Shown here piece after piece: positions 1 through 64,000 of a stretch of 64,000 bases of DNA. Location: contig JAIORD010000057.1 in assembly GCA_021108275.1 (NCBI GenBank), positions 1 to 64,000 on the forward strand, written 5' to 3'. The translations under genes and the position numbers were made by a program. The DNA is from Methanococcoides sp. Its GTDB lineage: Archaea > Halobacteriota > Methanosarcinia > Methanosarcinales > Methanosarcinaceae. The number at the start of each line of letters is the position of its first letter. Positions within the stretch are counted from its first letter, which is position 1. The notes below the pieces were generated by a model. It worked only from the letters and a program-made list of their open reading frames with translations. It was not told the DNA's origin and made no database searches.

Positions 1-2
1 TG

Positions 3-1700
3 GGCTCCATTTGGGGTTTTGTAGCTCCTAACATTCTGGCATTGCTTATAATCGCTATTTTTGTCAAGAAGTTCAAGAATCTACCTTCTATCACACAGGC
101 TGAACTTCTCGAACAGAGGTACAGTTCTGCAATACGTGCTCCTGTTGGTATTATTATCACTATCGTCATGATCCTTTTTGCGGTGGCAGATATCAAAGGA
201 TTCGCTCTTGTGTTGCAGATATTCTATGGGGTGGATCCAATATATGCGGCACTTATCGTTGCTCTTGCTGTCTCTGCGTATGTGACCCTTGGTGGTCTCA
301 GTGCGGTAGTATGGACCGATGTTGTGCAGTTCGTTTTCCTTTCCATCTTCGCTCTTGCAATGGCTTTCCTGGCTATCGGGACAGCAACTTCCGGTTCAGC
401 GGATATCTCTTCCGCATCAGACCTGATCTCAACTGTGCCTACTGACTGGTGGAATCCTTTCATCATAGGCATTCCGATGGTGCTTATCTTCGTTTTCGCT
501 ATCATCCCTGGATGGATCACAGAACAGGACCCATGGCAGAAAGTATGGGCAGCTAAAGACTCGAAATCTGCAAGGAATGGTCTTGTACTTGGTTCTTTCC
601 TTGTAACAGTAGTATTCACCGCATGTGCGTTCATTGCTATTGGACTTAACTCACTGTATCCTGAGATATCTGCGATGGGTTTCCCTATGGGAATGGAACA
701 GGCCGAACCTGCACTTCTGACATTCATTGTCGAAACATTCTCACCTGCTGTGATCGGGCTTAGTGCAATTGGTCTTGCAGCAGCATCAATGTCCTGTGCG
801 GATACTTTTGCAACCTCAGGTGCATCATGTGTTTCACGTGATATCTACCAGAGATTTATCAAACCGGATGCTACAATGAAGCAGATGCTCACCATTAACA
901 GACTGAGCGTTCTTTTCATCGTTGCAGCAGCAACAGTTTCCTCGTTCTTCATAAACAGTATTATCGATGCAATTCACATTGCAACGTTCATCGCAAGTGC
1001 ATCCTACTTCTTCCCTCTCATGGGTGGACTTTACTGGAAGCGTGCGACAAAAGAGGGTGCATTGGCGGGTCTTGTTATCGGTGCTGTGGCACAGATATCA
1101 TTTACTGTGTATGACCTTTTAATGACCGCACCTATGGCACCTCCATATCTTGAGACAGTACATCCAATTCTCATGAGCCATGGTGTGATCGTAGGAATGG
1201 GATTGAGTGGACTTGCTTTCTTCGGCGTATCCCTTCTGACAAAGCCATCGAGTGTCATCAATCTTGCTCCGTTCTTCAAGGATGCAGCAGAAGAATTGGC
1301 AAGCCACGATGCACAGAAGGTCGATGATCAGTCCTCTGAATATAAGAATTTCCTCATGAACCTCGATGAACAGATCACCGGGGAACGTGCACACCTTCAT
1401 TTGAGGCTTGAAGCTTCAGCCACAGTGAACTGGAGAAAGTTCGTAGAACAGCTAAAACAGGCTTATCCTGCATGGGTAACTCCTACCGGACTTGATTCTG
1501 TCTACAGGCTCATCCAAGCTGACATGCTTGCCTGTGTTTCTATCACCCGTGGTGAGAATGAAAAGGAGATCTGGTTCGCATCAGAACCACCAGTCGATTC
1601 TGTTGAAATGCAGAAGAGAGAGGTCTTTATTGCATACAAAGAAGTATCAAAAGCTCTCGAAGATGTTGGTATTCTCCTGAGTATTCCGAACGAAGAATAA
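3..1700 (+). CDS. Sodium/solute symporter (SSS family), 5' end cut off by window
   Basis: The reading frame is open from base 3, so the start lies before the window. The visible part is a multi-spanning membrane protein that moves a small organic solute into the cell with Na+. The segment GGLSAVVWTDVVQF (about bases 291-332) fits the SSS family signature, followed by repeated hydrophobic helices up to about base 1240. After the last helix there is a soluble tail of roughly 130 residues (about bases 1300-1697), longer than in simple SSS transporters; its role is unknown. The substrate (proline, pantothenate, betaine or other) cannot be read from this sequence. A strong terminator follows directly. 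Confidence 0.9.
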   Translation, partial: GSIWGFVAPNILALLIIAIFVKKFKNLPSITQAELLEQRYSSAIRAPVGIIITIVMILFAVADIKGFALVLQIFYGVDPIYAALIVALAVSAYVTLGGLSAVVWTDVVQFVFLSIFALAMAFLAIGTATSGSADISSASDLISTVPTDWWNPFIIGIPMVLIFVFAIIPGWITEQDPWQKVWAAKDSKSARNGLVLGSFLVTVVFTACAFIAIGLNSLYPEISAMGFPMGMEQAEPALLTFIVETFSPAVIGLSAIGLAAASMSCADTFATSGASCVSRDIYQRFIKPDATMKQMLTINRLSVLFIVAAATVSSFFINSIIDAIHIATFIASASYFFPLMGGLYWKRATKEGALAGLVIGAVAQISFTVYDLLMTAPMAPPYLETVHPILMSHGVIVGMGLSGLAFFGVSLLTKPSSVINLAPFFKDAAEELASHDAQKVDDQSSEYKNFLMNLDEQITGERAHLHLRLEASATVNWRKFVEQLKQAYPAWVTPTGLDSVYRLIQADMLACVSITRGENEKEIWFASEPPVDSVEMQKREVFIAYKEVSKALEDVGILLSIPNEE

Positions 1701-1714
1701 GCATATTTAGGTCA

Positions 1715-1744
1715 CACTCCCTTTCTGGGAGTGCCTCTTTTTTT
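1715..1744 (+). terminator. Intrinsic terminator after the symporter
   Basis: CACTCCC (1715-1721) pairs with GGGAGTG (1727-1733) around a 5-base loop, followed by a run of T from 1738. Confidence 0.75.
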
Positions 1745-1804
1745 CAACAACCTTTTTTAGTGATGGTGTCCATTATTTTTTGAACAACTTTTGCGATGTG
1801 TATC

Positions 1805-2740
1805 ATGAAAAGATTAGCAATAACATTGGTATTGGTCTTTATTCTTGCAATAATGTCATCAGGTTGCATCAATGAGCTTGCTCCTGTGACTGATAATAAT
1901 GCAACGGTAGAAGCTTCTGATTACGAACTGGAGGTCTTTCATAGTCCTTCCGATAAAAGCGATGATCTGAATACGACAACTTTTTATCTTTCAAGGAACG
2001 GAAGTACGAACGTTGTTTATATGGTGGCAGAAACCTCGGTTATAGAAATCGTTCCAATGGAGGATGTTTTCAATACTGGGGGGGATATTCTTTCCAACGT
2101 TGTTATCCTTGCGGACAGGTCTGAAAACGTTTCCGCTTCAGCCGAGACCTTTGAGATGTTTGCATCATCTTCTTCGGAGGACCTTCCTGTTTTCAACTAT
2201 ACTCTTGAGGATGATGTGATTCGTGGTCAGAAACACTTTGTCATGAAATTCGATGAGAACATTACCGGTATCGTTGCTTTTGCTCTCAATAATCCAAAAG
2301 GGCAGGATTTCATGTATGTTCCCACTCATGATTCAACGGTAAGATTTGTGCTACCCGAAGGTTACACTACCGGCAATCCCTTCGTTGGAAAGGTAATTCC
2401 CGATACAGATGATCGATACATCGATGAACAAGGGCGTGAAGTTCTGGTCTGGTATGACCTTCATGCAAAGTCCGGTACTTTTACAAATATGGCAAGGGAA
2501 TATCTTAAGGTCGAGATATCTGAAGAAGACCTGCCCTACAGGACCGTGATGATAAAGTTCTATTCGGGATCTGCGCCAAAGTTGCTTTTGATAGGTATGA
2601 GCATTCTATTTGGCGGGGTATTGCTGGTACTTGGAAATTACCTCTCCGCAAGAAGGAAACTCCGTAAGGAAAGGAAATCCATTGAAGATGCTTTCATTGA
2701 GAAGAAGGCAGGGGATGGGATGGGCGGAAAGAAAAAGTAA
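1805..2740 (+). CDS. Membrane-anchored lipoprotein, DUF5803-like
   Basis: A signal sequence of hydrophobic residues ends in a lipobox-like SSGC, so the mature protein probably begins with a lipid-modified Cys facing the outside. The body is about 250 residues of beta-rich sequence. Near the C-terminus (about bases 2577-2645) is a single membrane helix (LLLIGMSILFGGVLLVLG), then a basic cytoplasmic tail rich in Lys and Arg. This N-lipid plus C-helix layout fits DUF5803 proteins of methanogens and haloarchaea, recalled from memory. ATG at 1805 is preferred to the in-frame ATG at 1796 because it directly precedes the Lys-Arg of the signal. Function unknown. Confidence 0.75.
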   Translation: MKRLAITLVLVFILAIMSSGCINELAPVTDNNATVEASDYELEVFHSPSDKSDDLNTTTFYLSRNGSTNVVYMVAETSVIEIVPMEDVFNTGGDILSNVVILADRSENVSASAETFEMFASSSSEDLPVFNYTLEDDVIRGQKHFVMKFDENITGIVAFALNNPKGQDFMYVPTHDSTVRFVLPEGYTTGNPFVGKVIPDTDDRYIDEQGREVLVWYDLHAKSGTFTNMAREYLKVEISEEDLPYRTVMIKFYSGSAPKLLLIGMSILFGGVLLVLGNYLSARRKLRKERKSIEDAFIEKKAGDGMGGKKK

Positions 2741-2743
2741 TGA

Positions 2744-3490
2744 TCAAAGGATAAGTTCCATTCCGTCATATCCCAATGGATATGTTTTAACGGCTTCATC
2801 GTGAGGTTTGAAGTAATGGCTTAAATGGGTCATTACAACCTCTTTTGCTTTTATCTTTTCAGCCATTTGCATGGCTTCCTTTGCATCCATGTGTTTCTTT
2901 ACATGGAATCCTACGTCATGGGGTATGATGGCATCCACTATGAAAATATCAGGTTTCTGTATAAGTTCAATGCTTTTTTCAGGTATGTTCTCATCAGTAT
3001 CCCCGCTGATTACCACTTTTTTGTCACCTTCGCATATCATCACTCCGATAGCTTTCTTTGCAGGCGGGTGGTTCACCTCGAAAAGTGTGAACTCCAGTCC
3101 TATAAGTTCAAAGGACGTATTCAGCGGTATGTCATGCCGTTTTGGTTTGAGAAATGAGACATAATCAAGAATATAGTCCAGCGTTTCTGTTACTCCATAG
3201 ACATCCACATTGTACTGGACACGATGGAACTCTCCGAATCCGGTATAATGGTCATAGTGGCCATGTGTCCATATGACACCATCGACATGCTTGAGCCCCT
3301 TTCGCAGCATCTGCTCCCGCATGTCCGGGCTGGTGTCGATCAGGACTTTACCTTTGTCTGATTCCACGAGTATGGAAAACCGAAGACGGTTGCTCTTGGT
3401 TCCCTTTTTTGCATCGATACATGCGGGACAATCACAACCTATGACCGGTGTTCCGGGAGCATCTCCTGTGCCCAGAAGTGTTATCTTCAT
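2744..3490 (-). CDS. MBL-fold metallo-hydrolase, PhnP-like phosphodiesterase
   Basis: A 248-residue metallo-beta-lactamase fold protein. THGHYDHYTG (residues about 75-84) is the metal-binding HxHxDH motif, GDTDEN (about 165) gives the bridging Asp, and MTHLSHYF (about 222) gives the last His. The N-terminus has LGTGDAPGTP followed by GCDCPAC, the Cys cluster that binds an extra zinc in PhnP. PhnP cleaves cyclic phosphodiesters such as 5-phosphoribosyl 1,2-cyclic phosphate; no phosphonate genes lie nearby, so the substrate here is open. Six bases separate it from the upstream AAA ATPase gene, so the two are probably cotranscribed. Confidence 0.85.
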   Translation of the reverse strand: MKITLLGTGDAPGTPVIGCDCPACIDAKKGTKSNRLRFSILVESDKGKVLIDTSPDMREQMLRKGLKHVDGVIWTHGHYDHYTGFGEFHRVQYNVDVYGVTETLDYILDYVSFLKPKRHDIPLNTSFELIGLEFTLFEVNHPPAKKAIGVMICEGDKKVVISGDTDENIPEKSIELIQKPDIFIVDAIIPHDVGFHVKKHMDAKEAMQMAEKIKAKEVVMTHLSHYFKPHDEAVKTYPLGYDGMELIL

Positions 3491-3496
3491 GGAATC

Positions 3497-4789
3497 TCAG
3501 ACGCCTCCCTCATTTACCACATATTCATCGGACTTGATGTTAGCACGTTTGTTGAACTTGAGGACGGCATTGAACAGATCATCCTGTGAGATGACAGTTC
3601 TCTCTTGCACAAGAGCATTGAGTACACTTTCCCGAATGACCATTCTCAGGTCAGAACCGGAGTACCCTTCTGTGAGTGGTGCTATCTCAGCATTGTCGAA
3701 GTCCCCTTCTATGTCCTTGGTCACGATATCCAGAATGGCCTTTCTCATATTCTCGTTTGGTAATGGGAAGTTCATTATTTCATCGAATCTTCTCCATGCA
3801 GCAGAATCCAGCATTCTGGGGTGGTTGGTCGCTGCCATCAGGAGGACTCCATCATTGGTCAGGCTGATGCTATCTATGGCCTTAAGAAGAGTGTTAACAG
3901 CTCTTTTCAATGCAGCATGTTCATCGGATGCCCTTGTCTTTGCAACGAAATCGAACTCATCGATGAAAAGTATGCATGGGCTCAATCGCTTCGCAAGTGA
4001 AAATACTCTATCGATGTTCTTTGCTGTCTCTCCAAGGTATTGATCGGTTATCATGGACAGCCTCACCTCGACAAAAGGTATTGAAAGGCGTTCTGACATT
4101 GCTTTTGCCACGGATGTCTTTCCAGTGCCTGGTGGGCCTACCATCAGGATCTTCCCGATATCATACAAACCTATCTTTTTGAGATGCTCGCGGTACTGTA
4201 TGGCCTTGACTATCTTTTCGATCTCTTCCTTCTGATCTTCTGTAAGGACCATATATCTCATCGGCTGGGCAATATCTTCCGGGGCGATTATTTGCACCAG
4301 CTTAAGCATATCTTCGCCGCCTTCTTCCTCAGATATCTCGCTTATAAGGGACTCTATCCATTCCCTGTCAACTTCCTTTGGTCCGGTTGAAGCTAGTGCC
4401 TTTTTATAATTGGCAGTCTCAGAGTTCTTTTTCTCCTCGTAGTAATATGCCAGGGCCGGGTTCGCATCTATTCTTTCGCCTGCTGACTCCTGTTTATGGA
4501 ACCAGTCTGCTCCCACATCAAAGGAAGTGAACTTTATTTTTGATGTGAGCTCATCGATGTCGATAAAAGGCAATGACAGCACCTGTCCTTTAAGATCTTT
4601 GATGGCAAAAAGCCCCTCAATGTCCTTGCGGGTTACAGTTATAGGCTTTGGCACTCCTTTGTGCGTACGGCTCCAGTAGTTCTTCCTTATGCTCTTTGGA
4701 AGATCATTCACATCCATTTCCGGATATTTGTTGTAGATCTCTGCTGTAAGTAGCAGTTCTATAATGTCAAGTGTGGTCATATCGGACAT
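3497..4789 (-). CDS. AAA+ ATPase, PAN/FtsH-like ATPase domain with unique N-terminal region
   Basis: 430 residues. The N-terminal half (1-200) has no domain I recognise. The C-terminal half is one classical AAA module: Walker A GPPGTGKT (218-225), Walker B ILFIDEFD (about 269-276), an AATNHP sensor-1 region, and arginine fingers in AAWRRFDE, then a helical lid with SGSDLR. The lid and ring residues look like those of proteasome-activating or membrane protease ATPases, but there is no coiled coil, protease domain or HbYX tail, so it may be a remodelling ATPase. It leads a two-gene unit with the PhnP-like hydrolase. Target unknown. Confidence 0.85.
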   Translation of the reverse strand: MSDMTTLDIIELLLTAEIYNKYPEMDVNDLPKSIRKNYWSRTHKGVPKPITVTRKDIEGLFAIKDLKGQVLSLPFIDIDELTSKIKFTSFDVGADWFHKQESAGERIDANPALAYYYEEKKNSETANYKKALASTGPKEVDREWIESLISEISEEEGGEDMLKLVQIIAPEDIAQPMRYMVLTEDQKEEIEKIVKAIQYREHLKKIGLYDIGKILMVGPPGTGKTSVAKAMSERLSIPFVEVRLSMITDQYLGETAKNIDRVFSLAKRLSPCILFIDEFDFVAKTRASDEHAALKRAVNTLLKAIDSISLTNDGVLLMAATNHPRMLDSAAWRRFDEIMNFPLPNENMRKAILDIVTKDIEGDFDNAEIAPLTEGYSGSDLRMVIRESVLNALVQERTVISQDDLFNAVLKFNKRANIKSDEYVVNEGGV

Positions 4790-4921
4790 ATTCTAACCTT
4801 GTAATTGTGAAAGGACTTTTGTATTCGCCCTAAGGGCAGTCCATTGAACTATAATATTATGTGGTTCTTTTAGATATATCTTATGTGTTCTGAATGAAAA
4901 AGATGTATAAAATTCAACGGA

Positions 4922-5482
4922 TCACTGGACAATTTTAACATGCCCTTTTTTCGGGAAATATATTTGTGCTGAACTTCTCATCTTTTCAAGAGTATCCTTG
5001 AATTTTGCTTCATCAACGTCCATTTCTAAAGCAATGGAGGATAACTCGGACACTTCCAATCCTTCTGGTCTGCTTTCAAGTATGGACATCATGTCCTTTT
5101 CCGCATTATTCTTTTTTCTGCGAACATTATCGATTGGAGTCTTGATCTTGGATGGGGTGTTCGGTTTGAATGCTTTATCCATATTTTTGGATATTGATTC
5201 ATCATCTCTGGGTGGGGATAATGAAATAAGTTCCTCTCCAAATGTTGGACATTTGAGGTCGTTCATCGTTGTGCTTTGCTTTTCCCCGAGAAGCTGTGCC
5301 TGTATCTTTGTGCGCACAGCTCTTGCTTCTTCAATGTCTTCACCCGTATGGAACACCCGTAGTTTCCTTATCTGTAAGGTAGTTCCGCAAAGTTGACATT
5401 TTGTGGTCTTTGCACTTTTATCTTCTATGAGCTGTGCATACCTGCGGCATTTAGGGCAGGCTATCACAGAATAAACTGGCAT
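4922..5482 (-). CDS. Zinc-ribbon / winged-helix protein (DUF5817-like)
   Basis: ATG at 5482 gives a 186-residue protein beginning MPVYSVIACPKC. The first 40 residues hold a zinc ribbon, with ACPKCRR and then KCQLCG, followed by a helix with EEARAVRTKIQAQ. A charged linker follows, and the last 65 residues look like a winged helix (DMMSILESRPEGLEVSELSS). This layout matches archaeal DUF5817 proteins, which probably bind nucleic acid. The frame stays open upstream of 5482 but that extension overlaps the divergent rimI gene and lacks the conserved start, so I reject it. The rimI gene starts 90 bases away on the other strand and the two share a promoter region. Confidence 0.8.
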   Translation of the reverse strand: MPVYSVIACPKCRRYAQLIEDKSAKTTKCQLCGTTLQIRKLRVFHTGEDIEEARAVRTKIQAQLLGEKQSTTMNDLKCPTFGEELISLSPPRDDESISKNMDKAFKPNTPSKIKTPIDNVRRKKNNAEKDMMSILESRPEGLEVSELSSIALEMDVDEAKFKDTLEKMRSSAQIYFPKKGHVKIVQ

Positions 5483-5572
5483 CACTGACTGGTTGTCCTG
5501 TCTTCTATAAGTATAGAACCCTTTAGGATATTTCCAGATATTTATAATCCATGACGCCCATACTGGCATTAT

Positions 5573-5992
5573 ATGATAAGAACCGCCACAAGGTCGGATC
5601 TGCCGGCAGTCGTAGATATAGAGGACATGTCCTTTGCTGAGCCCTGGGACATGCGTACATTCAGGTCTTATGTTCATCATCCCGGTTTTATTGTGCTCGA
5701 GGAAGACGGTTCGATCTGCGGGTATGCGATCCTTGTCGTAATAGCGGATGATGCTCATCTGGCAAGTATTGCGATACATCCGGAGTACAGGCGGAGAAAT
5801 ATAGGGTCTTGTCTTTTAGATAGCTGCATGCTGCTTGCAAAGGCGAACTCTTTTCCTCTTGTACGGTTGGAAGTGAGGGAGAAGAACAAAACTGCGCAGG
5901 ATTTCTATCTTACCAATGGGTTCGAGGCGGTAGCGACCATTCCTGACTATTATCCTGACGATAATGCGATTGTTATGGAAAGGAGAACTTGA
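5573..5992 (+). CDS. rimI: Ribosomal protein alanine N-acetyltransferase (RimI-like GNAT)
   Basis: 139-residue single-domain GNAT acetyltransferase that moves acetyl from acetyl-CoA to protein N-termini, classically ribosomal protein S18 and in archaea a wider set. The start MIRTATRSDLPAVVDIE is typical. IAIHPEYRRRNIGSCLL holds the acetyl-CoA pyrophosphate loop (R-x-x-x-G), and LEVREKNKTAQDFY with GFEAV and DYYPDD is the RimI C-terminal pattern. It is divergent from the zinc-ribbon gene and convergent, ending one base before the next minus gene. Confidence 0.88.
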   Translation: MIRTATRSDLPAVVDIEDMSFAEPWDMRTFRSYVHHPGFIVLEEDGSICGYAILVVIADDAHLASIAIHPEYRRRNIGSCLLDSCMLLAKANSFPLVRLEVREKNKTAQDFYLTNGFEAVATIPDYYPDDNAIVMERRT

Positions 5993-6652
5993 TCATTTGC
6001 CAAAGCGGCGCTGTCTTTTTTGGTAATCCCTTATGATCCTAAGTATGTCCATTCTTCTGAGGCCGTGCCAGTTCACATCGGTAAAATAGAGTTCAGAATA
6101 AGCGGATTGCCATAGAAGAAAATTCGAAAGGTGCTTTCCGCCTGCACGAATTATGATGTCGGGCTCTTCGCGTACTGTCAAATGTGATTCGATGGTATTT
6201 TCATCGATTTCCGCAGGTCTCAATCTCTCATCTTTCACATCATGAAGGATGGAAGTGATCGCCTTTGTTATCTCGTTCTTTCCGCCAAACCCGACAGAGA
6301 AATGTACCCGGTAGGTGTCACCCACTTTATTTTCGATAAGCTCTCCTTTTTCATTGTATATGTCGAATCCAACATTTTCGGGCAAAGGGGCCATTATCTC
6401 TTTCAATTCATCCAAAAGCAGCGATACTATCTTTGTTTTTGCTTCTTCTTTAACATCAAGGACATCCACGTAAATACTTATTATTTTGATCTCAAGGGCA
6501 AAACACCATTTCAGGAATGCACCCAGTTTCTCTTTTCCGCTATCATCAAGCAGATCGGATTCTGAAAGTATCATTGTGATATGTTCTGGTATGTGCCCTT
6601 GCATCCCGTTGATCTGGTTCAACAAGTATCGTTCGTAGAGTGCCCTTATCAT
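5993..6652 (-). CDS. Non-catalytic subunit of a heteromeric cis-prenyltransferase (UppS/NgBR-like)
   Basis: 219 residues of the undecaprenyl diphosphate synthase family. The C-terminal part is well kept: RAGGKHLSNFLLWQ, then SAYSELYFTDVNW, which carries the Arg and Gly of the isopentenyl-diphosphate site. The N-terminal catalytic motif is lost: where active enzymes have IPxHIAxIMDGNxRW, this has IPEHITMILSESD, so the catalytic Asp, the Asn and the Arg/Trp are missing and the region is shorter. This is the pattern of the NgBR/Nus1-type partner of two-subunit enzymes. A heteromeric enzyme making the glycosyl carrier lipid has been described in Methanosarcina mazei (from memory). A catalytic partner must lie outside the window. 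Confidence 0.8.
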   Translation of the reverse strand: MIRALYERYLLNQINGMQGHIPEHITMILSESDLLDDSGKEKLGAFLKWCFALEIKIISIYVDVLDVKEEAKTKIVSLLLDELKEIMAPLPENVGFDIYNEKGELIENKVGDTYRVHFSVGFGGKNEITKAITSILHDVKDERLRPAEIDENTIESHLTVREEPDIIIRAGGKHLSNFLLWQSAYSELYFTDVNWHGLRRMDILRIIRDYQKRQRRFGK

Positions 6653-6693
6653 GTAACGCCAGCTTTATCTTTATTATTGAATGGAACTTGTAC

Positions 6694-7881
6694 TTATTTT
6701 GCAGTTGAGACTATCTTTACAACATCGCCGTTTTTCAGCTCATGCTTTTCTCCGAGTCTCATCTTTGTTTTTCCGTCAACTGCATAGAGGAACCGGTTTC
6801 CGATATCAGTGTGGACGCGGTATGCTAGGTCGTGTGGGGTAGAACCTTTCTTCATGAGGAATGCATCAGGGAGCATTCTGTCGTTCTTGTCTGCCCATTT
6901 TCCTTCATCTTCCACCGGATATACCACTATCAGTTCAAGAAGGTCAAAAACAGATCTGTTGATGCACTCCTGTATGCCGGCTCCACCGGTTCCAAGGGTG
7001 GTTATGATCTCTTTCAGGCTTTGAAGTCCTTTTTTCTGTGCTTCGTTGACCTTGTCGGAGATTATCTCGAAATCCATGTCTCCTGGGTTATAACTTATTA
7101 TGCCGTTCGTTGCAGCTGATCTCAATGCAAGTTCTGCTGCAGCACTGGTGGGTACTACCATGATGTCAAGTTCTTCGAGAGCTTTTACGTTCTCCTCAGG
7201 CGCGACATCTATCTTGTTGGCCGCTATCATCGTAGGTTTGGTGATGGCACGTATGGTCTCACAAAGCTTTGCCATATCTTCATCTGTCCACTGGGTGCAT
7301 TCTTCAGGCATTTTGCAAGCAAGCAGGGCCTGGCGTGCTTGGGATTCATTGACACCTGCACCCAGGAGCTGGTCTGAAACGGCCTGTTCCATCTTCATGC
7401 CTTCGGCCCTTATCTTTCGTGAGAGCTTGTCCCAGTTCTTTTTCAGGATGCCTGTCATCCACATTGCAATCTCACGGTTCAGGAAGTTAACATCCTCCAG
7501 TGGATCGTGTTCTCCGATGTCCACAGGGTTTCCTTCGATATCTGTGCCACCGGATGCGTCTATTACGTGTATTATGGCCTGTGCCTGTCTAAGCTCGTCA
7601 AGGAACGTATTACCAAGGCCGCGTCCCATGTGTGCATCGGGTACAAGACCTGCAACGTCTATGATCTCAATAGGTACGTACCTTATACCGTCCTGACAGT
7701 TGCCACAGCGTTTGTCCCGTTCTGTGCATGGGCAGACTGCCCTTACATAAGTTACTCCTTTGTTCGCATTGATCGTGGTGAACGGATAATTCGCTATCTC
7801 GACATCTGCAAGGGTAGCAGCTTTGAAAAAAGTTGATTTACCTGCATTTGGTTTTCCTGCAAGGCCTATGGTCATTGACAT
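6694..7881 (-). CDS. ychF: YchF family ATPase/GTPase (Obg-related, TGS domain)
   Basis: 395 residues. P-loop GKPNAGKST (residues about 9-17), switch region IDVAGLV, and ANKID as the nucleotide-base motif. A helical insert follows, then a C-terminal TGS domain (AYRVHTDIGNRF, ending LKNGDVVKIVSTAK). YchF proteins bind ribosomes and hydrolyse ATP in the universal branch. The N-terminal domain also carries a four-Cys patch (CPCTERDKRCGNC), common in archaeal members and possibly metal binding. Start ATG 7881 directly precedes TIGLAGKPNAGKS. It stands divergent to the tRNA-Arg gene. Confidence 0.92.
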   Translation of the reverse strand: MSMTIGLAGKPNAGKSTFFKAATLADVEIANYPFTTINANKGVTYVRAVCPCTERDKRCGNCQDGIRYVPIEIIDVAGLVPDAHMGRGLGNTFLDELRQAQAIIHVIDASGGTDIEGNPVDIGEHDPLEDVNFLNREIAMWMTGILKKNWDKLSRKIRAEGMKMEQAVSDQLLGAGVNESQARQALLACKMPEECTQWTDEDMAKLCETIRAITKPTMIAANKIDVAPEENVKALEELDIMVVPTSAAAELALRSAATNGIISYNPGDMDFEIISDKVNEAQKKGLQSLKEIITTLGTGGAGIQECINRSVFDLLELIVVYPVEDEGKWADKNDRMLPDAFLMKKGSTPHDLAYRVHTDIGNRFLYAVDGKTKMRLGEKHELKNGDVVKIVSTAK

Positions 7882-7970
7882 GCTTTACCAATCATCCTTG
7901 AAGCATTTAACTTTTGTTAATGGGAACCAGGCAATGGAAATGCTTTATGAAGTTGCTTCTGTGAGTAATG

Positions 7971-7978
7971 TTTATATT
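7971..7978 (+). promoter_or_regulatory. TATA box of tRNA-Arg
   Basis: TTTATATT lies about 32-39 bases before the tRNA 5' end. Initiation about 25 bases downstream would give a leader of roughly 10 bases, normal for an archaeal tRNA gene. Confidence 0.6.
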
Positions 7979-8009
7979 ACAGGAAGTTATTAGGAGGTCT
8001 GTCTAACTT

Positions 8010-8081
8010 GTCTCGGTAGGGTAGAGGATATCCTTGGGGCTTGCGGAGCCTTAGACCCGAGTTCGATTCTCGGTCGGGACG
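8010..8081 (+). tRNA. tRNA-Arg, anticodon GCG
   Basis: A cloverleaf can be folded. Acceptor strand GTCTCGG (8010-8016) pairs with TCGGGAC (8074-8080). The D arm starts GGGT at 8019 and contains the loop GG. The anticodon stem GGGGC (8036-8040) pairs with GCCTT (8048-8052) around the loop TTGCGGA, putting GCG at 34-36. T stem CCGAG (8057-8061) pairs with CTCGG (8069-8073) around TTCGATT. The discriminator is G (8081) and CCA is not encoded. The anticodon reads CGC/CGU. No intron is seen. Confidence 0.85.
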
Positions 8082-8172
8082 TACCAGATATATTTGGAAG
8101 TCAAAGACTTTCACTCTGCTTGGAGTGTTTTAATTAACTTCAAGCGGGGTCTTGTTTTATATCAATTTAATA

Positions 8173-8379
8173 ATGAAGCTTGTAAATTACAAGTTCATAA
8201 ACGTGCTGATCTTCATACTGCAGTTTGTTTACGCAGGATCTGTTTTTTATCATTGTTATTATTACCTGTCCGGTAAAGCACATGTAATGGTGGCCTGTGA
8301 TTATCGACATCAAAGTGTAATGTGGGTTTGGGTCGCTTCACTTATTTTTCAGTTTATCACATACTTTCCTACATTCTAA
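8173..8379 (+). CDS. Possible small membrane protein (weak)
   Basis: ATG at 8173 opens 68 codons. The product is hydrophobic with two likely membrane helices (FINVLIFILQFVYAG and MWVWVASLIFQFITYF) separated by a loop with His and Cys residues. There is no clear ribosome site, and the TATA-like TTTTATATC just upstream is too close for a normal leader. The hydrophobic pattern is more regular than chance would suggest, but AT-rich DNA can also give such products. It may be spurious. Confidence 0.3.
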   Translation: MKLVNYKFINVLIFILQFVYAGSVFYHCYYYLSGKAHVMVACDYRHQSVMWVWVASLIFQFITYFPTF

Positions 8380-8390
8380 TACTGGTTATA

Positions 8391-8398
8391 CTTATATA
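8391..8398 (+). promoter_or_regulatory. TATA box of the thermosome gene
   Basis: CTTATATA, about 105-112 bases before the proposed start. Initiation is expected near 8418-8422, inside the adjacent inverted repeat, leaving an untranslated leader of about 80 bases. Confidence 0.55.
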
Positions 8399-8401
8399 GA
8401 A

Positions 8402-8422
8402 GTTCATTCATTTAGAACGAAC
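8402..8422 (+). promoter_or_regulatory. 21-bp inverted repeat at the thermosome start site (candidate operator)
   Basis: GTTCATTC (8402-8409), spacer ATTTA, then GAACGAAC (8415-8422). The arms match at 7 of 8 positions. The repeat begins four bases after the TATA box and covers the expected start site, where a bound repressor would block polymerase. The regulator is unknown. Confidence 0.5.
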
Positions 8423-8502
8423 AGATTGAGCACATAATGTGTAATATCTCAAATATTCAAATAATTGATTTTCTTTATCAATGCTATTAAGGAGGTCTAA
8501 AT

Positions 8503-10119
8503 ATCACACCAAATCTGAGAATTCAGGGCAGGGATGCACAAAGTAACAATATCCTTGCAGGAAAGGCAGTTGCAAGTGCAGTCCGCACAACACTTGGTCC
8601 TAAGGGAATGGACAAGATGCTTGTGGACTCCATGGGTGACATTGTTATCACAAACGATGGTGCTACCATCTTGAAGGAAATGGATATCCAGCACCCTGCA
8701 GCTAAGATGATCGTGGAAGTATCCAAGACACAGGATGCTGAGGTCGGGGACGGAACAACTACTGCTGCAGTTCTTTCTGGAGAATTGCTTTCAAAGGCAG
8801 AAGAACTAATCATGAAGGGAGTCCACCCAACCATTATATCTGAAGGTTACAGACATGCTGCAGAGAAATGCCGTGATATCCTGGAAACTATCACTATTGC
8901 TATTTCTCCAGACGACGAAGCGGCTCTGATAAAGATCGCTGGAACAGCTATCACCGGAAAGGGCGCTGAGTCATACAAAGAGACGCTCTCAGCTCTTACG
9001 GTCAAAGCAGTTCGTTCAATAGTCGAAGAGGAAGAGGATGGCTTTAAGGTCAATGTCCTTGAGAACATCAAGATCGAGAAGCGCGCAGGCGGAAGCATTG
9101 ATGATTCCGAGCTTGTAGATGGTCTTGTAATTGACAAGGAACGCTCACACCCAAATATGCCTGAGAAGGTAGAGAACGCAAAGATCCTTCTGTTAAGCTG
9201 TCCTGTCGAGTTCAGAAAGACCGAGATGGACTCTGAGATCAAGATCACTTCCCCGGGCCAGATGCAGTTGTTCCTGGACCAGGAAGAGAAAATGATGAAG
9301 GAGATGGCTGAGAAGGTCATCGCAAGTGGCGCAAATGTGGTATTCTGCCAGAAAGGTATCGATGATATGGCACAGTACTACATCGAGAAAGCAGGTATCT
9401 ATGCTGTCAGAAGGGTAAAGAAGAGCGATCTTAAGAGACTCAGCAAGGTAACCGGTGGAACAATTATCCAGGACCTTGATCAGATCACTACTGCAGATGT
9501 AGGCACAGCAGGTCTGGTGGAGGAGAAAGAAGTAAAGGGCGGCAAGATGACCTATGTTACAGGTTGCCAGAACTCCAAGGCTGTTACAGTACTTCTCCAC
9601 GGCGGTACCGAACACGTTGTCGATTCACTTGATCGTGCATTGAACGATGCTCTGCATGTTGTCGGTGTTGTCATCGAAGATGGCAAGATCGTGGTCGGTG
9701 GCGGTTCATCTGAGATCGAACTTTCACTCAGACTCGGTGAATACGCATCCACACTCAAGGGAAGGGAGCAACTTGCTGTCAGCAAGTTCGCAGAAGCTCT
9801 TGAAGTGATCCCTGAGACACTCGCAGAGAATGCAGGTCTTGACCCAATTGACATGATGGTGGAACTACGTTCCCAGCATGAGAAGGGTAACAAGAATGCA
9901 GGTCTTAATGTTTACACTGGCGAGGTAGTCGACATGTGGGAAAACGATGTGATCGAGCCACTCCGAATAAAGACCCAGGCTATAAACGCTGCAATGGAAG
10001 CAACTGTCATGATCCTCAGGATCGATGATGTCGTAGCTTCAACTGGCAGCGCGAACCAGGGTATGGGTCCTGGCGGTCTGCCTGACATGCCTGACCTTGA
10101 TATGGACGCTGCATACTGA
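8503..10119 (+). CDS. Thermosome (group II chaperonin) subunit, apparent ATC start
   Basis: ATP-driven protein-folding chaperonin subunit, cytosolic, forming a double ring. Homology to the family begins well before the first ATG (8608): codons 8509-8607 read [20 protein letters not shown] and then [10 protein letters not shown], the conserved first equatorial segment. The nearest in-frame stop is 8488-8490. No ATG, GTG or TTG lies in frame between that stop and 8608, but a perfect ribosome site AAGGAGGT (8489-8496) sits six bases before an ATC codon at 8503. Later motifs are intact: GDGTTTAAV, the apical domain, and [10 protein letters not shown]. The C-terminal tail is Gly/Met-poor and ends PDLDMDAAY. 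From 8503 it has 538 residues. Confidence 0.88.
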
Positions 10120-10141
10120 GTCCATTTCAAAACCTTATTAC

Positions 10142-10175
10142 GTGCCGGTCTTGCCGGCACATTCTATCTTTTTTT
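10142..10175 (+). terminator. Intrinsic terminator after the thermosome
   Basis: GTGCCGG (10142-10148), 5-base loop, CCGGCAC (10154-10160), then a T run at 10169-10175. Confidence 0.8.
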
Positions 10176-10239
10176 CACTGTTTTTTACTAAATATCTGTT
10201 TTACTGAAAGTTTGGGATAATCGTAAGCTATTTATCGAA

Positions 10240-10269
10240 TGTTAACCACTCAACAAAACATGGTTAACA
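10240..10269 (+). promoter_or_regulatory. BirA-type biotin operator before bioY
   Basis: TGTTAACCA (10240-10248) and TGGTTAACA (10261-10269) form a perfect 9-bp inverted repeat with a 12-base spacer. The core GTTAACC-N14-GGTTAAC matches the biotin repressor signal known from bacteria and archaea (two GTTAAC-type halves 14-16 bases apart). A TATA-like CTATTTAT lies at 10228-10235, so the operator covers the expected start near 10258. A BirA with an N-terminal helix-turn-helix should bind here when biotin is plentiful. Confidence 0.75.
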
Positions 10270-10292
10270 GCAATAAACATCCAGGACCTGAT

Positions 10293-10817
10293 ATGGTAAG
10301 TTCAAATACGGATATCAGAAAAATGGTATATGCCTCGTTATTTGCAGCACTGACCTCTATCGGTGCCTACATCACTGTGCCTCTTGGTCCTATCCCGTTC
10401 ACTCTTCAGATGGTATTCGTTCTGATGGCAGGCGCAATGCTTGGCAGTAAATGGGGTGGGATAAGTATGGTAGTTTATGTTCTTCTCGGTATTGCAGGCT
10501 TGCCCGTATTCTCCAATGGCGGTTCCGGTCTCGGTGTCATCCTTGGTCCTACTGGTGGCTACCTCATAGGCTTCATTGCAGCGGCATTCGTCATTGGTTA
10601 TCTCTTTGAGATGAACCGCAGCAATAATTTATTGAAGAACGGTCTTTTTGTAACGATTGGTTCCGTTGTCATCTTCTGTTTCGGTCTGGCCCATCTGATG
10701 ATAGTTGCAGATATGTCATTCATGCAGGCGGTAACTGTGGGTTTCCTCCCATTCATTCTGCCCGGCATTGTAAAGATCGCAGTTGCAACGGGAATTGCGA
10801 CAAAATACAAAATATGA
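10293..10817 (+). CDS. bioY: BioY, biotin-binding S component of an ECF transporter
   Basis: Hydrophobic protein with about six membrane helices. It contains MVYASLFAALTSIGAYI, then GPIPFTLQMVFVLMAGAMLG and the Gly-rich GGSGLGVILGPTGGY, all typical BioY segments. BioY captures biotin at very low concentration and works with the ATPases and EcfT encoded directly downstream. The frame also has ATGs at 10239 and 10260, but these lie inside the operator and before or at the expected transcription start, so ATG 10293 (174 residues) is preferred. The start remains uncertain. Confidence 0.9.
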   Translation: MVSSNTDIRKMVYASLFAALTSIGAYITVPLGPIPFTLQMVFVLMAGAMLGSKWGGISMVVYVLLGIAGLPVFSNGGSGLGVILGPTGGYLIGFIAAAFVIGYLFEMNRSNNLLKNGLFVTIGSVVIFCFGLAHLMIVADMSFMQAVTVGFLPFILPGIVKIAVATGIATKYKI

Positions 10818-10835
10818 TCTGAAAAAGGTACTCTG

Positions 10836-11645
10836 ATGATAGAGCTAAAGGGTGTAAGTTACAGCTATCCGAATGGTAATAAAGTGCTTGATAATATCGA
10901 TATTCGGATAGAAAAAGGCTCATTCACAACCATTCTTGGGGACAATGGCAGTGGTAAATCCACTCTCATACGTCACATGAACGGGCTTTTGAAGCCTTCT
11001 CAGGGAGTTGTTTCTGTATGTGGGATGGATACTGCATCTCCTGCAGATATCTGGAAAATACGACAAACGGTCGGGATGGTCTTTCAGGACCCTCACTCTC
11101 AGGCAGTGGGCGCAACAGTTGAAGAGGATGTTGCATTCGGCCCTGAGAACCTTGCACTGGAGAGCGATGAGATAAGACTGCTTGTTACAAATGCCATTGC
11201 AAATGTAGGGTTGGAATGTCTTGAAGACTCTCTTCTCATGTCCTTAAGTGGGGGACAATTACAGAAAACAGCGATCGCCGGGGTTCTGGCGATGGTCTCT
11301 GAGGTACTGATATTCGATGAAGTGACTTCCATGCTGGATTCAGATTCACGTTCTCAGATCATTGACATTGTACGGCAGCTCAACAAAAGGGGAAATACCG
11401 TGGTCTATGTGACGCATCATATGGAAGAAGCTTTGTTTGCTAATAGGGTCATCGTACTTGAAAATGGTTCTATTGCAAGTGACGGTACACCTCGGGATGT
11501 ATTTCGTGAGATATATGCATCAGGTAGAAAAGTTCCTCCACATCTGGAACTTGCCTTCAGATTACAGGACGCAGGTATGATCTCCCCTGACGTGTTCCCT
11601 ATGGATGCTTTATCCTTGAAGGAGGAAATATGTCCATCGAGGTGA
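10836..11645 (+). CDS. ecfA1: ECF transporter ATPase subunit 1
   Basis: 269-residue ABC ATPase powering vitamin uptake. Walker A GDNGSGKST (residues about 34-42), Q-loop FQDPHSQ, signature LSGGQLQKTAIAG, Walker B VLIFDEVTSMLD, and the switch His in YVTHHMEEA. The signature and the FDEVTSMLD segment are typical of EcfA/CbiO ATPases. Its end overlaps the next ATPase gene by 16 bases, so the two are translationally coupled. Walker B has E-V in place of the usual E-P, which is common in this family. Confidence 0.9.
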   Translation: MIELKGVSYSYPNGNKVLDNIDIRIEKGSFTTILGDNGSGKSTLIRHMNGLLKPSQGVVSVCGMDTASPADIWKIRQTVGMVFQDPHSQAVGATVEEDVAFGPENLALESDEIRLLVTNAIANVGLECLEDSLLMSLSGGQLQKTAIAGVLAMVSEVLIFDEVTSMLDSDSRSQIIDIVRQLNKRGNTVVYVTHHMEEALFANRVIVLENGSIASDGTPRDVFREIYASGRKVPPHLELAFRLQDAGMISPDVFPMDALSLKEEICPSR

Positions 11646-12448
11646 ATGGGCTGCATTTCTCATATGGGAAAGGAAAAAAAAGGCTCACGATATTGAAGGA
11701 TGTGACCTTTTCAGTGGGTAAAGGTGAGTTTGTCGGTATCATTGGTAACGTTGGTTGTGGCAAGACAACTCTCATCAAGCATCTCAATGGGCTGTTGGTC
11801 CCACTATCTGGAAATGTGACCGTGGACGGGCTTGCATCTTCAAAAAAAGAGGTATGCAGAAAGGTCGGTGTCCTGTTCCAACAGCCTTCAAAACAATTGT
11901 TCTGCAAGACCGTTTTTGAGGATATTGCTTACGGTCCCTCGAATTTTGGTATGAAAGGGGATGAATTGGAACATTGTGTACATGACGCAATTGAAAAAGT
12001 AGGTCTTAGTTCCGATATTCTTGGAAGTTCTCCTTTTAGTCTGAGTGGGGGAGAAATGAGACTTGTGGCCCTTGCCGGTGTTCTTTCATCATCACCTGAC
12101 TATCTGGTCCTTGATGAACCTACATCAGGGCTGAGCACATTCTACAAGGAACGCCTGTTCAGAACACTTGAGCTGCTCAGACAAAATGGTGTGGGTATTG
12201 TGCTGGTCTCCCATCATCTTGAAGATGTTCTCGGTGTGGCTGATAAGATCGTATATCTGAATGAAGGTAAGATGGTCTTTGAGGGTACTCCTGAAGAATA
12301 TCTAAGCTCACTGTCCTTCCCGGCTCCGGAGATTACCGTACTCATGAGGGAATTGAGCTCTTCCGGCCTGGCTGTAAAGAAAACGGTCTTTTCCGTGGAA
12401 GATGCTTTCAATGAGATTGTTGGAGCATTGTCGGAAAAAAGGGGCTGA
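11630..12448 (+). CDS. ecfA2: ECF transporter ATPase subunit 2
   Basis: 272-residue ABC ATPase, partner of the preceding one. Walker A GNVGCGKTT, Q-loop FQQPSKQLF, signature LSGGEMRLVALAG, Walker B YLVLDEPTSGL, and switch His VSHHLEDVL. The start ATG 11630 follows GGAGG at 11621-11625. Two non-identical ATPases fit the Ecf A-A' heterodimer. It runs into ecfT with four bases between the stop codon and the GTG start. Confidence 0.9.
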   Translation: MSIEVNGLHFSYGKGKKRLTILKDVTFSVGKGEFVGIIGNVGCGKTTLIKHLNGLLVPLSGNVTVDGLASSKKEVCRKVGVLFQQPSKQLFCKTVFEDIAYGPSNFGMKGDELEHCVHDAIEKVGLSSDILGSSPFSLSGGEMRLVALAGVLSSSPDYLVLDEPTSGLSTFYKERLFRTLELLRQNGVGIVLVSHHLEDVLGVADKIVYLNEGKMVFEGTPEEYLSSLSFPAPEITVLMRELSSSGLAVKKTVFSVEDAFNEIVGALSEKRG

Positions 12449-12452
12449 TCAG

Positions 12453-13220
12453 GTGGAAGGTTTCTTATTCTCCTATGTTGCAGGCAAGTCTGTCCTTCAC
12501 GGACTTGATCCGCGTGTCAAGATATTATCGGTAATGTGTCTAAGTATTCTCATATTCAGATCATCTACTCTTGTTGATCTCCTCGTATTTGCATTGCTTT
12601 TTGTAGGGCTTACTATCCTCGCAGGTTCCGGGTTATCAGGCATAAGGTCGGTCCGGCCGTTGTTACCTATCTTTGTCTTTATTTTCCTGATCCATTCCTT
12701 CTTCACCGAAGGTGCGGCTTTGTTCAATTCTCAATTCTCACCAACCTATGAGGGGTTTTTGAAAGGTTCGTTGGTCACCGTAAGGTTCGTCCTCTTAATT
12801 CTCTATGGATCTTTGCTGACCTCGACCACAAGACCGGTGGTGATAACTGCCGGGATAGAAAGAATACTTCGTCCGCTTCCTTTGAGGCGGGTGGGTGTGA
12901 CCTCTTTCGAGATAGCGACTATGATGTCTCTAGCCATTTATTTTGTGCCTCATCTGTTGTGGTATGCGGGGCAGGTAAAGGATTCTCAGTTGTCGCGTGG
13001 TTCTAAGTACAGGCGTGATCCCATATCTGGGACCCTTTCGCTTGCAATACCGGTATTGAAAGGTTCCATGAGAATGGCCGATGATGTGGCCATGGCAATG
13101 GAAAGCAGGTGCTATCAGGGAAATTTTCGTACCTCTTTGTTCGAGCTGAAAATGACCGCACGTGATGTTCTGGTCTGTTCGGTCGTTCTGGGTGTGACGG
13201 CATTAGTATTATATGCATGA
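12453..13220 (+). CDS. ecfT: EcfT, transmembrane energy-coupling subunit
   Basis: The GTG at 12453 begins VEGFLFSYVAGKSVLHGLDPRVKIL, the usual EcfT opening; upstream residues in the same frame overlap ecfA2 and look unrelated. The protein has 255 residues with several helices and coupling-helix motifs ERILRPLPLRRVG and, near the end, MADDVAMAMESRCY (the A-x-x-x-R-C type signature). It joins BioY to the two ATPases. The stop codon lies inside the arsR operator, so the next unit starts immediately. Confidence 0.88.
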   Translation: MEGFLFSYVAGKSVLHGLDPRVKILSVMCLSILIFRSSTLVDLLVFALLFVGLTILAGSGLSGIRSVRPLLPIFVFIFLIHSFFTEGAALFNSQFSPTYEGFLKGSLVTVRFVLLILYGSLLTSTTRPVVITAGIERILRPLPLRRVGVTSFEIATMMSLAIYFVPHLLWYAGQVKDSQLSRGSKYRRDPISGTLSLAIPVLKGSMRMADDVAMAMESRCYQGNFRTSLFELKMTARDVLVCSVVLGVTALVLYA

Positions 13221-13243
13221 GCATATGTTCATATGTTCATGCA
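13214..13243 (+). promoter_or_regulatory. 30-bp ArsR/SmtB-type operator overlapping the arsR start
   Basis: TGCATGAGCATATG (13214-13227), centre TT, then CATATGTTCATGCA (13230-13243). The arms match at 13 of 14 positions. This is the long inverted repeat with a 2-base centre typical of ArsR/SmtB operators. A TATA-like TATTATAT lies at 13207-13214, so repressor binding would cover the start site and the first codons of arsR. Confidence 0.7.
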
Positions 13244-13595
13244 AGACGATGCTTCCTGTGAGCGTGTTGATAAAGATGCCATTGATGCGATAGTCTCCCA
13301 TCTTCCAGATGAGGATGCTATACTGAGGCTATCCAATATATTCCATGCTTTACGATCGGAACCTCGATTAACAACACTGTACCTTCTCCTTGAGAAGGAC
13401 ATGTGTGTATGTGAACTGGAACATGCCCTGGGGATGACCCAATCTGCCATTTCTCACAATCTTCGTACCCTTCGCCAGCTTGACCTTGTCAGGGTCAGGA
13501 AAGACGGGCGTTTTGCAGTTTATTCAGTTGCTGATGAGCACGTAAGAGCACTGCTCGAGCTATCCCGCAGTCACGTTGTGGGGTGTGTTCAATGA
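13239..13595 (+). CDS. arsR: ArsR-family metal(loid)-responsive repressor
   Basis: About 118-residue winged-helix repressor. Helix alpha-3 carries KDMCVCELEHAL, which matches the CVC thiolate motif of As(III)/Sb(III)-sensing ArsR proteins; Cd, Zn or Cu sensing is also possible. The recognition helix is MTQSAISHNLRTLRQ, and the wing is VRKDGRFAVYSV. ATGs at 13233 and 13239 are both possible; 13239 is preferred since the TATA box predicts initiation near 13235 (near-leaderless mRNA). The stop codon overlaps the start of the permease gene as ATGA, so the two form an operon under self-repression. Confidence 0.87.
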   Translation: MQDDASCERVDKDAIDAIVSHLPDEDAILRLSNIFHALRSEPRLTTLYLLLEKDMCVCELEHALGMTQSAISHNLRTLRQLDLVRVRKDGRFAVYSVADEHVRALLELSRSHVVGCVQ

Positions 13596-14728
13596 CCTAC
13601 CTGGAAACCATTCTGGAGGTACTCATTGGTATCGGCTTGAGTTCCTGGAACGTCCTTGCAGAAGCAGCACCTTATCTTTTACTGGGATTTGGAGTTGCAG
13701 GGATTTTGCATGTCTTTGTACCGGATGAAAAGATAATGCAATATCTGGGCCATTCCGCCGGGAAGTTCCGTTCAGTACTGAATGCTTCACTGATCGGTGT
13801 GCCTCTGCCGTTATGTTCCTGTGGGGTGGTCCCTGCAGCACTGTCCTTGAAAAAAAAAGGTGCAACAAATGGGGCAACCCTGTCTTTTTTGATATCCACT
13901 CCTCAGACAGGTGTGGATTCCATAGCCATCACATACGCCCTTCTTGATCCCATAATGACAATCTTCCGGCCGATCGCGACTTTCATTACTGCATTGGTGG
14001 CAGGGATCGCCGAAGACCTTCTACGCTCTCCTCGGGATGTTTCAGGCAAAAATGTTGAAAAAAGACCGACAACCAGTATATTGGAAATGGCTGCGTTACC
14101 TACACCCTCATCCTCTCTTTCCTCCTCATGCAGTTGCAACTCCTGTGGGTCTACGGGAACTGAAGATACTGATACCTTTTCCGGAAGGGTCATCTCCGGT
14201 ATCAGGTATGCATACGTGGAACTTCTTGGGGACATAAGCTACTGGCTTATCATTGGTATTGTTCTTGCAGGTATCATCACATATCTGGTACCTGAAAATC
14301 TCGTTGGTTCCCATCTTGGAGGGGGTCTGGTCTCGATGCTCCTTGCACTTGTTGTAGGTATTCCCCTTTACATCTGTGCGACCGCTTCGACCCCTCTCGC
14401 AGCGGTTCTTATTGCAAAGGGCATGAGTCCCGGGGCAGCGTTCGTTTTCCTGTTAGCAGGGCCTGCAACGAATGCAGCTACTATTACAATGGTCCTGAAG
14501 TATCTGGGCAGGAGGTCGACAGGTGTTTATCTGGCTTCAATTGCAGTTTGTGCAGTTGCGGGAGGTCTGCTTCTTGATATGGTCTATTCATATATGGGTA
14601 TTGACTCTTTGTCGATAGTCGGAAGTGCGAGGGATGTCATGCCCGAAGATGTGAAGACCGGGTTTGCACTGTTGTTACTTCCGTTGATGGCATATGGGAT
14701 ATATCATCAGAAAAAGTGTGGTGATTGA
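13592..14728 (+). CDS. Metal efflux permease, SO_0444 / COG0701 family
   Basis: 378 residues, about eight to ten membrane helices. The motif PLPLCSCGVVPAALSLKKKG with LISTPQTGVDSI is the hallmark of the SO_0444-type Cu/Zn efflux group within COG0701 (a family that also includes ArsP). The second half repeats the pattern with TASTPLAAVLIAKG and GPATNAAT. Between the halves is a Ser/Cys-rich loop with CSCNSC (14129-14146) that could bind soft metals. ATG 13592 overlaps the arsR stop (ATGA). Substrate metal cannot be fixed from sequence. Confidence 0.88.
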   Translation: MTYLETILEVLIGIGLSSWNVLAEAAPYLLLGFGVAGILHVFVPDEKIMQYLGHSAGKFRSVLNASLIGVPLPLCSCGVVPAALSLKKKGATNGATLSFLISTPQTGVDSIAITYALLDPIMTIFRPIATFITALVAGIAEDLLRSPRDVSGKNVEKRPTTSILEMAALPTPSSSLSSSCSCNSCGSTGTEDTDTFSGRVISGIRYAYVELLGDISYWLIIGIVLAGIITYLVPENLVGSHLGGGLVSMLLALVVGIPLYICATASTPLAAVLIAKGMSPGAAFVFLLAGPATNAATITMVLKYLGRRSTGVYLASIAVCAVAGGLLLDMVYSYMGIDSLSIVGSARDVMPEDVKTGFALLLLPLMAYGIYHQKKCGD

Positions 14729-15031
14729 TGTTCGTCACTCTTTTTTAGAATGGTGGTCGGATAATATCAATATATTTATGAAAATATGTTCGAGGCAATC
14801 TTGGGCCTTGATCCTTAAAGGCCTAATATAAGAGTTAAAAAATGGCATAAGGTCTATATCTAAAAACAGATTATCTCTTTTTAATGTCTTCTGATTCGGT
14901 TTTTCAAAGTTAACAGTGATATGCAAATACGATACACTTAAGTACTGTTATTTTTTCTTTATCAATAGTTTTGGTTATATTAGCCTAAGTGAACAAAAAC
15001 TTTCATTTATAACATAAAGGAGTCATTTTGA
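14729..15031 (+). other. Intergenic region before hyuA
   Basis: AT-rich spacer of 303 bases. It contains a T-rich end after the permease, a GGCCTT/AAGGCC hairpin near 14804-14823, and a TATA-like GGTTATATTA near 14972-14981 with a GGAG ribosome site near 15020 for the next gene. No gene is seen; a 63-codon minus-strand frame here has no recognisable features. Confidence 0.5.
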
Positions 15032-16963
15032 ATGAAATACAGTCTCGGTATCGATGCAGGCGGTACTTATACAGATGCAGTCCTTCTTAGGGATTCTGAT
15101 GAAGTCATAATCTCTTCGAACAAAGCGCTTACGACATACCCTGATCCTCTTGGAGGCATCAGGAATGCAATTGATGGGATCGATGAACAATACCTGAACG
15201 ATATAAAAGTGGTTTCTGTTTCCACTACTTTATCAACGAACAGTATTCTGGAAGGTACGGGCTTTCCGGTTGGTCTGATACTTGTGGGTAATTATGAACT
15301 GAACCAGGACCTTCCAACTGAGCACTATGCGCAGGTAGAGGGCGGTCATAATTACAATGGTATTCCCACTGCACCTCTTGATGAAGATGCTGTGCGGGAA
15401 TTTGCGGAAAGGGTCAAGGGCAGGGTGGCTGCATTTGCAGTATCCTCTTATTTCAGTATAAGGAACCATGAACATGAATTGAGGGTCAAGGAGATCATAA
15501 AAGAATCCACAGGTCTTCCTATTGTATGTGCTCATGAGCTTTCACAGGAACTTGGTGCTTTCGAGAGGGCAGTGACCGCATTCCTGAACGCTCAGCTGAT
15601 CCCTGTCACAGAGAAGTTCATGACCACTGTTGAGGAGTATATCTCTTCAAAGGGAATTGATGCAAATGTCTTCATGCTCAAATGCGATGGCTCGGTAATT
15701 GGTATCAGAAGTGCGCTTGAAAAACCGATCGAGTCCATCTTTTCAGGCCCTGCGGGTAGTCTTGTGGGTGCTTCATTTTTGACAGGGAATGATACCTGTG
15801 CAGTTATCGATGTTGGCGGCACCAGCACTGATATTTCGGTCATAACCAACGGAGTACCCGAAATGAGTGAATCGGGAGCTGTTGTCGGAGGCTGGAAGAC
15901 AAGGGTGAAGGCTATCAAGATGGAGACCTCTGCAATGGGCGGGGACAGTGATGTTTGGGTAAAGGACAATCATGTCAATATCGGTCCTCGCAGGGTAATT
16001 CCTCTCTGCCGTGCAGCCGACCTCTATCCCGGCTTTCTGGACCAGCTCAGGGCAAATCCAATGCCTTCCAGGGGTTTACTTGGGATCAACTTCCAGCCCA
16101 CTAAATTTTACATCAGGACTGGCTATGATCCCATAGACATAAGCCCACAGGAAATGGATGTTTTCAGATCTATCTCCGATGAGCCGACTTCCATAAGGGA
16201 GTTGCATAGCAGGATGAAGAAATATCCTTCGCCAAAACATCTGGATTCGCTTTTGCAGAAACGTCTGATACAGACAATAGGTTTCACTCCCACTGATGCA
16301 CTTCATGTTCTTGGGGACTATACTGAACATACAGTCGAAGCTTCTGAGATCGGTGCCAAATACCTTGGTTCATTGTGCAAACGTGATGCGTTTGAGTTTG
16401 CATCATTTGTAAAGCAGGAATTTGCAAAGAACATGGCATCTGATCTTATGTCCTTTTTCCTTGAAGGGATCTCGAAGGCGGAGATCCGTAAGATATTCGA
16501 TATAGAATCCCCTACGAAATTCAAGGTGGATATTCCGGTCGTGCTCATAGGTGGTCCTGTAATTGCATACCTTGAGGACCTGCAATCAATATTAGATGCA
16601 GAGATCATCGTGCCTGAATATTCAAATGTGGGAAATGCTACCGGTGCACTGGCAGCAAAAGGTATTCGCAGGGTGGATTTCCTTGTGAGACCTGCATCAA
16701 TGGCAGCACCTGACTGGGAGTTCTATGTCTTTTCCGAGAAAGGACGAGAGAGCTTCTATGAATATGAAGAAGCACTCGAGTACGCTTCGGAGACCGGTAG
16801 GGAGACCATTATACAGTATATGATGGATGCAGGTATGGACCCCGAGCATGTGAGCGTAGATGTAGAGAAACAGGAGATAATCCCTGATGGATGGGCACAT
16901 CCTCTTGAAACACGTATTCGTGTGATGGGTGTTAGTACAAGTCTGGTTGAAGAGAGATGCTAA
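15032..16963 (+). CDS. Hydantoinase/oxoprolinase family protein (HyuA-like)
   Basis: 643-residue cytosolic protein of the ASKHA-type family that includes ATP-dependent hydantoinase A, 5-oxoprolinase and acetone carboxylase subunits. The phosphate-1 motif GIDAGGTYTDAVLL is at residues 5-18. A second nucleotide motif, VIDVGGTSTDISV, is near residue 257, and a conserved SGPAGSLVGA precedes it. There is no HyuB-type partner next to it and it stands alone between long spacers, so the substrate is unknown. Start ATG 15032 has a GGAG site upstream. Confidence 0.85.
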   Translation: MKYSLGIDAGGTYTDAVLLRDSDEVIISSNKALTTYPDPLGGIRNAIDGIDEQYLNDIKVVSVSTTLSTNSILEGTGFPVGLILVGNYELNQDLPTEHYAQVEGGHNYNGIPTAPLDEDAVREFAERVKGRVAAFAVSSYFSIRNHEHELRVKEIIKESTGLPIVCAHELSQELGAFERAVTAFLNAQLIPVTEKFMTTVEEYISSKGIDANVFMLKCDGSVIGIRSALEKPIESIFSGPAGSLVGASFLTGNDTCAVIDVGGTSTDISVITNGVPEMSESGAVVGGWKTRVKAIKMETSAMGGDSDVWVKDNHVNIGPRRVIPLCRAADLYPGFLDQLRANPMPSRGLLGINFQPTKFYIRTGYDPIDISPQEMDVFRSISDEPTSIRELHSRMKKYPSPKHLDSLLQKRLIQTIGFTPTDALHVLGDYTEHTVEASEIGAKYLGSLCKRDAFEFASFVKQEFAKNMASDLMSFFLEGISKAEIRKIFDIESPTKFKVDIPVVLIGGPVIAYLEDLQSILDAEIIVPEYSNVGNATGALAAKGIRRVDFLVRPASMAAPDWEFYVFSEKGRESFYEYEEALEYASETGRETIIQYMMDAGMDPEHVSVDVEKQEIIPDGWAHPLETRIRVMGVSTSLVEERC

Positions 16964-17155
16964 AAGACATTCAGAATGTTCGATATTCTCGAATGTTCTT
17001 CTCTTCCTTTTCTTTTTTTTCTGATATGATGATCTGCCCTTTGTTGACCTTCGTTATCTAAAATGTAACTGCTTCACTCGCGCAAAAGTTGATGTAGTTT
17101 CAACTCTTTCTTTAAAATAATAATGTCTTTAGCATAATATGGGGGTGTGATGCTA

Positions 17156-17302
17156 ATGAAACTCTGTTGTTCGCAAGAATGTATGGACAGGATCACCTGT
17201 ACTTCGGTTGGACTGGTGGCCCTGGCAGTTATCAGTGTATTGTTTATCTTGATATACGAGTTTGTAATATCAAAATTCCTTCTGACAATGTTCGGTGTCT
17301 GA
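17156..17302 (+). CDS. Small Cys-rich single-span membrane peptide
   Basis: A 48-codon gene: the N-terminal part MKLCCSQECMDRITC has four Cys in 15 residues, followed by one membrane helix (VGLVALAVISVLFILIYEFVI) and a short tail. GGGGGTG (17141-17147) lies 8 bases before ATG 17156 and fits a ribosome site; the in-frame ATG at 17150 is too close. A TATA-like AT-rich stretch lies near 17110-17122. The Cys cluster next to a membrane could bind metal or a cofactor. I do not recognise the family. Confidence 0.5.
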   Translation: MKLCCSQECMDRITCTSVGLVALAVISVLFILIYEFVISKFLLTMFGV

Positions 17303-17345
17303 CCATACGATATAATGGTAAAAAAAGTTAAAAGGAATGTAAGGT

Positions 17346-17534
17346 TTACTCTGCAGTTTCTTCTTCGTTCATCTTGTTCCTTTCATGGTTCAGTATTCTC
17401 CGAACCACCAGTTTCTTCTTCCCCAGCCCCATGTTCGGAACTTCCGGATATTTTTCGGTCGTATAGGCATACAGTTCATTTGCACCCATAGCTGTAAGAT
17501 TATCTTCCAGCTTCAATAGTTCGGCCATTTCCAT
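17346..17534 (-). CDS. Small conserved-looking protein, unknown function
   Basis: 62 residues, cytosolic, starting MEMAELLKLEDNLTAMGANE and ending in an acidic tail NEEETAE. The middle part is basic (GLGKKKLVVRRIL). A strong ribosome site GGAGGAAGG lies seven bases before the ATG, which supports a real gene. It reads as helix-turn-helix-like or a small RNA/DNA-binding protein, but no family is assigned. Confidence 0.6.
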   Translation of the reverse strand: MEMAELLKLEDNLTAMGANELYAYTTEKYPEVPNMGLGKKKLVVRRILNHERNKMNEEETAE

Positions 17535-17711
17535 TTTCCTTCCTCCATATTTCTTACTCTAATGGATTAGGAGTTAAATATTTAGAGTTTGTGGTTTTGT
17601 ACTTTTCTGAGCATTGATGTGCATTGTTTCATTTTGTCTATAGAAATGATTATAATTGAAAGATACATCTAATAGCAAAAATACGTTAAATGAACTTTTG
17701 AGGATAATTCC

Positions 17712-18851
17712 ATGACCAATAACAGTTTTGAACCGATACCAAGCTCATTTATGTTTAAGAGCCTGCTTGATAAGAACACGATAATTATGACTGCAAATCC
17801 TCGTATCGCCCTTGTGACAAAAGGCATCATGCGAGCAGCAAAAGAAATGGATGCGCCGCTTATTCTTGAGCTGGCAAGATCGGAGTGCAATCTGGAAGGT
17901 GGCTATGCAGGTCTGACCCCTGCTGCGATCTCCAGGATCACAAGAGATGCCGCAAAAGAGCTCGAGTTCGATATGTGGGCATTGCATGCTGATCATATCG
18001 GTATCAAGAAGGGTACTGATGAAGATATCGAGGAGACCAAAAAGCTTGTCGATGCACAGATCGCGGCGGGTTACACTTCCTTTGCCATTGACGCATCCCA
18101 TCTGTTCAATTTCCAGGGTGGCAATCTGCGTGAAGAACTTGCGAACAATATCGATGCAACAACTAAGATCGGGCTCCACATCAAAGAGGGTATGGGCGAT
18201 ATGAATTATGGTCTTGAGGTCGAGGTCGGCGAGATCGGAAGGGAAGATGAGAATGGCAGGGTTTTGACCCAGCCGGAGGAAGCTGCTACTTTCATCAAGG
18301 CATTGAACGAGAACGGTGTTTATCCTCACTTCCTGGCAATTGCTAACGGTAGTGCTCATGGGAACACTTATGATACCAACGGTAACCTCATCGAACAGGT
18401 ATCTGTAGATATCGAGCAGACCATTGCAGTAGCACAGGCACTGAAGGACAACGATCTCGATGTAAGGATCGCACAGCATGGGATCACCGGTACTCCACGT
18501 GACCTTATCCACAATCACTTCCCACATGGTGATATTGTAAAGGGCAATGTGGCAACCTTTTACCAGAATATCGTCTGGGATATTTTCAAGGTATACGAAC
18601 CGGAACTTTACAAGGATATCTGGGACTGGACAATTGCAAACTATAAGGAAAAGGCTCCGGAAAAGAACGACAATGAGCTATTTGGCAAGTTCAGCAAATT
18701 CTCCATCAAAGAGTTCTTCGACAGAATCTATTCAGTGAGCGAGGATACGCTGGAAGCAATTGATGCAATGTGTTACGCTGAAACCCTTCTTTTCATCAAG
18801 GCTTTCAATGGCGAGGGTACTGCTCAGGCAGTCAGGGATTCCCTTAACTAA
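17712..18851 (+). CDS. Class II fructose-bisphosphate aldolase-like protein
   Basis: 379-residue TIM-barrel protein of the zinc-dependent class II aldolase family. ALHADHIGI (residues about 94-102) holds the metal His residues, GLEVEVGEIG matches the EVE-x-G segment, and AIANGSAHGNTYD and IAQHGITGTP match the substrate-phosphate region. Archaea usually use class I aldolases or the bifunctional FBP aldolase/phosphatase, so its true substrate may be another sugar phosphate. A monocistronic gene closed by a terminator. Confidence 0.8.
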   Translation: MTNNSFEPIPSSFMFKSLLDKNTIIMTANPRIALVTKGIMRAAKEMDAPLILELARSECNLEGGYAGLTPAAISRITRDAAKELEFDMWALHADHIGIKKGTDEDIEETKKLVDAQIAAGYTSFAIDASHLFNFQGGNLREELANNIDATTKIGLHIKEGMGDMNYGLEVEVGEIGREDENGRVLTQPEEAATFIKALNENGVYPHFLAIANGSAHGNTYDTNGNLIEQVSVDIEQTIAVAQALKDNDLDVRIAQHGITGTPRDLIHNHFPHGDIVKGNVATFYQNIVWDIFKVYEPELYKDIWDWTIANYKEKAPEKNDNELFGKFSKFSIKEFFDRIYSVSEDTLEAIDAMCYAETLLFIKAFNGEGTAQAVRDSLN

Positions 18852-18860
18852 TTTTTTAAA

Positions 18861-18907
18861 ACTCGGATGTGGTTGGTGAGGTCCGATCACATAATTCCGG
18901 GTTTTTT
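18861..18907 (+). terminator. Terminator after the class II aldolase gene
   Basis: ACTCGGA (18861-18867) pairs with TCCGGGT (18896-18902), with an inner TGTG/CACA pairing, followed by a T run at 18902-18907. Confidence 0.6.
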
Positions 18908-19108
18908 ATTCTCTTTTGCCCTTTCTACAACAATATTTATTCTTCTGGCATGTGTCTCTACATGCAGTGTGTTCATGTCCATTATTTTTGATAGATGTCT
19001 TTATATCCTTTTTCATGCGATCTCTGTTGATTTTGTAATGGGGTGATCTGGCAGACCACAAAACAGTTATATTGGTAACACCGGATTTTCCTATATGGGA
19101 GGCACAAT

Positions 19109-19900
19109 ATGGATCTGAAAAAGAAGTCTTTTATTACCTTGATCGTGCTTACGATGATGCTTCTGCAACCAATGACCGTATATGCATTATCTGCAAGTGA
19201 TGCAAAACAGGCATGGTATGATGCAAAACAGGAAAGTGTCGAAGCTCAGGCTGAACACAGGGATGCAAAGGTCGGGTGGGCAGCGGACAAGACCGATGAA
19301 AATAACCAGAAGGTAATTGACACCGGAAAAGATGCTCTACATGCTTCACTGAATGAAGTGGAAGCATGGCTTATATGGAAGGATCTGGAAGTGGAAGAGA
19401 ACCCTGAAATTCCCAATGATCTGAAAGAGAGTATTCAGGAAGACGTTGATGCTAATCTTGGGAAGATAGACGCACTAAGGGCAGAAGTCGATGATGTGGA
19501 AAACAGATTTGAGCTTGGTGTAGTTTTCTTGAAAATAGTAGGGAACTATTTCGAACTTGTGTCCGATGTTGCAAGGAACAGTGGGTTTGTGTGGGTTCAT
19601 ATTGCCAACGAAAAAGCAGATACTCTTGATGAGTATGAAACAACTTTGCGCACAGTGGCGGAAGGTCTGGAAAATAACGAAGCCATTCTCGAAAAACTTG
19701 ACCTGGCAAGATCTGATATAGAGGACGCAAAAGAAAATATAAACAATGCGAATGAGGAATATGAGCAGGTCCGTATTCAGGAAAAACCATTGATCAAGTT
19801 CTCCAATGGGAACAATTATCTAAGGATCGCAAGAGGTAATATGATCTCAGCACATGGATATTTGAATGAAGCTTATGGTCTGATCGTCAGGGAGGGCTGA
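19109..19900 (+). CDS. Secreted coiled-coil protein, unknown function
   Basis: 263 residues with a clear signal peptide (MDLKKKSFITLIVLTMMLLQ through VYALSA). The mature part is almost wholly helical and charged, with heptad-like stretches (SDAKQAWYDAKQESVEAQAE; DAKENINNANEEYEQVRIQ) and no Cys or membrane helix at the C-terminus. It resembles long alpha-helical surface proteins. A GGGAGG ribosome site lies 7 bases upstream. Five bases after its stop begins a lipoprotein gene, so the two are an operon and may form one surface complex. Confidence 0.7.
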   Translation: MDLKKKSFITLIVLTMMLLQPMTVYALSASDAKQAWYDAKQESVEAQAEHRDAKVGWAADKTDENNQKVIDTGKDALHASLNEVEAWLIWKDLEVEENPEIPNDLKESIQEDVDANLGKIDALRAEVDDVENRFELGVVFLKIVGNYFELVSDVARNSGFVWVHIANEKADTLDEYETTLRTVAEGLENNEAILEKLDLARSDIEDAKENINNANEEYEQVRIQEKPLIKFSNGNNYLRIARGNMISAHGYLNEAYGLIVREG

Positions 19901-19904
19901 TAAT

Positions 19905-20204
19905 ATGAAGAAGATGCTAATCTCTATCCTGATCATAGCTACGATACTGTTCGTAAGTGGGTGTGCTCAAAATGGCGATGTTCCGGAAGAAGGACCAAAT
20001 GCTGGTGTTTTGGAAGACTCCTCGGTTGGATCTGGAGAGATGGATGGGGATATGGGGGCTGAAGTTACAGATGCTATCACCGAAAGTGAAGAAACTCCAA
20101 ATGGGTCTGATAATATTACTATATCGCAGGAGGATCTTGACAGGTTAAAGGAAGAACTTGAAGGGCTTGAGTTTGAAGATGTGGGTGGACTTTCCGGGGA
20201 CTGA
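19905..20204 (+). CDS. Small acidic lipoprotein
   Basis: 99 residues. A signal sequence with lipobox VSGC at about residue 20 implies lipid anchoring outside the cell. The rest is strongly acidic, low in complexity (Gly, Glu, Asp, Ser) and ends in a short helix with EDLDRLKEELEGLEFEDVGG. It lies five bases behind the coiled-coil protein gene. It may tether that protein to the membrane, but this is inferred only from the operon. Confidence 0.7.
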   Translation: MKKMLISILIIATILFVSGCAQNGDVPEEGPNAGVLEDSSVGSGEMDGDMGAEVTDAITESEETPNGSDNITISQEDLDRLKEELEGLEFEDVGGLSGD

Positions 20205-20271
20205 TCCCTCATCTTTTTTTAATGACCTTATCTTTTTAATTTTAGAATAACATCCCTCTTAAAAGGGTAGC

Positions 20272-21435
20272 TTACTCATATCGTAATGCATCCAGCGGTC
20301 TCATATTTGATGCTTTCCATGCCGGATACATGCCACCTATAAGGCTGGTAGCGATCCCAAAGATGATGCCTTCTAATATGTAGAGAAGTGTTGCAAATGA
20401 TAGCAGGTAGGATGTGTTGTCAACGATCAGCGAGAGTATCAAATAACCAGCTCCAATGGTGAAAAGTCCTCCTATCAGACTGGCAATAATACCGAGAAGC
20501 AGGGCTTCCAGAAGGAACATGGTGAGTATATCCCTGCGCGATGCTCCTACGGCTTTCATCACACCTATCTCTTTTGTGCGCTCCATTGTTGACATGAGCA
20601 TTACGTTCAGTATACTTACTCCTGCTACCAGAAGTGAGATAGATCCGATTCCCATGAGGAACAGGGAGATCGATTTGAATGCTTCATTTATGCTTTCGAG
20701 AATTATGTTCGTGGCAAAGACCGTGATGACCTCTTCCTTTTTGTTAAGGAGTTTCTCTATATCACTTTTAATGTCGTTCACCTGGTCAAGCTCTTCAGCT
20801 TTGATTATCACAAAATCATATTCTTCTTCCTCGTTCGGATAGAGTTTCCGGTACATCTGTTCAGAAGTGAAAATTCCGGTATCTGTGTCTATGTCAAATC
20901 CCATTCCACGTTCTTTAAGGATCCCCACGACCCTGAGACGTGAATCCCCTATCTCTATTTTCCCCCCTAGCTTCAGTTCAAGGGTATTTGCAATGGATGC
21001 TCCTACGACGCAGTCTGTTGAACCGGATTTGAAGTATTGCCCTTCATCTATCTCTACTAACTTCTCAAGGTCATCCTTATCAATGTCATAGACGGACCCA
21101 AAGGTGTATTGGTTCTTGTATTCTACTCTGTCCCCGCTTGAATATACCGGTATTATAGCATCGATACCGCTGATCTTCTTCATCTGTTTGACCTGCTTTT
21201 CACTTACACCGTCTTTGCCTGGTGCGGGGTAGATAAGCAATTTATCACCAATATCTCCGAATGAATCGGTTACGGACAATTTCAGGCTGTTACCAAGGAT
21301 CCCCATTGAAGATATCGCTATAACTCCTATTATGATGCCAATTGCAGCAAGAACGGTTCGGAACGTTTGTCGCTTGAGATTCCTTCGGGCAAGCTGAAGG
21401 TACATATTGTTCCTTATATCTTCAATTGATATCAT
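20272..21435 (-). CDS. MacB/FtsX-type ABC transporter permease
   Basis: 387 residues. One N-terminal helix (TVLAAIGIIIGVIAISSMGI), a large outside domain of about 220 residues, and three C-terminal helices, the MacB/LolC topology. The cytoplasmic loop has TMERTKEIGVMKAVGASRRD, the classical FtsX-family motif. Works with the ATPase just upstream, overlapping it by 14 bases. MacB-type machines move lipoproteins, peptides or transmit force across the membrane rather than import solutes. Confidence 0.88.
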   Translation of the reverse strand: MISIEDIRNNMYLQLARRNLKRQTFRTVLAAIGIIIGVIAISSMGILGNSLKLSVTDSFGDIGDKLLIYPAPGKDGVSEKQVKQMKKISGIDAIIPVYSSGDRVEYKNQYTFGSVYDIDKDDLEKLVEIDEGQYFKSGSTDCVVGASIANTLELKLGGKIEIGDSRLRVVGILKERGMGFDIDTDTGIFTSEQMYRKLYPNEEEEYDFVIIKAEELDQVNDIKSDIEKLLNKKEEVITVFATNIILESINEAFKSISLFLMGIGSISLLVAGVSILNVMLMSTMERTKEIGVMKAVGASRRDILTMFLLEALLLGIIASLIGGLFTIGAGYLILSLIVDNTSYLLSFATLLYILEGIIFGIATSLIGGMYPAWKASNMRPLDALRYE

Positions 21436-22108
21436 CAGATACCTCCCCGTCCAGCAGCATTATGGTCTTGTTTGAATATTCTGCAAGCTTAGGATCATGG
21501 GTGACTACTATCAGGGTAGTACCGGCTTTGTTAAGCTGGCTTAAAAGGTCCATGATGATCTTACCGGTCTTGGAATCAAGATTTCCGGTCGGTTCGTCTG
21601 CAAGCAGTATCGGCGGATCGTTCGCAAGAGCGCGTGCAATGGCCACTCTTTGCTGCTGTCCTCCGGATAGTTCGTTCGGGCGATGGTCAGCGTATTCAAT
21701 TTCGAGTTTTGCCTGTTCCAATGCATGTAATGCCCTCGCTTTTCTCTCATTTGGGGGCATACGGCTGAAGATCATTGGAATTTCTACATTTTCCAGGGCT
21801 GTAAGTGTGGGTATCAGGTTGAACTGCTGAAAAATAAATCCTATATTGTCCCTGCGAATTGTGGTAAGCTTGTCATCATTAAGCTCTGTGATATCTATAT
21901 CGTTGATCTTCACAGTGCCAGAAGTTGGTGTGTCAAGGCATCCTACCATGTTAAGAAGCGTGGATTTGCCAGATCCGGAAGCTCCCATTATTGTCACAAA
22001 ATCACCTTTTTTGATGGAGATATCAACACCGTTCAGTGCGTGTATCTCATTTGCACCAAGGGTGTATATCTTCTTGACATCTTCCATTTGGACGATCGTA
22101 TCGGACAT
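21422..22108 (-). CDS. MacB/LolD-type ABC transporter ATPase
   Basis: 228 residues. Walker A GASGSGKST, Q-loop FQQFNLIP, signature LSGGQQQRVAIARAL, Walker B PILLADEPTGNLD, switch His VVTHDP. ATG 22108 is chosen because GGGGGA lies just upstream; the ATG at 22120 would make that ribosome site part of the coding region. It follows the surface-protein gene without a gap and precedes the permease, forming an exporter operon. Confidence 0.9.
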   Translation of the reverse strand: MSDTIVQMEDVKKIYTLGANEIHALNGVDISIKKGDFVTIMGASGSGKSTLLNMVGCLDTPTSGTVKINDIDITELNDDKLTTIRRDNIGFIFQQFNLIPTLTALENVEIPMIFSRMPPNERKARALHALEQAKLEIEYADHRPNELSGGQQQRVAIARALANDPPILLADEPTGNLDSKTGKIIMDLLSQLNKAGTTLIVVTHDPKLAEYSNKTIMLLDGEVSDDIN

Positions 22109-22120
22109 GGGTTCCCCCAT

Positions 22121-23346
22121 TTAATCATCAGTTTCCAGTGTTTGTTCTCTCTTCTTCCACGAATATGCTATCGCTATGGCGACTGCGATCAACAATACTG
22201 CGGCTATCAGCCATACCCACGTTGCTGGCTTATTATCATTCTCATATGTGGCAATGTTTTCCAGATCGATGTATCCGGTAACTGATGAATATACATTATC
22301 GGTGTCGCGGAACTCTATAAGGATGGGTACTTTGGTGATATTGGACGATAATATCTGTGCTGAAAGTTCAAAACTACTGAAGTCATCTGCTTCCAGCGTG
22401 CCTATGAAATAGTTCGCGTAAGGCTGCATAGGTTTAATATCATCCGATCCGGCTACGGACACAAGTACGTTCTTTGCATCGGTGGTGCCGAAGTTATTGA
22501 TATCACCTGTAAAGGTGTACTGTTTTCCGATGTTCTTCACTTCTATGCTTGTAAAAATGAGGGATGGCTGTTCCACAACGTCAATGGTGGTATCTTTTTT
22601 TCCGGAAACGTGGTAATTATCACCATTGAAAAATGATGCAGTAAATGATACCTCTTTTTCACCGCTTGTGGATGCCATCGTATTGAGCGTAACAGTGACT
22701 GTGGACTTGTTCCCTGAAGGGATCGCTCCTACAAACACTTCTGAAGGGTTGAATCGCACTCCATTCCCTTCAGGTGTTATGATGACATTGTTGACCTCGT
22801 TTGATCGGGTGTTGATTATGTCCAGCTCGATTGTTGAGATCTCATTCATTACGGTGGATGGCATTGTGGCCATAATGAGCTTAAGGTCCCGGTTATCGAT
22901 CTTTACTGGAATGTTGTAGTTAAGGTCGTACATATCGCTGCCACCGACCACTTCCATGTTAAGAAAATGAATGCCGTTGGTGGCATTGTCCTTTGCGTGA
23001 ACATTGAACGTCAGTTTGATGGGTCTTTCGGGCCGAGAAGTCCAATATCCGTATATCCTTTGCTGATGACATCAATATTAGAATTGCCCGCCAGCGTTAT
23101 ACTGGCTATATAGGCATTCATGTCGAAGGTTTCGTCATCCTCTGTGACATAGACCGTGCCAGTGGCCATGTTCTCTATATCCATTGTGATCGTGCCGGTA
23201 TCTCCCGACATGAGCACGGCTGGATCTATCGTATAATCGACAACTACGGTTGGTCTTATCTCGGTTTCTGCTGTTGCTGTACCGGTGAGTCCAAGCAATA
23301 GCAGTACGAAAATGCTTACGATGATCTTGTTTTTCACTTCACGCAC
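22121..23346 (-). pseudogene. Surface protein with NEW3/CARDB-like domains, frameshifted
   Basis: Two frames make one protein. The first (23346 down to about 23022) has a signal peptide (MREVKNKIIVSIFVLLLLGL) and reads to GLLGPKDP before hitting a stop. The other frame, read upstream of its first ATG (22957), continues as IKLTFNVHAKDNATNGIHF and then the long beta-rich repeats, ending in a membrane helix (WVWLIAAVLLIAVAIAIA) and basic tail. A missing base at the GGG of 23021-23023 explains the break; restoring it gives 408 residues. Such proteins sit beside MacB-type transporters in methanogens. Either a real mutation or a sequence error. Confidence 0.8.
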
Positions 23347-23961
23347 CTATGAACTTACTCGCACTGTATAATATATAAATTCCTACTGGGACCAATACGG
23401 ATATTGCTGCATTCTTAACGGTCATGTTCCTTGCATGTACCAGTCCGAAGATCCAGATGTTCGCACTCCAGAGGGTGACTATTATTCCTACCAATGTCAC
23501 CAGCTTCATAGTTGGGTCTGCAAGAATAGCTTCCTCAATAAGGGCAGGGTCTTCGAGATTAAAATTTTCCAGCGAGAATGATGTTGCTATTACAAAGATG
23601 CTTATCACACTGTTTATGATCGAGGGTATCAATCCGTATGCAACGACTTCAAGTACTCTTTTGAAATCTCCTTCTCCGCCAAGGATGGACGATATTACGT
23701 AGAATATTCCTGCGTAGATCACCCACATAAAAAGTACTCCGATAAAAGCTCCTATCACTGCAAAGACCACTCCAATGCTTCCGAAAGCTGCTGCTTCAGG
23801 GGGAAGGAGTACCATTATCTTTTGTTCATTATGGCAGCGCTTATAGCTCCCAGCACTCCGATGAACAGCACAATAAGAAGGGGCGTCTTAAGCTCCACTT
23901 CGCTTTTCATCTTCTCTTCAAAAAATCCATTTGGATCTGTAAGAACTTGAGTTAGTGTCAT
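23339..23961 (-). pseudogene. Yip1-family membrane protein, frameshifted
   Basis: ATG 23961 opens 48 codons (MTLTQVLTDPNGFFEEKMKS, then a membrane helix ending ISAAIMNKR) and stops at 23815-23817. The remainder, 23815-23339 in another frame, gives four to five helices (IGVVFAVIGAFIGVLFMWVI; LGGEGDFKRVLEVVAYGLIP) typical of Yip1 domains. One missing base in the T4 run at 23820-23823 (an A run on the coding strand) would join them as MNKK-IMVLLPPEAAAFG, 207 residues. It is the first gene of the exporter operon and overlaps the surface-protein start by 8 bases. Confidence 0.75.
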
Positions 23962-24026
23962 TACTATTTATTTACAAACTATTGTATATATCATTACCGG
24001 GTTCGTTAAATCGACATGCTGTGTTA

Positions 24027-24350
24027 TTATTTCATCAATATATCTTCAAGTGCTAAAACCACTTTTCTGTGATCAGGTCCACTTATGACTATTGTCTTCT
24101 TTGAGTTCTTTGCACCGGATACGATCGTAATATCCCTTGAACTGATGTTAAAAAAATCTGCCACGATCTCTATAAGCTGTCCGTTGGCCTTCCCTTTCTG
24201 TGCTGCGGACGTAAGTTTGATCTCGATGCGTTCCCGCCACTGGTTATAACCTGCAGGAAAACAGGCTTTCTTTGACCCAGGGGTAACTTCCAGGTCGATG
24301 GCGATACCATCCTTTGTTTCTTTGATAGCTTTTTCAAAAGATGTGCCCAT
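24027..24350 (-). CDS. DUF167 / YggU-family small protein
   Basis: 107 residues from ATG 24350 (MGTSFEKAIKETKDGIAIDL). The family motifs are present: VTPGSKKACF, RIEIKLTSAAQKGKANGQL and SSRDITIVSGAKNSKKTI. These are small single-domain proteins with no established reaction. The frame can be extended to a GTG at 24410, but the extension lacks homology and passes the start of the domain. Confidence 0.82.
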   Translation of the reverse strand: MGTSFEKAIKETKDGIAIDLEVTPGSKKACFPAGYNQWRERIEIKLTSAAQKGKANGQLIEIVADFFNISSRDITIVSGAKNSKKTIVISGPDHRKVVLALEDILMK

Positions 24351-24734
24351 AGTAAGAACTCTTCGATAGGTGTGTTTAGAAAATGTCGATAATGCTGTAA
24401 CCTGGCCCACTAACTCCGAAAGTTCATCCTATTGGGATTCCCGCTGTCCCTTCCGGTTTCCCTCGTGTCAGGCTTATATTGCATTATCGTATGTGCCGCA
24501 TTGAGGTTGTCTATACAATCACAGAAAGGCTCTGCCATATTCTCATGCAAGGACCTTACAATGCGCCAGAGTACAGTACATGGTAGGATGATATAAAGAT
24601 AACGTTTTGTCTGTGTTTAATTTTCATGTGTTGTTCTTTTGTCATCGTACTCTGGTCGTATGGTATTATGCAAAATGGTTTACAAAAAGGCTTCAAATAG
24701 CTGTTATATTATGTGTTAGCTTTCATTTCCTTTC

Positions 24735-25077
24735 TGGAACTACTTTTTTCTGATACATGCAGTAATCTTGAAGCTCTGGATTCGGTGCTTTCCATTCCCC
24801 CTGACCGGCTGTGCCCGGGGGTTGGGGTGTCTGGATAGTGGATCCCGGTTCTGTGGGGTATCGAAGGTATGGGCGTGTCGGTGCAAGTTGTGTAGTTGTG
24901 TAGTTGTGGAGTTCTGGACACTCGTTTTTCCACTGTGGGATTCTTTGATGTTGACTACGATGTAAGGTCGGTAATTGGAAGGTAGGGGAAAGGATGCCCT
25001 GTTCCGATGAATTGGTGGTAATTCTAAGATGTGACTATTAAAATCAAGCGCTATAGGACGTTTTCCTCTCTTTTTTT
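24735..25077 (+). ncRNA. Candidate non-coding RNA
   Basis: Bounds are inferred: expected start about 25 bases after TTATATTA (24704-24711) and end at the T run 25071-25077, preceded by a weak AGGA/TCCT hairpin. The part at 24775-24870 is visibly richer in G and C than the flanking AT-rich DNA, a common mark of structured RNA in AT-rich archaea. It matches no RNA family I know (not RNase P, SRP or rRNA). Confidence 0.3.
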
Positions 25078-25226
25078 CATTTGTTGATATGTTTTATGTA
25101 GCACAATCTATTTATAACTGATAGCGGTAATATGTATCCTTGTCAAGCCACGGGATGTAATGGTTACAGTCTTGGTGGCAAAAATGACTATATATTAATA
25201 AAAAAGATTATGGTTGCATAAGTTTT

Positions 25227-25234
25227 TTTATATG
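25227..25234 (+). promoter_or_regulatory. TATA box of gdhA
   Basis: TTTATATG about 41-48 bases before the gdhA ATG; a GAGG ribosome site (25263-25267 region) follows, giving a short leader. Confidence 0.5.
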
Positions 25235-25274
25235 TGCCTATTACAATTTAAAAAACTAAACGTGAGGTAAAATA

Positions 25275-26525
25275 ATGGCAGAACAAAACCCATTTGAGAA
25301 TGCAAGAAAGCAGTTACAGAAGTGCGCAGATATCCTTGAGCTCGATGAGGGCATTCATGATATCCTGAAGAACCCAATGAGGGAAATGCATGTGTCCCTT
25401 CCTATCCGCATGGACGATGGAAGCATCAAGGTCTTCCAGGGATTCAGGGTACAGTACAATGATGCAAAAGGTCCAACAAAAGGTGGTATCCGCTTCCACC
25501 CAGAAGAGACCGTTGACACTGTCAAGGCACTTGCAGCATGGATGACATGGAAATGTGCAGTTATGGACATCCCCCTCGGTGGAGGAAAGGGTGGAGTTAT
25601 CTGCAACCCTAAGGAAATGTCCCAGGGTGAACTCGAGCGCCTTTCAAGGAAGTTCATTTCAAGCATCTCAATGATCGTAGGTCCTGACAAGGATGTACCT
25701 GCTCCTGATGTATATACCAACCCTCAAATGATGGCATGGATGATGGACGAGTTCTCCAAGTTCGCAGGCAAGAACCAGTCTGGTGTCATCACCGGTAAGC
25801 CACTCAGCATTGGTGGTTCCCTCGGTCGTGGCGACGCTACAGCACGTGGTGGTCTTTACGCAGTCCGTGAAGCAGCAGTAGAGATCGGCCTTGACCTTAA
25901 GGACGCAACTGTCGCAATTCAGGGATACGGTAATGCAGGTTATTTCGCTGGAACTCTCTGTGAAGAGCTCTTCGGATGCAAGGTCGTTGCTGTAAGTGAC
26001 AGCCGCGGCGGAGCCGTCAACATGAACGGTATCAGCGCAGAAGCAGCACAGGAGCACAAGAAGGCAACCGGTTCAGTTATTGGTCTCGCAGGCACAGAGC
26101 CTATCTCCAACGAAGACATCCTTGAGCTTGATGTTGATATACTTATCCCAGCAGCTCTTGAGCACGTCATCACACACGAGAATGCAGACAATATCAAAGC
26201 AAAGATCGTTGCAGAACTTGCAAATGGTCCAACCACTCCAGAAGCAGATGAGATGCTTTTCCAGAAAGGCGTACACCTCATTCCTGACTTCCTCTGTAAT
26301 GGTGGCGGTGTGACAGTATCTTACTTCGAGATGGTGCAGAACTTCTACATGTACCGCTGGAGTATAGAGAGGGTCCACAACAGACTTGACGCAAAGATGA
26401 CCAACGCATACCATGCTGTTCTCGAAGCTTCCAAGCAATACAATGTCAACATGAGAACTGCAGCATATGTCGTAGCTGTCAACCGTGTAGTTGAAGCAAT
26501 GTCAGACCGCGGATGGTTATACTAA
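25275..26525 (+). CDS. gdhA: Glutamate dehydrogenase (Glu/Leu/Phe/Val family)
   Basis: 416 residues. Interconverts 2-oxoglutarate plus ammonia and glutamate using NAD(P)H. Substrate site GGIRFHPEETVDTVKALAAW and the catalytic Lys region PLGGGKGGVICNP are intact, with DVPAPDVYTNPQMMAWMMDE nearby. The Rossmann segment VAIQGYGNAGYFAGTL binds the cofactor. The codon use is that of a highly expressed gene (few rare codons). It lies near F420:NADP reductase and glnA, which links NADPH supply and ammonium assimilation. Confidence 0.93.
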   Translation: MAEQNPFENARKQLQKCADILELDEGIHDILKNPMREMHVSLPIRMDDGSIKVFQGFRVQYNDAKGPTKGGIRFHPEETVDTVKALAAWMTWKCAVMDIPLGGGKGGVICNPKEMSQGELERLSRKFISSISMIVGPDKDVPAPDVYTNPQMMAWMMDEFSKFAGKNQSGVITGKPLSIGGSLGRGDATARGGLYAVREAAVEIGLDLKDATVAIQGYGNAGYFAGTLCEELFGCKVVAVSDSRGGAVNMNGISAEAAQEHKKATGSVIGLAGTEPISNEDILELDVDILIPAALEHVITHENADNIKAKIVAELANGPTTPEADEMLFQKGVHLIPDFLCNGGGVTVSYFEMVQNFYMYRWSIERVHNRLDAKMTNAYHAVLEASKQYNVNMRTAAYVVAVNRVVEAMSDRGWLY

Positions 26526-26562
26526 GCATTGTAGACATTTTCGAAAAATAACTCTTGGTTTG

Positions 26563-26590
26563 AAGGGAGGGGGTGATCTTCTCCCTTTTT
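26563..26590 (+). terminator. Terminator after gdhA
   Basis: AAGGGAG (26563-26569) pairs with CTCCCTT (26581-26587), then T to 26590. Confidence 0.7.
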
Positions 26591-26708
26591 AGACCTGTGA
26601 TGTCCTAAAACATTTGTATTATATTCAATAATTCTAAATGTTCGTCATTGGATATCGCATTCTACTTATCAAAAAAGATATAACTAACTTGGGAGATTAG
26701 AGGTCATT

Positions 26709-27437
26709 ATGAAGATCGCAATCCTTGGTGGAACTGGCAATATTGGTAGAGGCTTTGCCCTGCGCTGGGGTCAGATGCATGATGTGGTGATAGGTTCCAG
26801 AAATTCTGAGAAAGCTATTACAGTCGCAGATGAATATACTCGTATCCTGAATGAAAGGGGTTTTGATTCTAAGATCGAAGGTATGGACAACAAGTCCGCC
26901 GCAGAGGCTGCAGATGTGATAATCATTGCAGTTCGTTATGAACAGGTTCCTTCTATCATCGAGCTCATAACACCTGTCCTCAAGGACCAGATCGTAGTTT
27001 CAGTTGTAGTTCCTATGGAAAAGGACCGCTGTTACATACAGCCTGATCCAACCGTTAATGGGCACATTACTATCGATGCTTCCAAGTCCGAGTATAATGC
27101 TGATTACTTCTGTTACACAACTCCCGCAGCTGGCAGTGCTGCAGCAGAGATTGAAAAACTTTTGCCATGTGATATTGAAGTTGTATCCGCATTCCACAAT
27201 GTTCCTGCAAAGAAACTTGCAGACCTTGACATTGAACTTGATTATGATATTGCAGTATGTGGCAACTGCATGCATTCGAAGAAAATAGTGTTCGGACTTG
27301 TGAACGATATCTCTAATATGCGACCTTTGGATATCGGTCCGCTTGAGACTTCCGGAATGGTCGAATCTCTGACACCATTGGTGATCAATATCGCCATACG
27401 CAACAAGATGCATGATGTTGGCATTAGATTTGTTTAA
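26709..27437 (+). CDS. npdG: F420H2:NADP+ oxidoreductase (Fno/NpdG)
   Basis: 242 residues. Transfers hydride between reduced coenzyme F420 and NADP+, supplying NADPH for biosynthesis in a methanogen. The N-terminal dinucleotide motif is LGGTGNIGRGFALRWG, followed by VIGSRN, which matches the NADP-phosphate contact of Fno. The middle segment VVVPMEKDR and the later FHNVPAKKLADLD fit the F420 site. Single gene, with its own spacer on both sides. Confidence 0.88.
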   Translation: MKIAILGGTGNIGRGFALRWGQMHDVVIGSRNSEKAITVADEYTRILNERGFDSKIEGMDNKSAAEAADVIIIAVRYEQVPSIIELITPVLKDQIVVSVVVPMEKDRCYIQPDPTVNGHITIDASKSEYNADYFCYTTPAAGSAAAEIEKLLPCDIEVVSAFHNVPAKKLADLDIELDYDIAVCGNCMHSKKIVFGLVNDISNMRPLDIGPLETSGMVESLTPLVINIAIRNKMHDVGIRFV

Positions 27438-27740
27438 ATAAAAAAAGAGATTGTATCGGCATGAATATTGATCACCAATGATTATATATCTCATCCCTTA
27501 CAATATCAATTATCCTCTGATAAAGGGCAACTGAAGGGTTCCAACCGTCAAAACTTAATCTTGGATTCATAAAAACGAAAATATTCCGTCCCCTCAAAGA
27601 GAATCCTCAGTTCCCCTTTTTCTTATCTCTTCTACTCTTCTAACAAAAGAATATATATAGAAAGGCAAGTTTTAGAGCATAATATCTTATTATACTCTAT
27701 ATCAAAACAGCATAAAACGATCCATGATGTGGGTGATGCA
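27438..27740 (+). other. Intergenic region before glnA
   Basis: About 300 bases without a gene. A TATA box ATATATATA lies at 27651-27659; initiation near 27680 leaves a leader of about 60 bases. I looked for a nitrogen-repressor (NrpR) palindrome of the GGTA-N6-TACC type and found none that matches. Confidence 0.5.
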
Positions 27741-29069
27741 ATGAATATCAATACTAAAGAAGATGTTCTCAAAGCAATTGAGAGTAACAATGTTAAGTTC
27801 ATAAGGTTACAGTTCACGGACATTCAGGGTGTCGTAAAAGACGTGGAAATTCCTGTAACACAGATCGAAAAGGCTCTTAGTGTAGGGATATCCTTCGATG
27901 GTTCTTCTATTGAAGGGTTTGTTCGTATCAATGAGTCTGATATGGTTCTAAAACCGGATGCTCCTTCCTTTGCCATCCTTCCCTGGAACCAGAAGAAGGG
28001 TGTCGTTGCAAGGATGATCTGTGATATCCATCTTCCTGACGGAACTCCTTTTGAAGGGGATCCTCGTTATGCACTCAAAAAGGTTCTCAAAGAGGCGGAA
28101 GAGATGGGATTCTCACTGAATGTGGGCCCTGAACTCGAGTTCTTCCTTTTCGAAAAACAGGATGGAAAAGCAACAACTATTCCTCATGACTTTGGCAGGT
28201 ATTTCGAGTTTGCACCGGCAGACCTTGCAGAGGATATCCGCCGTGATATCGTATTGACTCTCATGGACCTTGGATTTGATATCGAAGCTTCACACCACGA
28301 AGTTGCATTTGGTCAGCATGAGATCGATTTCAAGTATGGCGATGCCCTTACGACCGCTGACAACGTAACGACCTTCAAGTATGTTACCCGTACCATCGCG
28401 AAGCTCAACGGATTGCACGCAACTTTCATGCCAAAACCGATCTTTGGTGAGAACGGCTCCGGTATGCATGTAAACCTCTCCCTTTCAAAGAATGGCGAGA
28501 ATATATTCTATGATGCTGATGGTGATATGCAGATAAGTGATGAAGCACGCTACTTTATCGGTGGTCTTCTCAAACACGTAAAAGCTATAACCGCAATTTC
28601 CAATCCACTTGTAAACTCCTACAAGCGCCTTGTTCCTGGATATGAAGCTCCGGTCTACATTGCATGGTCTGGTGCCAACAGAAGCTCTCTTATCCGTATC
28701 CCTGCGGCAAGGGGTAAGGGTACTCGTGTAGAGCTTAGAAGCCCTGACCCATCATGTAACCCTTACATCACTTTCGCTGCCGTTCTTGCAGCAGGTCTTG
28801 ATGGTATAAGGAACAAGATCGATCCTGGGGATAACAGAGAAGAGAACATCTTTGAGCTCAGTGATAAAGGTCTCAAGGACTTTGGTATCGAAACCCTTCC
28901 ATCAACACTTAATGATTCTGTAAAGTATCTGGCAGAAGATGAGTTCTTAATAGAAGCACTCGGTACTCATGTGATCAATAGTGTCTTGAGTCTCGCAAAG
29001 GCTGAATGGGATTCCTATCGCATTCAGGTACATCCTTGGGAGATCGAAAGATATCTCAATACAGTGTGA
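27741..29069 (+). CDS. glnA: Glutamine synthetase, type I
   Basis: 442 residues from ATG 27741, which has GGTGAT about seven bases upstream. Makes glutamine from glutamate, ammonia and ATP. Motifs: DGSSIEGFVRINESDM, GPELEFFLFE, the ATP/ammonia site EASHHEVAFGQHEIDFKYG, MPKPIFGENGSGMHV, and NRSSLIRIPAARGKGTRVEL with DPSCNPY. No Tyr adenylylation loop (a short I-alpha type enzyme), so control is likely by feedback and by transcription. Confidence 0.95.
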   Translation: MNINTKEDVLKAIESNNVKFIRLQFTDIQGVVKDVEIPVTQIEKALSVGISFDGSSIEGFVRINESDMVLKPDAPSFAILPWNQKKGVVARMICDIHLPDGTPFEGDPRYALKKVLKEAEEMGFSLNVGPELEFFLFEKQDGKATTIPHDFGRYFEFAPADLAEDIRRDIVLTLMDLGFDIEASHHEVAFGQHEIDFKYGDALTTADNVTTFKYVTRTIAKLNGLHATFMPKPIFGENGSGMHVNLSLSKNGENIFYDADGDMQISDEARYFIGGLLKHVKAITAISNPLVNSYKRLVPGYEAPVYIAWSGANRSSLIRIPAARGKGTRVELRSPDPSCNPYITFAAVLAAGLDGIRNKIDPGDNREENIFELSDKGLKDFGIETLPSTLNDSVKYLAEDEFLIEALGTHVINSVLSLAKAEWDSYRIQVHPWEIERYLNTV

Positions 29070-29098
29070 GAGTTCATACTCTCACTTATCCTTTTTTT
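29066..29098 (+). terminator. Terminator overlapping the glnA stop codon
   Basis: GTGAGAG (29066-29072) pairs with CTCTCAC (29079-29085), then a T run at 29092-29098. The stem starts at the stop codon itself. Confidence 0.75.
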
Positions 29099-29167
29099 CT
29101 TCGCTTGTTTATTTGGTTTAGTTCAAAGTTCCATAAATGTTAAATCGATTCATGATAAGTTCTTCTC

Positions 29168-29731
29168 ATGACAGATGTGATGCTACTTTGGGACAACCCT
29201 TTACTTTTCGAGAAGCTCTTTACAGAGAACGGTCTTAAATGTCAGCGTGTTCTTTCGACTTCTGTCGGAACGCCTTTTCTTCCTCCCTGTAAGTGTGTGG
29301 TCATACCTACAGGATTTGCAAATCCTGCATACACTAAGATATGTCCGGGTATAGAGAATAATGCTAGGTCCTTTGAGAGATTTGTTCGCTCCGGGGGTAT
29401 TCTTGTGGTGTTCGGTGCACTTATGCCTGAATATGGGCACGATTGGTTGCCCATGAAACTTACCTATATAGAAAAGCACGGGGAGGTCGGGCTGGTGCAG
29501 GTGTCATCCCACGAGGTGTCCTGTATTGCAGATGTTCAGGAAAATGTGGAATGTGATGGTTATTATTCAGAGACCGATGGGAGGGTCATAATAGAGAACA
29601 GTGAAGGAAATGCGGTGTTGGTAGTAAAGGAAATTGGGGAAGGGCTGGTGATAGCCACGACCATCCATGAGTTCCCTTCGTCAGCATTCCTTAAATATAT
29701 CAGTGAAAAAGCAAAAAGATCGAAGATATGA
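29168..29731 (+). CDS. Protein of unknown function, possible GATase-like fold
   Basis: 187 residues, soluble. The layout of strands and a segment FERFVRSGGILVVFGAL, with PTGFANPAYT before it, is reminiscent of class I amidotransferase-like flavodoxin folds, but no catalytic Cys-His-Glu set can be identified. ATG 29168 lies about 70 bases after the glnA terminator. It converges with the next gene with no space between the stop codons. I do not recognise the family. Confidence 0.6.
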   Translation: MTDVMLLWDNPLLFEKLFTENGLKCQRVLSTSVGTPFLPPCKCVVIPTGFANPAYTKICPGIENNARSFERFVRSGGILVVFGALMPEYGHDWLPMKLTYIEKHGEVGLVQVSSHEVSCIADVQENVECDGYYSETDGRVIIENSEGNAVLVVKEIGEGLVIATTIHEFPSSAFLKYISEKAKRSKI

Positions 29732-30010
29732 TCATTTCTGGCTATTGCGTAGCTGTTCTATATCTTCCTTTGCGTCAGGATATTTCAGTATGTATAGGCC
29801 GCTACATGGTTTTATGAACTGGAATATCAGGTCATCCCCCTTTATTCCTATGGGTATGGAATCTCCTCCGCGGAGCATGATCCCATGTAACTTGTAACCG
29901 CCTTTGACGTGATAGACCTCATCGCATTCTTTCTTGATGAAGTCTTCACATTCCTGAGGTGTAGCTCCTTTAAGGAGGATCTCATAGGGTATGTCGTTTA
30001 TACAGGCCAT
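29732..30010 (-). CDS. Small methanogen protein, DUF1894-like
   Basis: 92 residues, starting MACINDIPYEILLKGATPQE. The pattern CINxxPYEILL, EVYHVKGGYKLHG, IPIGIKGDDLIF and KPCSGLYIL agrees with my memory of DUF1894, a family mostly limited to methanogens. It lies three bases after purM on the same strand and so is probably cotranscribed with it. Function unknown. Confidence 0.65.
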   Translation of the reverse strand: MACINDIPYEILLKGATPQECEDFIKKECDEVYHVKGGYKLHGIMLRGGDSIPIGIKGDDLIFQFIKPCSGLYILKYPDAKEDIEQLRNSQK

Positions 30011-30013
30011 ATT

Positions 30014-31015
30014 TTACACTATCTCAAGGTCGCGTACACGAATGCCGCTTTCAACTATCCTTCCTACTATCTTTCCACCTGTCATCTCCGCAGCCTTTTC
30101 AGCATCTGCTTCAGGCAGGATTATGAGGAATCCCATTCCCATGTTGAATGTGCGGTACATCTCAAGTTCATCCACATTACCTTCTTCCTGCAGGAACTTG
30201 AATATGTTCCCTGGCTCTATGGGGTCAGTGAAGTCGAAACCAAGGTCTGTTACCCTTTTAAGTTTTAGCAGTCCGCTTCCTGTGATGTGTGCGAGTCCGT
30301 GAACGTCACATTCCTTTATCACATCAAGGACTTCCATGTAAATGCGGGTCGGGATGAGAAGCTCGTCTCCTAATGTGGTCTCTGTATCGTAAGAGAAATC
30401 CTCGTGATATGAATGTCCTGACTCCTTGACTATATTTCTCACAAGGGTGTAACCGTTACTGTGAACGCCGTCGCTGGGGATACCCACAAGTACATCTCCA
30501 AGCTGAACTTTCTCTCCGGTGATAACTTCATCCTTTTTTACCATTCCAAGACATGTGCCTGCGAGATCGAAACCGTTCACTATCTCCGGCAGGGTTGCAG
30601 TTTCGCCGCCTACGATGCTCATTCTTGAGATCTCTGCACCTTTGACAAGTCCTTCGCCTATCTGGCTTGCAAAGTCATCAGAGTGTTTCTCAAGGGCGAG
30701 ATAATCGACAAAACTGATAGGTTCTGCACCGATGGCAAGAAGGTCGTTGACGTTCATTGCGATACAATCGATGCCTACAGTGTTCCAGCGCTTCATCTCA
30801 TTTGCTATAAGCACCTTTGAACCGACTCCATCGGTTGCCATTGCAAGTGCATATTCGCCGAAATCGATAAGTCCTGCGTAGTGGCCGATACTTGTAAGAG
30901 GGGCACCGAGACCTTCGCGTTTGTAAGTCATTCCATTTGTAAGTGCCTTGATGGTAGATTCCTCTTTCTCGATATCGACACCAGAATCTGCATATGTAAG
31001 ATGTTTCTCGTTCAT
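30014..31015 (-). CDS. purM: Phosphoribosylformylglycinamidine cyclo-ligase (PurM)
   Basis: 333 residues. Fifth step of purine synthesis: ATP-dependent closure of FGAM to AIR. The start MNEKHLTYADSGVDIEKEE (ATG 31015, with GAGGG upstream) is right for PurM. DGVGSKVLIANEM, DCIAMNVNDLLAIGAEP and GGETATLPE are the ATP/substrate motifs, and SDGVHSNGYTLVR is the C-terminal signature. The gene follows the aspartokinase gene by 13 bases. Confidence 0.94.
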   Translation of the reverse strand: MNEKHLTYADSGVDIEKEESTIKALTNGMTYKREGLGAPLTSIGHYAGLIDFGEYALAMATDGVGSKVLIANEMKRWNTVGIDCIAMNVNDLLAIGAEPISFVDYLALEKHSDDFASQIGEGLVKGAEISRMSIVGGETATLPEIVNGFDLAGTCLGMVKKDEVITGEKVQLGDVLVGIPSDGVHSNGYTLVRNIVKESGHSYHEDFSYDTETTLGDELLIPTRIYMEVLDVIKECDVHGLAHITGSGLLKLKRVTDLGFDFTDPIEPGNIFKFLQEEGNVDELEMYRTFNMGMGFLIILPEADAEKAAEMTGGKIVGRIVESGIRVRDLEIV

Positions 31016-31028
31016 TAAATTCCCTCTT

Positions 31029-32438
31029 TTAGTTGCATCCGCTCTTTTTACCAAGACCGAACTCGCGATGCAGAACTTTCACTGCTTCTTCTGCATCTTC
31101 TTCCTTTACTACAAATGAAATGTTATGCTGGGACGAACCCTGGCTTATCATAATTACGTTGATATTTCCTTTCCCGAGAGCACCAAAGATCTTTCCTGCA
31201 ACTCCTGGGCTGCCGTCCATTCCAGCACCTACCACAGCGACCACACAGACCTCTTCATCGTATGCGACCTCTCCGACAACACCTTCATTGAATGCATGCT
31301 CCAGAGCTTTAACGGCCCTTTTCAGGTGGGCATGCTCAACTATGAGTGACATGTTCGCTTCAGATGAGCTCTGGCTGATCATTATGATGTTAACTCCGGC
31401 ATTCGCAAGGGTGGAAAAGATCTTTGCAGCAGTACCAATGGCACCTACCATGCCTGCACCGCATATGTTGATGGCTGCTACCTTTCTAATCAGTGTCACT
31501 GCTTTTGCTACCTCTTCACTGCAATTCTGGTCTGCAACGATGAGGGTTCCGGGGAATTGTGTGTCAAACGTGTTCTTTACACGTACCGGTATGCCATGGC
31601 TGATGGCAGGCTCTATGGCTCTTGGATGAAGCACCTTGGCACCGAAATATGATAGTTCCATTGCTTCGATGTATGATATCTGTGATATCGTGGATGCTTC
31701 CGGTACTATTTTCGGGTCAGTGGTCATGATGCCGTGAACCTCTTTCCATAACCATATCTCATCTGCCTGGATCGCAGCACCGACCAGAGATGCAGTAAAA
31801 TCGGAACCGCCGCGTCCGAGGGTAGTTATAATGCCATTCTCGTTCTCTGCAATGAAACCTGTGACGACCGGAATTGAATTTTCCACAAGAGGTCCTATAG
31901 TTCTCTTTATCTGTGCATAGCTTTTTTGCAAAGGTCTGGCGTTTCCGTAGTCATCGGTGGTGCTGATCCCTGCTTCTCCACCTGTAAATGGTTTTGAATC
32001 TGTGCCCAGGGAACGTATGGAACCACTGATTATAGGGACTGCCAGACGCTCTCCGTAGGATGATATATAATCTATGGAGCGTGGGGTAAGTTCGCCAAGG
32101 TAACAGATCCCTATAAGGGCCTTTTCAAGTTCATCGATGCGGATGTCGATGGTCTCGATGACCTCGTCTGCGATCCTTTCATTATCGATGGCATCACTGA
32201 TCGCATCATAGTGCTTCTTTGCAAGGTCTGTCATGAACTCCTTTACCTGGGAGACCTTGCCTTTTTGTGATGCTTCCGCTGCGTTTGTAAGAAGCCCATC
32301 AGTAACACCGCCGAGTGCTGAAGTGATAGCTACGACCTGGTTGCCTGCCTCTTTATAGCTTATCAAAAGTTGTGCAACATGGCGTATCTTCTTTCCATCT
32401 GCAATGGATGTTCCGCCGAATTTCATTACATATCTCAT
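31029..32438 (-). CDS. Aspartate kinase
   Basis: 469 residues. Phosphorylates aspartate at the head of the Lys/Met/Thr pathway. KFGGTSIADGKKI is the N-terminal lysine/phosphate loop, FIAENENGIITTLGRGGSD the nucleotide site, and the C-terminal 150 residues are two ACT domains (VGAIGTAAKIFSTLANAGVN and SPGVAGKIFGALGKGNINV) for feedback control by end-product amino acids. Upstream of purM and probably cotranscribed with it. Confidence 0.93.
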   Translation of the reverse strand: MRYVMKFGGTSIADGKKIRHVAQLLISYKEAGNQVVAITSALGGVTDGLLTNAAEASQKGKVSQVKEFMTDLAKKHYDAISDAIDNERIADEVIETIDIRIDELEKALIGICYLGELTPRSIDYISSYGERLAVPIISGSIRSLGTDSKPFTGGEAGISTTDDYGNARPLQKSYAQIKRTIGPLVENSIPVVTGFIAENENGIITTLGRGGSDFTASLVGAAIQADEIWLWKEVHGIMTTDPKIVPEASTISQISYIEAMELSYFGAKVLHPRAIEPAISHGIPVRVKNTFDTQFPGTLIVADQNCSEEVAKAVTLIRKVAAINICGAGMVGAIGTAAKIFSTLANAGVNIIMISQSSSEANMSLIVEHAHLKRAVKALEHAFNEGVVGEVAYDEEVCVVAVVGAGMDGSPGVAGKIFGALGKGNINVIMISQGSSQHNISFVVKEEDAEEAVKVLHREFGLGKKSGCN

Positions 32439-32542
32439 AGATGATCACATTTGTAAATTGAGCTTGATTTGAATGTGGCTATAAGGACAGCAGTGTAATA
32501 TAAAGATTATGAACGACAGTATCCTGGCACTGTTGCAAGATA

Positions 32543-32571
32543 AAAAAGGGAATCAGCTGAATTCCCTTTTT
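32543..32571 (-). terminator. Bidirectional-looking terminator at the end of the surface protein gene
   Basis: AAAAAGGGAAT (32543-32553) pairs with ATTCCCTTTTT (32561-32571) around a 7-base loop that includes the stop codon. The A and T flanks provide a U run on either strand. Confidence 0.65.
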
Positions 32572-33770
32572 AAGAAGAATGCAGTAAGTGCGATCAGTAT
32601 TGCAACAACGACATAGCTGAAACCGCTTGATCCTTTTACATCATCGGTAGAGTCTGAAATGACCTCTGATACAGCATCAGTTACATTGTCACTATCCGAT
32701 ATCACTTCATCGAGTTTGCTCATGTTCTCTACGGCAATACTCGTCTCTTTTATTGTCTCTGTTATGGAGTTGCTCTTCTCGACAGTGAATGAGCTATCCT
32801 CTGAAGATACGGATCCATCTTCAGAAACAATGGTAACTGTGACCTCATATGTTCCTGCATCCATTTTGTCTGTGATAGATGCGTATTTTCCTTCATCTAC
32901 TTCTTTGCGAGTATCTATCCGGTCATCATCCACATATACCTTTATTTCGGATGCATCATTGTCGAGTTCATAGTAGATTATAGCGCGTTCGTTTTCCTTT
33001 ATCACATCTCCGGCAAGGCCTTCTACCGTTATTTCCACATTACTTTCTATTATGACATCCTCTCTTTGTGAAACCTCTTTCAGGAAAACGATAGTTTCGC
33101 TGCTATCAAAGAACTCGTATATGTTCGCAATTACAATTGTTGTTATCTCTCCGTCAACTGTCTTGTAATGGCTGAATATCTCACCCTTTTCCATGTCGTT
33201 CATCTCTTTGACGAGGTGACCGTTCTTTTCCAGTGTTATGGTGATGGTCTCTTCCTCGTCGTCATAGTCGGATGCTTTTAGTGAGAATCCTTCTTCCAGA
33301 TCTAGTTCTTCTCCTACATTGACCGACCTTGAATCGTCATATATCAAAAGATCATTTAGTTTCTCTTCAGGGTTGCGGAACTGCTCTATCCTTATCTTTG
33401 CAGAGGCAGGGTCCTTGGAAACGACATCCTTTGGCGTGACCCGGAACACAAGGTATTCCTTGTCCTCTTCATCAGCATCTTCTGCTTCAACTGTCAATAT
33501 GTATTCGAAAGGGTCATCTTCCTGTCCGGCCCCATCTCCATCTTTGACAACCTTTCCATCACGCAATACCTCTACCCAGATATCTCCATCGTTCTCGTTG
33601 ATGTCTGAGATATGCAGGGTGTATCCCTGGTCAAATGTAAGTTTGGTGCCAATATCTATCACACTTTCAGAGTAGTGTAGTATTGGTTCGGTCGGGTCAA
33701 GTGCTGTTGCAGGGGTTATTGCAAACAGCATGGCAAAAAATCCTATGATTACAAAATGTATATATTTCAT
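32553..33770 (-). CDS. Secreted, membrane-anchored surface protein with two S-layer-like repeats
   Basis: 405 residues. A signal peptide (YIHFVIIGFFAMLFAITPAT), then two related modules of about 110 residues: YSESVIDIGTKLTFDQGYTL matches YDDSRSVNVGEELDLEEGFS in the second, each followed by a strand-rich domain. Then an Ig-like acidic part and a C-terminal helix (FSYVVVAILIALTAFFL) with basic end. This repeat resembles domains in Methanosarcinales surface proteins. ATG 33770 is chosen for the GGTGAGG site just upstream; ATG 33782 would include it in the coding region. Confidence 0.8.
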   Translation of the reverse strand: MKYIHFVIIGFFAMLFAITPATALDPTEPILHYSESVIDIGTKLTFDQGYTLHISDINENDGDIWVEVLRDGKVVKDGDGAGQEDDPFEYILTVEAEDADEEDKEYLVFRVTPKDVVSKDPASAKIRIEQFRNPEEKLNDLLIYDDSRSVNVGEELDLEEGFSLKASDYDDEEETITITLEKNGHLVKEMNDMEKGEIFSHYKTVDGEITTIVIANIYEFFDSSETIVFLKEVSQREDVIIESNVEITVEGLAGDVIKENERAIIYYELDNDASEIKVYVDDDRIDTRKEVDEGKYASITDKMDAGTYEVTVTIVSEDGSVSSEDSSFTVEKSNSITETIKETSIAVENMSKLDEVISDSDNVTDAVSEVISDSTDDVKGSSGFSYVVVAILIALTAFFLKREFS

Positions 33771-33887
33771 TAACCTCACCATTCACGAAGATACTTTAAT
33801 ATTGCTAAAAAAGGGAACAGTGGTTATATCTTTATCGACACATTCATTTGGTCGTTTTGGCTTTTATTATGAAAAAGAGGTGTATAA

Positions 33888-35093
33888 TTGAAATATATTA
33901 TTCTCATTGGTGATGGGATGGCCGATCATCCGCTGGAAGAGCTTGGTGGCAGGACGGTCCTACAGAAAGCAAACACTCCTAATATGGACCAGATGACAAA
34001 GAACGGTCTTGCGGGGCTTGCGATAAATGTTCCTGAGGGCTATCCTCCGGGAAGCGATGTTGCTAACATGTCTGTTATGGGCTATGACCCTGCTTTGTAT
34101 TATTCGGGACGTGCTCCCCTTGAAGCTGCAAGCATGGATATCCCCTTAGGATCGAAAGATGTGGCTTTCAGGTGTAATCTTATCACCATCAAGGATGGCC
34201 TTATTGCAGACCACAGCGCCGGTCATATCACAAGTGAGGAAGCAAGGGAACTTATAGAAGCTGTGGATGCTGAGCTTGGAAGTGAGGAATTGAAATTCTA
34301 TCCGGGTATAAGCTACCGTCATCTCCTTGTTGCATCCAATGGCCTTGGGGCAAATGCGGATTGTACTCCTCCTCATGATGTTATCGATGGGAAGATGGAT
34401 GACCATATGCCCAAAGGGGAAGGCAGTGATGTACTTGGAAAGCTTATCAAAGGCTCCATCCCGATACTGGAAGGGCACCCCATAAATGAGAAAAGGGTCT
34501 CAGAGGGTAAGAATCCTGGAAATTCCGTATGGTTCTGGGGGCAGGGGTATGCACCGAGCTTCCGTACTTTCGAGGAGCTTTACGGACTTACAGGTTCTGT
34601 CATTTCAGCGGTGGACCTTATAATGGGACTCGGGATGTATGCAGGTCTCGATGTTATTGAAGTTCCCGGAGCTACCGGATATCTTGATACCAATTATGTG
34701 GGTAAAGCGGAATTCGCCATGGAGTCCCTCAAAGATAAGGACTTTGTAGTGGTCCATGTGGAAGCTCCGGATGAGGCCGGTCATATGGGCGACCTTGAAG
34801 CTAAGTTGCAGGCGATCGAAGATTTCGATGAGAAGGTCGTGGGAACGGTCCTTCGTGCTGCGAAAGAAAGTGATGAGGACTACATTATAGTTGTTCTTCC
34901 TGACCATCCTACCCCTATAGCTCTCAGGACCCATACTTCGGAACCGGTTCCTTTCGTGATGTATTCCACACTTGAGGATGAGGTTGATGATGTGGAGACT
35001 TTCGATGAGGCTGCTATGAAAAAAGGTTCTCTTGGAATTGTGCGGGGCTGTGACCTCGTTCAGCTCATGATGGAACGGGCAAAGCAGGCGTAA
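33888..35093 (+). CDS. apgM: 2,3-bisphosphoglycerate-independent phosphoglycerate mutase (ApgM)
   Basis: 401 residues from a TTG start at 33888, preceded by GAGGTG. Interconverts 3- and 2-phosphoglycerate in glycolysis/gluconeogenesis. [18 protein letters not shown] is the first metal site; [15 protein letters not shown] carries the phosphorylated Ser; [13 protein letters not shown] and [20 protein letters not shown] are the metal sites of the alkaline-phosphatase fold. The 3' end runs directly into a fossil of an Hsp20 gene. Confidence 0.93.
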
Positions 35094-35176
35094 AAGCAAA
35101 GTTGGAAAATGGTGTCTTGACCATAACGCTTCCAAAGACAAAAGCTGAAGAAAATACGAAGATCATGATCGAGTGA
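35090..35176 (+). pseudogene. C-terminal remnant of an Hsp20 small heat-shock protein gene
   Basis: In a frame different from apgM, bases 35090-35176 read [20 protein letters not shown] and end KIMIE, then stop. This is the last beta-strand part of the alpha-crystallin domain (ENGVLxITLPK) plus the usual tail. Nothing homologous precedes it: upstream is the intact apgM end. About 28 of the usual 140-160 residues remain. It is followed by a terminator that was probably the old gene's own. Seen directly in the translation; the family call rests on the ENGVLTITLPK motif. Confidence 0.7.
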
Positions 35177-35186
35177 TCGATCTTCC
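35158..35186 (+). terminator. Terminator after the Hsp20 remnant / apgM
   Basis: GAAGATC (35158-35164) pairs with GATCTTC near 35178-35184, with an inner GATC/GATC pairing, followed by CTC and seven T. Confidence 0.7.
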
Positions 35187-35352
35187 TCTCTTTTTTTACC
35201 CACCGATGATAGTTTGCGGCATCAGTCAGAGTTTATCGTCATATTTTGCTCGGTCGGGGTAACTCTCATCATCGCCGCAATACAGTTTATGTGGATAGTA
35301 TTATTTACCATGTTATTATTATTTTCGATAGAATCTTGATCGAGGTATCATT

Positions 35353-36114
35353 TTGAAGATGGAACTTTTTACTGTGGATGATCTACCGCTTATCAAAGAA
35401 GGCGACAATATTGCGGCTATGATATGTGAGCGAACACAACTTGAGTCACATGATGTGGTCGTCATTGCATCTACCATCGTTGCAAAATCAGAGGCAGCAA
35501 TGATCCTTAAGGATACGATAACTCCATCCGATCGTGCTGTTGCAATGGCAAAAAAGTGTGGGACCGATCCTGCGCTCGTGCAAGTAGTGCTTGACAACAG
35601 TGTTGAACAGCTCGTTGAATTCCCGGTCCTGCTTGTTGAGAACCTTAATGGGCATGTAAGTATAAATGCGGGTATTGATGATTCCAATGTGGATGATAAG
35701 TATTTCCTGGAGATGCCGCATGATCCGGATGGGTCTGCAAAGGCCATTGGAATGCATGTTGCTGAGCTATGCGGCAAGGATGTAAGCGTAATTATCACTG
35801 ATACGAATGGCCGGTCCTTTAAGATCGGGCAAACCGGTGTTGCGGTGGGTGTCTATGGTGTTCACCCTATCAAGAACTGGCGGGGCGAGAAGGACCTTTT
35901 CGGGAAAGTGCTTGAGATTACCGAGGAAGCGGTGGCTGATGAGGTTGCTTCGGCTGCGAACCTGTTGATGGGTGAGGCTGCAGGTGGAACTCCTGTGGTC
36001 ATTGTACGGGGGTTTGACCTTTACAGTAGTGATGATGTATCTGTAAAAGAAATGTATCGCCGGGAAGGCGAGGATATTATTAGAAAAGGGTTGAAGTGTC
36101 TTCGTCATTCCTGA
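35353..36114 (+). CDS. cofE: Coenzyme F420-0:L-glutamate ligase (CofE)
   Basis: 253 residues. Adds gamma-linked glutamates to F420-0 using GTP, giving F420-2, the hydride carrier of methanogens. The start is a TTG at 35353 with GAGGT six bases upstream; ATG 35359 is an alternative that removes two residues. Motifs: [14 protein letters not shown] at the N-terminus, [34 protein letters not shown], and [15 protein letters not shown]. It converges with and overlaps the dCMP deaminase gene by 10 bases. Confidence 0.92.
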
Positions 36115-36560
36115 GATGGAATGTACACCATTTCAACACCTGCTGCGTTGAAGAATTCCTGCGTATCGGTGTCAGGATATGAAGTGCTGTATACTACCTT
36201 GGTTATATTGGAATTGATTATCATTTTTGCACAAAGGATGCATGGCTGGTGGGTACAGTACACTGTTGCGCCTCCTATGCCTACTCCGTGAAGGGCTGCC
36301 TGTATGATGGCGTTCTGTTCTGCATGTACTGCCCTACATTTCTCATGGCGGGTTCCTGATGCGATATTGTTCTGCTGTCTTATGCAGCCGATCTCAAGAC
36401 AATGTTCCATATTGCTTGGTGCGCCGTTGTAACCGGTCGAAAGAATTCTCTTGTTCCTTACGATGACGGCACCGACCTTGTTCCTCAGGCAGGTGGAACG
36501 TTTTGAGACAACTGATGCTATCTCCAGGAAATATTCATCTATGGAAGGTCTTTCAGTCAT
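36105..36560 (-). CDS. Deoxycytidylate deaminase-like zinc enzyme
   Basis: 151 residues of the cytidine/dCMP deaminase fold. [15 protein letters not shown] supplies the zinc His and catalytic Glu, and [14 protein letters not shown] the two zinc Cys. The N-terminal [19 protein letters not shown] and STGYNGAP are typical of dCMP deaminases, which make dUMP for thymidylate synthesis. Stop overlaps the end of cofE; divergent from secF. Confidence 0.88.
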
Positions 36561-36666
36561 GTGTTAAATGAAAATAGCAAGTAGTATATATAAGTTGTAG
36601 TGTATGATTCTGAGAATAGTAACGATTATTATATTGTGACATATTTTTGATAATGGAGCATTAAGA

Positions 36667-37569
36667 ATGGCAGCCATTTTAACAGAGTATCTTGACTCTT
36701 TTGTACGGAGTTGCGATGATAAGAAATTGATCGCGATCCCACTTGCAGTGTTGGTGCTTTCCCTTTTAGTTTCGGGATTCGTATTTGCAACGACCGGAGC
36801 ACCGGTGAAGCTTGGGATGGAATTTGAAGGCGGAACGATGATCGCTTTTGAGACGCAGGAATCTGCAGAAGCCCTTGCGCTTGCATATTCAGCTCATTCC
36901 CTTGTCGATACCCGTAAGACCGGAGACCGTGCTATTCTACAGTTCGGCCCGATGGATGGCGAATCTCAGTCCGAGCTCGAAAAGGCAATAACTTCCAAGT
37001 ATAGCAGTGTGGAGATAAAACAGATAGGTGCATTGTACGGTAAAGAATTGCAGACACAGGCTTTGATAGCTCTTTGTCTTTCGTTCATAGGTATGGCCCT
37101 TGTTGTGTTCCTTATTTTCAGAACGGCGGTACCATCACTTGCTGTGGTGCTCTCCGCATTCTCAGATATTGCCATAGCTATTGCTTTTATGAATATTGTG
37201 GGGGTCGAGCTTTCCCTTGGGACCGTTGCAGCACTGTTGATGCTGATCGGTTATTCGGTAGACAGTGATATATTGCTGACCACTCGTGTCCTTAAGAGAA
37301 GGGGAAGTCCTGATGAGAACATCGGGCGTGCGATGCATACCGGTGTCACCATGACCACTACAACGCTTGCTGCGTTGGTCGTGATGTATATTGTTTCCAC
37401 TTTCTCTTATCTGGTGACCTCTTCTGTTTCACAGATAAATCTGCTTTCCGACATTGCGATAGTCCTTATATTTGGACTGGCTGCCGATCTGATGAATACG
37501 TGGCTACTTAACACTGGTATTCTGAGGTGGCATGTTCGCCGCAGTACTCCAAGGAGGAGAAGGGCATGA
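36667..37569 (+). CDS. secF: Protein-export membrane protein SecF
   Basis: 300 residues, six helices. SecF with SecD assists Sec-dependent protein export using the ion gradient. A first helix, then an outside part with KLGMEFEGGTMIAFE (the conserved GGT-type motif), then five helices with SDIAIAIAFMNIVGVELSLG and TAALLMLIGYSVDSDILLTT (the D-x-x-x family signature). In archaea SecF precedes SecD, as here. The stop codon overlaps the secD ATG (ATGA). Confidence 0.92.
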   Translation: MAAILTEYLDSFVRSCDDKKLIAIPLAVLVLSLLVSGFVFATTGAPVKLGMEFEGGTMIAFETQESAEALALAYSAHSLVDTRKTGDRAILQFGPMDGESQSELEKAITSKYSSVEIKQIGALYGKELQTQALIALCLSFIGMALVVFLIFRTAVPSLAVVLSAFSDIAIAIAFMNIVGVELSLGTVAALLMLIGYSVDSDILLTTRVLKRRGSPDENIGRAMHTGVTMTTTTLAALVVMYIVSTFSYLVTSSVSQINLLSDIAIVLIFGLAADLMNTWLLNTGILRWHVRRSTPRRRRA

Positions 37570-39260
37570 GGGAAGAGGAAGTTCCGAAAGGATTGAAGAA
37601 TGATATACGTGTCTGGTTATTGATCGCGGCTGTAGTTCTCTCTGTTGTGATGATTGGTCCGGGCTACTCTGCTGAGGAGGGTCTGAACACTGATCTTAAT
37701 TATGGTCTTGATCTTGAAGGCGGTTCATGGATACAGATCAAGTTGCAGGGTGCCGTTACTCAACTGGATGCCGACATCTCAATGCTGGTGACCGAAATAG
37801 TGGAGTCTGCAATTGATGTTCCTATAGAGATCCTAAGTGTTACAGGGGATGAAGGTGAGGGCTATTCCAATGATGGCAATACTGTCACTTTCACGACCAG
37901 TACATATGTCTCTGGCCTCCAGATGGACCTTTTGGGTCTTGGGCAATCCGATATCTCATATTCTGATGATGCAAGCAGTATTGTGCTTTCCACTAACAAA
38001 CAGACCCTTATCATGCAATATCTTTCCAGGGCTCTCAATACTGAGGTTGTTCCTCTTTTTGTTGGGGATGGTGTTGAGTACGAGATCCGTACAGCTATCT
38101 CTCTGGAAGAATTGCAGACATTGATGGTCCCTGTTGGGGGCAATGTTCTTGCGGGAAGTGACGGGGATGTGATATTCAGGGAAGGTGTCAGGACAGAGAC
38201 CCGGGACATGACACGTGATATCCTTAGTGAAAAGCTGAATTCCCTTGGTCTTAAGGATATACCTGTGCGTACGGTTGGCGAGGAGTATATACTAATCGAT
38301 TTTGCAGGTACTGATCTTACTACGGCAAAGGAGATCGTAGAGAAGCCTGGCAAGTTCGAGATACGCATGCAAACCACTGGAAATGAAAGTGTGCATGTAC
38401 TTTATGGCGATTCCATAGAAAAAGTGGGTATTGTTACCCAGATGGATGGGAGCTGGAACACTCCTTTCACTCTCGATGAGGAAGGTGCTTTTGCTTTGCA
38501 AAAGATCGCCATTGAGACCGGTGCTATAGCTGATCCGAATTCTCATCTGCTCTATATGTATCTGGATGACAGGGAGGTATATGGTGCACCGTTGAGCTAT
38601 TCCGCGGCTTCAGCACTGAACGAACACCCTATATATTCCTGGCAGGCTTCTACGGGTATTGACGAGGACGGTAAAACTCAGGCAGAACAGCTTCAGATAC
38701 ATTTGCGTGCAGGTGCTTTGCCTGTGAATGTCGTGCTCATGGGCTCCGGTCAGGTGGATGCAGCATTGGGCGATCAGTTCAAGAGACAGGTGGCTATAGC
38801 AGGGCTTTTCGCATTGTTGGCAGTGGCTGTAGTGGTGTTCAGGAGATATCGTAAGAAGGAGATCCTGTTGCCTATGGTGGGTACCTCTCTCTGTGAGGTC
38901 ATAATCATACTTGGTTTTGCTGGCGCTGTTAACTGGCAGCTTGACCTTCCGGCAATAGCTGGTATTATTGCGGCTATCGGTACAGGTATCGACCATCTTG
39001 TGATAATCACGGATGAAGTTCTGTATGAAGGCAAGCTTCCATCCACCAAGGTCTATATGGAAAGGATCTCCAAGGCATTTGCTATTATATTTGCAGCTGC
39101 AGCGACAACGACAATTGCCATGTCCCCTCTGGTGGTCATGGGATTCGGTGCTCTCAGGGGATTTGCCATCACTACAATAATTGGTGTGCTTATCGGTGTG
39201 CTTATTGCAAGGCCTGTATATGGCAAAGTGATCAAAGTGGTCCTTGACAAAGCAGAGTGA
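37566..39260 (+). CDS. secD: Protein-export membrane protein SecD
   Basis: 564 residues from ATG 37566, which overlaps the secF stop. The earlier in-frame start (37527) would lie within secF and lacks homology. One N-terminal helix, the P1 head with GLDLEGGSWIQIKLQG (DLxGG motif), a long outer domain, and five C-terminal helices with IIAAIGTGIDHLVIITDEVL carrying the conserved GTGID. Forms the SecDF complex in the cytoplasmic membrane. Confidence 0.92.
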   Translation: MREEEVPKGLKNDIRVWLLIAAVVLSVVMIGPGYSAEEGLNTDLNYGLDLEGGSWIQIKLQGAVTQLDADISMLVTEIVESAIDVPIEILSVTGDEGEGYSNDGNTVTFTTSTYVSGLQMDLLGLGQSDISYSDDASSIVLSTNKQTLIMQYLSRALNTEVVPLFVGDGVEYEIRTAISLEELQTLMVPVGGNVLAGSDGDVIFREGVRTETRDMTRDILSEKLNSLGLKDIPVRTVGEEYILIDFAGTDLTTAKEIVEKPGKFEIRMQTTGNESVHVLYGDSIEKVGIVTQMDGSWNTPFTLDEEGAFALQKIAIETGAIADPNSHLLYMYLDDREVYGAPLSYSAASALNEHPIYSWQASTGIDEDGKTQAEQLQIHLRAGALPVNVVLMGSGQVDAALGDQFKRQVAIAGLFALLAVAVVVFRRYRKKEILLPMVGTSLCEVIIILGFAGAVNWQLDLPAIAGIIAAIGTGIDHLVIITDEVLYEGKLPSTKVYMERISKAFAIIFAAAATTTIAMSPLVVMGFGALRGFAITTIIGVLIGVLIARPVYGKVIKVVLDKAE

Positions 39261-39281
39261 TGGTTGTTTGGAGGTTGTTCA

Positions 39282-40307
39282 ATGAAGGATCTATGGACTG
39301 TAAAATACCGGCCTCAGAAGCTTGAGGATATTGTGGGGAACGGGGAGTCTGTGAATTCTCTCGTCCATCTTGTGAATTCGGGCAACCTCCCGCATCTTGT
39401 TTTTCATGGGCCGGTGAATTCCGGCAAGTCTTCCACAGCGTTCGCTTTGGCATACGAGCTCTATGGGGAATACTATGAGAACAATTTCACTTACTTCAAT
39501 GGTTCTGATTTCTTTGATCAGGGGAAACGCTATCTTGTGAGGGATAAGCGTTTTGTTCACATTATAGGTACCGATGACCCCAAAAAGATATATTCCAGTG
39601 TTATTTCCATATTCAAGGAAGTCATAAATGAATTTGCAGGCATGGGCTCATTAGATGCAGATTATAAGATAATCTTCATCGACAATGTTGAATCTCTGGA
39701 AACCAGTGCCCAACACGCTTTAAGGCGCATGATGGAAAAATATACCAGGACCTGCAGGTTCATATTATCTACCACGCAACCTTCAAAACTGATAGCTCCT
39801 TTGCGTTCAAGGGGGCTGGAACTGTTCTTTACTTATGTGCCGGACGATGCACTCCGGGCATTTGTTATCTCGGTGGCAGAGAAGGAAGGCATCTCTATAT
39901 CGGATGATGGGTACGATGCTCTGCTTTATTATGCAGGGGGTGATGTTTCCAAAGCCCTTCTTACACTTCAGTTCGCGGTCATGAACCATCCTGGGAAAAC
40001 CATCACAGGGGATATTCTTTATGAGGAAGCGTTAGTCGATGTGTCCAAAAATGTGACCGAGCTTCATAATGCTGCTATTGAGCATGATATACTGAATGCA
40101 CGAAAACTGATAGATACGCTTCTTATCGAAGAAGGTTTTACGGGGGGCGAGGTATTGCAGCAGTTACATTCTGTGGTAGTGGGCTCCGGTAGGGGCGAGG
40201 CTGGGGTCGCAAGGGCTATCTGCAGGATTGCGGACACGGATGCCATGGTCATTGACAGTGCGAATCCACGGATCCATTTGGAGAAGTTGGTCTTGGAACT
40301 TTATTGA
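39282..40307 (+). CDS. RFC small-subunit paralogue with degenerate ATPase site (clamp loader)
   Basis: 341 residues. Overall an RFC small subunit: WTVKYRPQKLEDIVGN at the N-terminus, AAA domain, and C-terminal helical collar. The nucleotide motifs deviate: Walker A is FHGPVNSGKSST (GxVNSGKS, not GPPGVGKT); Walker B is IIFIDNVESL, so the catalytic Glu of the DEAD box is replaced (D-N); and the SRC motif is RSRGLELFF, keeping the arginine finger but not the Cys. Methanosarcina clamp loaders are known to use two distinct small subunits; this is the second type. ATG 39282 has a GGAGG site; it is downstream of secD. Confidence 0.85.
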   Translation: MKDLWTVKYRPQKLEDIVGNGESVNSLVHLVNSGNLPHLVFHGPVNSGKSSTAFALAYELYGEYYENNFTYFNGSDFFDQGKRYLVRDKRFVHIIGTDDPKKIYSSVISIFKEVINEFAGMGSLDADYKIIFIDNVESLETSAQHALRRMMEKYTRTCRFILSTTQPSKLIAPLRSRGLELFFTYVPDDALRAFVISVAEKEGISISDDGYDALLYYAGGDVSKALLTLQFAVMNHPGKTITGDILYEEALVDVSKNVTELHNAAIEHDILNARKLIDTLLIEEGFTGGEVLQQLHSVVVGSGRGEAGVARAICRIADTDAMVIDSANPRIHLEKLVLELY

Positions 40308-40321
40308 ATCTGGTTTTGAAT

Positions 40322-41968
40322 ATGACATCGGAAGTTAATGATAATTTCAGGGTCGCATGCCGAAAGTTGCTGGACATGGTGCTTGACGGTGAGATCTCTG
40401 ATGAGAAACAATTGACCAAAGCGAAGAAGGTTGTCAGCAAAGAGTATAGGCTGTCCACCCTTCCGAAACATCCTGATATTATCAGGGTGGGGACGGATGA
40501 AGAGCAGAAGCTCGTTCGTGATCTTCTCCGCCGAAAGCCTGTTCGGACGATCTCGGGAGTGGCGGTCATAGCGGCAATGACATCTCCCTGTGAATGCCCT
40601 CATGGGATCTGTATACCTTGTCCTGGAGGCCCGAAATCCTCTTTCAATTCCCCTCAAAGCTATATGGGCAGGGAACCTGCCACAATGAGGGCGATGCAAT
40701 ATGAGTACGATCCTTATCGCATTGTTTCTGGCCGTCTTTCCCAGTTAAAGCATATAGGTCATGATGTGGACAAGGCAGAGCTTATTGTCATGGGTGGTAC
40801 GTTCTCTTCACGTGCTATCGATTACCAGGAATGGTACACTAAGAGATGCCTTGAGGCCATGAACGATTTTTCCGGTACACAGTGGCGTGAAGATGTACAA
40901 GTTATTGGGGATTCCATTCCTTATGTGACGGTCGAAGATGTCCAGAAGGCGAACGAGACCGCCATGGTCCGTAATACCGGTATAACCTTTGAGACAAGAC
41001 CGGATTGGACAAATACTGATCATGTGGACCGGATGCTTAAGCTGGGTGCTACCAAGGTCGAGATCGGTGTGCAAAGTTTATATGATTTCGTGCTTGAGAG
41101 GATGCGGAGGGGGCATAGTGTTCAGGACTCGGTGGATTCGAACCGGGTGTTACGGGATAGTGCACTGAAGGTAGGTTTCCATATGATGCCTCATCTTCCG
41201 GGGATGGACTCTGCAAGGGACCTTCGGGGATTCAAGAAGCTGTTCTCTGATAGTAATTTCATGCCGGATTATCTTAAAATATATCCTACACTGGTGACGG
41301 AAGGTACTGAGCTTTACGATATGTGGTCAAGAGGGGAATATGAGGCTCTCGGTGACGAGGAGGCTATCGAACTTCTGGCGGACATCAAGGCAATTCTGCC
41401 TAAGTGGGTCCGTATGCAGCGTATACAGAGGGATATCCCCTCCCCGCAGATATTCGCAGGTGTGAAGAAAAGTAATATAAGACAGCTTGCGAAGGAACGT
41501 CTTGATTCAAGGGGTGTTAAGTGTAAGTGTATACGTTGCAGGGAAGTCGGTCATAATGTCCTCAAAGGGAATGAACCTGATGTGGATAGTATAGAGCTTA
41601 CCATTGATACCTATGATTCCTGTGGCGGAAAGGAACATTTCCTTTCGTTCGAGGATGTCAGTACTGATATTCTGATAGGTTTCTTACGTCTTCGGTTCCC
41701 GAATACACCTCACAGGGAAGAATTGCAGGATGCTGCACTGGTGCGGGAGCTTCATGTGTATGGTTCTATGGTCCCGGTGGGCAAAGGTGCTGAGGGTATG
41801 GACTGGCAGCATAAGGGCTATGGTGCTGAACTTTTGGAGAATGCAGAACTTCTGGCAAAGGATGCAGGTTACTCAAAGATCTCTATTATCAGTGGCATTG
41901 GTGTAAGGCAGTATTATCGCAAGTTTGGTTATTATCGCGATGGTGTATATATGTCTAAAATGATATGA
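40322..41968 (+). CDS. elp3: tRNA uridine(34) acetyltransferase Elp3 (radical SAM + GNAT)
   Basis: 548 residues. Adds carboxymethyl to wobble U34 of tRNA using a radical SAM domain and acetyl-CoA. The iron-sulfur cluster Cys lie in MTSPCECPHGICIPCPGGPK; GITFETRPDWTN and EIGVQSLYDFVLERMRRGH follow; the GNAT domain at the C-terminus has AEGMDWQHKGYGAELL and VRQYYRKFGYYRDGVYM. ATG 40322 is preferred over the TTG at 40304, which overlaps the previous stop. Single Elp3, as usual in archaea that lack the rest of Elongator. Confidence 0.93.
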   Translation: MTSEVNDNFRVACRKLLDMVLDGEISDEKQLTKAKKVVSKEYRLSTLPKHPDIIRVGTDEEQKLVRDLLRRKPVRTISGVAVIAAMTSPCECPHGICIPCPGGPKSSFNSPQSYMGREPATMRAMQYEYDPYRIVSGRLSQLKHIGHDVDKAELIVMGGTFSSRAIDYQEWYTKRCLEAMNDFSGTQWREDVQVIGDSIPYVTVEDVQKANETAMVRNTGITFETRPDWTNTDHVDRMLKLGATKVEIGVQSLYDFVLERMRRGHSVQDSVDSNRVLRDSALKVGFHMMPHLPGMDSARDLRGFKKLFSDSNFMPDYLKIYPTLVTEGTELYDMWSRGEYEALGDEEAIELLADIKAILPKWVRMQRIQRDIPSPQIFAGVKKSNIRQLAKERLDSRGVKCKCIRCREVGHNVLKGNEPDVDSIELTIDTYDSCGGKEHFLSFEDVSTDILIGFLRLRFPNTPHREELQDAALVRELHVYGSMVPVGKGAEGMDWQHKGYGAELLENAELLAKDAGYSKISIISGIGVRQYYRKFGYYRDGVYMSKMI

Positions 41969-42121
41969 AGGGTTGCTAATACCTTTCATTCATTTTGTTT
42001 TTTTTTCAATCTGTTGTATTACTGTAAGCCTTCAATACATTTATATTAAAGGATGTCGTAATTGGTATAATTGTTCCTAGTTTATATATGCAGTATCTAA
42101 TAATAATGTTGGCGGGATCAT

Positions 42122-42469
42122 ATGACCGATAATTCATCAACTGAAGAAATGATCAGGCTCCTTCGTGAGATCAGTGGCAAACTGGACCGTATCCTTATCC
42201 AGGGGTCAGCTGATAAAGAATCGGATGATGGTATTTTAGATGTTCTGGATGTTATGACATTGCTCACTTTACCAGACCATTTACGTACGACTGCAACAGC
42301 CCTTTTTGAGCTGGGTTCGGCTACGGCGGACGAGCTTGCGGAGAAAACCAATAAAGAGAGAGCTGTTGAAAGCAATTATTTGAACCAATTGGTACGAATG
42401 GGTCATGTTGCAAAGAACAGGAATGGTAGGAAAGTATATTTTAGTATTGGGGAAGGGCTGGGTAAGTGA
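42122..42469 (+). CDS. Winged-helix transcriptional regulator, ArsR/MarR-like
   Basis: 115 residues. N-terminal amphipathic stretch (EEMIRLLREISGKLDRIL), probably for dimer contacts, then a winged helix: TATALFELGSATADELAEKT (helix-turn) and ESNYLNQLVRMGHVAKNRNG with wing RKVYFSIGEGLG. The Cys-free sequence argues against metal sensing. A ParA-type ATPase gene follows about 160 bases downstream on the same strand with its own spacer. Target genes are unknown. Confidence 0.75.
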   Translation: MTDNSSTEEMIRLLREISGKLDRILIQGSADKESDDGILDVLDVMTLLTLPDHLRTTATALFELGSATADELAEKTNKERAVESNYLNQLVRMGHVAKNRNGRKVYFSIGEGLGK

Positions 42470-42630
42470 AACGAGCTCAGCAATCTGATTATTGAGTTGA
42501 AATATAATGCCATTTATATCATTTTAAGTAAAGTAAACTTTATTACTAATCAATTGTAACTTTGAATTATTTTATATACAAGTTTAATCATTTATCTAAT
42601 TGAACTCTACAATATTGAAGGGATAGAGAT

Positions 42631-43380
42631 ATGGCATTGACAATTGCGATACATTCTTATAAAGGTGGTTCCGGTAAAACCTCGTTTGCAATTAATCTTG
42701 CATCTGCATATGCATCTGTTGGAAAGAGCGTATGCCTTCTGGATGTTGATCTAAAGGCGCCCAGTTCATTCAATTATCTGCTTCCTGAAAGTAAGCACTG
42801 GGTCAATGATATCTTTGAAGGGCGATACGGTGTCATGGATGTGGTCAAGGATGTCAGCAAGGAAATGGGTACCAAAGGTGCGTTCTATATTGGCTATTCT
42901 AATCCTGATATTCTTGCTGTACGTGAGGTTTCAAGCAAGGATCGAAAATGGCAGTCAAAAGCATTGAAACTCTTGATGGCTGCTAAGAAGGACCTTTCAA
43001 ATGCAGGTATCGATGTTGTTATTCTGGATACTGGTGCTGGTGTGGATTTTACTTCCGTCAATGCAATTGCGGTTGCAGACCATGTTATCTCGGTGGGCAG
43101 GCCGGGGGTTTCCAGGCAGAGGTTGATGGAGCAGATCATTGGGGGTGTTTATATGCCTCTGGATAAGGATTGTTATATTATTGAGAATATGTGTCATAGT
43201 GACAATCCTACTGATCTTTCAGGTAAAAAGTTCGATCTTCCGGTTCTGGCATCTATCCCCTGTATGTGTGATGTTGCTGTCCGGGGTGATAATGAGGTCC
43301 TGGTACTTACGGAACCGTACCATATTTTCTCAAAGAAAATTTACGATATCATGGAATCTCTTGACAAGATAACTTCCTGA
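42631..43380 (+). CDS. MinD/ParA-like P-loop ATPase
   Basis: 249 residues. The deviant Walker A SYKGGSGKTSFAINLA (residues about 9-24), VCLLDVDLKAPSS (A' motif) and VVILDTGAGVDFTS (Walker B) place it in the MinD/ParA/SIMIBI class. VADHVISVGRPGVSRQRL follows. No ParB, MinC or nitrogenase/flagellar partner is next to it. ParA proteins position plasmids, chromosomes or surface structures; here the role is open. The C-terminus lacks an obvious membrane-targeting amphipathic helix. Confidence 0.85.
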   Translation: MALTIAIHSYKGGSGKTSFAINLASAYASVGKSVCLLDVDLKAPSSFNYLLPESKHWVNDIFEGRYGVMDVVKDVSKEMGTKGAFYIGYSNPDILAVREVSSKDRKWQSKALKLLMAAKKDLSNAGIDVVILDTGAGVDFTSVNAIAVADHVISVGRPGVSRQRLMEQIIGGVYMPLDKDCYIIENMCHSDNPTDLSGKKFDLPVLASIPCMCDVAVRGDNEVLVLTEPYHIFSKKIYDIMESLDKITS

Positions 43381-43423
43381 TCATCAACAAATCCCAAATA
43401 TGATCTCTCTATTTTAAATGAGA

Positions 43424-44224
43424 TCACTTGCTGCTCTCTTTATCGATGATATCTTTTACATCATCAACGTAACTGAACAGCTCATCCCTTTTTTTATCTT
43501 CGACCTTGTCCTGAAATGTCTCTGATTCCATTAGTGTGCTCTGGAGTGCAATAATTAAAAGATATACGATCGCAGCAGCAGCAAATGCAAGTGTTATCCT
43601 CTCGATTGGATAGATGGTCACTACGGATGCGAACATCTGCGGGGGAATATCAAAGAGAATTGCCGCTGTTATGCTACCTGCAAGGTGGTCTGCAAGGATG
43701 GCAATTAGGGTCGTAAATAGGAGAAATGCGAATGTGTATGCATTTCCTGTCCTGTTACGATATTTATGATGAAATAGGATAAAACCGCCAAGAACTAAAA
43801 TGTGGAACCATGGCCAGTAGAATAATTCCCTTCCTATTGGGGTAATGTACCACCCAAGGATAAGTATGCTGAACAATACCATTGCAGCTTTCTCCCTTTT
43901 TGAAATGCACAGTCCTGTCACAACGGAAGCCATTGCTACGAAGAACGGTGTGAGGAGATGGAACATATCAGGGCTTTGATCTCTTATGATCACATGTCCT
44001 ATTATGCCGGCAAAAGATGCGATAGCACCCCAGAAAGGACCCAGGAGAAATCCGTTCAGTGCACCAAATGATACCACTGAACTGATTCTGGCACCTTCTA
44101 TACCGATGAGGTTCTCAAAATCAGGTAGCCAACTTGCAAAATATGTGGCCACTATTGCGGATAATAGGTACATCAATGTAAGGTTCCTTTTTTTAATAAG
44201 GCGGTTATATATATCTATTATCAC
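43424..44224 (-). CDS. ECF transporter S-component-like membrane protein
   Basis: 266 residues, six to seven helices. GARISSVVSFGALNGFLLGP with FWGAIASFAG matches the substrate-binding region of ECF S components, and ILADHLAGSITAAILF fits their fifth helix. No ATPase or EcfT gene lies close by, so it would have to share the general EcfA/T module (one complete set is at 10.8-13.2 kb). Substrate unknown. The charged tail (KKRDELFSYVDDVKDIIDKE) is longer than usual. Confidence 0.65.
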   Translation of the reverse strand: MIIDIYNRLIKKRNLTLMYLLSAIVATYFASWLPDFENLIGIEGARISSVVSFGALNGFLLGPFWGAIASFAGIIGHVIIRDQSPDMFHLLTPFFVAMASVVTGLCISKREKAAMVLFSILILGWYITPIGRELFYWPWFHILVLGGFILFHHKYRNRTGNAYTFAFLLFTTLIAILADHLAGSITAAILFDIPPQMFASVVTIYPIERITLAFAAAAIVYLLIIALQSTLMESETFQDKVEDKKRDELFSYVDDVKDIIDKESSK

Positions 44225-44313
44225 ATTATTCCATTTGTCCTACAAATATATATAATGAATTAGGAATGCCTTTTTTATATTTTATGCCTTGCTGCAAATT
44301 TTGCATCAGAACT

Positions 44314-44324
44314 AATATATATAG
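44314..44324 (+). promoter_or_regulatory. TATA box of fae-hps
   Basis: AATATATATAG, with initiation expected near 44343, giving a leader of about ten bases before ATG 44352. Confidence 0.55.
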
Positions 44325-44351
44325 TCATAGCAATTTAGCGCATTGATAACT

Positions 44352-45542
44352 ATGATGTTGATCGGAGAAGCACTAATTGGCGAGGCACCAGAGCTCGCAC
44401 ACGTTGATCTTATGATCGGGGATAAGGAGGGACCGGTAGGACAGGCATTCGCAACAGGAATGACCCAGCTTTCTGCAGGCCACACTCCTGTTCTTTCCGT
44501 CATCCGCCCGAACTTACCTACAAAGCCATCCACACTTATCGTTCCAAAAGTGACCGTTAAGGGAATGGACCAGGCTTCACAGATATTCGGTCCTGCACAG
44601 GCTGCTGTTTCAAAAGCAGTTGCTGATGCAGTGGAAGAAGGATTGATCCCTAAGGAAAAGGCAGAAGACCTTGTAATTATTGCAAGCGTTTTCATTCACC
44701 CGCAGGCAGTGGACTATAACCGTATCTACAGGTACAATTACGGAGCTACAAAATTGGCACTTAAACGCGCACTTGACGGTTTCCCTGACATTGACACAGT
44801 TCTTCATGAGAAGGACAGGGCTGCACACGCTGTCATGGGATTCAAGATCTCAAAACTTTGGGATGCTCCATACTTGCAGGTCGCACTTGACAATCCAAAC
44901 CTTCCTGTTATCCTTAATATCATCAAGCAGCTCCCTAAGAGCGACCACTTGATACTGGAAGCAGGCACACCTCTTATCAAACGCTATGGTGTGGATGTCA
45001 TTTCCAAGATACGTGAGGTCAGACCTGACGCGTTCATCGTTGCAGATCTTAAGACCCTCGACACAGGTAACCTTGAGGCACGTATGGTGGCTGATGCAAC
45101 TGCTGATGCTATTGTAGTATCCGCTCTTGCACCTATCGCAACACTCAACAAGGTGATTGAAGAGGCACACAAGACAGGTATCTATGCTGTTATGGATACA
45201 TTGAACACTCCTGATCCAGTAGCTGTCCTTGAACAATTGGAAGTACTTCCTGACATAGTTGAACTACACCGTGCAATTGACATCGAGGGCACTGCTCACG
45301 CATGGGGCAGTATCGAAGGTATCAAGGCACTTGCAGTGAAACGTTCTTCCAAGGTCCTTGTGGCAGTCGCTGGTGGTGTACGTGTTGACACTATCTCTGA
45401 TGCACTTGGAGCAGGTGCTGATATCCTTGTCGTTGGCAGGGCTATCACTAACTCAAAGGATGTTAGGCAGGCAGCTGACCAGTTCATTGAAGGCTTGAAC
45501 AAGCCTGAGATCGACCAGTTCAGAATAATGACCGATTTCTAA
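44352..45542 (+). CDS. Bifunctional formaldehyde-activating enzyme / 3-hexulose-6-phosphate synthase (Fae-Hps)
   Basis: 396 residues, two domains. Residues 1-165: Fae, which condenses formaldehyde with tetrahydromethanopterin; motif [19 protein letters not shown] with the catalytic His, and [15 protein letters not shown]. Residues 180-396: Hps, a TIM barrel of the OMPDC suprafamily which makes hexulose-6-phosphate from ribulose-5-phosphate and formaldehyde, or runs in reverse to make pentose; motifs [11 protein letters not shown]-like start, [11 protein letters not shown], and [12 protein letters not shown]. In methanogens without the oxidative pentose pathway it supplies ribulose-5-phosphate. 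Highly expressed codon use. ATG 44352 or 44355. Confidence 0.95.
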
Positions 45543-45543
45543 G

Positions 45544-45573
45544 CGTGCGATCTTTCGCACGTTCTTTTTTTTT
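45544..45573 (+). terminator. Terminator between fae-hps and tpiA
   Basis: CGTGCGA (45544-45550), loop TCTT, TCGCACG (45555-45561), then a T run to 45573. It ends just before the ribosome site of tpiA (AGGGGTGG), so read-through mRNA of fae-hps into tpiA should be limited. Confidence 0.8.
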
Positions 45574-45585
45574 AGGGGTGGTAGT

Positions 45586-46251
45586 TTGAAACCTTTGATC
45601 GTATTGAACCTAAAGACATATCTCGAAGGTACCGGAGAAGGTGCCGTAAGGATAGCTCGTGCCTGTAAAGAGGTTGGTGAAGCAAGCGGTATCGAGATCG
45701 CTATCGCACCTCAGCTTTGTGATATTTACAGGGTTGCATCTCAGGTCGATGTTCCTGTATATTCCCAGCATCTCGATGGTGTCGGAGCAGGCAGTTTTAC
45801 CGGACATGCTTTTGCAAAGTGCATAAAGGATGCCGGAGCTGTGGGTACGCTTATCAATCACTCGGAGTGCAGACTGAAACTTGCTGACATCGAAGCTTCT
45901 GTGACAGCAGCAAAAGGCGAAGGTCTTCGCACTATAATCTGTACTAACAATATTGCAACAACAGCCGCAGCAGCGGCATTAGGCCCTGACTATGTTGCAG
46001 TTGAGCCTCCGGAACTTATAGGCTCTGGAATTCCTGTATCAAAGGCAGACCCAGAGGTTGTAACAGGCTCTGTGGCAGCAGTTGAGAAGATCGATACAGC
46101 AGTGAAGGTGCTTTGTGGTGCAGGTATCTCCAAAGGGGAGGACCTTAAAGCTGCAATAGAACTTGGTTCAGTTGGTGTGCTTCTCGCATCAGGCATCGTA
46201 AAGGCCAAAGATCCAAAAGCTGCGCTTGAAGATCTTGTCAGTCTTATTTAA
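45586..46251 (+). CDS. tpiA: Triosephosphate isomerase (archaeal short type)
   Basis: 221 residues from a TTG start at 45586 with AGGGGTGG upstream. Interconverts dihydroxyacetone phosphate and glyceraldehyde-3-phosphate. LIVLNLKTYLEGTGE supplies Asn and Lys; TLINHSECR the catalytic His; AVEPPELIGSGIPV the catalytic Glu and flexible loop; and SVGVLLASGIVKAKDP the C-terminal phosphate site. The protein is shorter than bacterial TIM, as expected for archaea. A GGAA tetraloop hairpin follows. Confidence 0.94.
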   Translation: MKPLIVLNLKTYLEGTGEGAVRIARACKEVGEASGIEIAIAPQLCDIYRVASQVDVPVYSQHLDGVGAGSFTGHAFAKCIKDAGAVGTLINHSECRLKLADIEASVTAAKGEGLRTIICTNNIATTAAAAALGPDYVAVEPPELIGSGIPVSKADPEVVTGSVAAVEKIDTAVKVLCGAGISKGEDLKAAIELGSVGVLLASGIVKAKDPKAALEDLVSLI

Positions 46252-46262
46252 AAAAGAATTTG

Positions 46263-46318
46263 TGATGCCGGAAGGCATCAATATACTATTTTTATCTTAT
46301 TCCCTTTTTTTTAAAGGA
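46263..46318 (+). terminator. Hairpin and T-rich end after tpiA
   Basis: TGATGCC (46263-46269), loop GGAA, GGCATCA (46274-46280); T-rich stretches follow at 46290-46312. Confidence 0.55.
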
Positions 46319-46628
46319 AATAGACTGCGATCGCCAACAATAGTGTGGAGAATCCTACTTTTATTCCCATTGTGAGTTCCATATGGAGATTGCGGGCAAC
46401 CATATTGGATATCCCTATAGGCGGTGGTGATATCAGCAGTGCTGCACCGAACAGGCAAAATCCTGGAATGTAGTTATTTTCTACAATGATAAGATAAAGT
46501 CCCTGTATTCCCAGGTATATTCCAAAGACGGAAATGAAGAACAATCCCATCTTGTAGAATCGGAGATACTTTTCGATGCCTCCGGGGAGCACATTGGCAG
46601 CTTTAAGCCCTTTGTTATTAGTTTTCAA
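46311..46628 (-). CDS. Small membrane protein, unknown function
   Basis: 105 residues with three likely membrane helices (MGLFFISVFGIYLGIQGLYL; PGFCLFGAALLISPPPIGIS; GIKVGFSTLLLAIAVYFL). The N-terminal 25 residues are basic and soluble. The Pro-rich SPPPIGIS in the middle helix is unusual. It lies downstream of the aromatic operon by 70 bases, on the same strand, so may be co-expressed. No family assigned. Confidence 0.6.
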   Translation of the reverse strand: MKTNNKGLKAANVLPGGIEKYLRFYKMGLFFISVFGIYLGIQGLYLIIVENNYIPGFCLFGAALLISPPPIGISNMVARNLHMELTMGIKVGFSTLLLAIAVYFL

Positions 46629-46698
46629 ATAATCACCGTAGGTAGTGTTCTATTTATGTGGCTATTTGTTCTGTCCTCATAGCATATATAAGAGAGGT

Positions 46699-48012
46699 TC
46701 ATCCGCGTATCTCACAACCAAGTCCACAGAGGAGTTTTTCAACATCGGCCTGCATCTTTGTTGCGTTGCTCTCTTCAAGTATGGTAATACGGAACGTAAC
46801 ACTTAGTCTGTTATTAGAAAGGCCTGAATAGGTATCAATTATCTCGGTCGAAACTATCCTTTCATCATTATCGATGACCTTCTCAAATACCGATGCATCG
46901 GCCTCTGCAGGTATCAATACCGAAATATCCCTTTTTGGATGGGGGAGATTTTCCACTTTCCAATCCTTAAGTTCCTTCTCGGTGTACAACCTGACATTCT
47001 CTGTCTTCAGGTAGACATCCTTTCCGCCCCTGGAGATTATCACTGCTCTTGGTGTCACTTTCTTTATCGTTCCCACATGTGTGACGCCTGAGTAGTTATG
47101 GTAAAGGCCTCTTTCGACTCCCACAGATGCGATCATCTCCTCGAATTCGGATATTTTCGCATTGATAAGCTTGTCCGAACGGTGAAGTGCGGATGGCGTA
47201 TCCTTAAAATGAGCAGCAGCCTCTGTCATCTTGTTGCAGAATGCTTCAATGTCCTGTTCCCTGACTATCTCAGAGAGGATGTTACATTCACTTATGAATG
47301 TCTCATGGACCTTTAACACCTGTTCGTTCTGCATCTGTATGTGCGCGTACAGGTATGGATTCTGCCCAAGTATCCTGCCAACGAAATCGACCATTATCTC
47401 ATAGACAGGGCTCATGAAACGCCGTGACATACTAACATCAAAATCAAGGCTTTTGAACGTGTTCCCTATTGTTATGTATGCAAAATGTGTCAGACCCTGA
47501 ACAACAGAGACGAACTTATCGTGTTCCTCGGGCTTGATGATCTCTATGTGTGCACCATTTTCCTCGAAGAGGTTTCGCATTATGGGGAACCACTTCTCAG
47601 ATCGTCCTTTGGTGGGACTCATTATCACTATCTGTCCCTGCAATGTCGGAATGGATGGCCCGAACATGGGGTGTGTGCCGAGGATCTCAACGCCTTCCGG
47701 TGCTGTTTCTCTCATTGCTCTGACAGGTTCGGCCTTTATGGAGGTCAGGTCCATCAGCAAGCTTCCGGCTTTCATCTTCGGAGCTGTCTCCCTGATCACA
47801 TTTGCAGTAATGTCTATTGGTACTGTGATGACCACCACATCTGAGGTTCTTATTGCATCGTCAAGGTCTGATGCAAATTCAACTCCCATTTGTTTTGCTA
47901 TCTCGGTCTTTCCGCTGCTACCCCATACCACAACTTCATAACCGTGATCGGTAAAGAACTTCGTGAACCACTTCCCCATCTCTCCTGTGCCGCCGATGAT
48001 CAGCATTTTCAT
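46699..48012 (-). CDS. tyrA: Prephenate dehydrogenase with C-terminal extension
   Basis: 437 residues. The first 280 residues are a TyrA-type NAD(P)-dependent dehydrogenase for tyrosine synthesis: LIIGGTGEMGKWFTKFF (Rossmann), EILGTHPMFGPSIPTLQG (substrate His region) and VVQGLTHFAYITIGNTF. After it come about 150 residues including an RNA/strand-like GVTHVGTIKKVTPRAVIISR and a final ACT-like part (AEADASVFEKVIDNDERIVS), probably a control domain for tyrosine. Last gene of the five-gene aromatic operon; overlaps aroE by four bases. Confidence 0.88.
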   Translation of the reverse strand: MKMLIIGGTGEMGKWFTKFFTDHGYEVVVWGSSGKTEIAKQMGVEFASDLDDAIRTSDVVVITVPIDITANVIRETAPKMKAGSLLMDLTSIKAEPVRAMRETAPEGVEILGTHPMFGPSIPTLQGQIVIMSPTKGRSEKWFPIMRNLFEENGAHIEIIKPEEHDKFVSVVQGLTHFAYITIGNTFKSLDFDVSMSRRFMSPVYEIMVDFVGRILGQNPYLYAHIQMQNEQVLKVHETFISECNILSEIVREQDIEAFCNKMTEAAAHFKDTPSALHRSDKLINAKISEFEEMIASVGVERGLYHNYSGVTHVGTIKKVTPRAVIISRGGKDVYLKTENVRLYTEKELKDWKVENLPHPKRDISVLIPAEADASVFEKVIDNDERIVSTEIIDTYSGLSNNRLSVTFRITILEESNATKMQADVEKLLCGLGCEIRG

Positions 48013-48818
48013 ATATCCAATGCCTCCATGACAGTCCTCTTCATGATCTCGATGGGGGGTTCTCTTCCAGTCCAGATACGGAAAGCTTCAGCTCCCTGGT
48101 ATACGAGCATCATAATGCCTGTGATCGGTCTTGCGTCTGCGGTTTCCGCTTCCTGCAACAGTTTCGTCATAAGCGGATTGTAAACTATATCAAAAACTGC
48201 AAGGTCTGAATGCATCTGCTCCGCGCTCACAAGGGTTCCATTGGAATGTCCCAGGCCCACAGTGGTGGTATTGATAAGAATATCGATCTCATCAAGGCCC
48301 TTGTCAACTATGTCAAGGCTGTATCCTTTTGCATCCTCTATCTCTGCAGCGAGCTGTATGGCACGTTCAGGGGTTCGGTTGGCAATGTTAACTCTTGCTC
48401 CTGCTTCTGCAAATGTGAATGCGATGGCTCTTGCAGCACCGCCCGCTCCGAGGATCATGACATTCTTTTCCTTGATCTCGACACCTTCATCCTCGATAGT
48501 TCGTTTTGCACCAATGCCGTCAGTGTTGTAACCTTTGATACCGTCCTTGAGGTCAATGGTGTTTATGGCACCTATCTTTGCGGCAAGGGGATCTGCATCA
48601 ACGAATTTGAGGGCGGTCTCTTTGAGGGGCACTGTGAGGTTCAATCCTCCGAATCCCATGGCCTTTGCACCCTGCAGTGCGTTTTCAAGGTCGTTCTTCT
48701 CAACTCTGAATGCATGGTAGGTGCAGTCCATGTCCAGGGCCTCGAATGCTGAATTGTGCATGATGGGTGATAGTGAATGTTCTATGGGGTTCCCAAGGAC
48801 CGCGAACACCTTCTTCAT
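48009..48818 (-). CDS. aroE: Shikimate dehydrogenase
   Basis: 269 residues. Reduces 3-dehydroshikimate with NADPH. FAVLGNPIEHSLSPIMHNSA is the substrate site, LNLTVPLKE includes the catalytic Lys, NTDGIGAKRTI the Asp, and MILGAGGAARAIAFTF with NRTPERA binds NADP. The ATG overlaps the preceding aroD stop by four bases, and the stop overlaps tyrA by four, indicating tight coupling. Confidence 0.94.
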   Translation of the reverse strand: MKKVFAVLGNPIEHSLSPIMHNSAFEALDMDCTYHAFRVEKNDLENALQGAKAMGFGGLNLTVPLKETALKFVDADPLAAKIGAINTIDLKDGIKGYNTDGIGAKRTIEDEGVEIKEKNVMILGAGGAARAIAFTFAEAGARVNIANRTPERAIQLAAEIEDAKGYSLDIVDKGLDEIDILINTTTVGLGHSNGTLVSAEQMHSDLAVFDIVYNPLMTKLLQEAETADARPITGIMMLVYQGAEAFRIWTGREPPIEIMKRTVMEALDI

Positions 48819-49516
48819 TCCACCATCTCCATTGCTTTTTTCAGGTCTTCCACTTTCAATTGCCCTGGTGCCACTGCATCGGATACGCTTGCATAGGTAA
48901 GCTTTGAGCCATATAGGGGGGCAATGATGCGAGTGTGTTTTCCCATCTGTCCCATGGATATCGTGCAGACAGCGTTAACTTCCAGTGTCACTTCCAGCAG
49001 GTCCAGTACATCCTGCATATTCTCAGGCATCACTGCAAGTTTTGCAATATCGGCACCTGCGTTGTGGGAGTGGTCAAGGATGCTCTTCAGTGTGGCTTTG
49101 TCAGGCGTTCTTTCAAAATCATGCGAGGATATTATTACGCTCTTCCTTTCCTCTTTTGCTTTTTTGACTATCCTGTCCCTGAGATGTTCATCTGTTTCAA
49201 GCTCGATATCCACGGCATCTGTAAGATGCATGATATCTTCCAATAGGGCAATTCTGCTCTCTTCTGTACCTTCCCAATTTCCGCCCTGGGTTTGTAACCT
49301 ATTGGTTGCAATACACGGGAGACTGGTCTTATCTTTGACCATTCTCAACATGTCTGCAGCCTCTTTGGGGGTAGTTATCCCAAGCAGGTCAAACCTTATC
49401 TCAAGGATGTCTGCACCATGTTCGGCTGCGGTCTTGGACTGTTGTAAAGGTTCGTTGCTGATGGCAGCGACGATAGCTGCCCTTTCTTCCAGATCGAACT
49501 TCCCTATTTTCAGCAT
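48815..49516 (-). CDS. aroD: 3-dehydroquinate dehydratase, type I
   Basis: 233 residues. Makes 3-dehydroshikimate by a Schiff-base mechanism. GADILEIRFDLLG is the substrate-binding strand, IISSHDFERTPDK carries the catalytic His, and IAKLAVMPENMQD the Schiff-base Lys. The C-terminal GSKLTYASVSDAVAPGQL closes the barrel. Three bases separate it from the DHQ synthase II gene. Confidence 0.94.
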   Translation of the reverse strand: MLKIGKFDLEERAAIVAAISNEPLQQSKTAAEHGADILEIRFDLLGITTPKEAADMLRMVKDKTSLPCIATNRLQTQGGNWEGTEESRIALLEDIMHLTDAVDIELETDEHLRDRIVKKAKEERKSVIISSHDFERTPDKATLKSILDHSHNAGADIAKLAVMPENMQDVLDLLEVTLEVNAVCTISMGQMGKHTRIIAPLYGSKLTYASVSDAVAPGQLKVEDLKKAMEMVE

Positions 49517-49519
49517 CGC

Positions 49520-50662
49520 TCATTTCTCGATTATCGTTTCTTCGACCTTCATTCCGAAATGCCTTGCTCCGCCTTCATAGTAGACCATTACTTCATCTCC
49601 GGGTTTCAGGTCGGCCACAGAGATGGGTTCTCCTTTTATGTCCACCAGTTTGATGGTCTCGGCGTTCTGGAGGATGTTCTTTATGATCTCTCCATTCACT
49701 TCGGCTTCTACGAGCATGAGTGGCCGTCTTTCGATCTTGACCCTGCCTACAATGCCGGTTCGCTGTTTTCCTTGTGCATTGATAATGGTAACCTCATCAC
49801 CGGAGCTGAGCTCGGAAAGATATCTGGTCCTGTCTCCCACTTTTATGTAAGCATGAACTGCTCCGGCATTGACGCGGAACGGACGGGATGCAACGTACGG
49901 GCTTTCTTCGGATTCTGAATGTACCAGGAACATTCCGCTTGCCTGTGAACCCACAAGCATTCCTTCACCTTTGGTCATCATGTTACAGGTATCTACACAG
50001 ACGCGGTCGCCCATTCCAACAGCTTCGACCTTTGTGACCTTTCCGGGAACAAGTTTAAGGTCCTCTATGCCTGAACTTTCTGCTACTGCAACGGTGGCCT
50101 TGATGGCACTGGGGTCATCGGAGTCAAGCAGGACACCTTCTGAACCATGCTCCATGGTCTCAAGGGCAAGTTTTGCTTCATTTTCGTCACGAACACCGGC
50201 AATGATCTTCACATTGCTTTCCTGAAGTCCGGCAATGAGGTTCTCAAGGGGGATGACCTTCCAGTCAGTACCGACTATGATAAGGAAATCGCATTCTTTG
50301 CCTATCTCCGCAGCAAATTCTTCGTATTTCTTGTTCTTTATCACTACGTAGGCTCCGACGGTCAATCCTTTTTCTTTCAATCGGATCGCAGTGACCATGT
50401 CCAGGGAGCCAATGGGGTCAGGAGATAATGGTTTTGTTCCGTCTCCTTCTCCGCCCTTTCCCACGACAACGATATCGGCACCGGACTTGTCGTCATAGGC
50501 AAATGCAGCGACCTGTATGTCGCCAAGTTCCCTTACTTTTTCCACTTCGTCGGAGTTTACAAGCACACAATTGGCACCGGACTCAAGTCCTGTTGTTATT
50601 CTGTCCTTGTGAGCTTCCCAGTGGCCTTTATCGGCCTTTATCCAAATTGTCTTGTCCTTCAT
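49520..50662 (-). CDS. 3-dehydroquinate synthase II (archaeal)
   Basis: 380 residues from ATG 50662 (MKDKTIWIKADKGHWEAHKD). Second step of the archaeal aromatic route: NAD-dependent oxidative deamination of ADH to 3-dehydroquinate. The N-terminal segment ITTGLESGANCVLVNSDEVE and the conserved GMGDRVCVDTCNMMTKGEGM with VGSQASGMFLVHSESEESPY are family hallmarks. It replaces bacterial AroB. Upstream in-frame extension (to 50716) has no homology and is rejected. Confidence 0.92.
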   Translation of the reverse strand: MKDKTIWIKADKGHWEAHKDRITTGLESGANCVLVNSDEVEKVRELGDIQVAAFAYDDKSGADIVVVGKGGEGDGTKPLSPDPIGSLDMVTAIRLKEKGLTVGAYVVIKNKKYEEFAAEIGKECDFLIIVGTDWKVIPLENLIAGLQESNVKIIAGVRDENEAKLALETMEHGSEGVLLDSDDPSAIKATVAVAESSGIEDLKLVPGKVTKVEAVGMGDRVCVDTCNMMTKGEGMLVGSQASGMFLVHSESEESPYVASRPFRVNAGAVHAYIKVGDRTRYLSELSSGDEVTIINAQGKQRTGIVGRVKIERRPLMLVEAEVNGEIIKNILQNAETIKLVDIKGEPISVADLKPGDEVMVYYEGGARHFGMKVEETIIEK

Positions 50663-50684
50663 ATTATACGCCATTTGGAGTTTA

Positions 50685-51482
50685 TCATTTAAGTGTTTGT
50701 AGTGCCTCTTCGACACTTATCTTGTGGTGGACGATCTGCGTGATAGCTTTTGTCATCTTTATGGGGTCAGGGTGCTGGAATACATTCCTGCCGATTGCAA
50801 CTCCTCTTGCACCTGCTTCCATGGCTCCGCTGATCATTTCCAGGAATTCCTGGTCGGTCTCTGTTTTTGGTCCGCCTGCAATGACAACCGGTACGGGACA
50901 ACCATCGACGACTTCTCTGAAACTGTCCACATCTCCGGTGTAGACCGTCTTGATGACATCGGAACCCAGCTCTGCACCTACTCTTGCTGCATGAGCTACC
51001 ATCTGTGGGTCATGAGGGTCTGTTATGTTCTTTCCTCTGGGGTACATCATTGAGAGCAGAGGTATGCCCCATACGTCACATTGTTCTGCAACGGAACCAA
51101 GCTTCTTGAGCTGCTCTGATTCTGTTTCCGAGCCGATGTTCACATGGATGGAAACCGCATCTGCGCCCATTTTCATTGCTTCCTCTACCTTGCAGACGAG
51201 GACCTTGTCATTGGGGTCTGGTCCAAGGGATGTGGATGCACTCATGTGGACTATGAGACCTACATCGTGGCCGTATCCCCTGTGGCCATGGTAGACCATT
51301 CCTTTTTGCATGAGGATGGCATTAGCTCCGCCTTCGGCTACTTTATTGATGGAATCTGCGATGTCTATCACTCCTCTGATAGGTCCATCGGACATACCGT
51401 GGTCCATTGGGATGATGACCATGTTCCTGCTGTCTCTGTGCATAATTCTTTCAATTCGTATCCTTTTTCCTATCTCTGCCAT
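50685..51482 (-). CDS. 2-amino-3,7-dideoxy-D-threo-hept-6-ulosonate (ADH) synthase
   Basis: 265 residues from ATG 51482. Condenses a 6-deoxy-5-ketofructose phosphate with aspartate semialdehyde to make ADH, the first step of the archaeal aromatic route, replacing DAHP synthase. A TIM barrel of the DeoC/FBA-I type: [34 protein letters not shown], then [20 protein letters not shown] with the Schiff-base Lys and [20 protein letters not shown]. First gene of the operon, behind the 29-bp palindrome. Confidence 0.93.
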
Positions 51483-51527
51483 ATATATCACTCTCTGTTA
51501 TTTGGTTAATATCGTTATGTGCATTCG

Positions 51528-51556
51528 CCGTGTTACTATGTGACATAGTAGCACGG
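51528..51556 (-). promoter_or_regulatory. 29-bp near-perfect palindrome at the aromatic operon start site (candidate operator)
   Basis: On the plus strand CCGTG-T-TACTATGT (51528-51541), centre G (51542), ACATAGTA-G-CACGG (51543-51556). The arms match at 13 of 14 positions. The minus-strand TATA box TTTAAATA (51562-51569) lies six bases away and predicts initiation at about 51542, the centre of the palindrome. A repressor of aromatic biosynthesis is the natural candidate. Confidence 0.65.
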
Positions 51557-51561
51557 ATTAA

Positions 51562-51569
51562 TATTTAAA
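51562..51569 (-). promoter_or_regulatory. TATA box of the aromatic operon
   Basis: Minus-strand TTTAAATA, about 80-87 bases before the ADH synthase ATG. Confidence 0.5.
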
Positions 51570-51606
51570 CTTTGTTATTTGCTTCCTTTTGAAATGTGGA
51601 ATAGCC

Positions 51607-51615
51607 TTATATATA
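51607..51615 (+). promoter_or_regulatory. TATA box of guaA subunit A
   Basis: TTATATATA, 45-53 bases before ATG 51660; initiation is expected near 51635-51640. Confidence 0.5.
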
Positions 51616-51659
51616 GATTCATCAATATTTCGAGTATCGACCTTACCGGTGTGATCATC

Positions 51660-52229
51660 ATGAAAGAGTTAAAGATCCTTGTTATCAACAACTATGGCCA
51701 GTTCTGTCACCTTATTCATCGTACGGTGCGTGACCTTGATATGGATACGAAGATCGTGGCTAACACCACTCCAGTAGAGGATATCCTTGATGAAGAGCCG
51801 GATGGCATCATTCTTAGTGGTGGTCCTTCCATGGAGCGTGTTGGCCTCTGTCAGGAATATGTGGAGAGCATTGACATTCCTATTCTTGGTATATGCCTCG
51901 GACACCAGCTTATAGCCAGGACCTTTGGTGGACAGACCGGTGCAGGTGAGCTTGGTGGATATGCGGCTATCGACATTGAGGTGATCGAAGAGGATGATAT
52001 TCTGAAAGGACTTGGGCCAAGGACCTCTGTTTGGGCTTCCCATGCGGATGAGGTCACAGTGCTTCCTGATGAGTTCATTCATCTCGCCCGTTCAGATGTC
52101 TGTGAGATCGAGGCAATGCGTCATGAAGAGAGGCCCATCTATGGGGTGCAGTGGCATCCTGAGGTTGCTCATACCCAGAAAGGGGAAGAGTTGTTCATGA
52201 ACTTCTTTGAGGTATGTGAGAATTACTGA
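51660..52229 (+). CDS. GMP synthase, glutamine amidotransferase subunit A
   Basis: 189 residues from ATG 51660. Supplies ammonia to the separate ATP-pyrophosphatase subunit for XMP to GMP, as archaea split Gua[13 protein letters not shown] holds the catalytic Cys, and [17 protein letters not shown] the His and Glu. [15 protein letters not shown] forms the oxyanion region. The longer in-frame start (51579) crosses the promoter and is rejected. The partner subunit is not in the window. Confidence 0.93.
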
Positions 52230-52461
52230 GCTTTAATAGGCTCATATCATTTTTCCATTTCTGCCTGTATGACATTTTGTTTTTATACCTTTCTTTTAGT
52301 TAAGTTCTGTTCATGGTCACTATTGGAGATCTTTCTGAGTTCCAATTGCATTGCCCATTATGGCAAAACTTGTTATCATGTTCCTGTTATGGGAAGAGGG
52401 GATGTAATCGATACTTTTTCAGGATCCCATGATCATCCGGGCGTTACTAATGAGAAAAAAG

Positions 52462-52487
52462 AAAAAGAGTGGTATTCACTCTTTTTT
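52462..52487. terminator. Bidirectional terminator between guaA-A and the PGF protein gene
   Basis: AAAAAGAGTG (52462-52471) pairs with CACTCTTTTTT (52477-52487) around GTATT. It overlaps the last codons of the minus-strand gene and has a U run on either strand. Confidence 0.65.
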
Positions 52488-53765
52488 ATGGCTCTTTCTG
52501 TAGAACACTAATGTTACTGCCAGAATTATCACTCCTGCGATGAGGGTGATCAAATTGGAGGTGACCATTGTTTGTTTGGTCGGGCTTGAACTCTCCTGAT
52601 ACGATCGTTCTGTATCTGTGTCGAGGTCATAAATGCTCTTCTGGGTTTCCTTGTTTTCCATCCCTACAATGGCAAAGGGTGAGAAAGAGTCCGGTTCTGC
52701 TTGATAGTAAGCAATACCTTCAACTGTCTCAATATATGTTGTCGGGACGGTTTCCCATTTATCTGTTTCAGAGTTGTAATGTTTCATGAAGACCTTTTGA
52801 GGGTCGATGTTGTTCTCTTCAAGCCATGCAGTATTTACATTGAACTCCAGTATTGCGTCCTTTATGTTCTTTGGGACTGCGAATCCTTTGTAGCCTACCC
52901 ATATGTTCAGGTTCTTGTAAGTCATTCCTTCTGGTGTTTCTTTTACAAGCTCTGATGTTTGCTTAAGGACCTCTATGGTGACGGGGACACTATTTGCTGT
53001 CACGCCGGATGTGAACTTTATGTATGTAACAGGATTTGCAGTTCGTTCAAAATGATGTTCTACAGGTGTGCCGCTAAATACCTTCAGGTTCACAAAATCG
53101 GTTGTCAGTACATTCTTTGCGTCTTTGTCAGGACTTGTTCCGGCACTGCTTCCGCCCGAGCTGGAACTGTCGCCTGAGGGTTCTGCTTCAGTGGATGTGG
53201 GGTTCAATTGTATGGTCTTTGTCTCACCATCGATGGTCAGTGTGAAATCCCCTTCTGGCATGGAACTGGTCGAGTACTTGAATTCGTAACGGCCTTCCTT
53301 TACCGGGATCTCGCTTGTTGCGGTGATCTTCATATCAACGGTCGTTTCGTCAGGTTGGGCTATGCCTGTCAGTTTTATCGAGTATGACCCTTCGGGAACG
53401 TTCGACATTGAATAGGATGCTTTTCCATTGGTCGCAGAGGGGTGGCCTGCTGTAAGCCAGAACATAAGCTTTGCTTTGACCTTCAGGTCCTCTACATTGC
53501 TTGCTTCTACAATGAATTTGTTCGGTCCGTCAGGGATGGCAACCTTGCCAACATAATAAAGATATTCCCCGTCTTCTACAGGGACGGTCTTAGTGAAAAC
53601 TATCTTTGCAGGTACCGAGCTTGTTGTTGAGTCTCCTGTCACTATGATCTCTTCGCCAACTGTAGGGTTCATGGGCGTTATCTCGAAAGCAACTGCGGAA
53701 GGGATCAATAGGAAAAGGCTTAGTGTGATGCACACGAGTAAGCATATTTTTGTGGTCTTGGTCAT
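52476..53765 (-). CDS. PGF-pre-PGF domain surface protein
   Basis: 429 residues. Signal peptide (ICLLVCITLSLFLLIPSAVA), then strand-rich repeats, a Ser/Gly linker (GDSSSSGGSSAGTS), then the PGF-pre-PGF domain: VEHHFERTANPVTYIKFTSG, AVPKNIKDAILEFNVNTAWL and YYQAEPDSFSPFAIVGM. A C-terminal helix (LITLIAGVIILAVTLVFY) and basic tail anchor it. Unlike many relatives it lacks a final PGF-CTERM tripeptide, so anchoring is by the helix alone. ATG 53765 follows ATG 53777 in frame; either may be used. Confidence 0.85.
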   Translation of the reverse strand: MTKTTKICLLVCITLSLFLLIPSAVAFEITPMNPTVGEEIIVTGDSTTSSVPAKIVFTKTVPVEDGEYLYYVGKVAIPDGPNKFIVEASNVEDLKVKAKLMFWLTAGHPSATNGKASYSMSNVPEGSYSIKLTGIAQPDETTVDMKITATSEIPVKEGRYEFKYSTSSMPEGDFTLTIDGETKTIQLNPTSTEAEPSGDSSSSGGSSAGTSPDKDAKNVLTTDFVNLKVFSGTPVEHHFERTANPVTYIKFTSGVTANSVPVTIEVLKQTSELVKETPEGMTYKNLNIWVGYKGFAVPKNIKDAILEFNVNTAWLEENNIDPQKVFMKHYNSETDKWETVPTTYIETVEGIAYYQAEPDSFSPFAIVGMENKETQKSIYDLDTDTERSYQESSSPTKQTMVTSNLITLIAGVIILAVTLVFYRKSHKKE

Positions 53766-54046
53766 ATGTACTACCATCTGATAATTTTATGAGCGGTATT
53801 GAACGTTGCAGGAAATGTTCAATATCTTTTGCTTTTAATAATATTTTTAAGTATATCTCTCCTTCTTTGAGGTTGTTACAATGCTTAAGGATTTCGAATA
53901 TCGGTTTAAAATCAGGTATTATATATATTATGGTATAATTTTATATATGTGTTACATGTTAAGTACTGTAATATGTCCTTTAAACATGTTTATAATACAT
54001 GAACAAAATGTAGGGCACTTACAATCAATATTAAAGAGAAATCAAA

Positions 54047-54931
54047 ATGGCTGATCGGAATAATGTTCCTACTGATATCAAGATCGTTGTTGCAATGGTA
54101 TTACTGACATGTGTGTTCATACTGCTACCGGTATTGAGCGATACTGCTATACGTACTATCCTGGGTTTGCCTATGGTTCTTTTCCTGCCGGGCTATGCGC
54201 TTATTGCAGCTCTTTTCCCTAAGAAGGATGACCTTGACGGGATCGAGAGGGTTGCACTTAGTTTTGGTCTGAGTATTGCAGTAGTGCCTCTTATCGGACT
54301 TGGTCTTAATTATACTCCGTGGGGGATCAGACTATTGCCTATTCTGGTCTCGTTGTCGTTCTTTACTATTGCAATGTGCGTGGTGGCGGTGTTTAGAAGA
54401 CGTGTCTTGCCAGAGGGTGAGGAGTTCAGCGTTCCGTTCAATGCTACCTATCTTTCTCTGAGGGAAGAGCTGTCAAGAAAACCGGACAACAGACTTGACA
54501 GGATCCTTTCTATCATCCTTGTGCTGTCCATAATCGCTTCGATAGTTACCCTTGCTTATGTGGTGGTGACACCAAAGGAAGGCGAGAAGTTCACCGAGTT
54601 CTATATCCTTGGTATGGATGGTATGGCTGATGGCTATCCTGTGAATTTCACATTGGGGCAGAGCGGCAATGTGATCGTTGGTGTGGTGAACCATGAGTAT
54701 GAGGTTACTGATTATTCCATGGAGCTATTGCTTGAGAACGGTTCGTCCTCTGTGGAGCATGAACGGCTTTTCATAAGCCTTGGGCATAATGACACCTGGG
54801 AGGAGGGGCTGTCATTTACGCCGGAAAGTGTCGGGGATGATATGAAGTTACAGTTCCTGCTCTATAAAGATGGTAATATGACGGTTCCATATCGGGACCT
54901 TCATCTCTGGATCGATGTGGTGGAGGGCTAA
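54047..54931 (+). CDS. DUF1616 membrane protein
   Basis: 294 residues. Four helices in the first 120 residues (IKIVVAMVLLTCVFILLPVL; LPMVLFLPGYALIAALFPKK; VALSFGLSIAVVPLIGLGLN; LPILVSLSFFTIAMC), one near residue 160, then an outside domain of about 115 residues (FYILGMDGMADGYPVNFTLG and later LENGSSSVEHERLFISLGHN). LPGYALIAALFP and the SFGLS-V-P-L-GL-N pattern fit DUF1616. The outside domain resembles a CARDB-type adhesin fold. It is followed by a CPBP protease gene two bases away. Confidence 0.82.
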   Translation: MADRNNVPTDIKIVVAMVLLTCVFILLPVLSDTAIRTILGLPMVLFLPGYALIAALFPKKDDLDGIERVALSFGLSIAVVPLIGLGLNYTPWGIRLLPILVSLSFFTIAMCVVAVFRRRVLPEGEEFSVPFNATYLSLREELSRKPDNRLDRILSIILVLSIIASIVTLAYVVVTPKEGEKFTEFYILGMDGMADGYPVNFTLGQSGNVIVGVVNHEYEVTDYSMELLLENGSSSVEHERLFISLGHNDTWEEGLSFTPESVGDDMKLQFLLYKDGNMTVPYRDLHLWIDVVEG

Positions 54932-54932
54932 T

Positions 54933-55760
54933 ATGGGGTTAGATGACGAGTTTGTAACTATTGGTGAGGGCGATGTCCTTCAGAAGAGCAACGGCATAAG
55001 CGTCCTCAATATGGAGTTTTTGACGATCGTTATCCCTTCCCTGGTAATAATCCTGGCCGAGCTTTCATTGTTCCTGGGGTATACAAAGTTCTCTACATGG
55101 GTGCATATCATTTTGCTGGTGGCCCTGACCTCATTGACCATTGTGATCAATGATGTGGACAAACAGTATTTGTTACGTGCTTTCATTCTGCTTTCCCTAT
55201 TGCGTATATTGAACCTTTCGATGCCGGTGTTCTTTGATCTGACATTATACTCTTATGTGTTCATCTATGCCCCCCTTTTGATACCGATCTATGTTCTGGC
55301 GAAGGACCAGGGGCTTGATTGGGAGTATCTGGGGTTGAGGAAGGCTATAAAGTATTATGAAATCCCTATTGCTCTGTTGGTAGGCTTGGTCATTGCAGTG
55401 GGCGAGTTCACGATCATCAAACCTGGATATCTCATTCCTGACCTTTCATTTTTCAACTTGCTCAAGCTCTCTCTGGTGATGGTCCTTTTTGTAGGTTTTT
55501 TTGAAGAGATAATTTTCAGGGCAATATTGCAAACGAAATTACAGGAAATGATCGGTAACTATCGGGGGCTTTTCCTTGCAAGTATCCTTTTCGGAATTAT
55601 GCACTCTGGATATGGCATTCCCTATGAGATCATTTTCACGGCCCTTGCAGGTATATTGCTGGGTTCCATGTATCAGAAAAGCAGAAGCCTTTTCCTTGTG
55701 AGCGTTACTCACGGCTTTATCAATGTATTCCTTTTCGGGGTTCTGCCTCATCTGGTATGA
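54933..55760 (+). CDS. CPBP-family intramembrane glutamic endopeptidase
   Basis: 275 residues from ATG 54933, the first base after the DUF1616 stop plus one. About eight helices. The motifs FFEEIIFRAILQTKL (EExxxR), FGIMHSGYGIP (second motif His) and VTHGFINVFL (third motif His) are the abortive infection/CPBP catalytic set. CPBP enzymes cleave membrane substrates, for instance CAAX-type or bacteriocin processing. Next to DUF1616 it may process or release surface proteins. Confidence 0.86.
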   Translation: MGLDDEFVTIGEGDVLQKSNGISVLNMEFLTIVIPSLVIILAELSLFLGYTKFSTWVHIILLVALTSLTIVINDVDKQYLLRAFILLSLLRILNLSMPVFFDLTLYSYVFIYAPLLIPIYVLAKDQGLDWEYLGLRKAIKYYEIPIALLVGLVIAVGEFTIIKPGYLIPDLSFFNLLKLSLVMVLFVGFFEEIIFRAILQTKLQEMIGNYRGLFLASILFGIMHSGYGIPYEIIFTALAGILLGSMYQKSRSLFLVSVTHGFINVFLFGVLPHLV

Positions 55761-55989
55761 ACCCATAAACGTGAGTATTTGGGGCAAGGGCAGAAATAGA
55801 AGGGGTTTTCTGTGCATCGGGAGCTATTTTAACTTTCAGCCGAGAAGTCCCCTTCCGCAAGGTGGGCATGTTAAATCGAATATCAAACATGCACATTAAA
55901 TCTTCGATTTTATGTGGGATGAAAGGCGTACAATCCACATACAACATCATTTTACAAAACATTAATATATTGTTAAAAAATATGGTGTA

Positions 55990-57111
55990 TTGATGCTTAA
56001 AGCCTACAAATACTGCCTGTACCCTTCTGAATCTCAAACCGAGGTTCTTATAAAACATATTGGTGCATGTAGGTTTACGTATAATTGGGCTTTAGAGCAG
56101 AAGAACAAAGCGTATGAAGTTGATAAGGAACACTTGTCGAGATTCGAATTACAGCATCGACTTGTTCATGACCTGAAACCAAACAATGAATGGTTAAAAG
56201 AGGTCAATTCTCAATCGTTATTGAATACGCTTATCAATCTCGAATCTGCTTTCACTCGTTTTTTCAGGGAGAAGAAAGGATTTCCTAATTTCAAATCAAG
56301 GAAAAATCCTGTACAATCGTTCCAGATACCACAACATTATTCAGTGGATTTCGAAACTGATACGATCAAACTTCCGAAGTTGAAGCAACCAATAAAGGCA
56401 AAGTTACATCGAAAGTTTGAAGGTAAAGTAAAAACCGCTACGGTATCCAGAACACCTGCTGGAAAATACTACATCAGTATTCTAGTAGATGATGGAAACG
56501 AATTGCCTGAAAAAGAAATGTTCGATGAAAAATCAACATTGGGAATAGATGTTGGACTTACTCACTTCGCTATACTTTCCAATAGTGAAAAAATTGACAA
56601 TCCCAAATGCCTTCGAAATAGTATGGATAGGCTGAAGATCTTACAAAAGCGGATGAGTAAGAAACAAATTGGTTCAAAGAACCGAAATAAAGCCAGACAT
56701 AATGTATCAAAACTCCACGAAAAAATCCGAAACCAGAGAACTGATTTCCTGCACAAAACTACTTCTAAACTCATAAGCGAGAACCAAGCAATTGCAGTAG
56801 AAACTCTGAATATTTCGGGTATGATAAAAAACCATTGTCTTGCACAAGCGATCAGTGATGTTTCATGGAGTGAGTTTTTTAGACAACTCGAATATAAAGC
56901 AGATTGGTACGGGAAGACACTATTAAAGATAGGTCAATTTGAGCCATCTTCAAAATTATGTAGTGTATGTGGTCATCATAATGGTAAAATGACCTTGAAA
57001 GATAGAGATTGGAGCTGTCTTGAGTGTAATACAGAACACGACAGGGATATTAATGCCGCGATCAATATCAAGAAGTTTGCACTTCAACATCAAAATCTAT
57101 TAAATATTTGA
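55990..57111 (+). CDS. tnpB: TnpB RNA-guided nuclease of an IS200/IS605 element
   Basis: 373 residues. N-terminal LKAYKYCLYPSESQTEVLIK, then GACRFTYNWALEQKNKAY (OrfB helix-turn-helix). RuvC-like catalytic set is present: LGIDVGLTHFA (Asp), IAVETLNISGM (Glu) and HDRDINAAINI (Asp). The zinc finger has CSVCGHH and CLECNTEHD. All three catalytic residues and four Cys are kept, so the enzyme looks active. TnpB proteins cut DNA guided by an omega RNA from the element's right end. ORF is a stand-alone type (no tnpA). Confidence 0.92.
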   Translation: MMLKAYKYCLYPSESQTEVLIKHIGACRFTYNWALEQKNKAYEVDKEHLSRFELQHRLVHDLKPNNEWLKEVNSQSLLNTLINLESAFTRFFREKKGFPNFKSRKNPVQSFQIPQHYSVDFETDTIKLPKLKQPIKAKLHRKFEGKVKTATVSRTPAGKYYISILVDDGNELPEKEMFDEKSTLGIDVGLTHFAILSNSEKIDNPKCLRNSMDRLKILQKRMSKKQIGSKNRNKARHNVSKLHEKIRNQRTDFLHKTTSKLISENQAIAVETLNISGMIKNHCLAQAISDVSWSEFFRQLEYKADWYGKTLLKIGQFEPSSKLCSVCGHHNGKMTLKDRDWSCLECNTEHDRDINAAINIKKFALQHQNLLNI

Positions 57112-57205
57112 CACCTTCGGAACGAGGGGAAGGGCTTGTGGACTTGTGAACGATGGTTCAAAGGATGAAGCAAGAAGCTCCATACGTAAGCGTGGAGTAG
57201 TTCAC
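57112..57205 (+). ncRNA. Predicted omega (right-end) RNA of the tnpB element
   Basis: Inferred from position: in TnpB elements the guide RNA overlaps the tnpB 3' end and runs to the right end, with the guide taken from flanking DNA. Here the 94 bases after the stop are purine-rich with GGGGAAGGGCTTGTGG, then the terminal hairpin at 57178-57197. The guide would begin at 57206. Confidence 0.5.
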
Positions 57206-57476
57206 CATACTGCAAACCTATATTCACAATTGTTCCTCTTGGCACACCCGTTTGCTTGTGATATTGTTGCGAGGTCCTTGATCGGTATTCAATGGAACTC
57301 TATATAACTTGGGTTTGGGTGTGAATAAATTCAGTTGTCTGGTCAATTTTGAAAGGGCTCAAACCATTGATACAAAACAGTGCAAACTGAGGTACGGGTC
57401 CACTACAACATCAGTTCAAAAGGTGTAGGTCAAATTAAAAAAAGAAAATACGATCGAAGGTTTATTTTTACTTCGA
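57206..57476 (+). other. Spacer after the tnpB element
   Basis: Low coding content; no gene is recognised. It includes A/T stretches and the end hairpin of the next minus-strand gene, GATCGAAG (57452-57459) / CTTCGATC (57471-57478) with an A-rich stretch on its left. Confidence 0.5.
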
Positions 57477-57728
57477 TCAGATCATCTCTGCAACTTTGAA
57501 TATGACAATTCCTGCAAAAACAACCAGTAGTGGGAATATGCTCATGTCGAGGGATGCACAAACCGACTTCTTCCAGTAATTGGATGCTGATAATATCTCT
57601 TTTGCAGAGAGTAAGAATATGAGTGTCACCACTGCAAGTACTCCATACTCGGGTAAACCTATTCCTGTTGTCATTGATTCCGCAGTAGATGATGCTGCGC
57701 TTGTTGTTGAAATTATGCTTGTAAGCAT
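57477..57728 (-). CDS. Small membrane protein
   Basis: 83 residues with two membrane helices (EYGVLAVVTLIFLLSAKEIL; FPLLVVFAGIVIFKVAEM), separated by a polar loop with NYWKKS and CASLD. The N-terminal 28 residues are Ser/Thr-rich (TSIISTTSAASSTAES), compatible with an outside segment. The ribosome site GGAGACGG lies about ten bases upstream of the ATG, and a TATA-like stretch lies about 60 bases upstream. No family assigned. Confidence 0.6.
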   Translation of the reverse strand: MLTSIISTTSAASSTAESMTTGIGLPEYGVLAVVTLIFLLSAKEILSASNYWKKSVCASLDMSIFPLLVVFAGIVIFKVAEMI

Positions 57729-57811
57729 TTTGTACCGTCTCCTGTCACCAATTATACAAATTGTTGTATGTTATATATACCTTTTGAAATTTTGTACACG
57801 TTTTTGAATAA

Positions 57812-57832
57812 AAGAGATCATGATGATCTCTT
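57812..57832 (-). terminator. Hairpin at the end of the TIGR04279-type gene
   Basis: AAGAGATC (57812-57819) and GATCTCTT (57825-57832) around ATGAT; A/T flanks. It is placed to end the minus-strand transcript of the large surface-protein gene that stops at 57840. Confidence 0.5.
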
Positions 57833-57839
57833 CCACTTC

Positions 57840-59675
57840 TCAATTGTTCTTTTTCCTTCTAACCAGAAGGAATGATCCAATCAATATTAGTGGTGCCATT
57901 GCTCCTATAATTGTTGTGGGGAGCAATCCTTTCAGGGCCCCATCTGCTGGTTTAATTTCAGCTGTGCCGAGAGTTTGAGGACTCTGTACATTTCCTGGAT
58001 CTTGCGGTCCATATATTATGGGTTCCTGTAAATTCCGTTTTGGTTCTTCAGGGGTGTTGAACAGCTCCTTGATCATGGCTTTTCCAAAGGGGGAGCTTCT
58101 TCTATTTCGTGAGTAGATCTGTCCTGCATCAGGTATGCCAATTGCGTATGTGGAGAAGTGGGTCACTTTGGCCCATATGTAGTTATCTGTGGTGTTCTGG
58201 CCGGTCTCAAGGCAGAATGACGGGTTCCCAGCTCCTTCAAGTGAGATCCAGGTGCTGTTGTTCTCGTCATACCAGTAGATCCTCAGGTCAGTTTCGGCAA
58301 GTCCGTTCAGGGCACTGTCCTCGTAGTCGAAGTAGATGTAGGCGTAGCCCATTGCTTTGCTGAGGGGGTCGTTCTCTGTGAATGTGACAAAACCGTCAGA
58401 GGTATTGAACAGCGGATCTGTGAAGCCTTGGAGCATTGTCTGTTTCTCGATCTGGAGCATACCATTCGTTAAGCTCTGGTCCAGGCCAATGATCACGCGT
58501 ATCCCGTTCTTTGTGTCATTTATATATATCTCGTCGCCCGAATCTCCAAAAAGGCCAATTCCTTCATTGGTGATGTACATTTCATCCTGTTCAAAGGCGA
58601 CCATTTCATAGTCGGAGGTAACTCCTGCGAATACCAGGTAATCCCCTTCGGAAAGGCCGGTGGTGTCTGCATATAATGTTGCATTGTTGCCATATACCGC
58701 TTCGTAGACTATGGAGATGTTGTCTTCTCCGAAGATGTCGATGAGGCATTCCTCTAATTCTGCACCGTCAATGTCGTCCTTGGACATGTCGACAAGGTCG
58801 AACCCCTCTATTATGCGATCAGAGTTAATGATCACATCGAATCCTTTCTGGGTGCCATCGAACTCCACACGGACATCGGTGGTGTAAGCGCTTTCCTTTA
58901 TGAGGATCGCGCCGTAGGTGTAGGTCTCATCAGGTGCATCTTTCATACTGATGTCGAGCTGAACGTTATTGCTGTTGCGTGTGGTCTTCAGATCGGCCTC
59001 GTAGTCGAGGACCTCGAAGGCGGTGGTAGAGAGCAGTATGTTCTCCTCGGTGATGTCATCGGCATGGATGATCATTATTGAGTAGCAGCCGGGTTCCATG
59101 TCTTTGTAGGTCATTGACATGTCTCCGTTGCCATCAAGGACAGCTTTTGATTCCTGTGAGTTGTCATAGAGGGCCTGAGCACTTGCTGTGTTTCCTTCCA
59201 TGAGGTCATCAAGGAGGTGTTTCAGGTCGACCATGGATGAGTTGAAAAGATATACGTCCACTTCTCTGTTAGCGAAGTGATCGGAGCCGTGGAAAGTGAA
59301 TGATACATCGTCCATTCCGTCCTTTGCCACGTACATCTGGTGGGTGCTGTAGGGGTAGGTGATGACGTGATCTGTGTAACTGTCCACGTTAAGGTCAACG
59401 GTGACGTTCCTTCCCTTTATGACAGCGTTCTTACTGTTCACACCGTTGTAGGTGCATGTGAAGGGTTCGGGTATCCTGAAGCTATTTCCTCCGCTTAAGG
59501 CGATCCAGTTGCCTTCTGCCGTGCCATTATGATCGGCAAAACTGACATGGTTGTCATCAATACTTATTTCCATTATGTATTCATCATTCATGGCATCTGC
59601 AGATGCCACTGTTATGAATGAGAATGTGATCAATAGGGCTAAAACTAACGTTACTCCAGTGCATAATCTGCTCAT
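57840..59675 (-). CDS. Large methanogen surface protein (TIGR04279-like)
   Basis: 611 residues. Signal peptide (GVTLVLALLITFSFITVASA); a long strand-rich outside part of about 540 residues with repeated acidic segments; a Pro/Gln-rich linker (GPQDPGNVQSPQTLGTAE); a C-terminal helix (IIGAMAPLILIGSFLLV) and basic end RRKKNN. The part ending NYIWAKVTHFSTYAIG is the conserved end domain found in many methanogen surface proteins. ATG 59675 is preceded by GGTGGT. Function is probably cell-envelope structure or adhesion. Confidence 0.8.
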   Translation of the reverse strand: MSRLCTGVTLVLALLITFSFITVASADAMNDEYIMEISIDDNHVSFADHNGTAEGNWIALSGGNSFRIPEPFTCTYNGVNSKNAVIKGRNVTVDLNVDSYTDHVITYPYSTHQMYVAKDGMDDVSFTFHGSDHFANREVDVYLFNSSMVDLKHLLDDLMEGNTASAQALYDNSQESKAVLDGNGDMSMTYKDMEPGCYSIMIIHADDITEENILLSTTAFEVLDYEADLKTTRNSNNVQLDISMKDAPDETYTYGAILIKESAYTTDVRVEFDGTQKGFDVIINSDRIIEGFDLVDMSKDDIDGAELEECLIDIFGEDNISIVYEAVYGNNATLYADTTGLSEGDYLVFAGVTSDYEMVAFEQDEMYITNEGIGLFGDSGDEIYINDTKNGIRVIIGLDQSLTNGMLQIEKQTMLQGFTDPLFNTSDGFVTFTENDPLSKAMGYAYIYFDYEDSALNGLAETDLRIYWYDENNSTWISLEGAGNPSFCLETGQNTTDNYIWAKVTHFSTYAIGIPDAGQIYSRNRRSSPFGKAMIKELFNTPEEPKRNLQEPIIYGPQDPGNVQSPQTLGTAEIKPADGALKGLLPTTIIGAMAPLILIGSFLLVRRKKNN

Positions 59676-59846
59676 AGGTACCACCTTTTCGACATGCTCC
59701 GCCTGTTTCTCACAGAACTTGTCATTATATTTGATAATGTCTTCTAAGTTTTATATTGTTGTTCTGTTAGTAAATAATGGTTTCGACTGGAATATTTTTA
59801 ATTTCTATGGGACCCATTTGTCCTTTAGTCACCGTTCCTATGGATG

Positions 59847-60674
59847 TCAGTTCACGAAGGTGCTTTTCAAAAGCAGGGCATCCTCTTCGAGATTCGGGCT
59901 TTCACATATCACAAGACCTTTTATGTCGTACTCCTGGAATACTGCCATGAGGTCTATATAGTTAAGGTCCGACTCACGAAGAACCAGATGGTTCTTCTCC
60001 CCCTTCTCTCCATATGCTATACCTGAGACATGGCAGTGCATGTTATCCAGCCCATTCCTTCCCAGGGTATTTTCCACGCTCTCAAGAACGCTTCGGAACT
60101 CTTCAATTGTATTATACTCTCCGCAGCTGCGTGCGTGCAGATGGGAGAAGTCTATGCAGGGCATTACCCCCTCGATGGCTGATGCCATCATCAGGGTCTC
60201 CTCCAGATCGCCGAACTGTGTGGCTTTGCCGGTGGTCTCCGGGCGAAGCACCACATCGATGCCCTCATCAGTCAGCCTTGAAGTAAGACCCTCGAGCAGC
60301 CCGGTGACCTTCTCCATCACTTTTTCACTGCTCTGGCCCTGGTAGTAGGCCGGATGGAAAACGATGGATGAGGCCCCACATAGAGCCCCGATGCGTGCGG
60401 ACTGATATATACGTTCGAGACTGGCCTCTATCTTCTCTGCTTCGGCGGAGTTGAGGTTGATGTAATAGGGTGCGTGCACGCTGAGAGCTATGTTCTCTTC
60501 CCCGGCGGTCTGCCTAACGTTTGCAGCGGTCTCTTCTTTCATGCGAACCCCTCGCACGAATTCCAGTTCCATGCAGTCAAGCCCAAGCTCCTTTACCCGC
60601 CTGATCCCATCAATGGAGCCTTTCTTCTTTGAGCTTAGGGGGGCACCTGCCGTCCCGAAGAGCAGCTGCTTCAT
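59847..60674 (-). CDS. Endonuclease IV-like TIM-barrel protein
   Basis: 275 residues of the AP endonuclease 2/xylose-isomerase-like fold. The metal ligands of endonuclease IV are present: SVHAPYYINL, SIVFHPAYY, DVVLRPETTGK, CIDFSHLHAR, MHCHVSGIAY and ICESPNLEEDA. Endonuclease IV cleaves DNA at abasic sites using three zinc ions. The partner gene upstream overlaps by four bases (stop/start), so the two are coexpressed. Confidence 0.85.
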   Translation of the reverse strand: MKQLLFGTAGAPLSSKKKGSIDGIRRVKELGLDCMELEFVRGVRMKEETAANVRQTAGEENIALSVHAPYYINLNSAEAEKIEASLERIYQSARIGALCGASSIVFHPAYYQGQSSEKVMEKVTGLLEGLTSRLTDEGIDVVLRPETTGKATQFGDLEETLMMASAIEGVMPCIDFSHLHARSCGEYNTIEEFRSVLESVENTLGRNGLDNMHCHVSGIAYGEKGEKNHLVLRESDLNYIDLMAVFQEYDIKGLVICESPNLEEDALLLKSTFVN

Positions 60675-61003
60675 GCCATCCCCAGATGGAGACGCAACTC
60701 TTTTGCCCGCTCCTTTGAGACCTTCTCTTCCACAAGCTCGAAGAAAGTGTCCACGTCCTCATCCTCAAGGGACCTTATGTCCTCTTCTCCTTCCAGAGCA
60801 AGCCCTACAAGATAGTCAAGCTCTTCCCCGGTAAGTCTCTCAAGCCGTTCCCTGAAGTCGTCCGCATCCTCCACGAACTTGTGGGATATCGGCCTCAATA
60901 TGAACGGATAGGGGTGTCCCATGGGGGACATGTGCGTACCGCCGTTCTCAGGTGCAAGCTTGTTGAAGATCTCTTTATCCCTGTCTGAAAATTCTCGTCC
61001 CAT
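60671..61003 (-). CDS. Conserved-looking small protein coupled to the endonuclease gene
   Basis: 110 residues, acidic and helical (FRERLERLTGEELDYLVGLA and later FFELVEEKVSKERAKELRLH). No known domain. A minus-strand TATA box (rc of GATATAAAAT, 61024-61033) lies 25-30 bases before ATG 61003, so the transcript is probably leaderless. The four-base overlap with the endonuclease gene suggests the two proteins act together, perhaps in DNA repair; that is an inference. Confidence 0.65.
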   Translation of the reverse strand: MGREFSDRDKEIFNKLAPENGGTHMSPMGHPYPFILRPISHKFVEDADDFRERLERLTGEELDYLVGLALEGEEDIRSLEDEDVDTFFELVEEKVSKERAKELRLHLGMA

Positions 61004-61147
61004 GAATTATTGTATGGCAGACTGATATAAAATCGTGTCTTTTTTTTGGGGATGTGTATGATATGTGTATGTGGGAATGCATTAAGTGTACATTTACGCT
61101 TTTTTTCATACATTTTAAGATGAGTTCTCTGACATCCGAAATTATTC

Positions 61148-61692
61148 CTAAGGGCATTGGCTTCCGCTCACAGGCAAAAGTCTATCCTTTTCAGCCAGGA
61201 TTGCATCCTCTTCTTGGATCTTCCAGTCGATGCCAAGATCAGGATCATCATAGGCAATACCTGCTTCTGTTTCAGGGTTATAGAATTCATCACACTTGTA
61301 GGCAAAGACCGCAGTTTCACTCAGCACTGAAAAGTCGTGGGCAAATCCTTTTGGGTCAGGAACTGTTTTTTGTTCTCTGCTGTAAGTTCGACACCTTTCC
61401 ATTTTCCAAATGTAGGCGAATCTTTTCTGAGATCCACAGCCACATCATAAACAGCTCCCTGTAAAACTCTGACTAGTTTCGTTTGGCTGTATGGATTTAA
61501 TTGGTAATGGAGGCCTCTGATAACTCCGTAAGATGATCTTGATTCATTGTCCTGGACAAAAACATACTTCTTCTTTGTTAAAGCGTCAAGAGTATTCTTG
61601 TTATAACTTTCATAAAAATATCCTCTATCATCACCAAATACTCTTGATTCAAGAATAAAAAGATCTTCAATTCCGGTTTTTATCAGTTGCAT
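61148..61692 (-). pseudogene. rfbC: dTDP-4-dehydrorhamnose 3,5-epimerase (RfbC), frameshifted
   Basis: The first frame (61692 to about 61360) reads IKTGIEDLFILESRVFGDDR, YFYESYNKNTLDAL, VIRGLHYQLNPYSQTKLVRV and GKWKGVELTAENKKQFL. The second frame resumes PKGFAHDFSVLSETAVFAYK and CDEFYNPETEAGIAYDDPDLG, the normal C-terminal half. One missing base near 61360-61365 explains the break; restoring it gives 181 residues, normal for RfbC. The enzyme epimerises dTDP-4-keto-6-deoxyglucose for deoxysugar synthesis. Confidence 0.85.
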
Positions 61693-61707
61693 TGTGCTCC
61701 ACTCTTT

Positions 61708-62683
61708 TCAAGAATTCTCAAGCAGCGATCTCACAGTGTCTCTCACAAAATCTTCCGAGCCGGAATCGAGTTCCCATCCCATATTTTTCAATTTATCTAT
61801 CGAAAGCATCATTATTGGGACATCTCCTTTCCAGCCTCTGCTACCGCCTGTATAGCTGAACTCAACATCTTTAAGTCCCATTTCCTCAACGATTATCTCT
61901 CCGATCCTTGTTGGGTTGGTTGCATCCTCTGATCCAACGTTGAAGATGCTCACTTCATCGTTGCTTTTTTCTATAACAAAAGTGATCGCATCCACGCATT
62001 CATTAACATGTAAATATGATTTTGATTGTTTTCCATCACCCAGGATCTCAAGTTGTTTAGGATCGTTCTTGAGCTTCTCAATGAAATCCACGATTATTCC
62101 GTGAGTTCCTCTGTCACCTATGATGTTGGCAAAGCGGAATATCCATGATCGTATACTGAATGTGTGTGAGTAGGATGTGATCAGGGCTTCACAGGCTAGC
62201 TTGGATGCACCGTAGAGGGATGGGTACGAGAGGTCCATAGTTCTCAGGTGTTGGGATGATCGTTGCCTCTCCATATACAGTGGATGTGGATGTAAAAGCA
62301 ATGTTCTTGACCTCATTGATACGGACGGCTTCCAGTACATTGTAGGTTGCAGTGATGTTCTGGTCGAAGTGTACCTTTGTATCTGACACTCCCAATCTTA
62401 CATCGGGGTTAGCGGCTACGTGGAAAACGAGGTCCTTGTTCTTACATGCATTCTGTATCTCTGCTGTGTTCAGCAGGTCACCTTTGATAAAAGTGAAATT
62501 CGGGTCCTCTATATGATGTTCCAGAAATTCCATTTTTCCAGAGCTAAGATTGTCAAAAACAGTAACAATATTTCCATCTTTTAATAATCGGTCTACAATG
62601 TGACTGCCGATGAACCCGGCACCGCCAGTAACCAGAATGTTGCGCTTTGACGAACTATTATCACTATTTTCCATATTTACCAC
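61708..62683 (-). pseudogene. NAD-dependent sugar-nucleotide epimerase (GalE-like), frameshifted
   Basis: First frame (from 62683): ILVTGGAGFIGSHIVDRLLK Rossmann motif, VFDNLSSGK, TSTSTVYGEATIIPTPE, then the frame is lost after PLVPI. The other frame resumes LYGASKLACEALITSYSHTF (Tyr-x-x-x-Lys catalytic pair), WIFRFANIIGDRGTHGIIVD, EILGDGKQSKSYLHVNEC and runs to a normal end. Two bases appear missing (or one inserted) near 62216-62222; with two restored the text would read PISLYGASK and give 325 residues. Sugar supply for surface glycans. Confidence 0.85.
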
Positions 62684-63283
62684 CCATAATTACATATGAA
62701 TAAATTATTTTAATAAAATCCCGGTTTACTTGTTTAAGTATATAACTTCTTATGTATATTTAAGGATTATCTTGTATATCCGTGTGATCTTAGCAATTTA
62801 TAATTTCAAAATCGTTTTTACATGCACGAAATGTGAATAATTGAGCAATAATATCCATGAGGTAAAAACTCTCAAACCTGCACACAATTCCCCTGCAAAC
62901 CACTGCTCGTACTCTTCAAAAAACACCCGGGCGTGCAACACAGATCCCTTTCAGCTACGCTTTTATCCACCACGAACTTACTGCCACAAACAGGGCAGGT
63001 CTTCTCTACGCTGATTATACTACTTACCACCAATGGGCGCTTCTTTTTGGATTACCACCATTACACCCGAGGTGTTCCCAATACGCTAAATATATTTAAG
63101 GGGTTCGGTTATATTTTGTTTGAAGTCATTGAAAAAAGAAATATGAAATCATTGATAGCCATATTTATATATCTTAAATCCCATATTTCCTTTCTGGTGA
63201 GGTGGCCTGATTATGTGTAATTTTGTATCTACTAATCTAATTATAATTCATACTTATCTAATAAATGAATGTGAGGTATGGCA
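62684..63283 (-). other. Spacer between the epimerase and glycosyltransferase genes
   Basis: 600 bases, AT-rich at both ends. It contains one small minus-strand gene for a Cys-rich protein (62872-63061, listed separately, with a probable frameshift). Minus-strand TATA-like TAAATATATTTA near 63088-63099 would serve that gene. Nothing else recognised. Confidence 0.5.
62872..63061 (-). pseudogene. Small zinc-ribbon protein gene, probable frameshift
   Basis: A minus-strand frame ending at 62872 reads KRPLVVSSIISVEKTCPVCG, then SKFVVDKSVAERDLCCTPGC, a four/five-Cys zinc knuckle. The expected ATG (63061), 25-40 bases after a TATA box, is in another frame (MVVIQKE). Removing one base of the T5 run at 63044-63048 joins them as a 62-residue protein. 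A shorter TTG/GTG start in the intact frame is possible instead. Too short for an automatic caller. Confidence 0.5.
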
Positions 63284-64000
63284 ATGACCGTGGTGGCAGC
63301 CATTCCTGCATATAATGCTGAGGTCCATATCAAGAACATCATTAAAAGGACGAAGCATTATGTCGATCATGTAATTCTTGTTGATGATGGTAGTAGCGAT
63401 GCTACCGCTCATATTGCTACTAATATGGGTGCACGGGTGATCAGGCATGGGGGGAATTTGGGCAAGGCTGCTGCACTGGCAACGGCGTTTGAAGCCGCGA
63501 AGAAACTGAACCCAACTGTGCTTGTGACCATCTATGCTAACGGTTTTCACAATCCTGATGACATCCCTGCCATATTGAATCCTGTGCTCTCAAAAGATGC
63601 GGATGTTGTGAATGGTGCTTATGTTACTTCATCAGGCAGTGGTATTGATACTACTTTCGAGATTGCGGAGGCTGCAAGCGATGCCCGGCTTATCATGGAC
63701 AGTGGGTTCCGTGCGTATTCTTCAAAGACGCTTGATGCTTTCAAGTTCACAAAGGCAGGTGATGGTATTGAGATGGAGCTGATCGATGATGCTATCAATG
63801 CCGGTTTTACTGTGCGTGAAGTGCCTATTAGGATAATCGATCCGGTCAAAAGGGAGTTGCTGGCAAGCAAACGCATAGGTGTGGTAGTGCCTGCGTACAA
63901 TGAAGAGAAGCTTATCAGGAATACCGTTGCAGGTATTCCCCAGTATGTTGACCGTATCTATGTGATAAATGATGCGAGCACTGATAATACTGCAAAGGTC
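63284..64000 (+). CDS. Tandem GT2 glycosyltransferase, 3' end cut off by window
   Basis: The frame is open to the window end (239 codons seen). ATG 63284 is preferred because GAGGT (63273-63277) lies six bases upstream. Two GT-A family 2 starts occur in one chain: VVAAIPAYNAEVHIKNI with ILVDDGSSDAT, and from about 63877 IGVVVPAYNEEKLIRNTVA with IYVINDASTDNTAKV. In the first unit the usual metal DxD segment (A/L-D-A-D-G) reads TIYANGFHNPDD, so the acidic pair is absent. The second unit may be the active one. Probably makes surface glycan or glycolipid. Confidence 0.85.
   Translation, partial: MTVVAAIPAYNAEVHIKNIIKRTKHYVDHVILVDDGSSDATAHIATNMGARVIRHGGNLGKAAALATAFEAAKKLNPTVLVTIYANGFHNPDDIPAILNPVLSKDADVVNGAYVTSSGSGIDTTFEIAEAASDARLIMDSGFRAYSSKTLDAFKFTKAGDGIEMELIDDAINAGFTVREVPIRIIDPVKRELLASKRIGVVVPAYNEEKLIRNTVAGIPQYVDRIYVINDASTDNTAKV

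Follow-up and report, generated by a model that had tools for sequence, protein, structure and literature searches.

A conserved, probably autoregulatory ArsR/SmtB-type operator at the start codon of a metal-efflux regulator gene in methanogens

The window, a stretch of 64,000 nucleotides from Methanococcoides sp., contains a long inverted repeat at the point where the last gene of a biotin-transporter operon gives way to a gene for an ArsR-type regulator. Which of the two neighbours does this element serve, and what is its functional unit? The genes concerned lie in the order bioY, two ECF ATPases, ecfT, an ArsR/SmtB regulator and a permease. The ecfT gene (CbiQ family; 12453–13220, forward strand, GTG start assumed) matches PF02361 (E 2.1e-32) and is the end gene of the bioY-ecfA-ecfA-ecfT operon. 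The regulator gene, arsR (13239–13595, forward strand; NF033788, 87.5 bits against a cut-off of 55), has a conserved ATG at 13239–13241 and a second in-frame ATG at 13233, and the regulators in named Methanococcoides records are 95–98% identical to that of the window. Its stop codon is overlapped (ATGA) by the start of a gene for an SO_0444 family Cu/Zn efflux permease (13592–14728, forward strand; NCBIfam equivalog NF033936, 423 bits, cut-off 300; PF03773), and a T6 run read from the sequence 3' of the permease (14741–14746, forward strand) may be an archaeal terminator. The order ecfT, arsR, SO_0444 permease is found in 31 of 37 orthologous loci, though in the window (10290–14728) the ecf genes begin with bioY. 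Displaced or broken frames make the permease gaps unreliable in loci L055 and L056, and the end of arsR likewise in L056.

The first-pass annotation had described a 14-2-14 inverted repeat overlapping the ecfT stop codon, the arsR promoter and the first arsR codons, and such a repeat is indeed present at 13214–13243 and overlaps all three. Its 14-bp arms (13214–13227 and 13230–13243) pair at 13 of 14 positions (93% complementary) around a 2-nt centre, with the axis between 13228 and 13229 (axis B). It spans the ecfT stop TGA and the arsR start ATG together with two bases of codon 2, and also takes in the final bases of a TATA-like stretch at about 13208–13215. The window has two repeats that reach this standard (arms of 14 bp with 13 or more pairs, gap 0–6), whereas 30 Markov-1 simulations gave 0.13 on average and 2 at most.

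The TATA-like stretch forms part of a candidate promoter. The region from −34 to −24 relative to the arsR ATG (13205–13215, forward strand) has a conserved A at −34 and is A/T-rich from −30 to −24, features that fit a BRE/TATA promoter from which transcription would start at the arsR start codon. The spacing is of the leaderless type, only one of the 84 loci shows a Shine–Dalgarno-like motif, and the arsR transcript is probably leaderless, its start being predicted from the sequence. In M. acetivorans the mapped start of msvR lies 27 nt downstream of the centre of its TATA box (PMC3729527). In Methanolobus psychrophilus BRE/TATA elements lie about 19–22 nt from the start, and a minority of transcripts, about 16%, lack a leader (PMC5378194).

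Comparison of orthologous loci moves the main site away from the 14-2-14 unit, for which that role had been claimed, to a more conserved 16-bp core that has its axis 4 bp upstream and the TGAA-N6-TTCA spacing of SmtB/ArsR sites. In the window this core reads ATGAGC-ATAT-GTTCAT (13217–13232), with its axis between 13224 and 13225 (axis A). Of the 85 orthologous loci compared, 84, from 11 genera, have a core of consensus ATGAAC-N4-GTTCAT at an invariant −22 to −7 relative to the start of arsR, its position being counted from the matching aligned place in nine loci with a displaced start codon; L122, the sole locus in which no core was found, is left out of the counts over 84 loci. The comparison was made on 37 loci first and then on 85. 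L057 and L058 (more distant regulators) and L059–L062 (other families of the order) were kept out of the set of 37, L019 among the 85 belongs to another family of the order, and eight of the 92 family genomes with a match were not used as they have only distant copies. As the scoring matrix was built from the first 37 loci, the further 48 provide a fair test, and 47 of these carry the core. Conservation at a fixed distance supports the claim of an ArsR-type autorepressor site at the arsR promoter and start codon.

When symmetry is scored over every axis, the genus-mean values (of 12 pairs) are 9.52 for axis A, 8.91 for axis B and 5.97 for the next best, and in the aligned sequences the most conserved dyad is axis A. 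In the window itself axis B is the best palindrome, with 10 of 12 pairs against 8 of 12 at axis A, since the left half-site in the window's genus is ATGAG in nine of 11 loci and ATGAA in two, which weakens the symmetry at axis A. Column information is near 2 bits at most half-site positions, compared with 0.1–0.6 bits for most columns outside. The pattern formed by the core and a third half-site, described below, is found with three mismatches or fewer in 88 of 111 family genomes, and the reversed-pattern control in 3 of 111. Axis A widens to a 12-2-12 repeat in relatives such as L015, and the bacterial relatives L047 and L048 have TGAA-N6-TTCA directly upstream of their own arsR gene. An imperfect inverted repeat of the 12-2-12 type at the controlled promoter, as expected of ArsR/SmtB metalloregulators, is found at this locus; SmtB/ArsR proteins bind 12-2-12 repeats near transcription starts (PMC8790569). 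The region of the inverted repeat is conserved and is probably an autoregulatory operator of a familiar type. Searches of the open-licence literature found no paper on it.

Further copies were sought in the same genome. A 22-mer search allowing up to three mismatches gave one occurrence, and the one other core site with a single mismatch (C7:72843) has no convincing gene start adjoining it. Core sites with three mismatches number 110 against 40 in the control, which is not far above noise, and no wider regulon is therefore claimed. In two genomes of genus g7 the core recurs ahead of the gene for a second ArsR, and a gene for a heavy-metal P-type ATPase comes next, an assignment made by ATPase models on the protein of L136 alone. 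The core lies at 3933–3948 of L136, with arsR at 3537–3890 and the ATPase at 1135–3510, and at 768–783 of L137. As the paralog shares the operator core, cross-talk between the two regulators is possible.

The 14-2-14 palindrome arises from a putative third half-site, TTCAT (13236–13240, forward strand), which sits 8 bp further downstream than the second and includes the AT of the arsR start codon. TTCAT is found at this place in 67 of 84 loci, compared with 68 of 84 at the second half-site; overall the third half-site is more loosely conserved than the core and is frequently altered in genus g4. Among the nine loci whose start codon lies elsewhere, seven still have TTCAT here, which are not seven independent events because the loci are related, and all nine keep the T at +2 that is no longer part of a start codon. 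Retention of TTCAT away from the start codon suggests a DNA element rather than mere start-codon context.

A promoter element could account for much of this as well, with the TTC ahead of the start codon acting as an initiator and not as a third ArsR half-site, a reading that falls somewhat short of an even chance. The TTC lies exactly at the predicted start point, where C at −1 and A at +1 form a pyrimidine–purine step, displacement of the start codon need not have moved the presumed start point, and the third half-site is missing from the paralogous operators of L136 and L137. However, among the five leaderless-looking starts in the window, a very small sample, only that of arsR has TTC, and the bases are identical to the TTCAT of the second half-site, down to the T at +2. 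If the third half-site is an ArsR site, the three half-sites would form two overlapping registers with axes 4 bp apart, the third taking in the start codon of a leaderless gene. It is a tentative suggestion, more doubtful than the initiator, that ArsR could take two alternative or successive positions on them, one blocking promoter assembly and one on the start point, to give a graded switch. No description of a graded two-register switch for the ArsR/SmtB family was found in the portions of the open-licence literature searched. The half-site at the start codon is the only new twist in a system that is otherwise ordinary.

The special role proposed for the site at the end of the biotin-transporter operon finds no support in comparison with other genera. 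The ecfT gene is upstream of arsR in 31 of the 37 loci and absent from six. In all 11 loci of the window's genus the ecfT stop is embedded in the operator at a distance of 18 nt from the start of arsR, its TGA (13218–13220, forward strand) falling within the left half-site. In the 20 ecfT-linked loci of other genera the stop is 32–396 nt upstream and outside the core in every case, and the place of the operator relative to arsR is constant. The operator therefore serves arsR and not the ecf operon, and its conservation cannot be due to a role in ecfT read-through. As the overlap with the stop codon is limited to the window's genus, it is most simply read from these alignments as a lineage-specific result of compaction. 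Read-through from ecfT into arsR is plausible in this genus, since no T-run lies between the two genes, and a bound repressor might hinder it. A model in which the 14-2-14 palindrome itself serves as main operator, with bound ArsR also forming a roadblock that limits read-through from the biotin-transporter operon, is unlikely. The prominence of axis B in the window, its own conservation and the short distance from ecfT to arsR would all agree with this, but axis A is at least equally conserved and has the known SmtB/ArsR spacing, and the operator is unchanged where ecfT is distant or absent. Less probable still is a role as RNA, in which a hairpin in ecfT read-through transcripts would mask the arsR start codon and leave the leaderless transcript as the only one translated: the predicted 13-bp stem does contain the AUG, but its folding energy betters that of shuffled sequences only modestly (z −1.72; 12 of 200 as good), the element persists at loci that have no nearby ecfT, and no paired changes across the dyad are seen by eye in the listed loci of the 85-locus comparison.

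The preferred reading, for which the case is strong, is that the core serves a CadC/SmtB-like metal sensor as an autoregulatory operator for the arsR–SO_0444 unit; conservation, position, symmetry, gene order and family assignment all argue for it. An ArsR dimer would bind ATGAGC-N4-GTTCAT, between the TATA box and a start site predicted to coincide with the arsR start codon or adjoin it, and would thereby bar TBP/TFB or RNA polymerase from starting the arsR–SO_0444 transcript. Archaeal repressors that block TBP/TFB or the polymerase have been described (PMC3729527). Binding of a soft divalent metal (Cd, Zn, Pb or Cu) at a Cys site (C7, C56, C58) and/or an alpha-5 site (D99, H101, H112) would free ArsR from the DNA, and the efflux permease would then be made. 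The third half-site would probably strengthen occupancy or extend it over the start point.

The sensor protein has the ArsR HTH and belongs to the metalloregulator subfamily by its NF033788 score and by PF01022 (48.7 bits, cut-off 22), and the solved structures that match it best are those of CadC (1u2w, E 6.5e-16) and SmtB (E 1.7e-15). Ligand residues of both the alpha-3N Cys set and the alpha-5 DxHx10H motif are present: among 82 aligned orthologs (L135, with 11 readable residues, being left out) C7 is found in 82, C56 in 80, C58 in 55, D99 in 80, H101 in 78 and H112 in 77. The alpha-5 motif of the family is given as DxHx10Hx2E (PMC8790569). Its fourth ligand is Glu in 67 of the 82 overall and Gly or Arg in 11 of 11 loci of the window's genus (window 13572–13586, residues 112–116). 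C58, the second Cys of the CxC motif, is replaced by Lys or Arg in 24 of 24 loci of genus g4 and by Thr in three of three of g14, and both H101 and H112 are lost in two of two of g6; with different losses in different genera, the two possible metal sites erode separately.

In ArsR proteins of the As(III) type the CxC is followed three residues on by a further alpha-3 Cys, the third of the set, and ars genes lie alongside. The protein examined for this, that of the window, has Glu at that place (DMCVCELEHAL) and a partner of the SO_0444 family, and an As(III)-responsive ArsR was rejected; none of the seven genes tested between 10290 and 16960 is arsB, arsC or acr3. Identity with MsvR was likewise rejected (NCBIfam MsvR model, 20.9 bits against a cut-off of 220). 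From the list of metals put forward by the first-pass annotation, Cd, Zn and Cu are favoured, and As(III) is disfavoured since the partner permease is a Cu/Zn exporter. A CadC/SmtB-like protein with such a partner makes a soft divalent metal (Cd, Zn, Pb or Cu) the likelier signal by family resemblance. Shewanella depends on SO_0444 for its tolerance of Zn and Cu (PMC3219624), and a relative in Nitratiruptor is induced by Cd and Cu (PMC10092412).

The locus thus offers a precise predicted operator for a metal-efflux switch, conserved across a methanogen family. It suggests use of the bacterial SmtB/ArsR operator core on a TATA promoter of archaeal type, and it shows that, once intergenic space is lost, one operator can provide both the stop codon of a neighbouring gene and the start codon of its own. 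The 12-2-12 operators of bacterial SmtB, CadC, AztR and ZiaR similarly have a TGAA-N6-TTCA core and A/T-rich arms by the transcription start, upstream of a sensor and an efflux gene. Here, in contrast, the promoter is of the archaeal BRE/TATA type, the outer arms fall on the TATA box and on the start codon, and an extra TTCAT half-site lies 8 bp downstream. In methanogens MsvR is likewise a regulator with an ArsR-like HTH that represses its own short-leader promoter near the BRE/TATA; however, the MsvR boxes are TTCG-N7-9-CGAA, lie upstream of the TATA box in M. acetivorans, and the response is to redox state (PMC3729527). In Shewanella oneidensis SO_0443–SO_0444 an SO_0444-family Cu/Zn efflux permease is also placed under a metal regulator encoded next to it, but that regulator is ZntR-like (PMC3219624), whereas here it is of the ArsR/SmtB family. 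The type of switch is familiar, and its placement is unusually compact.
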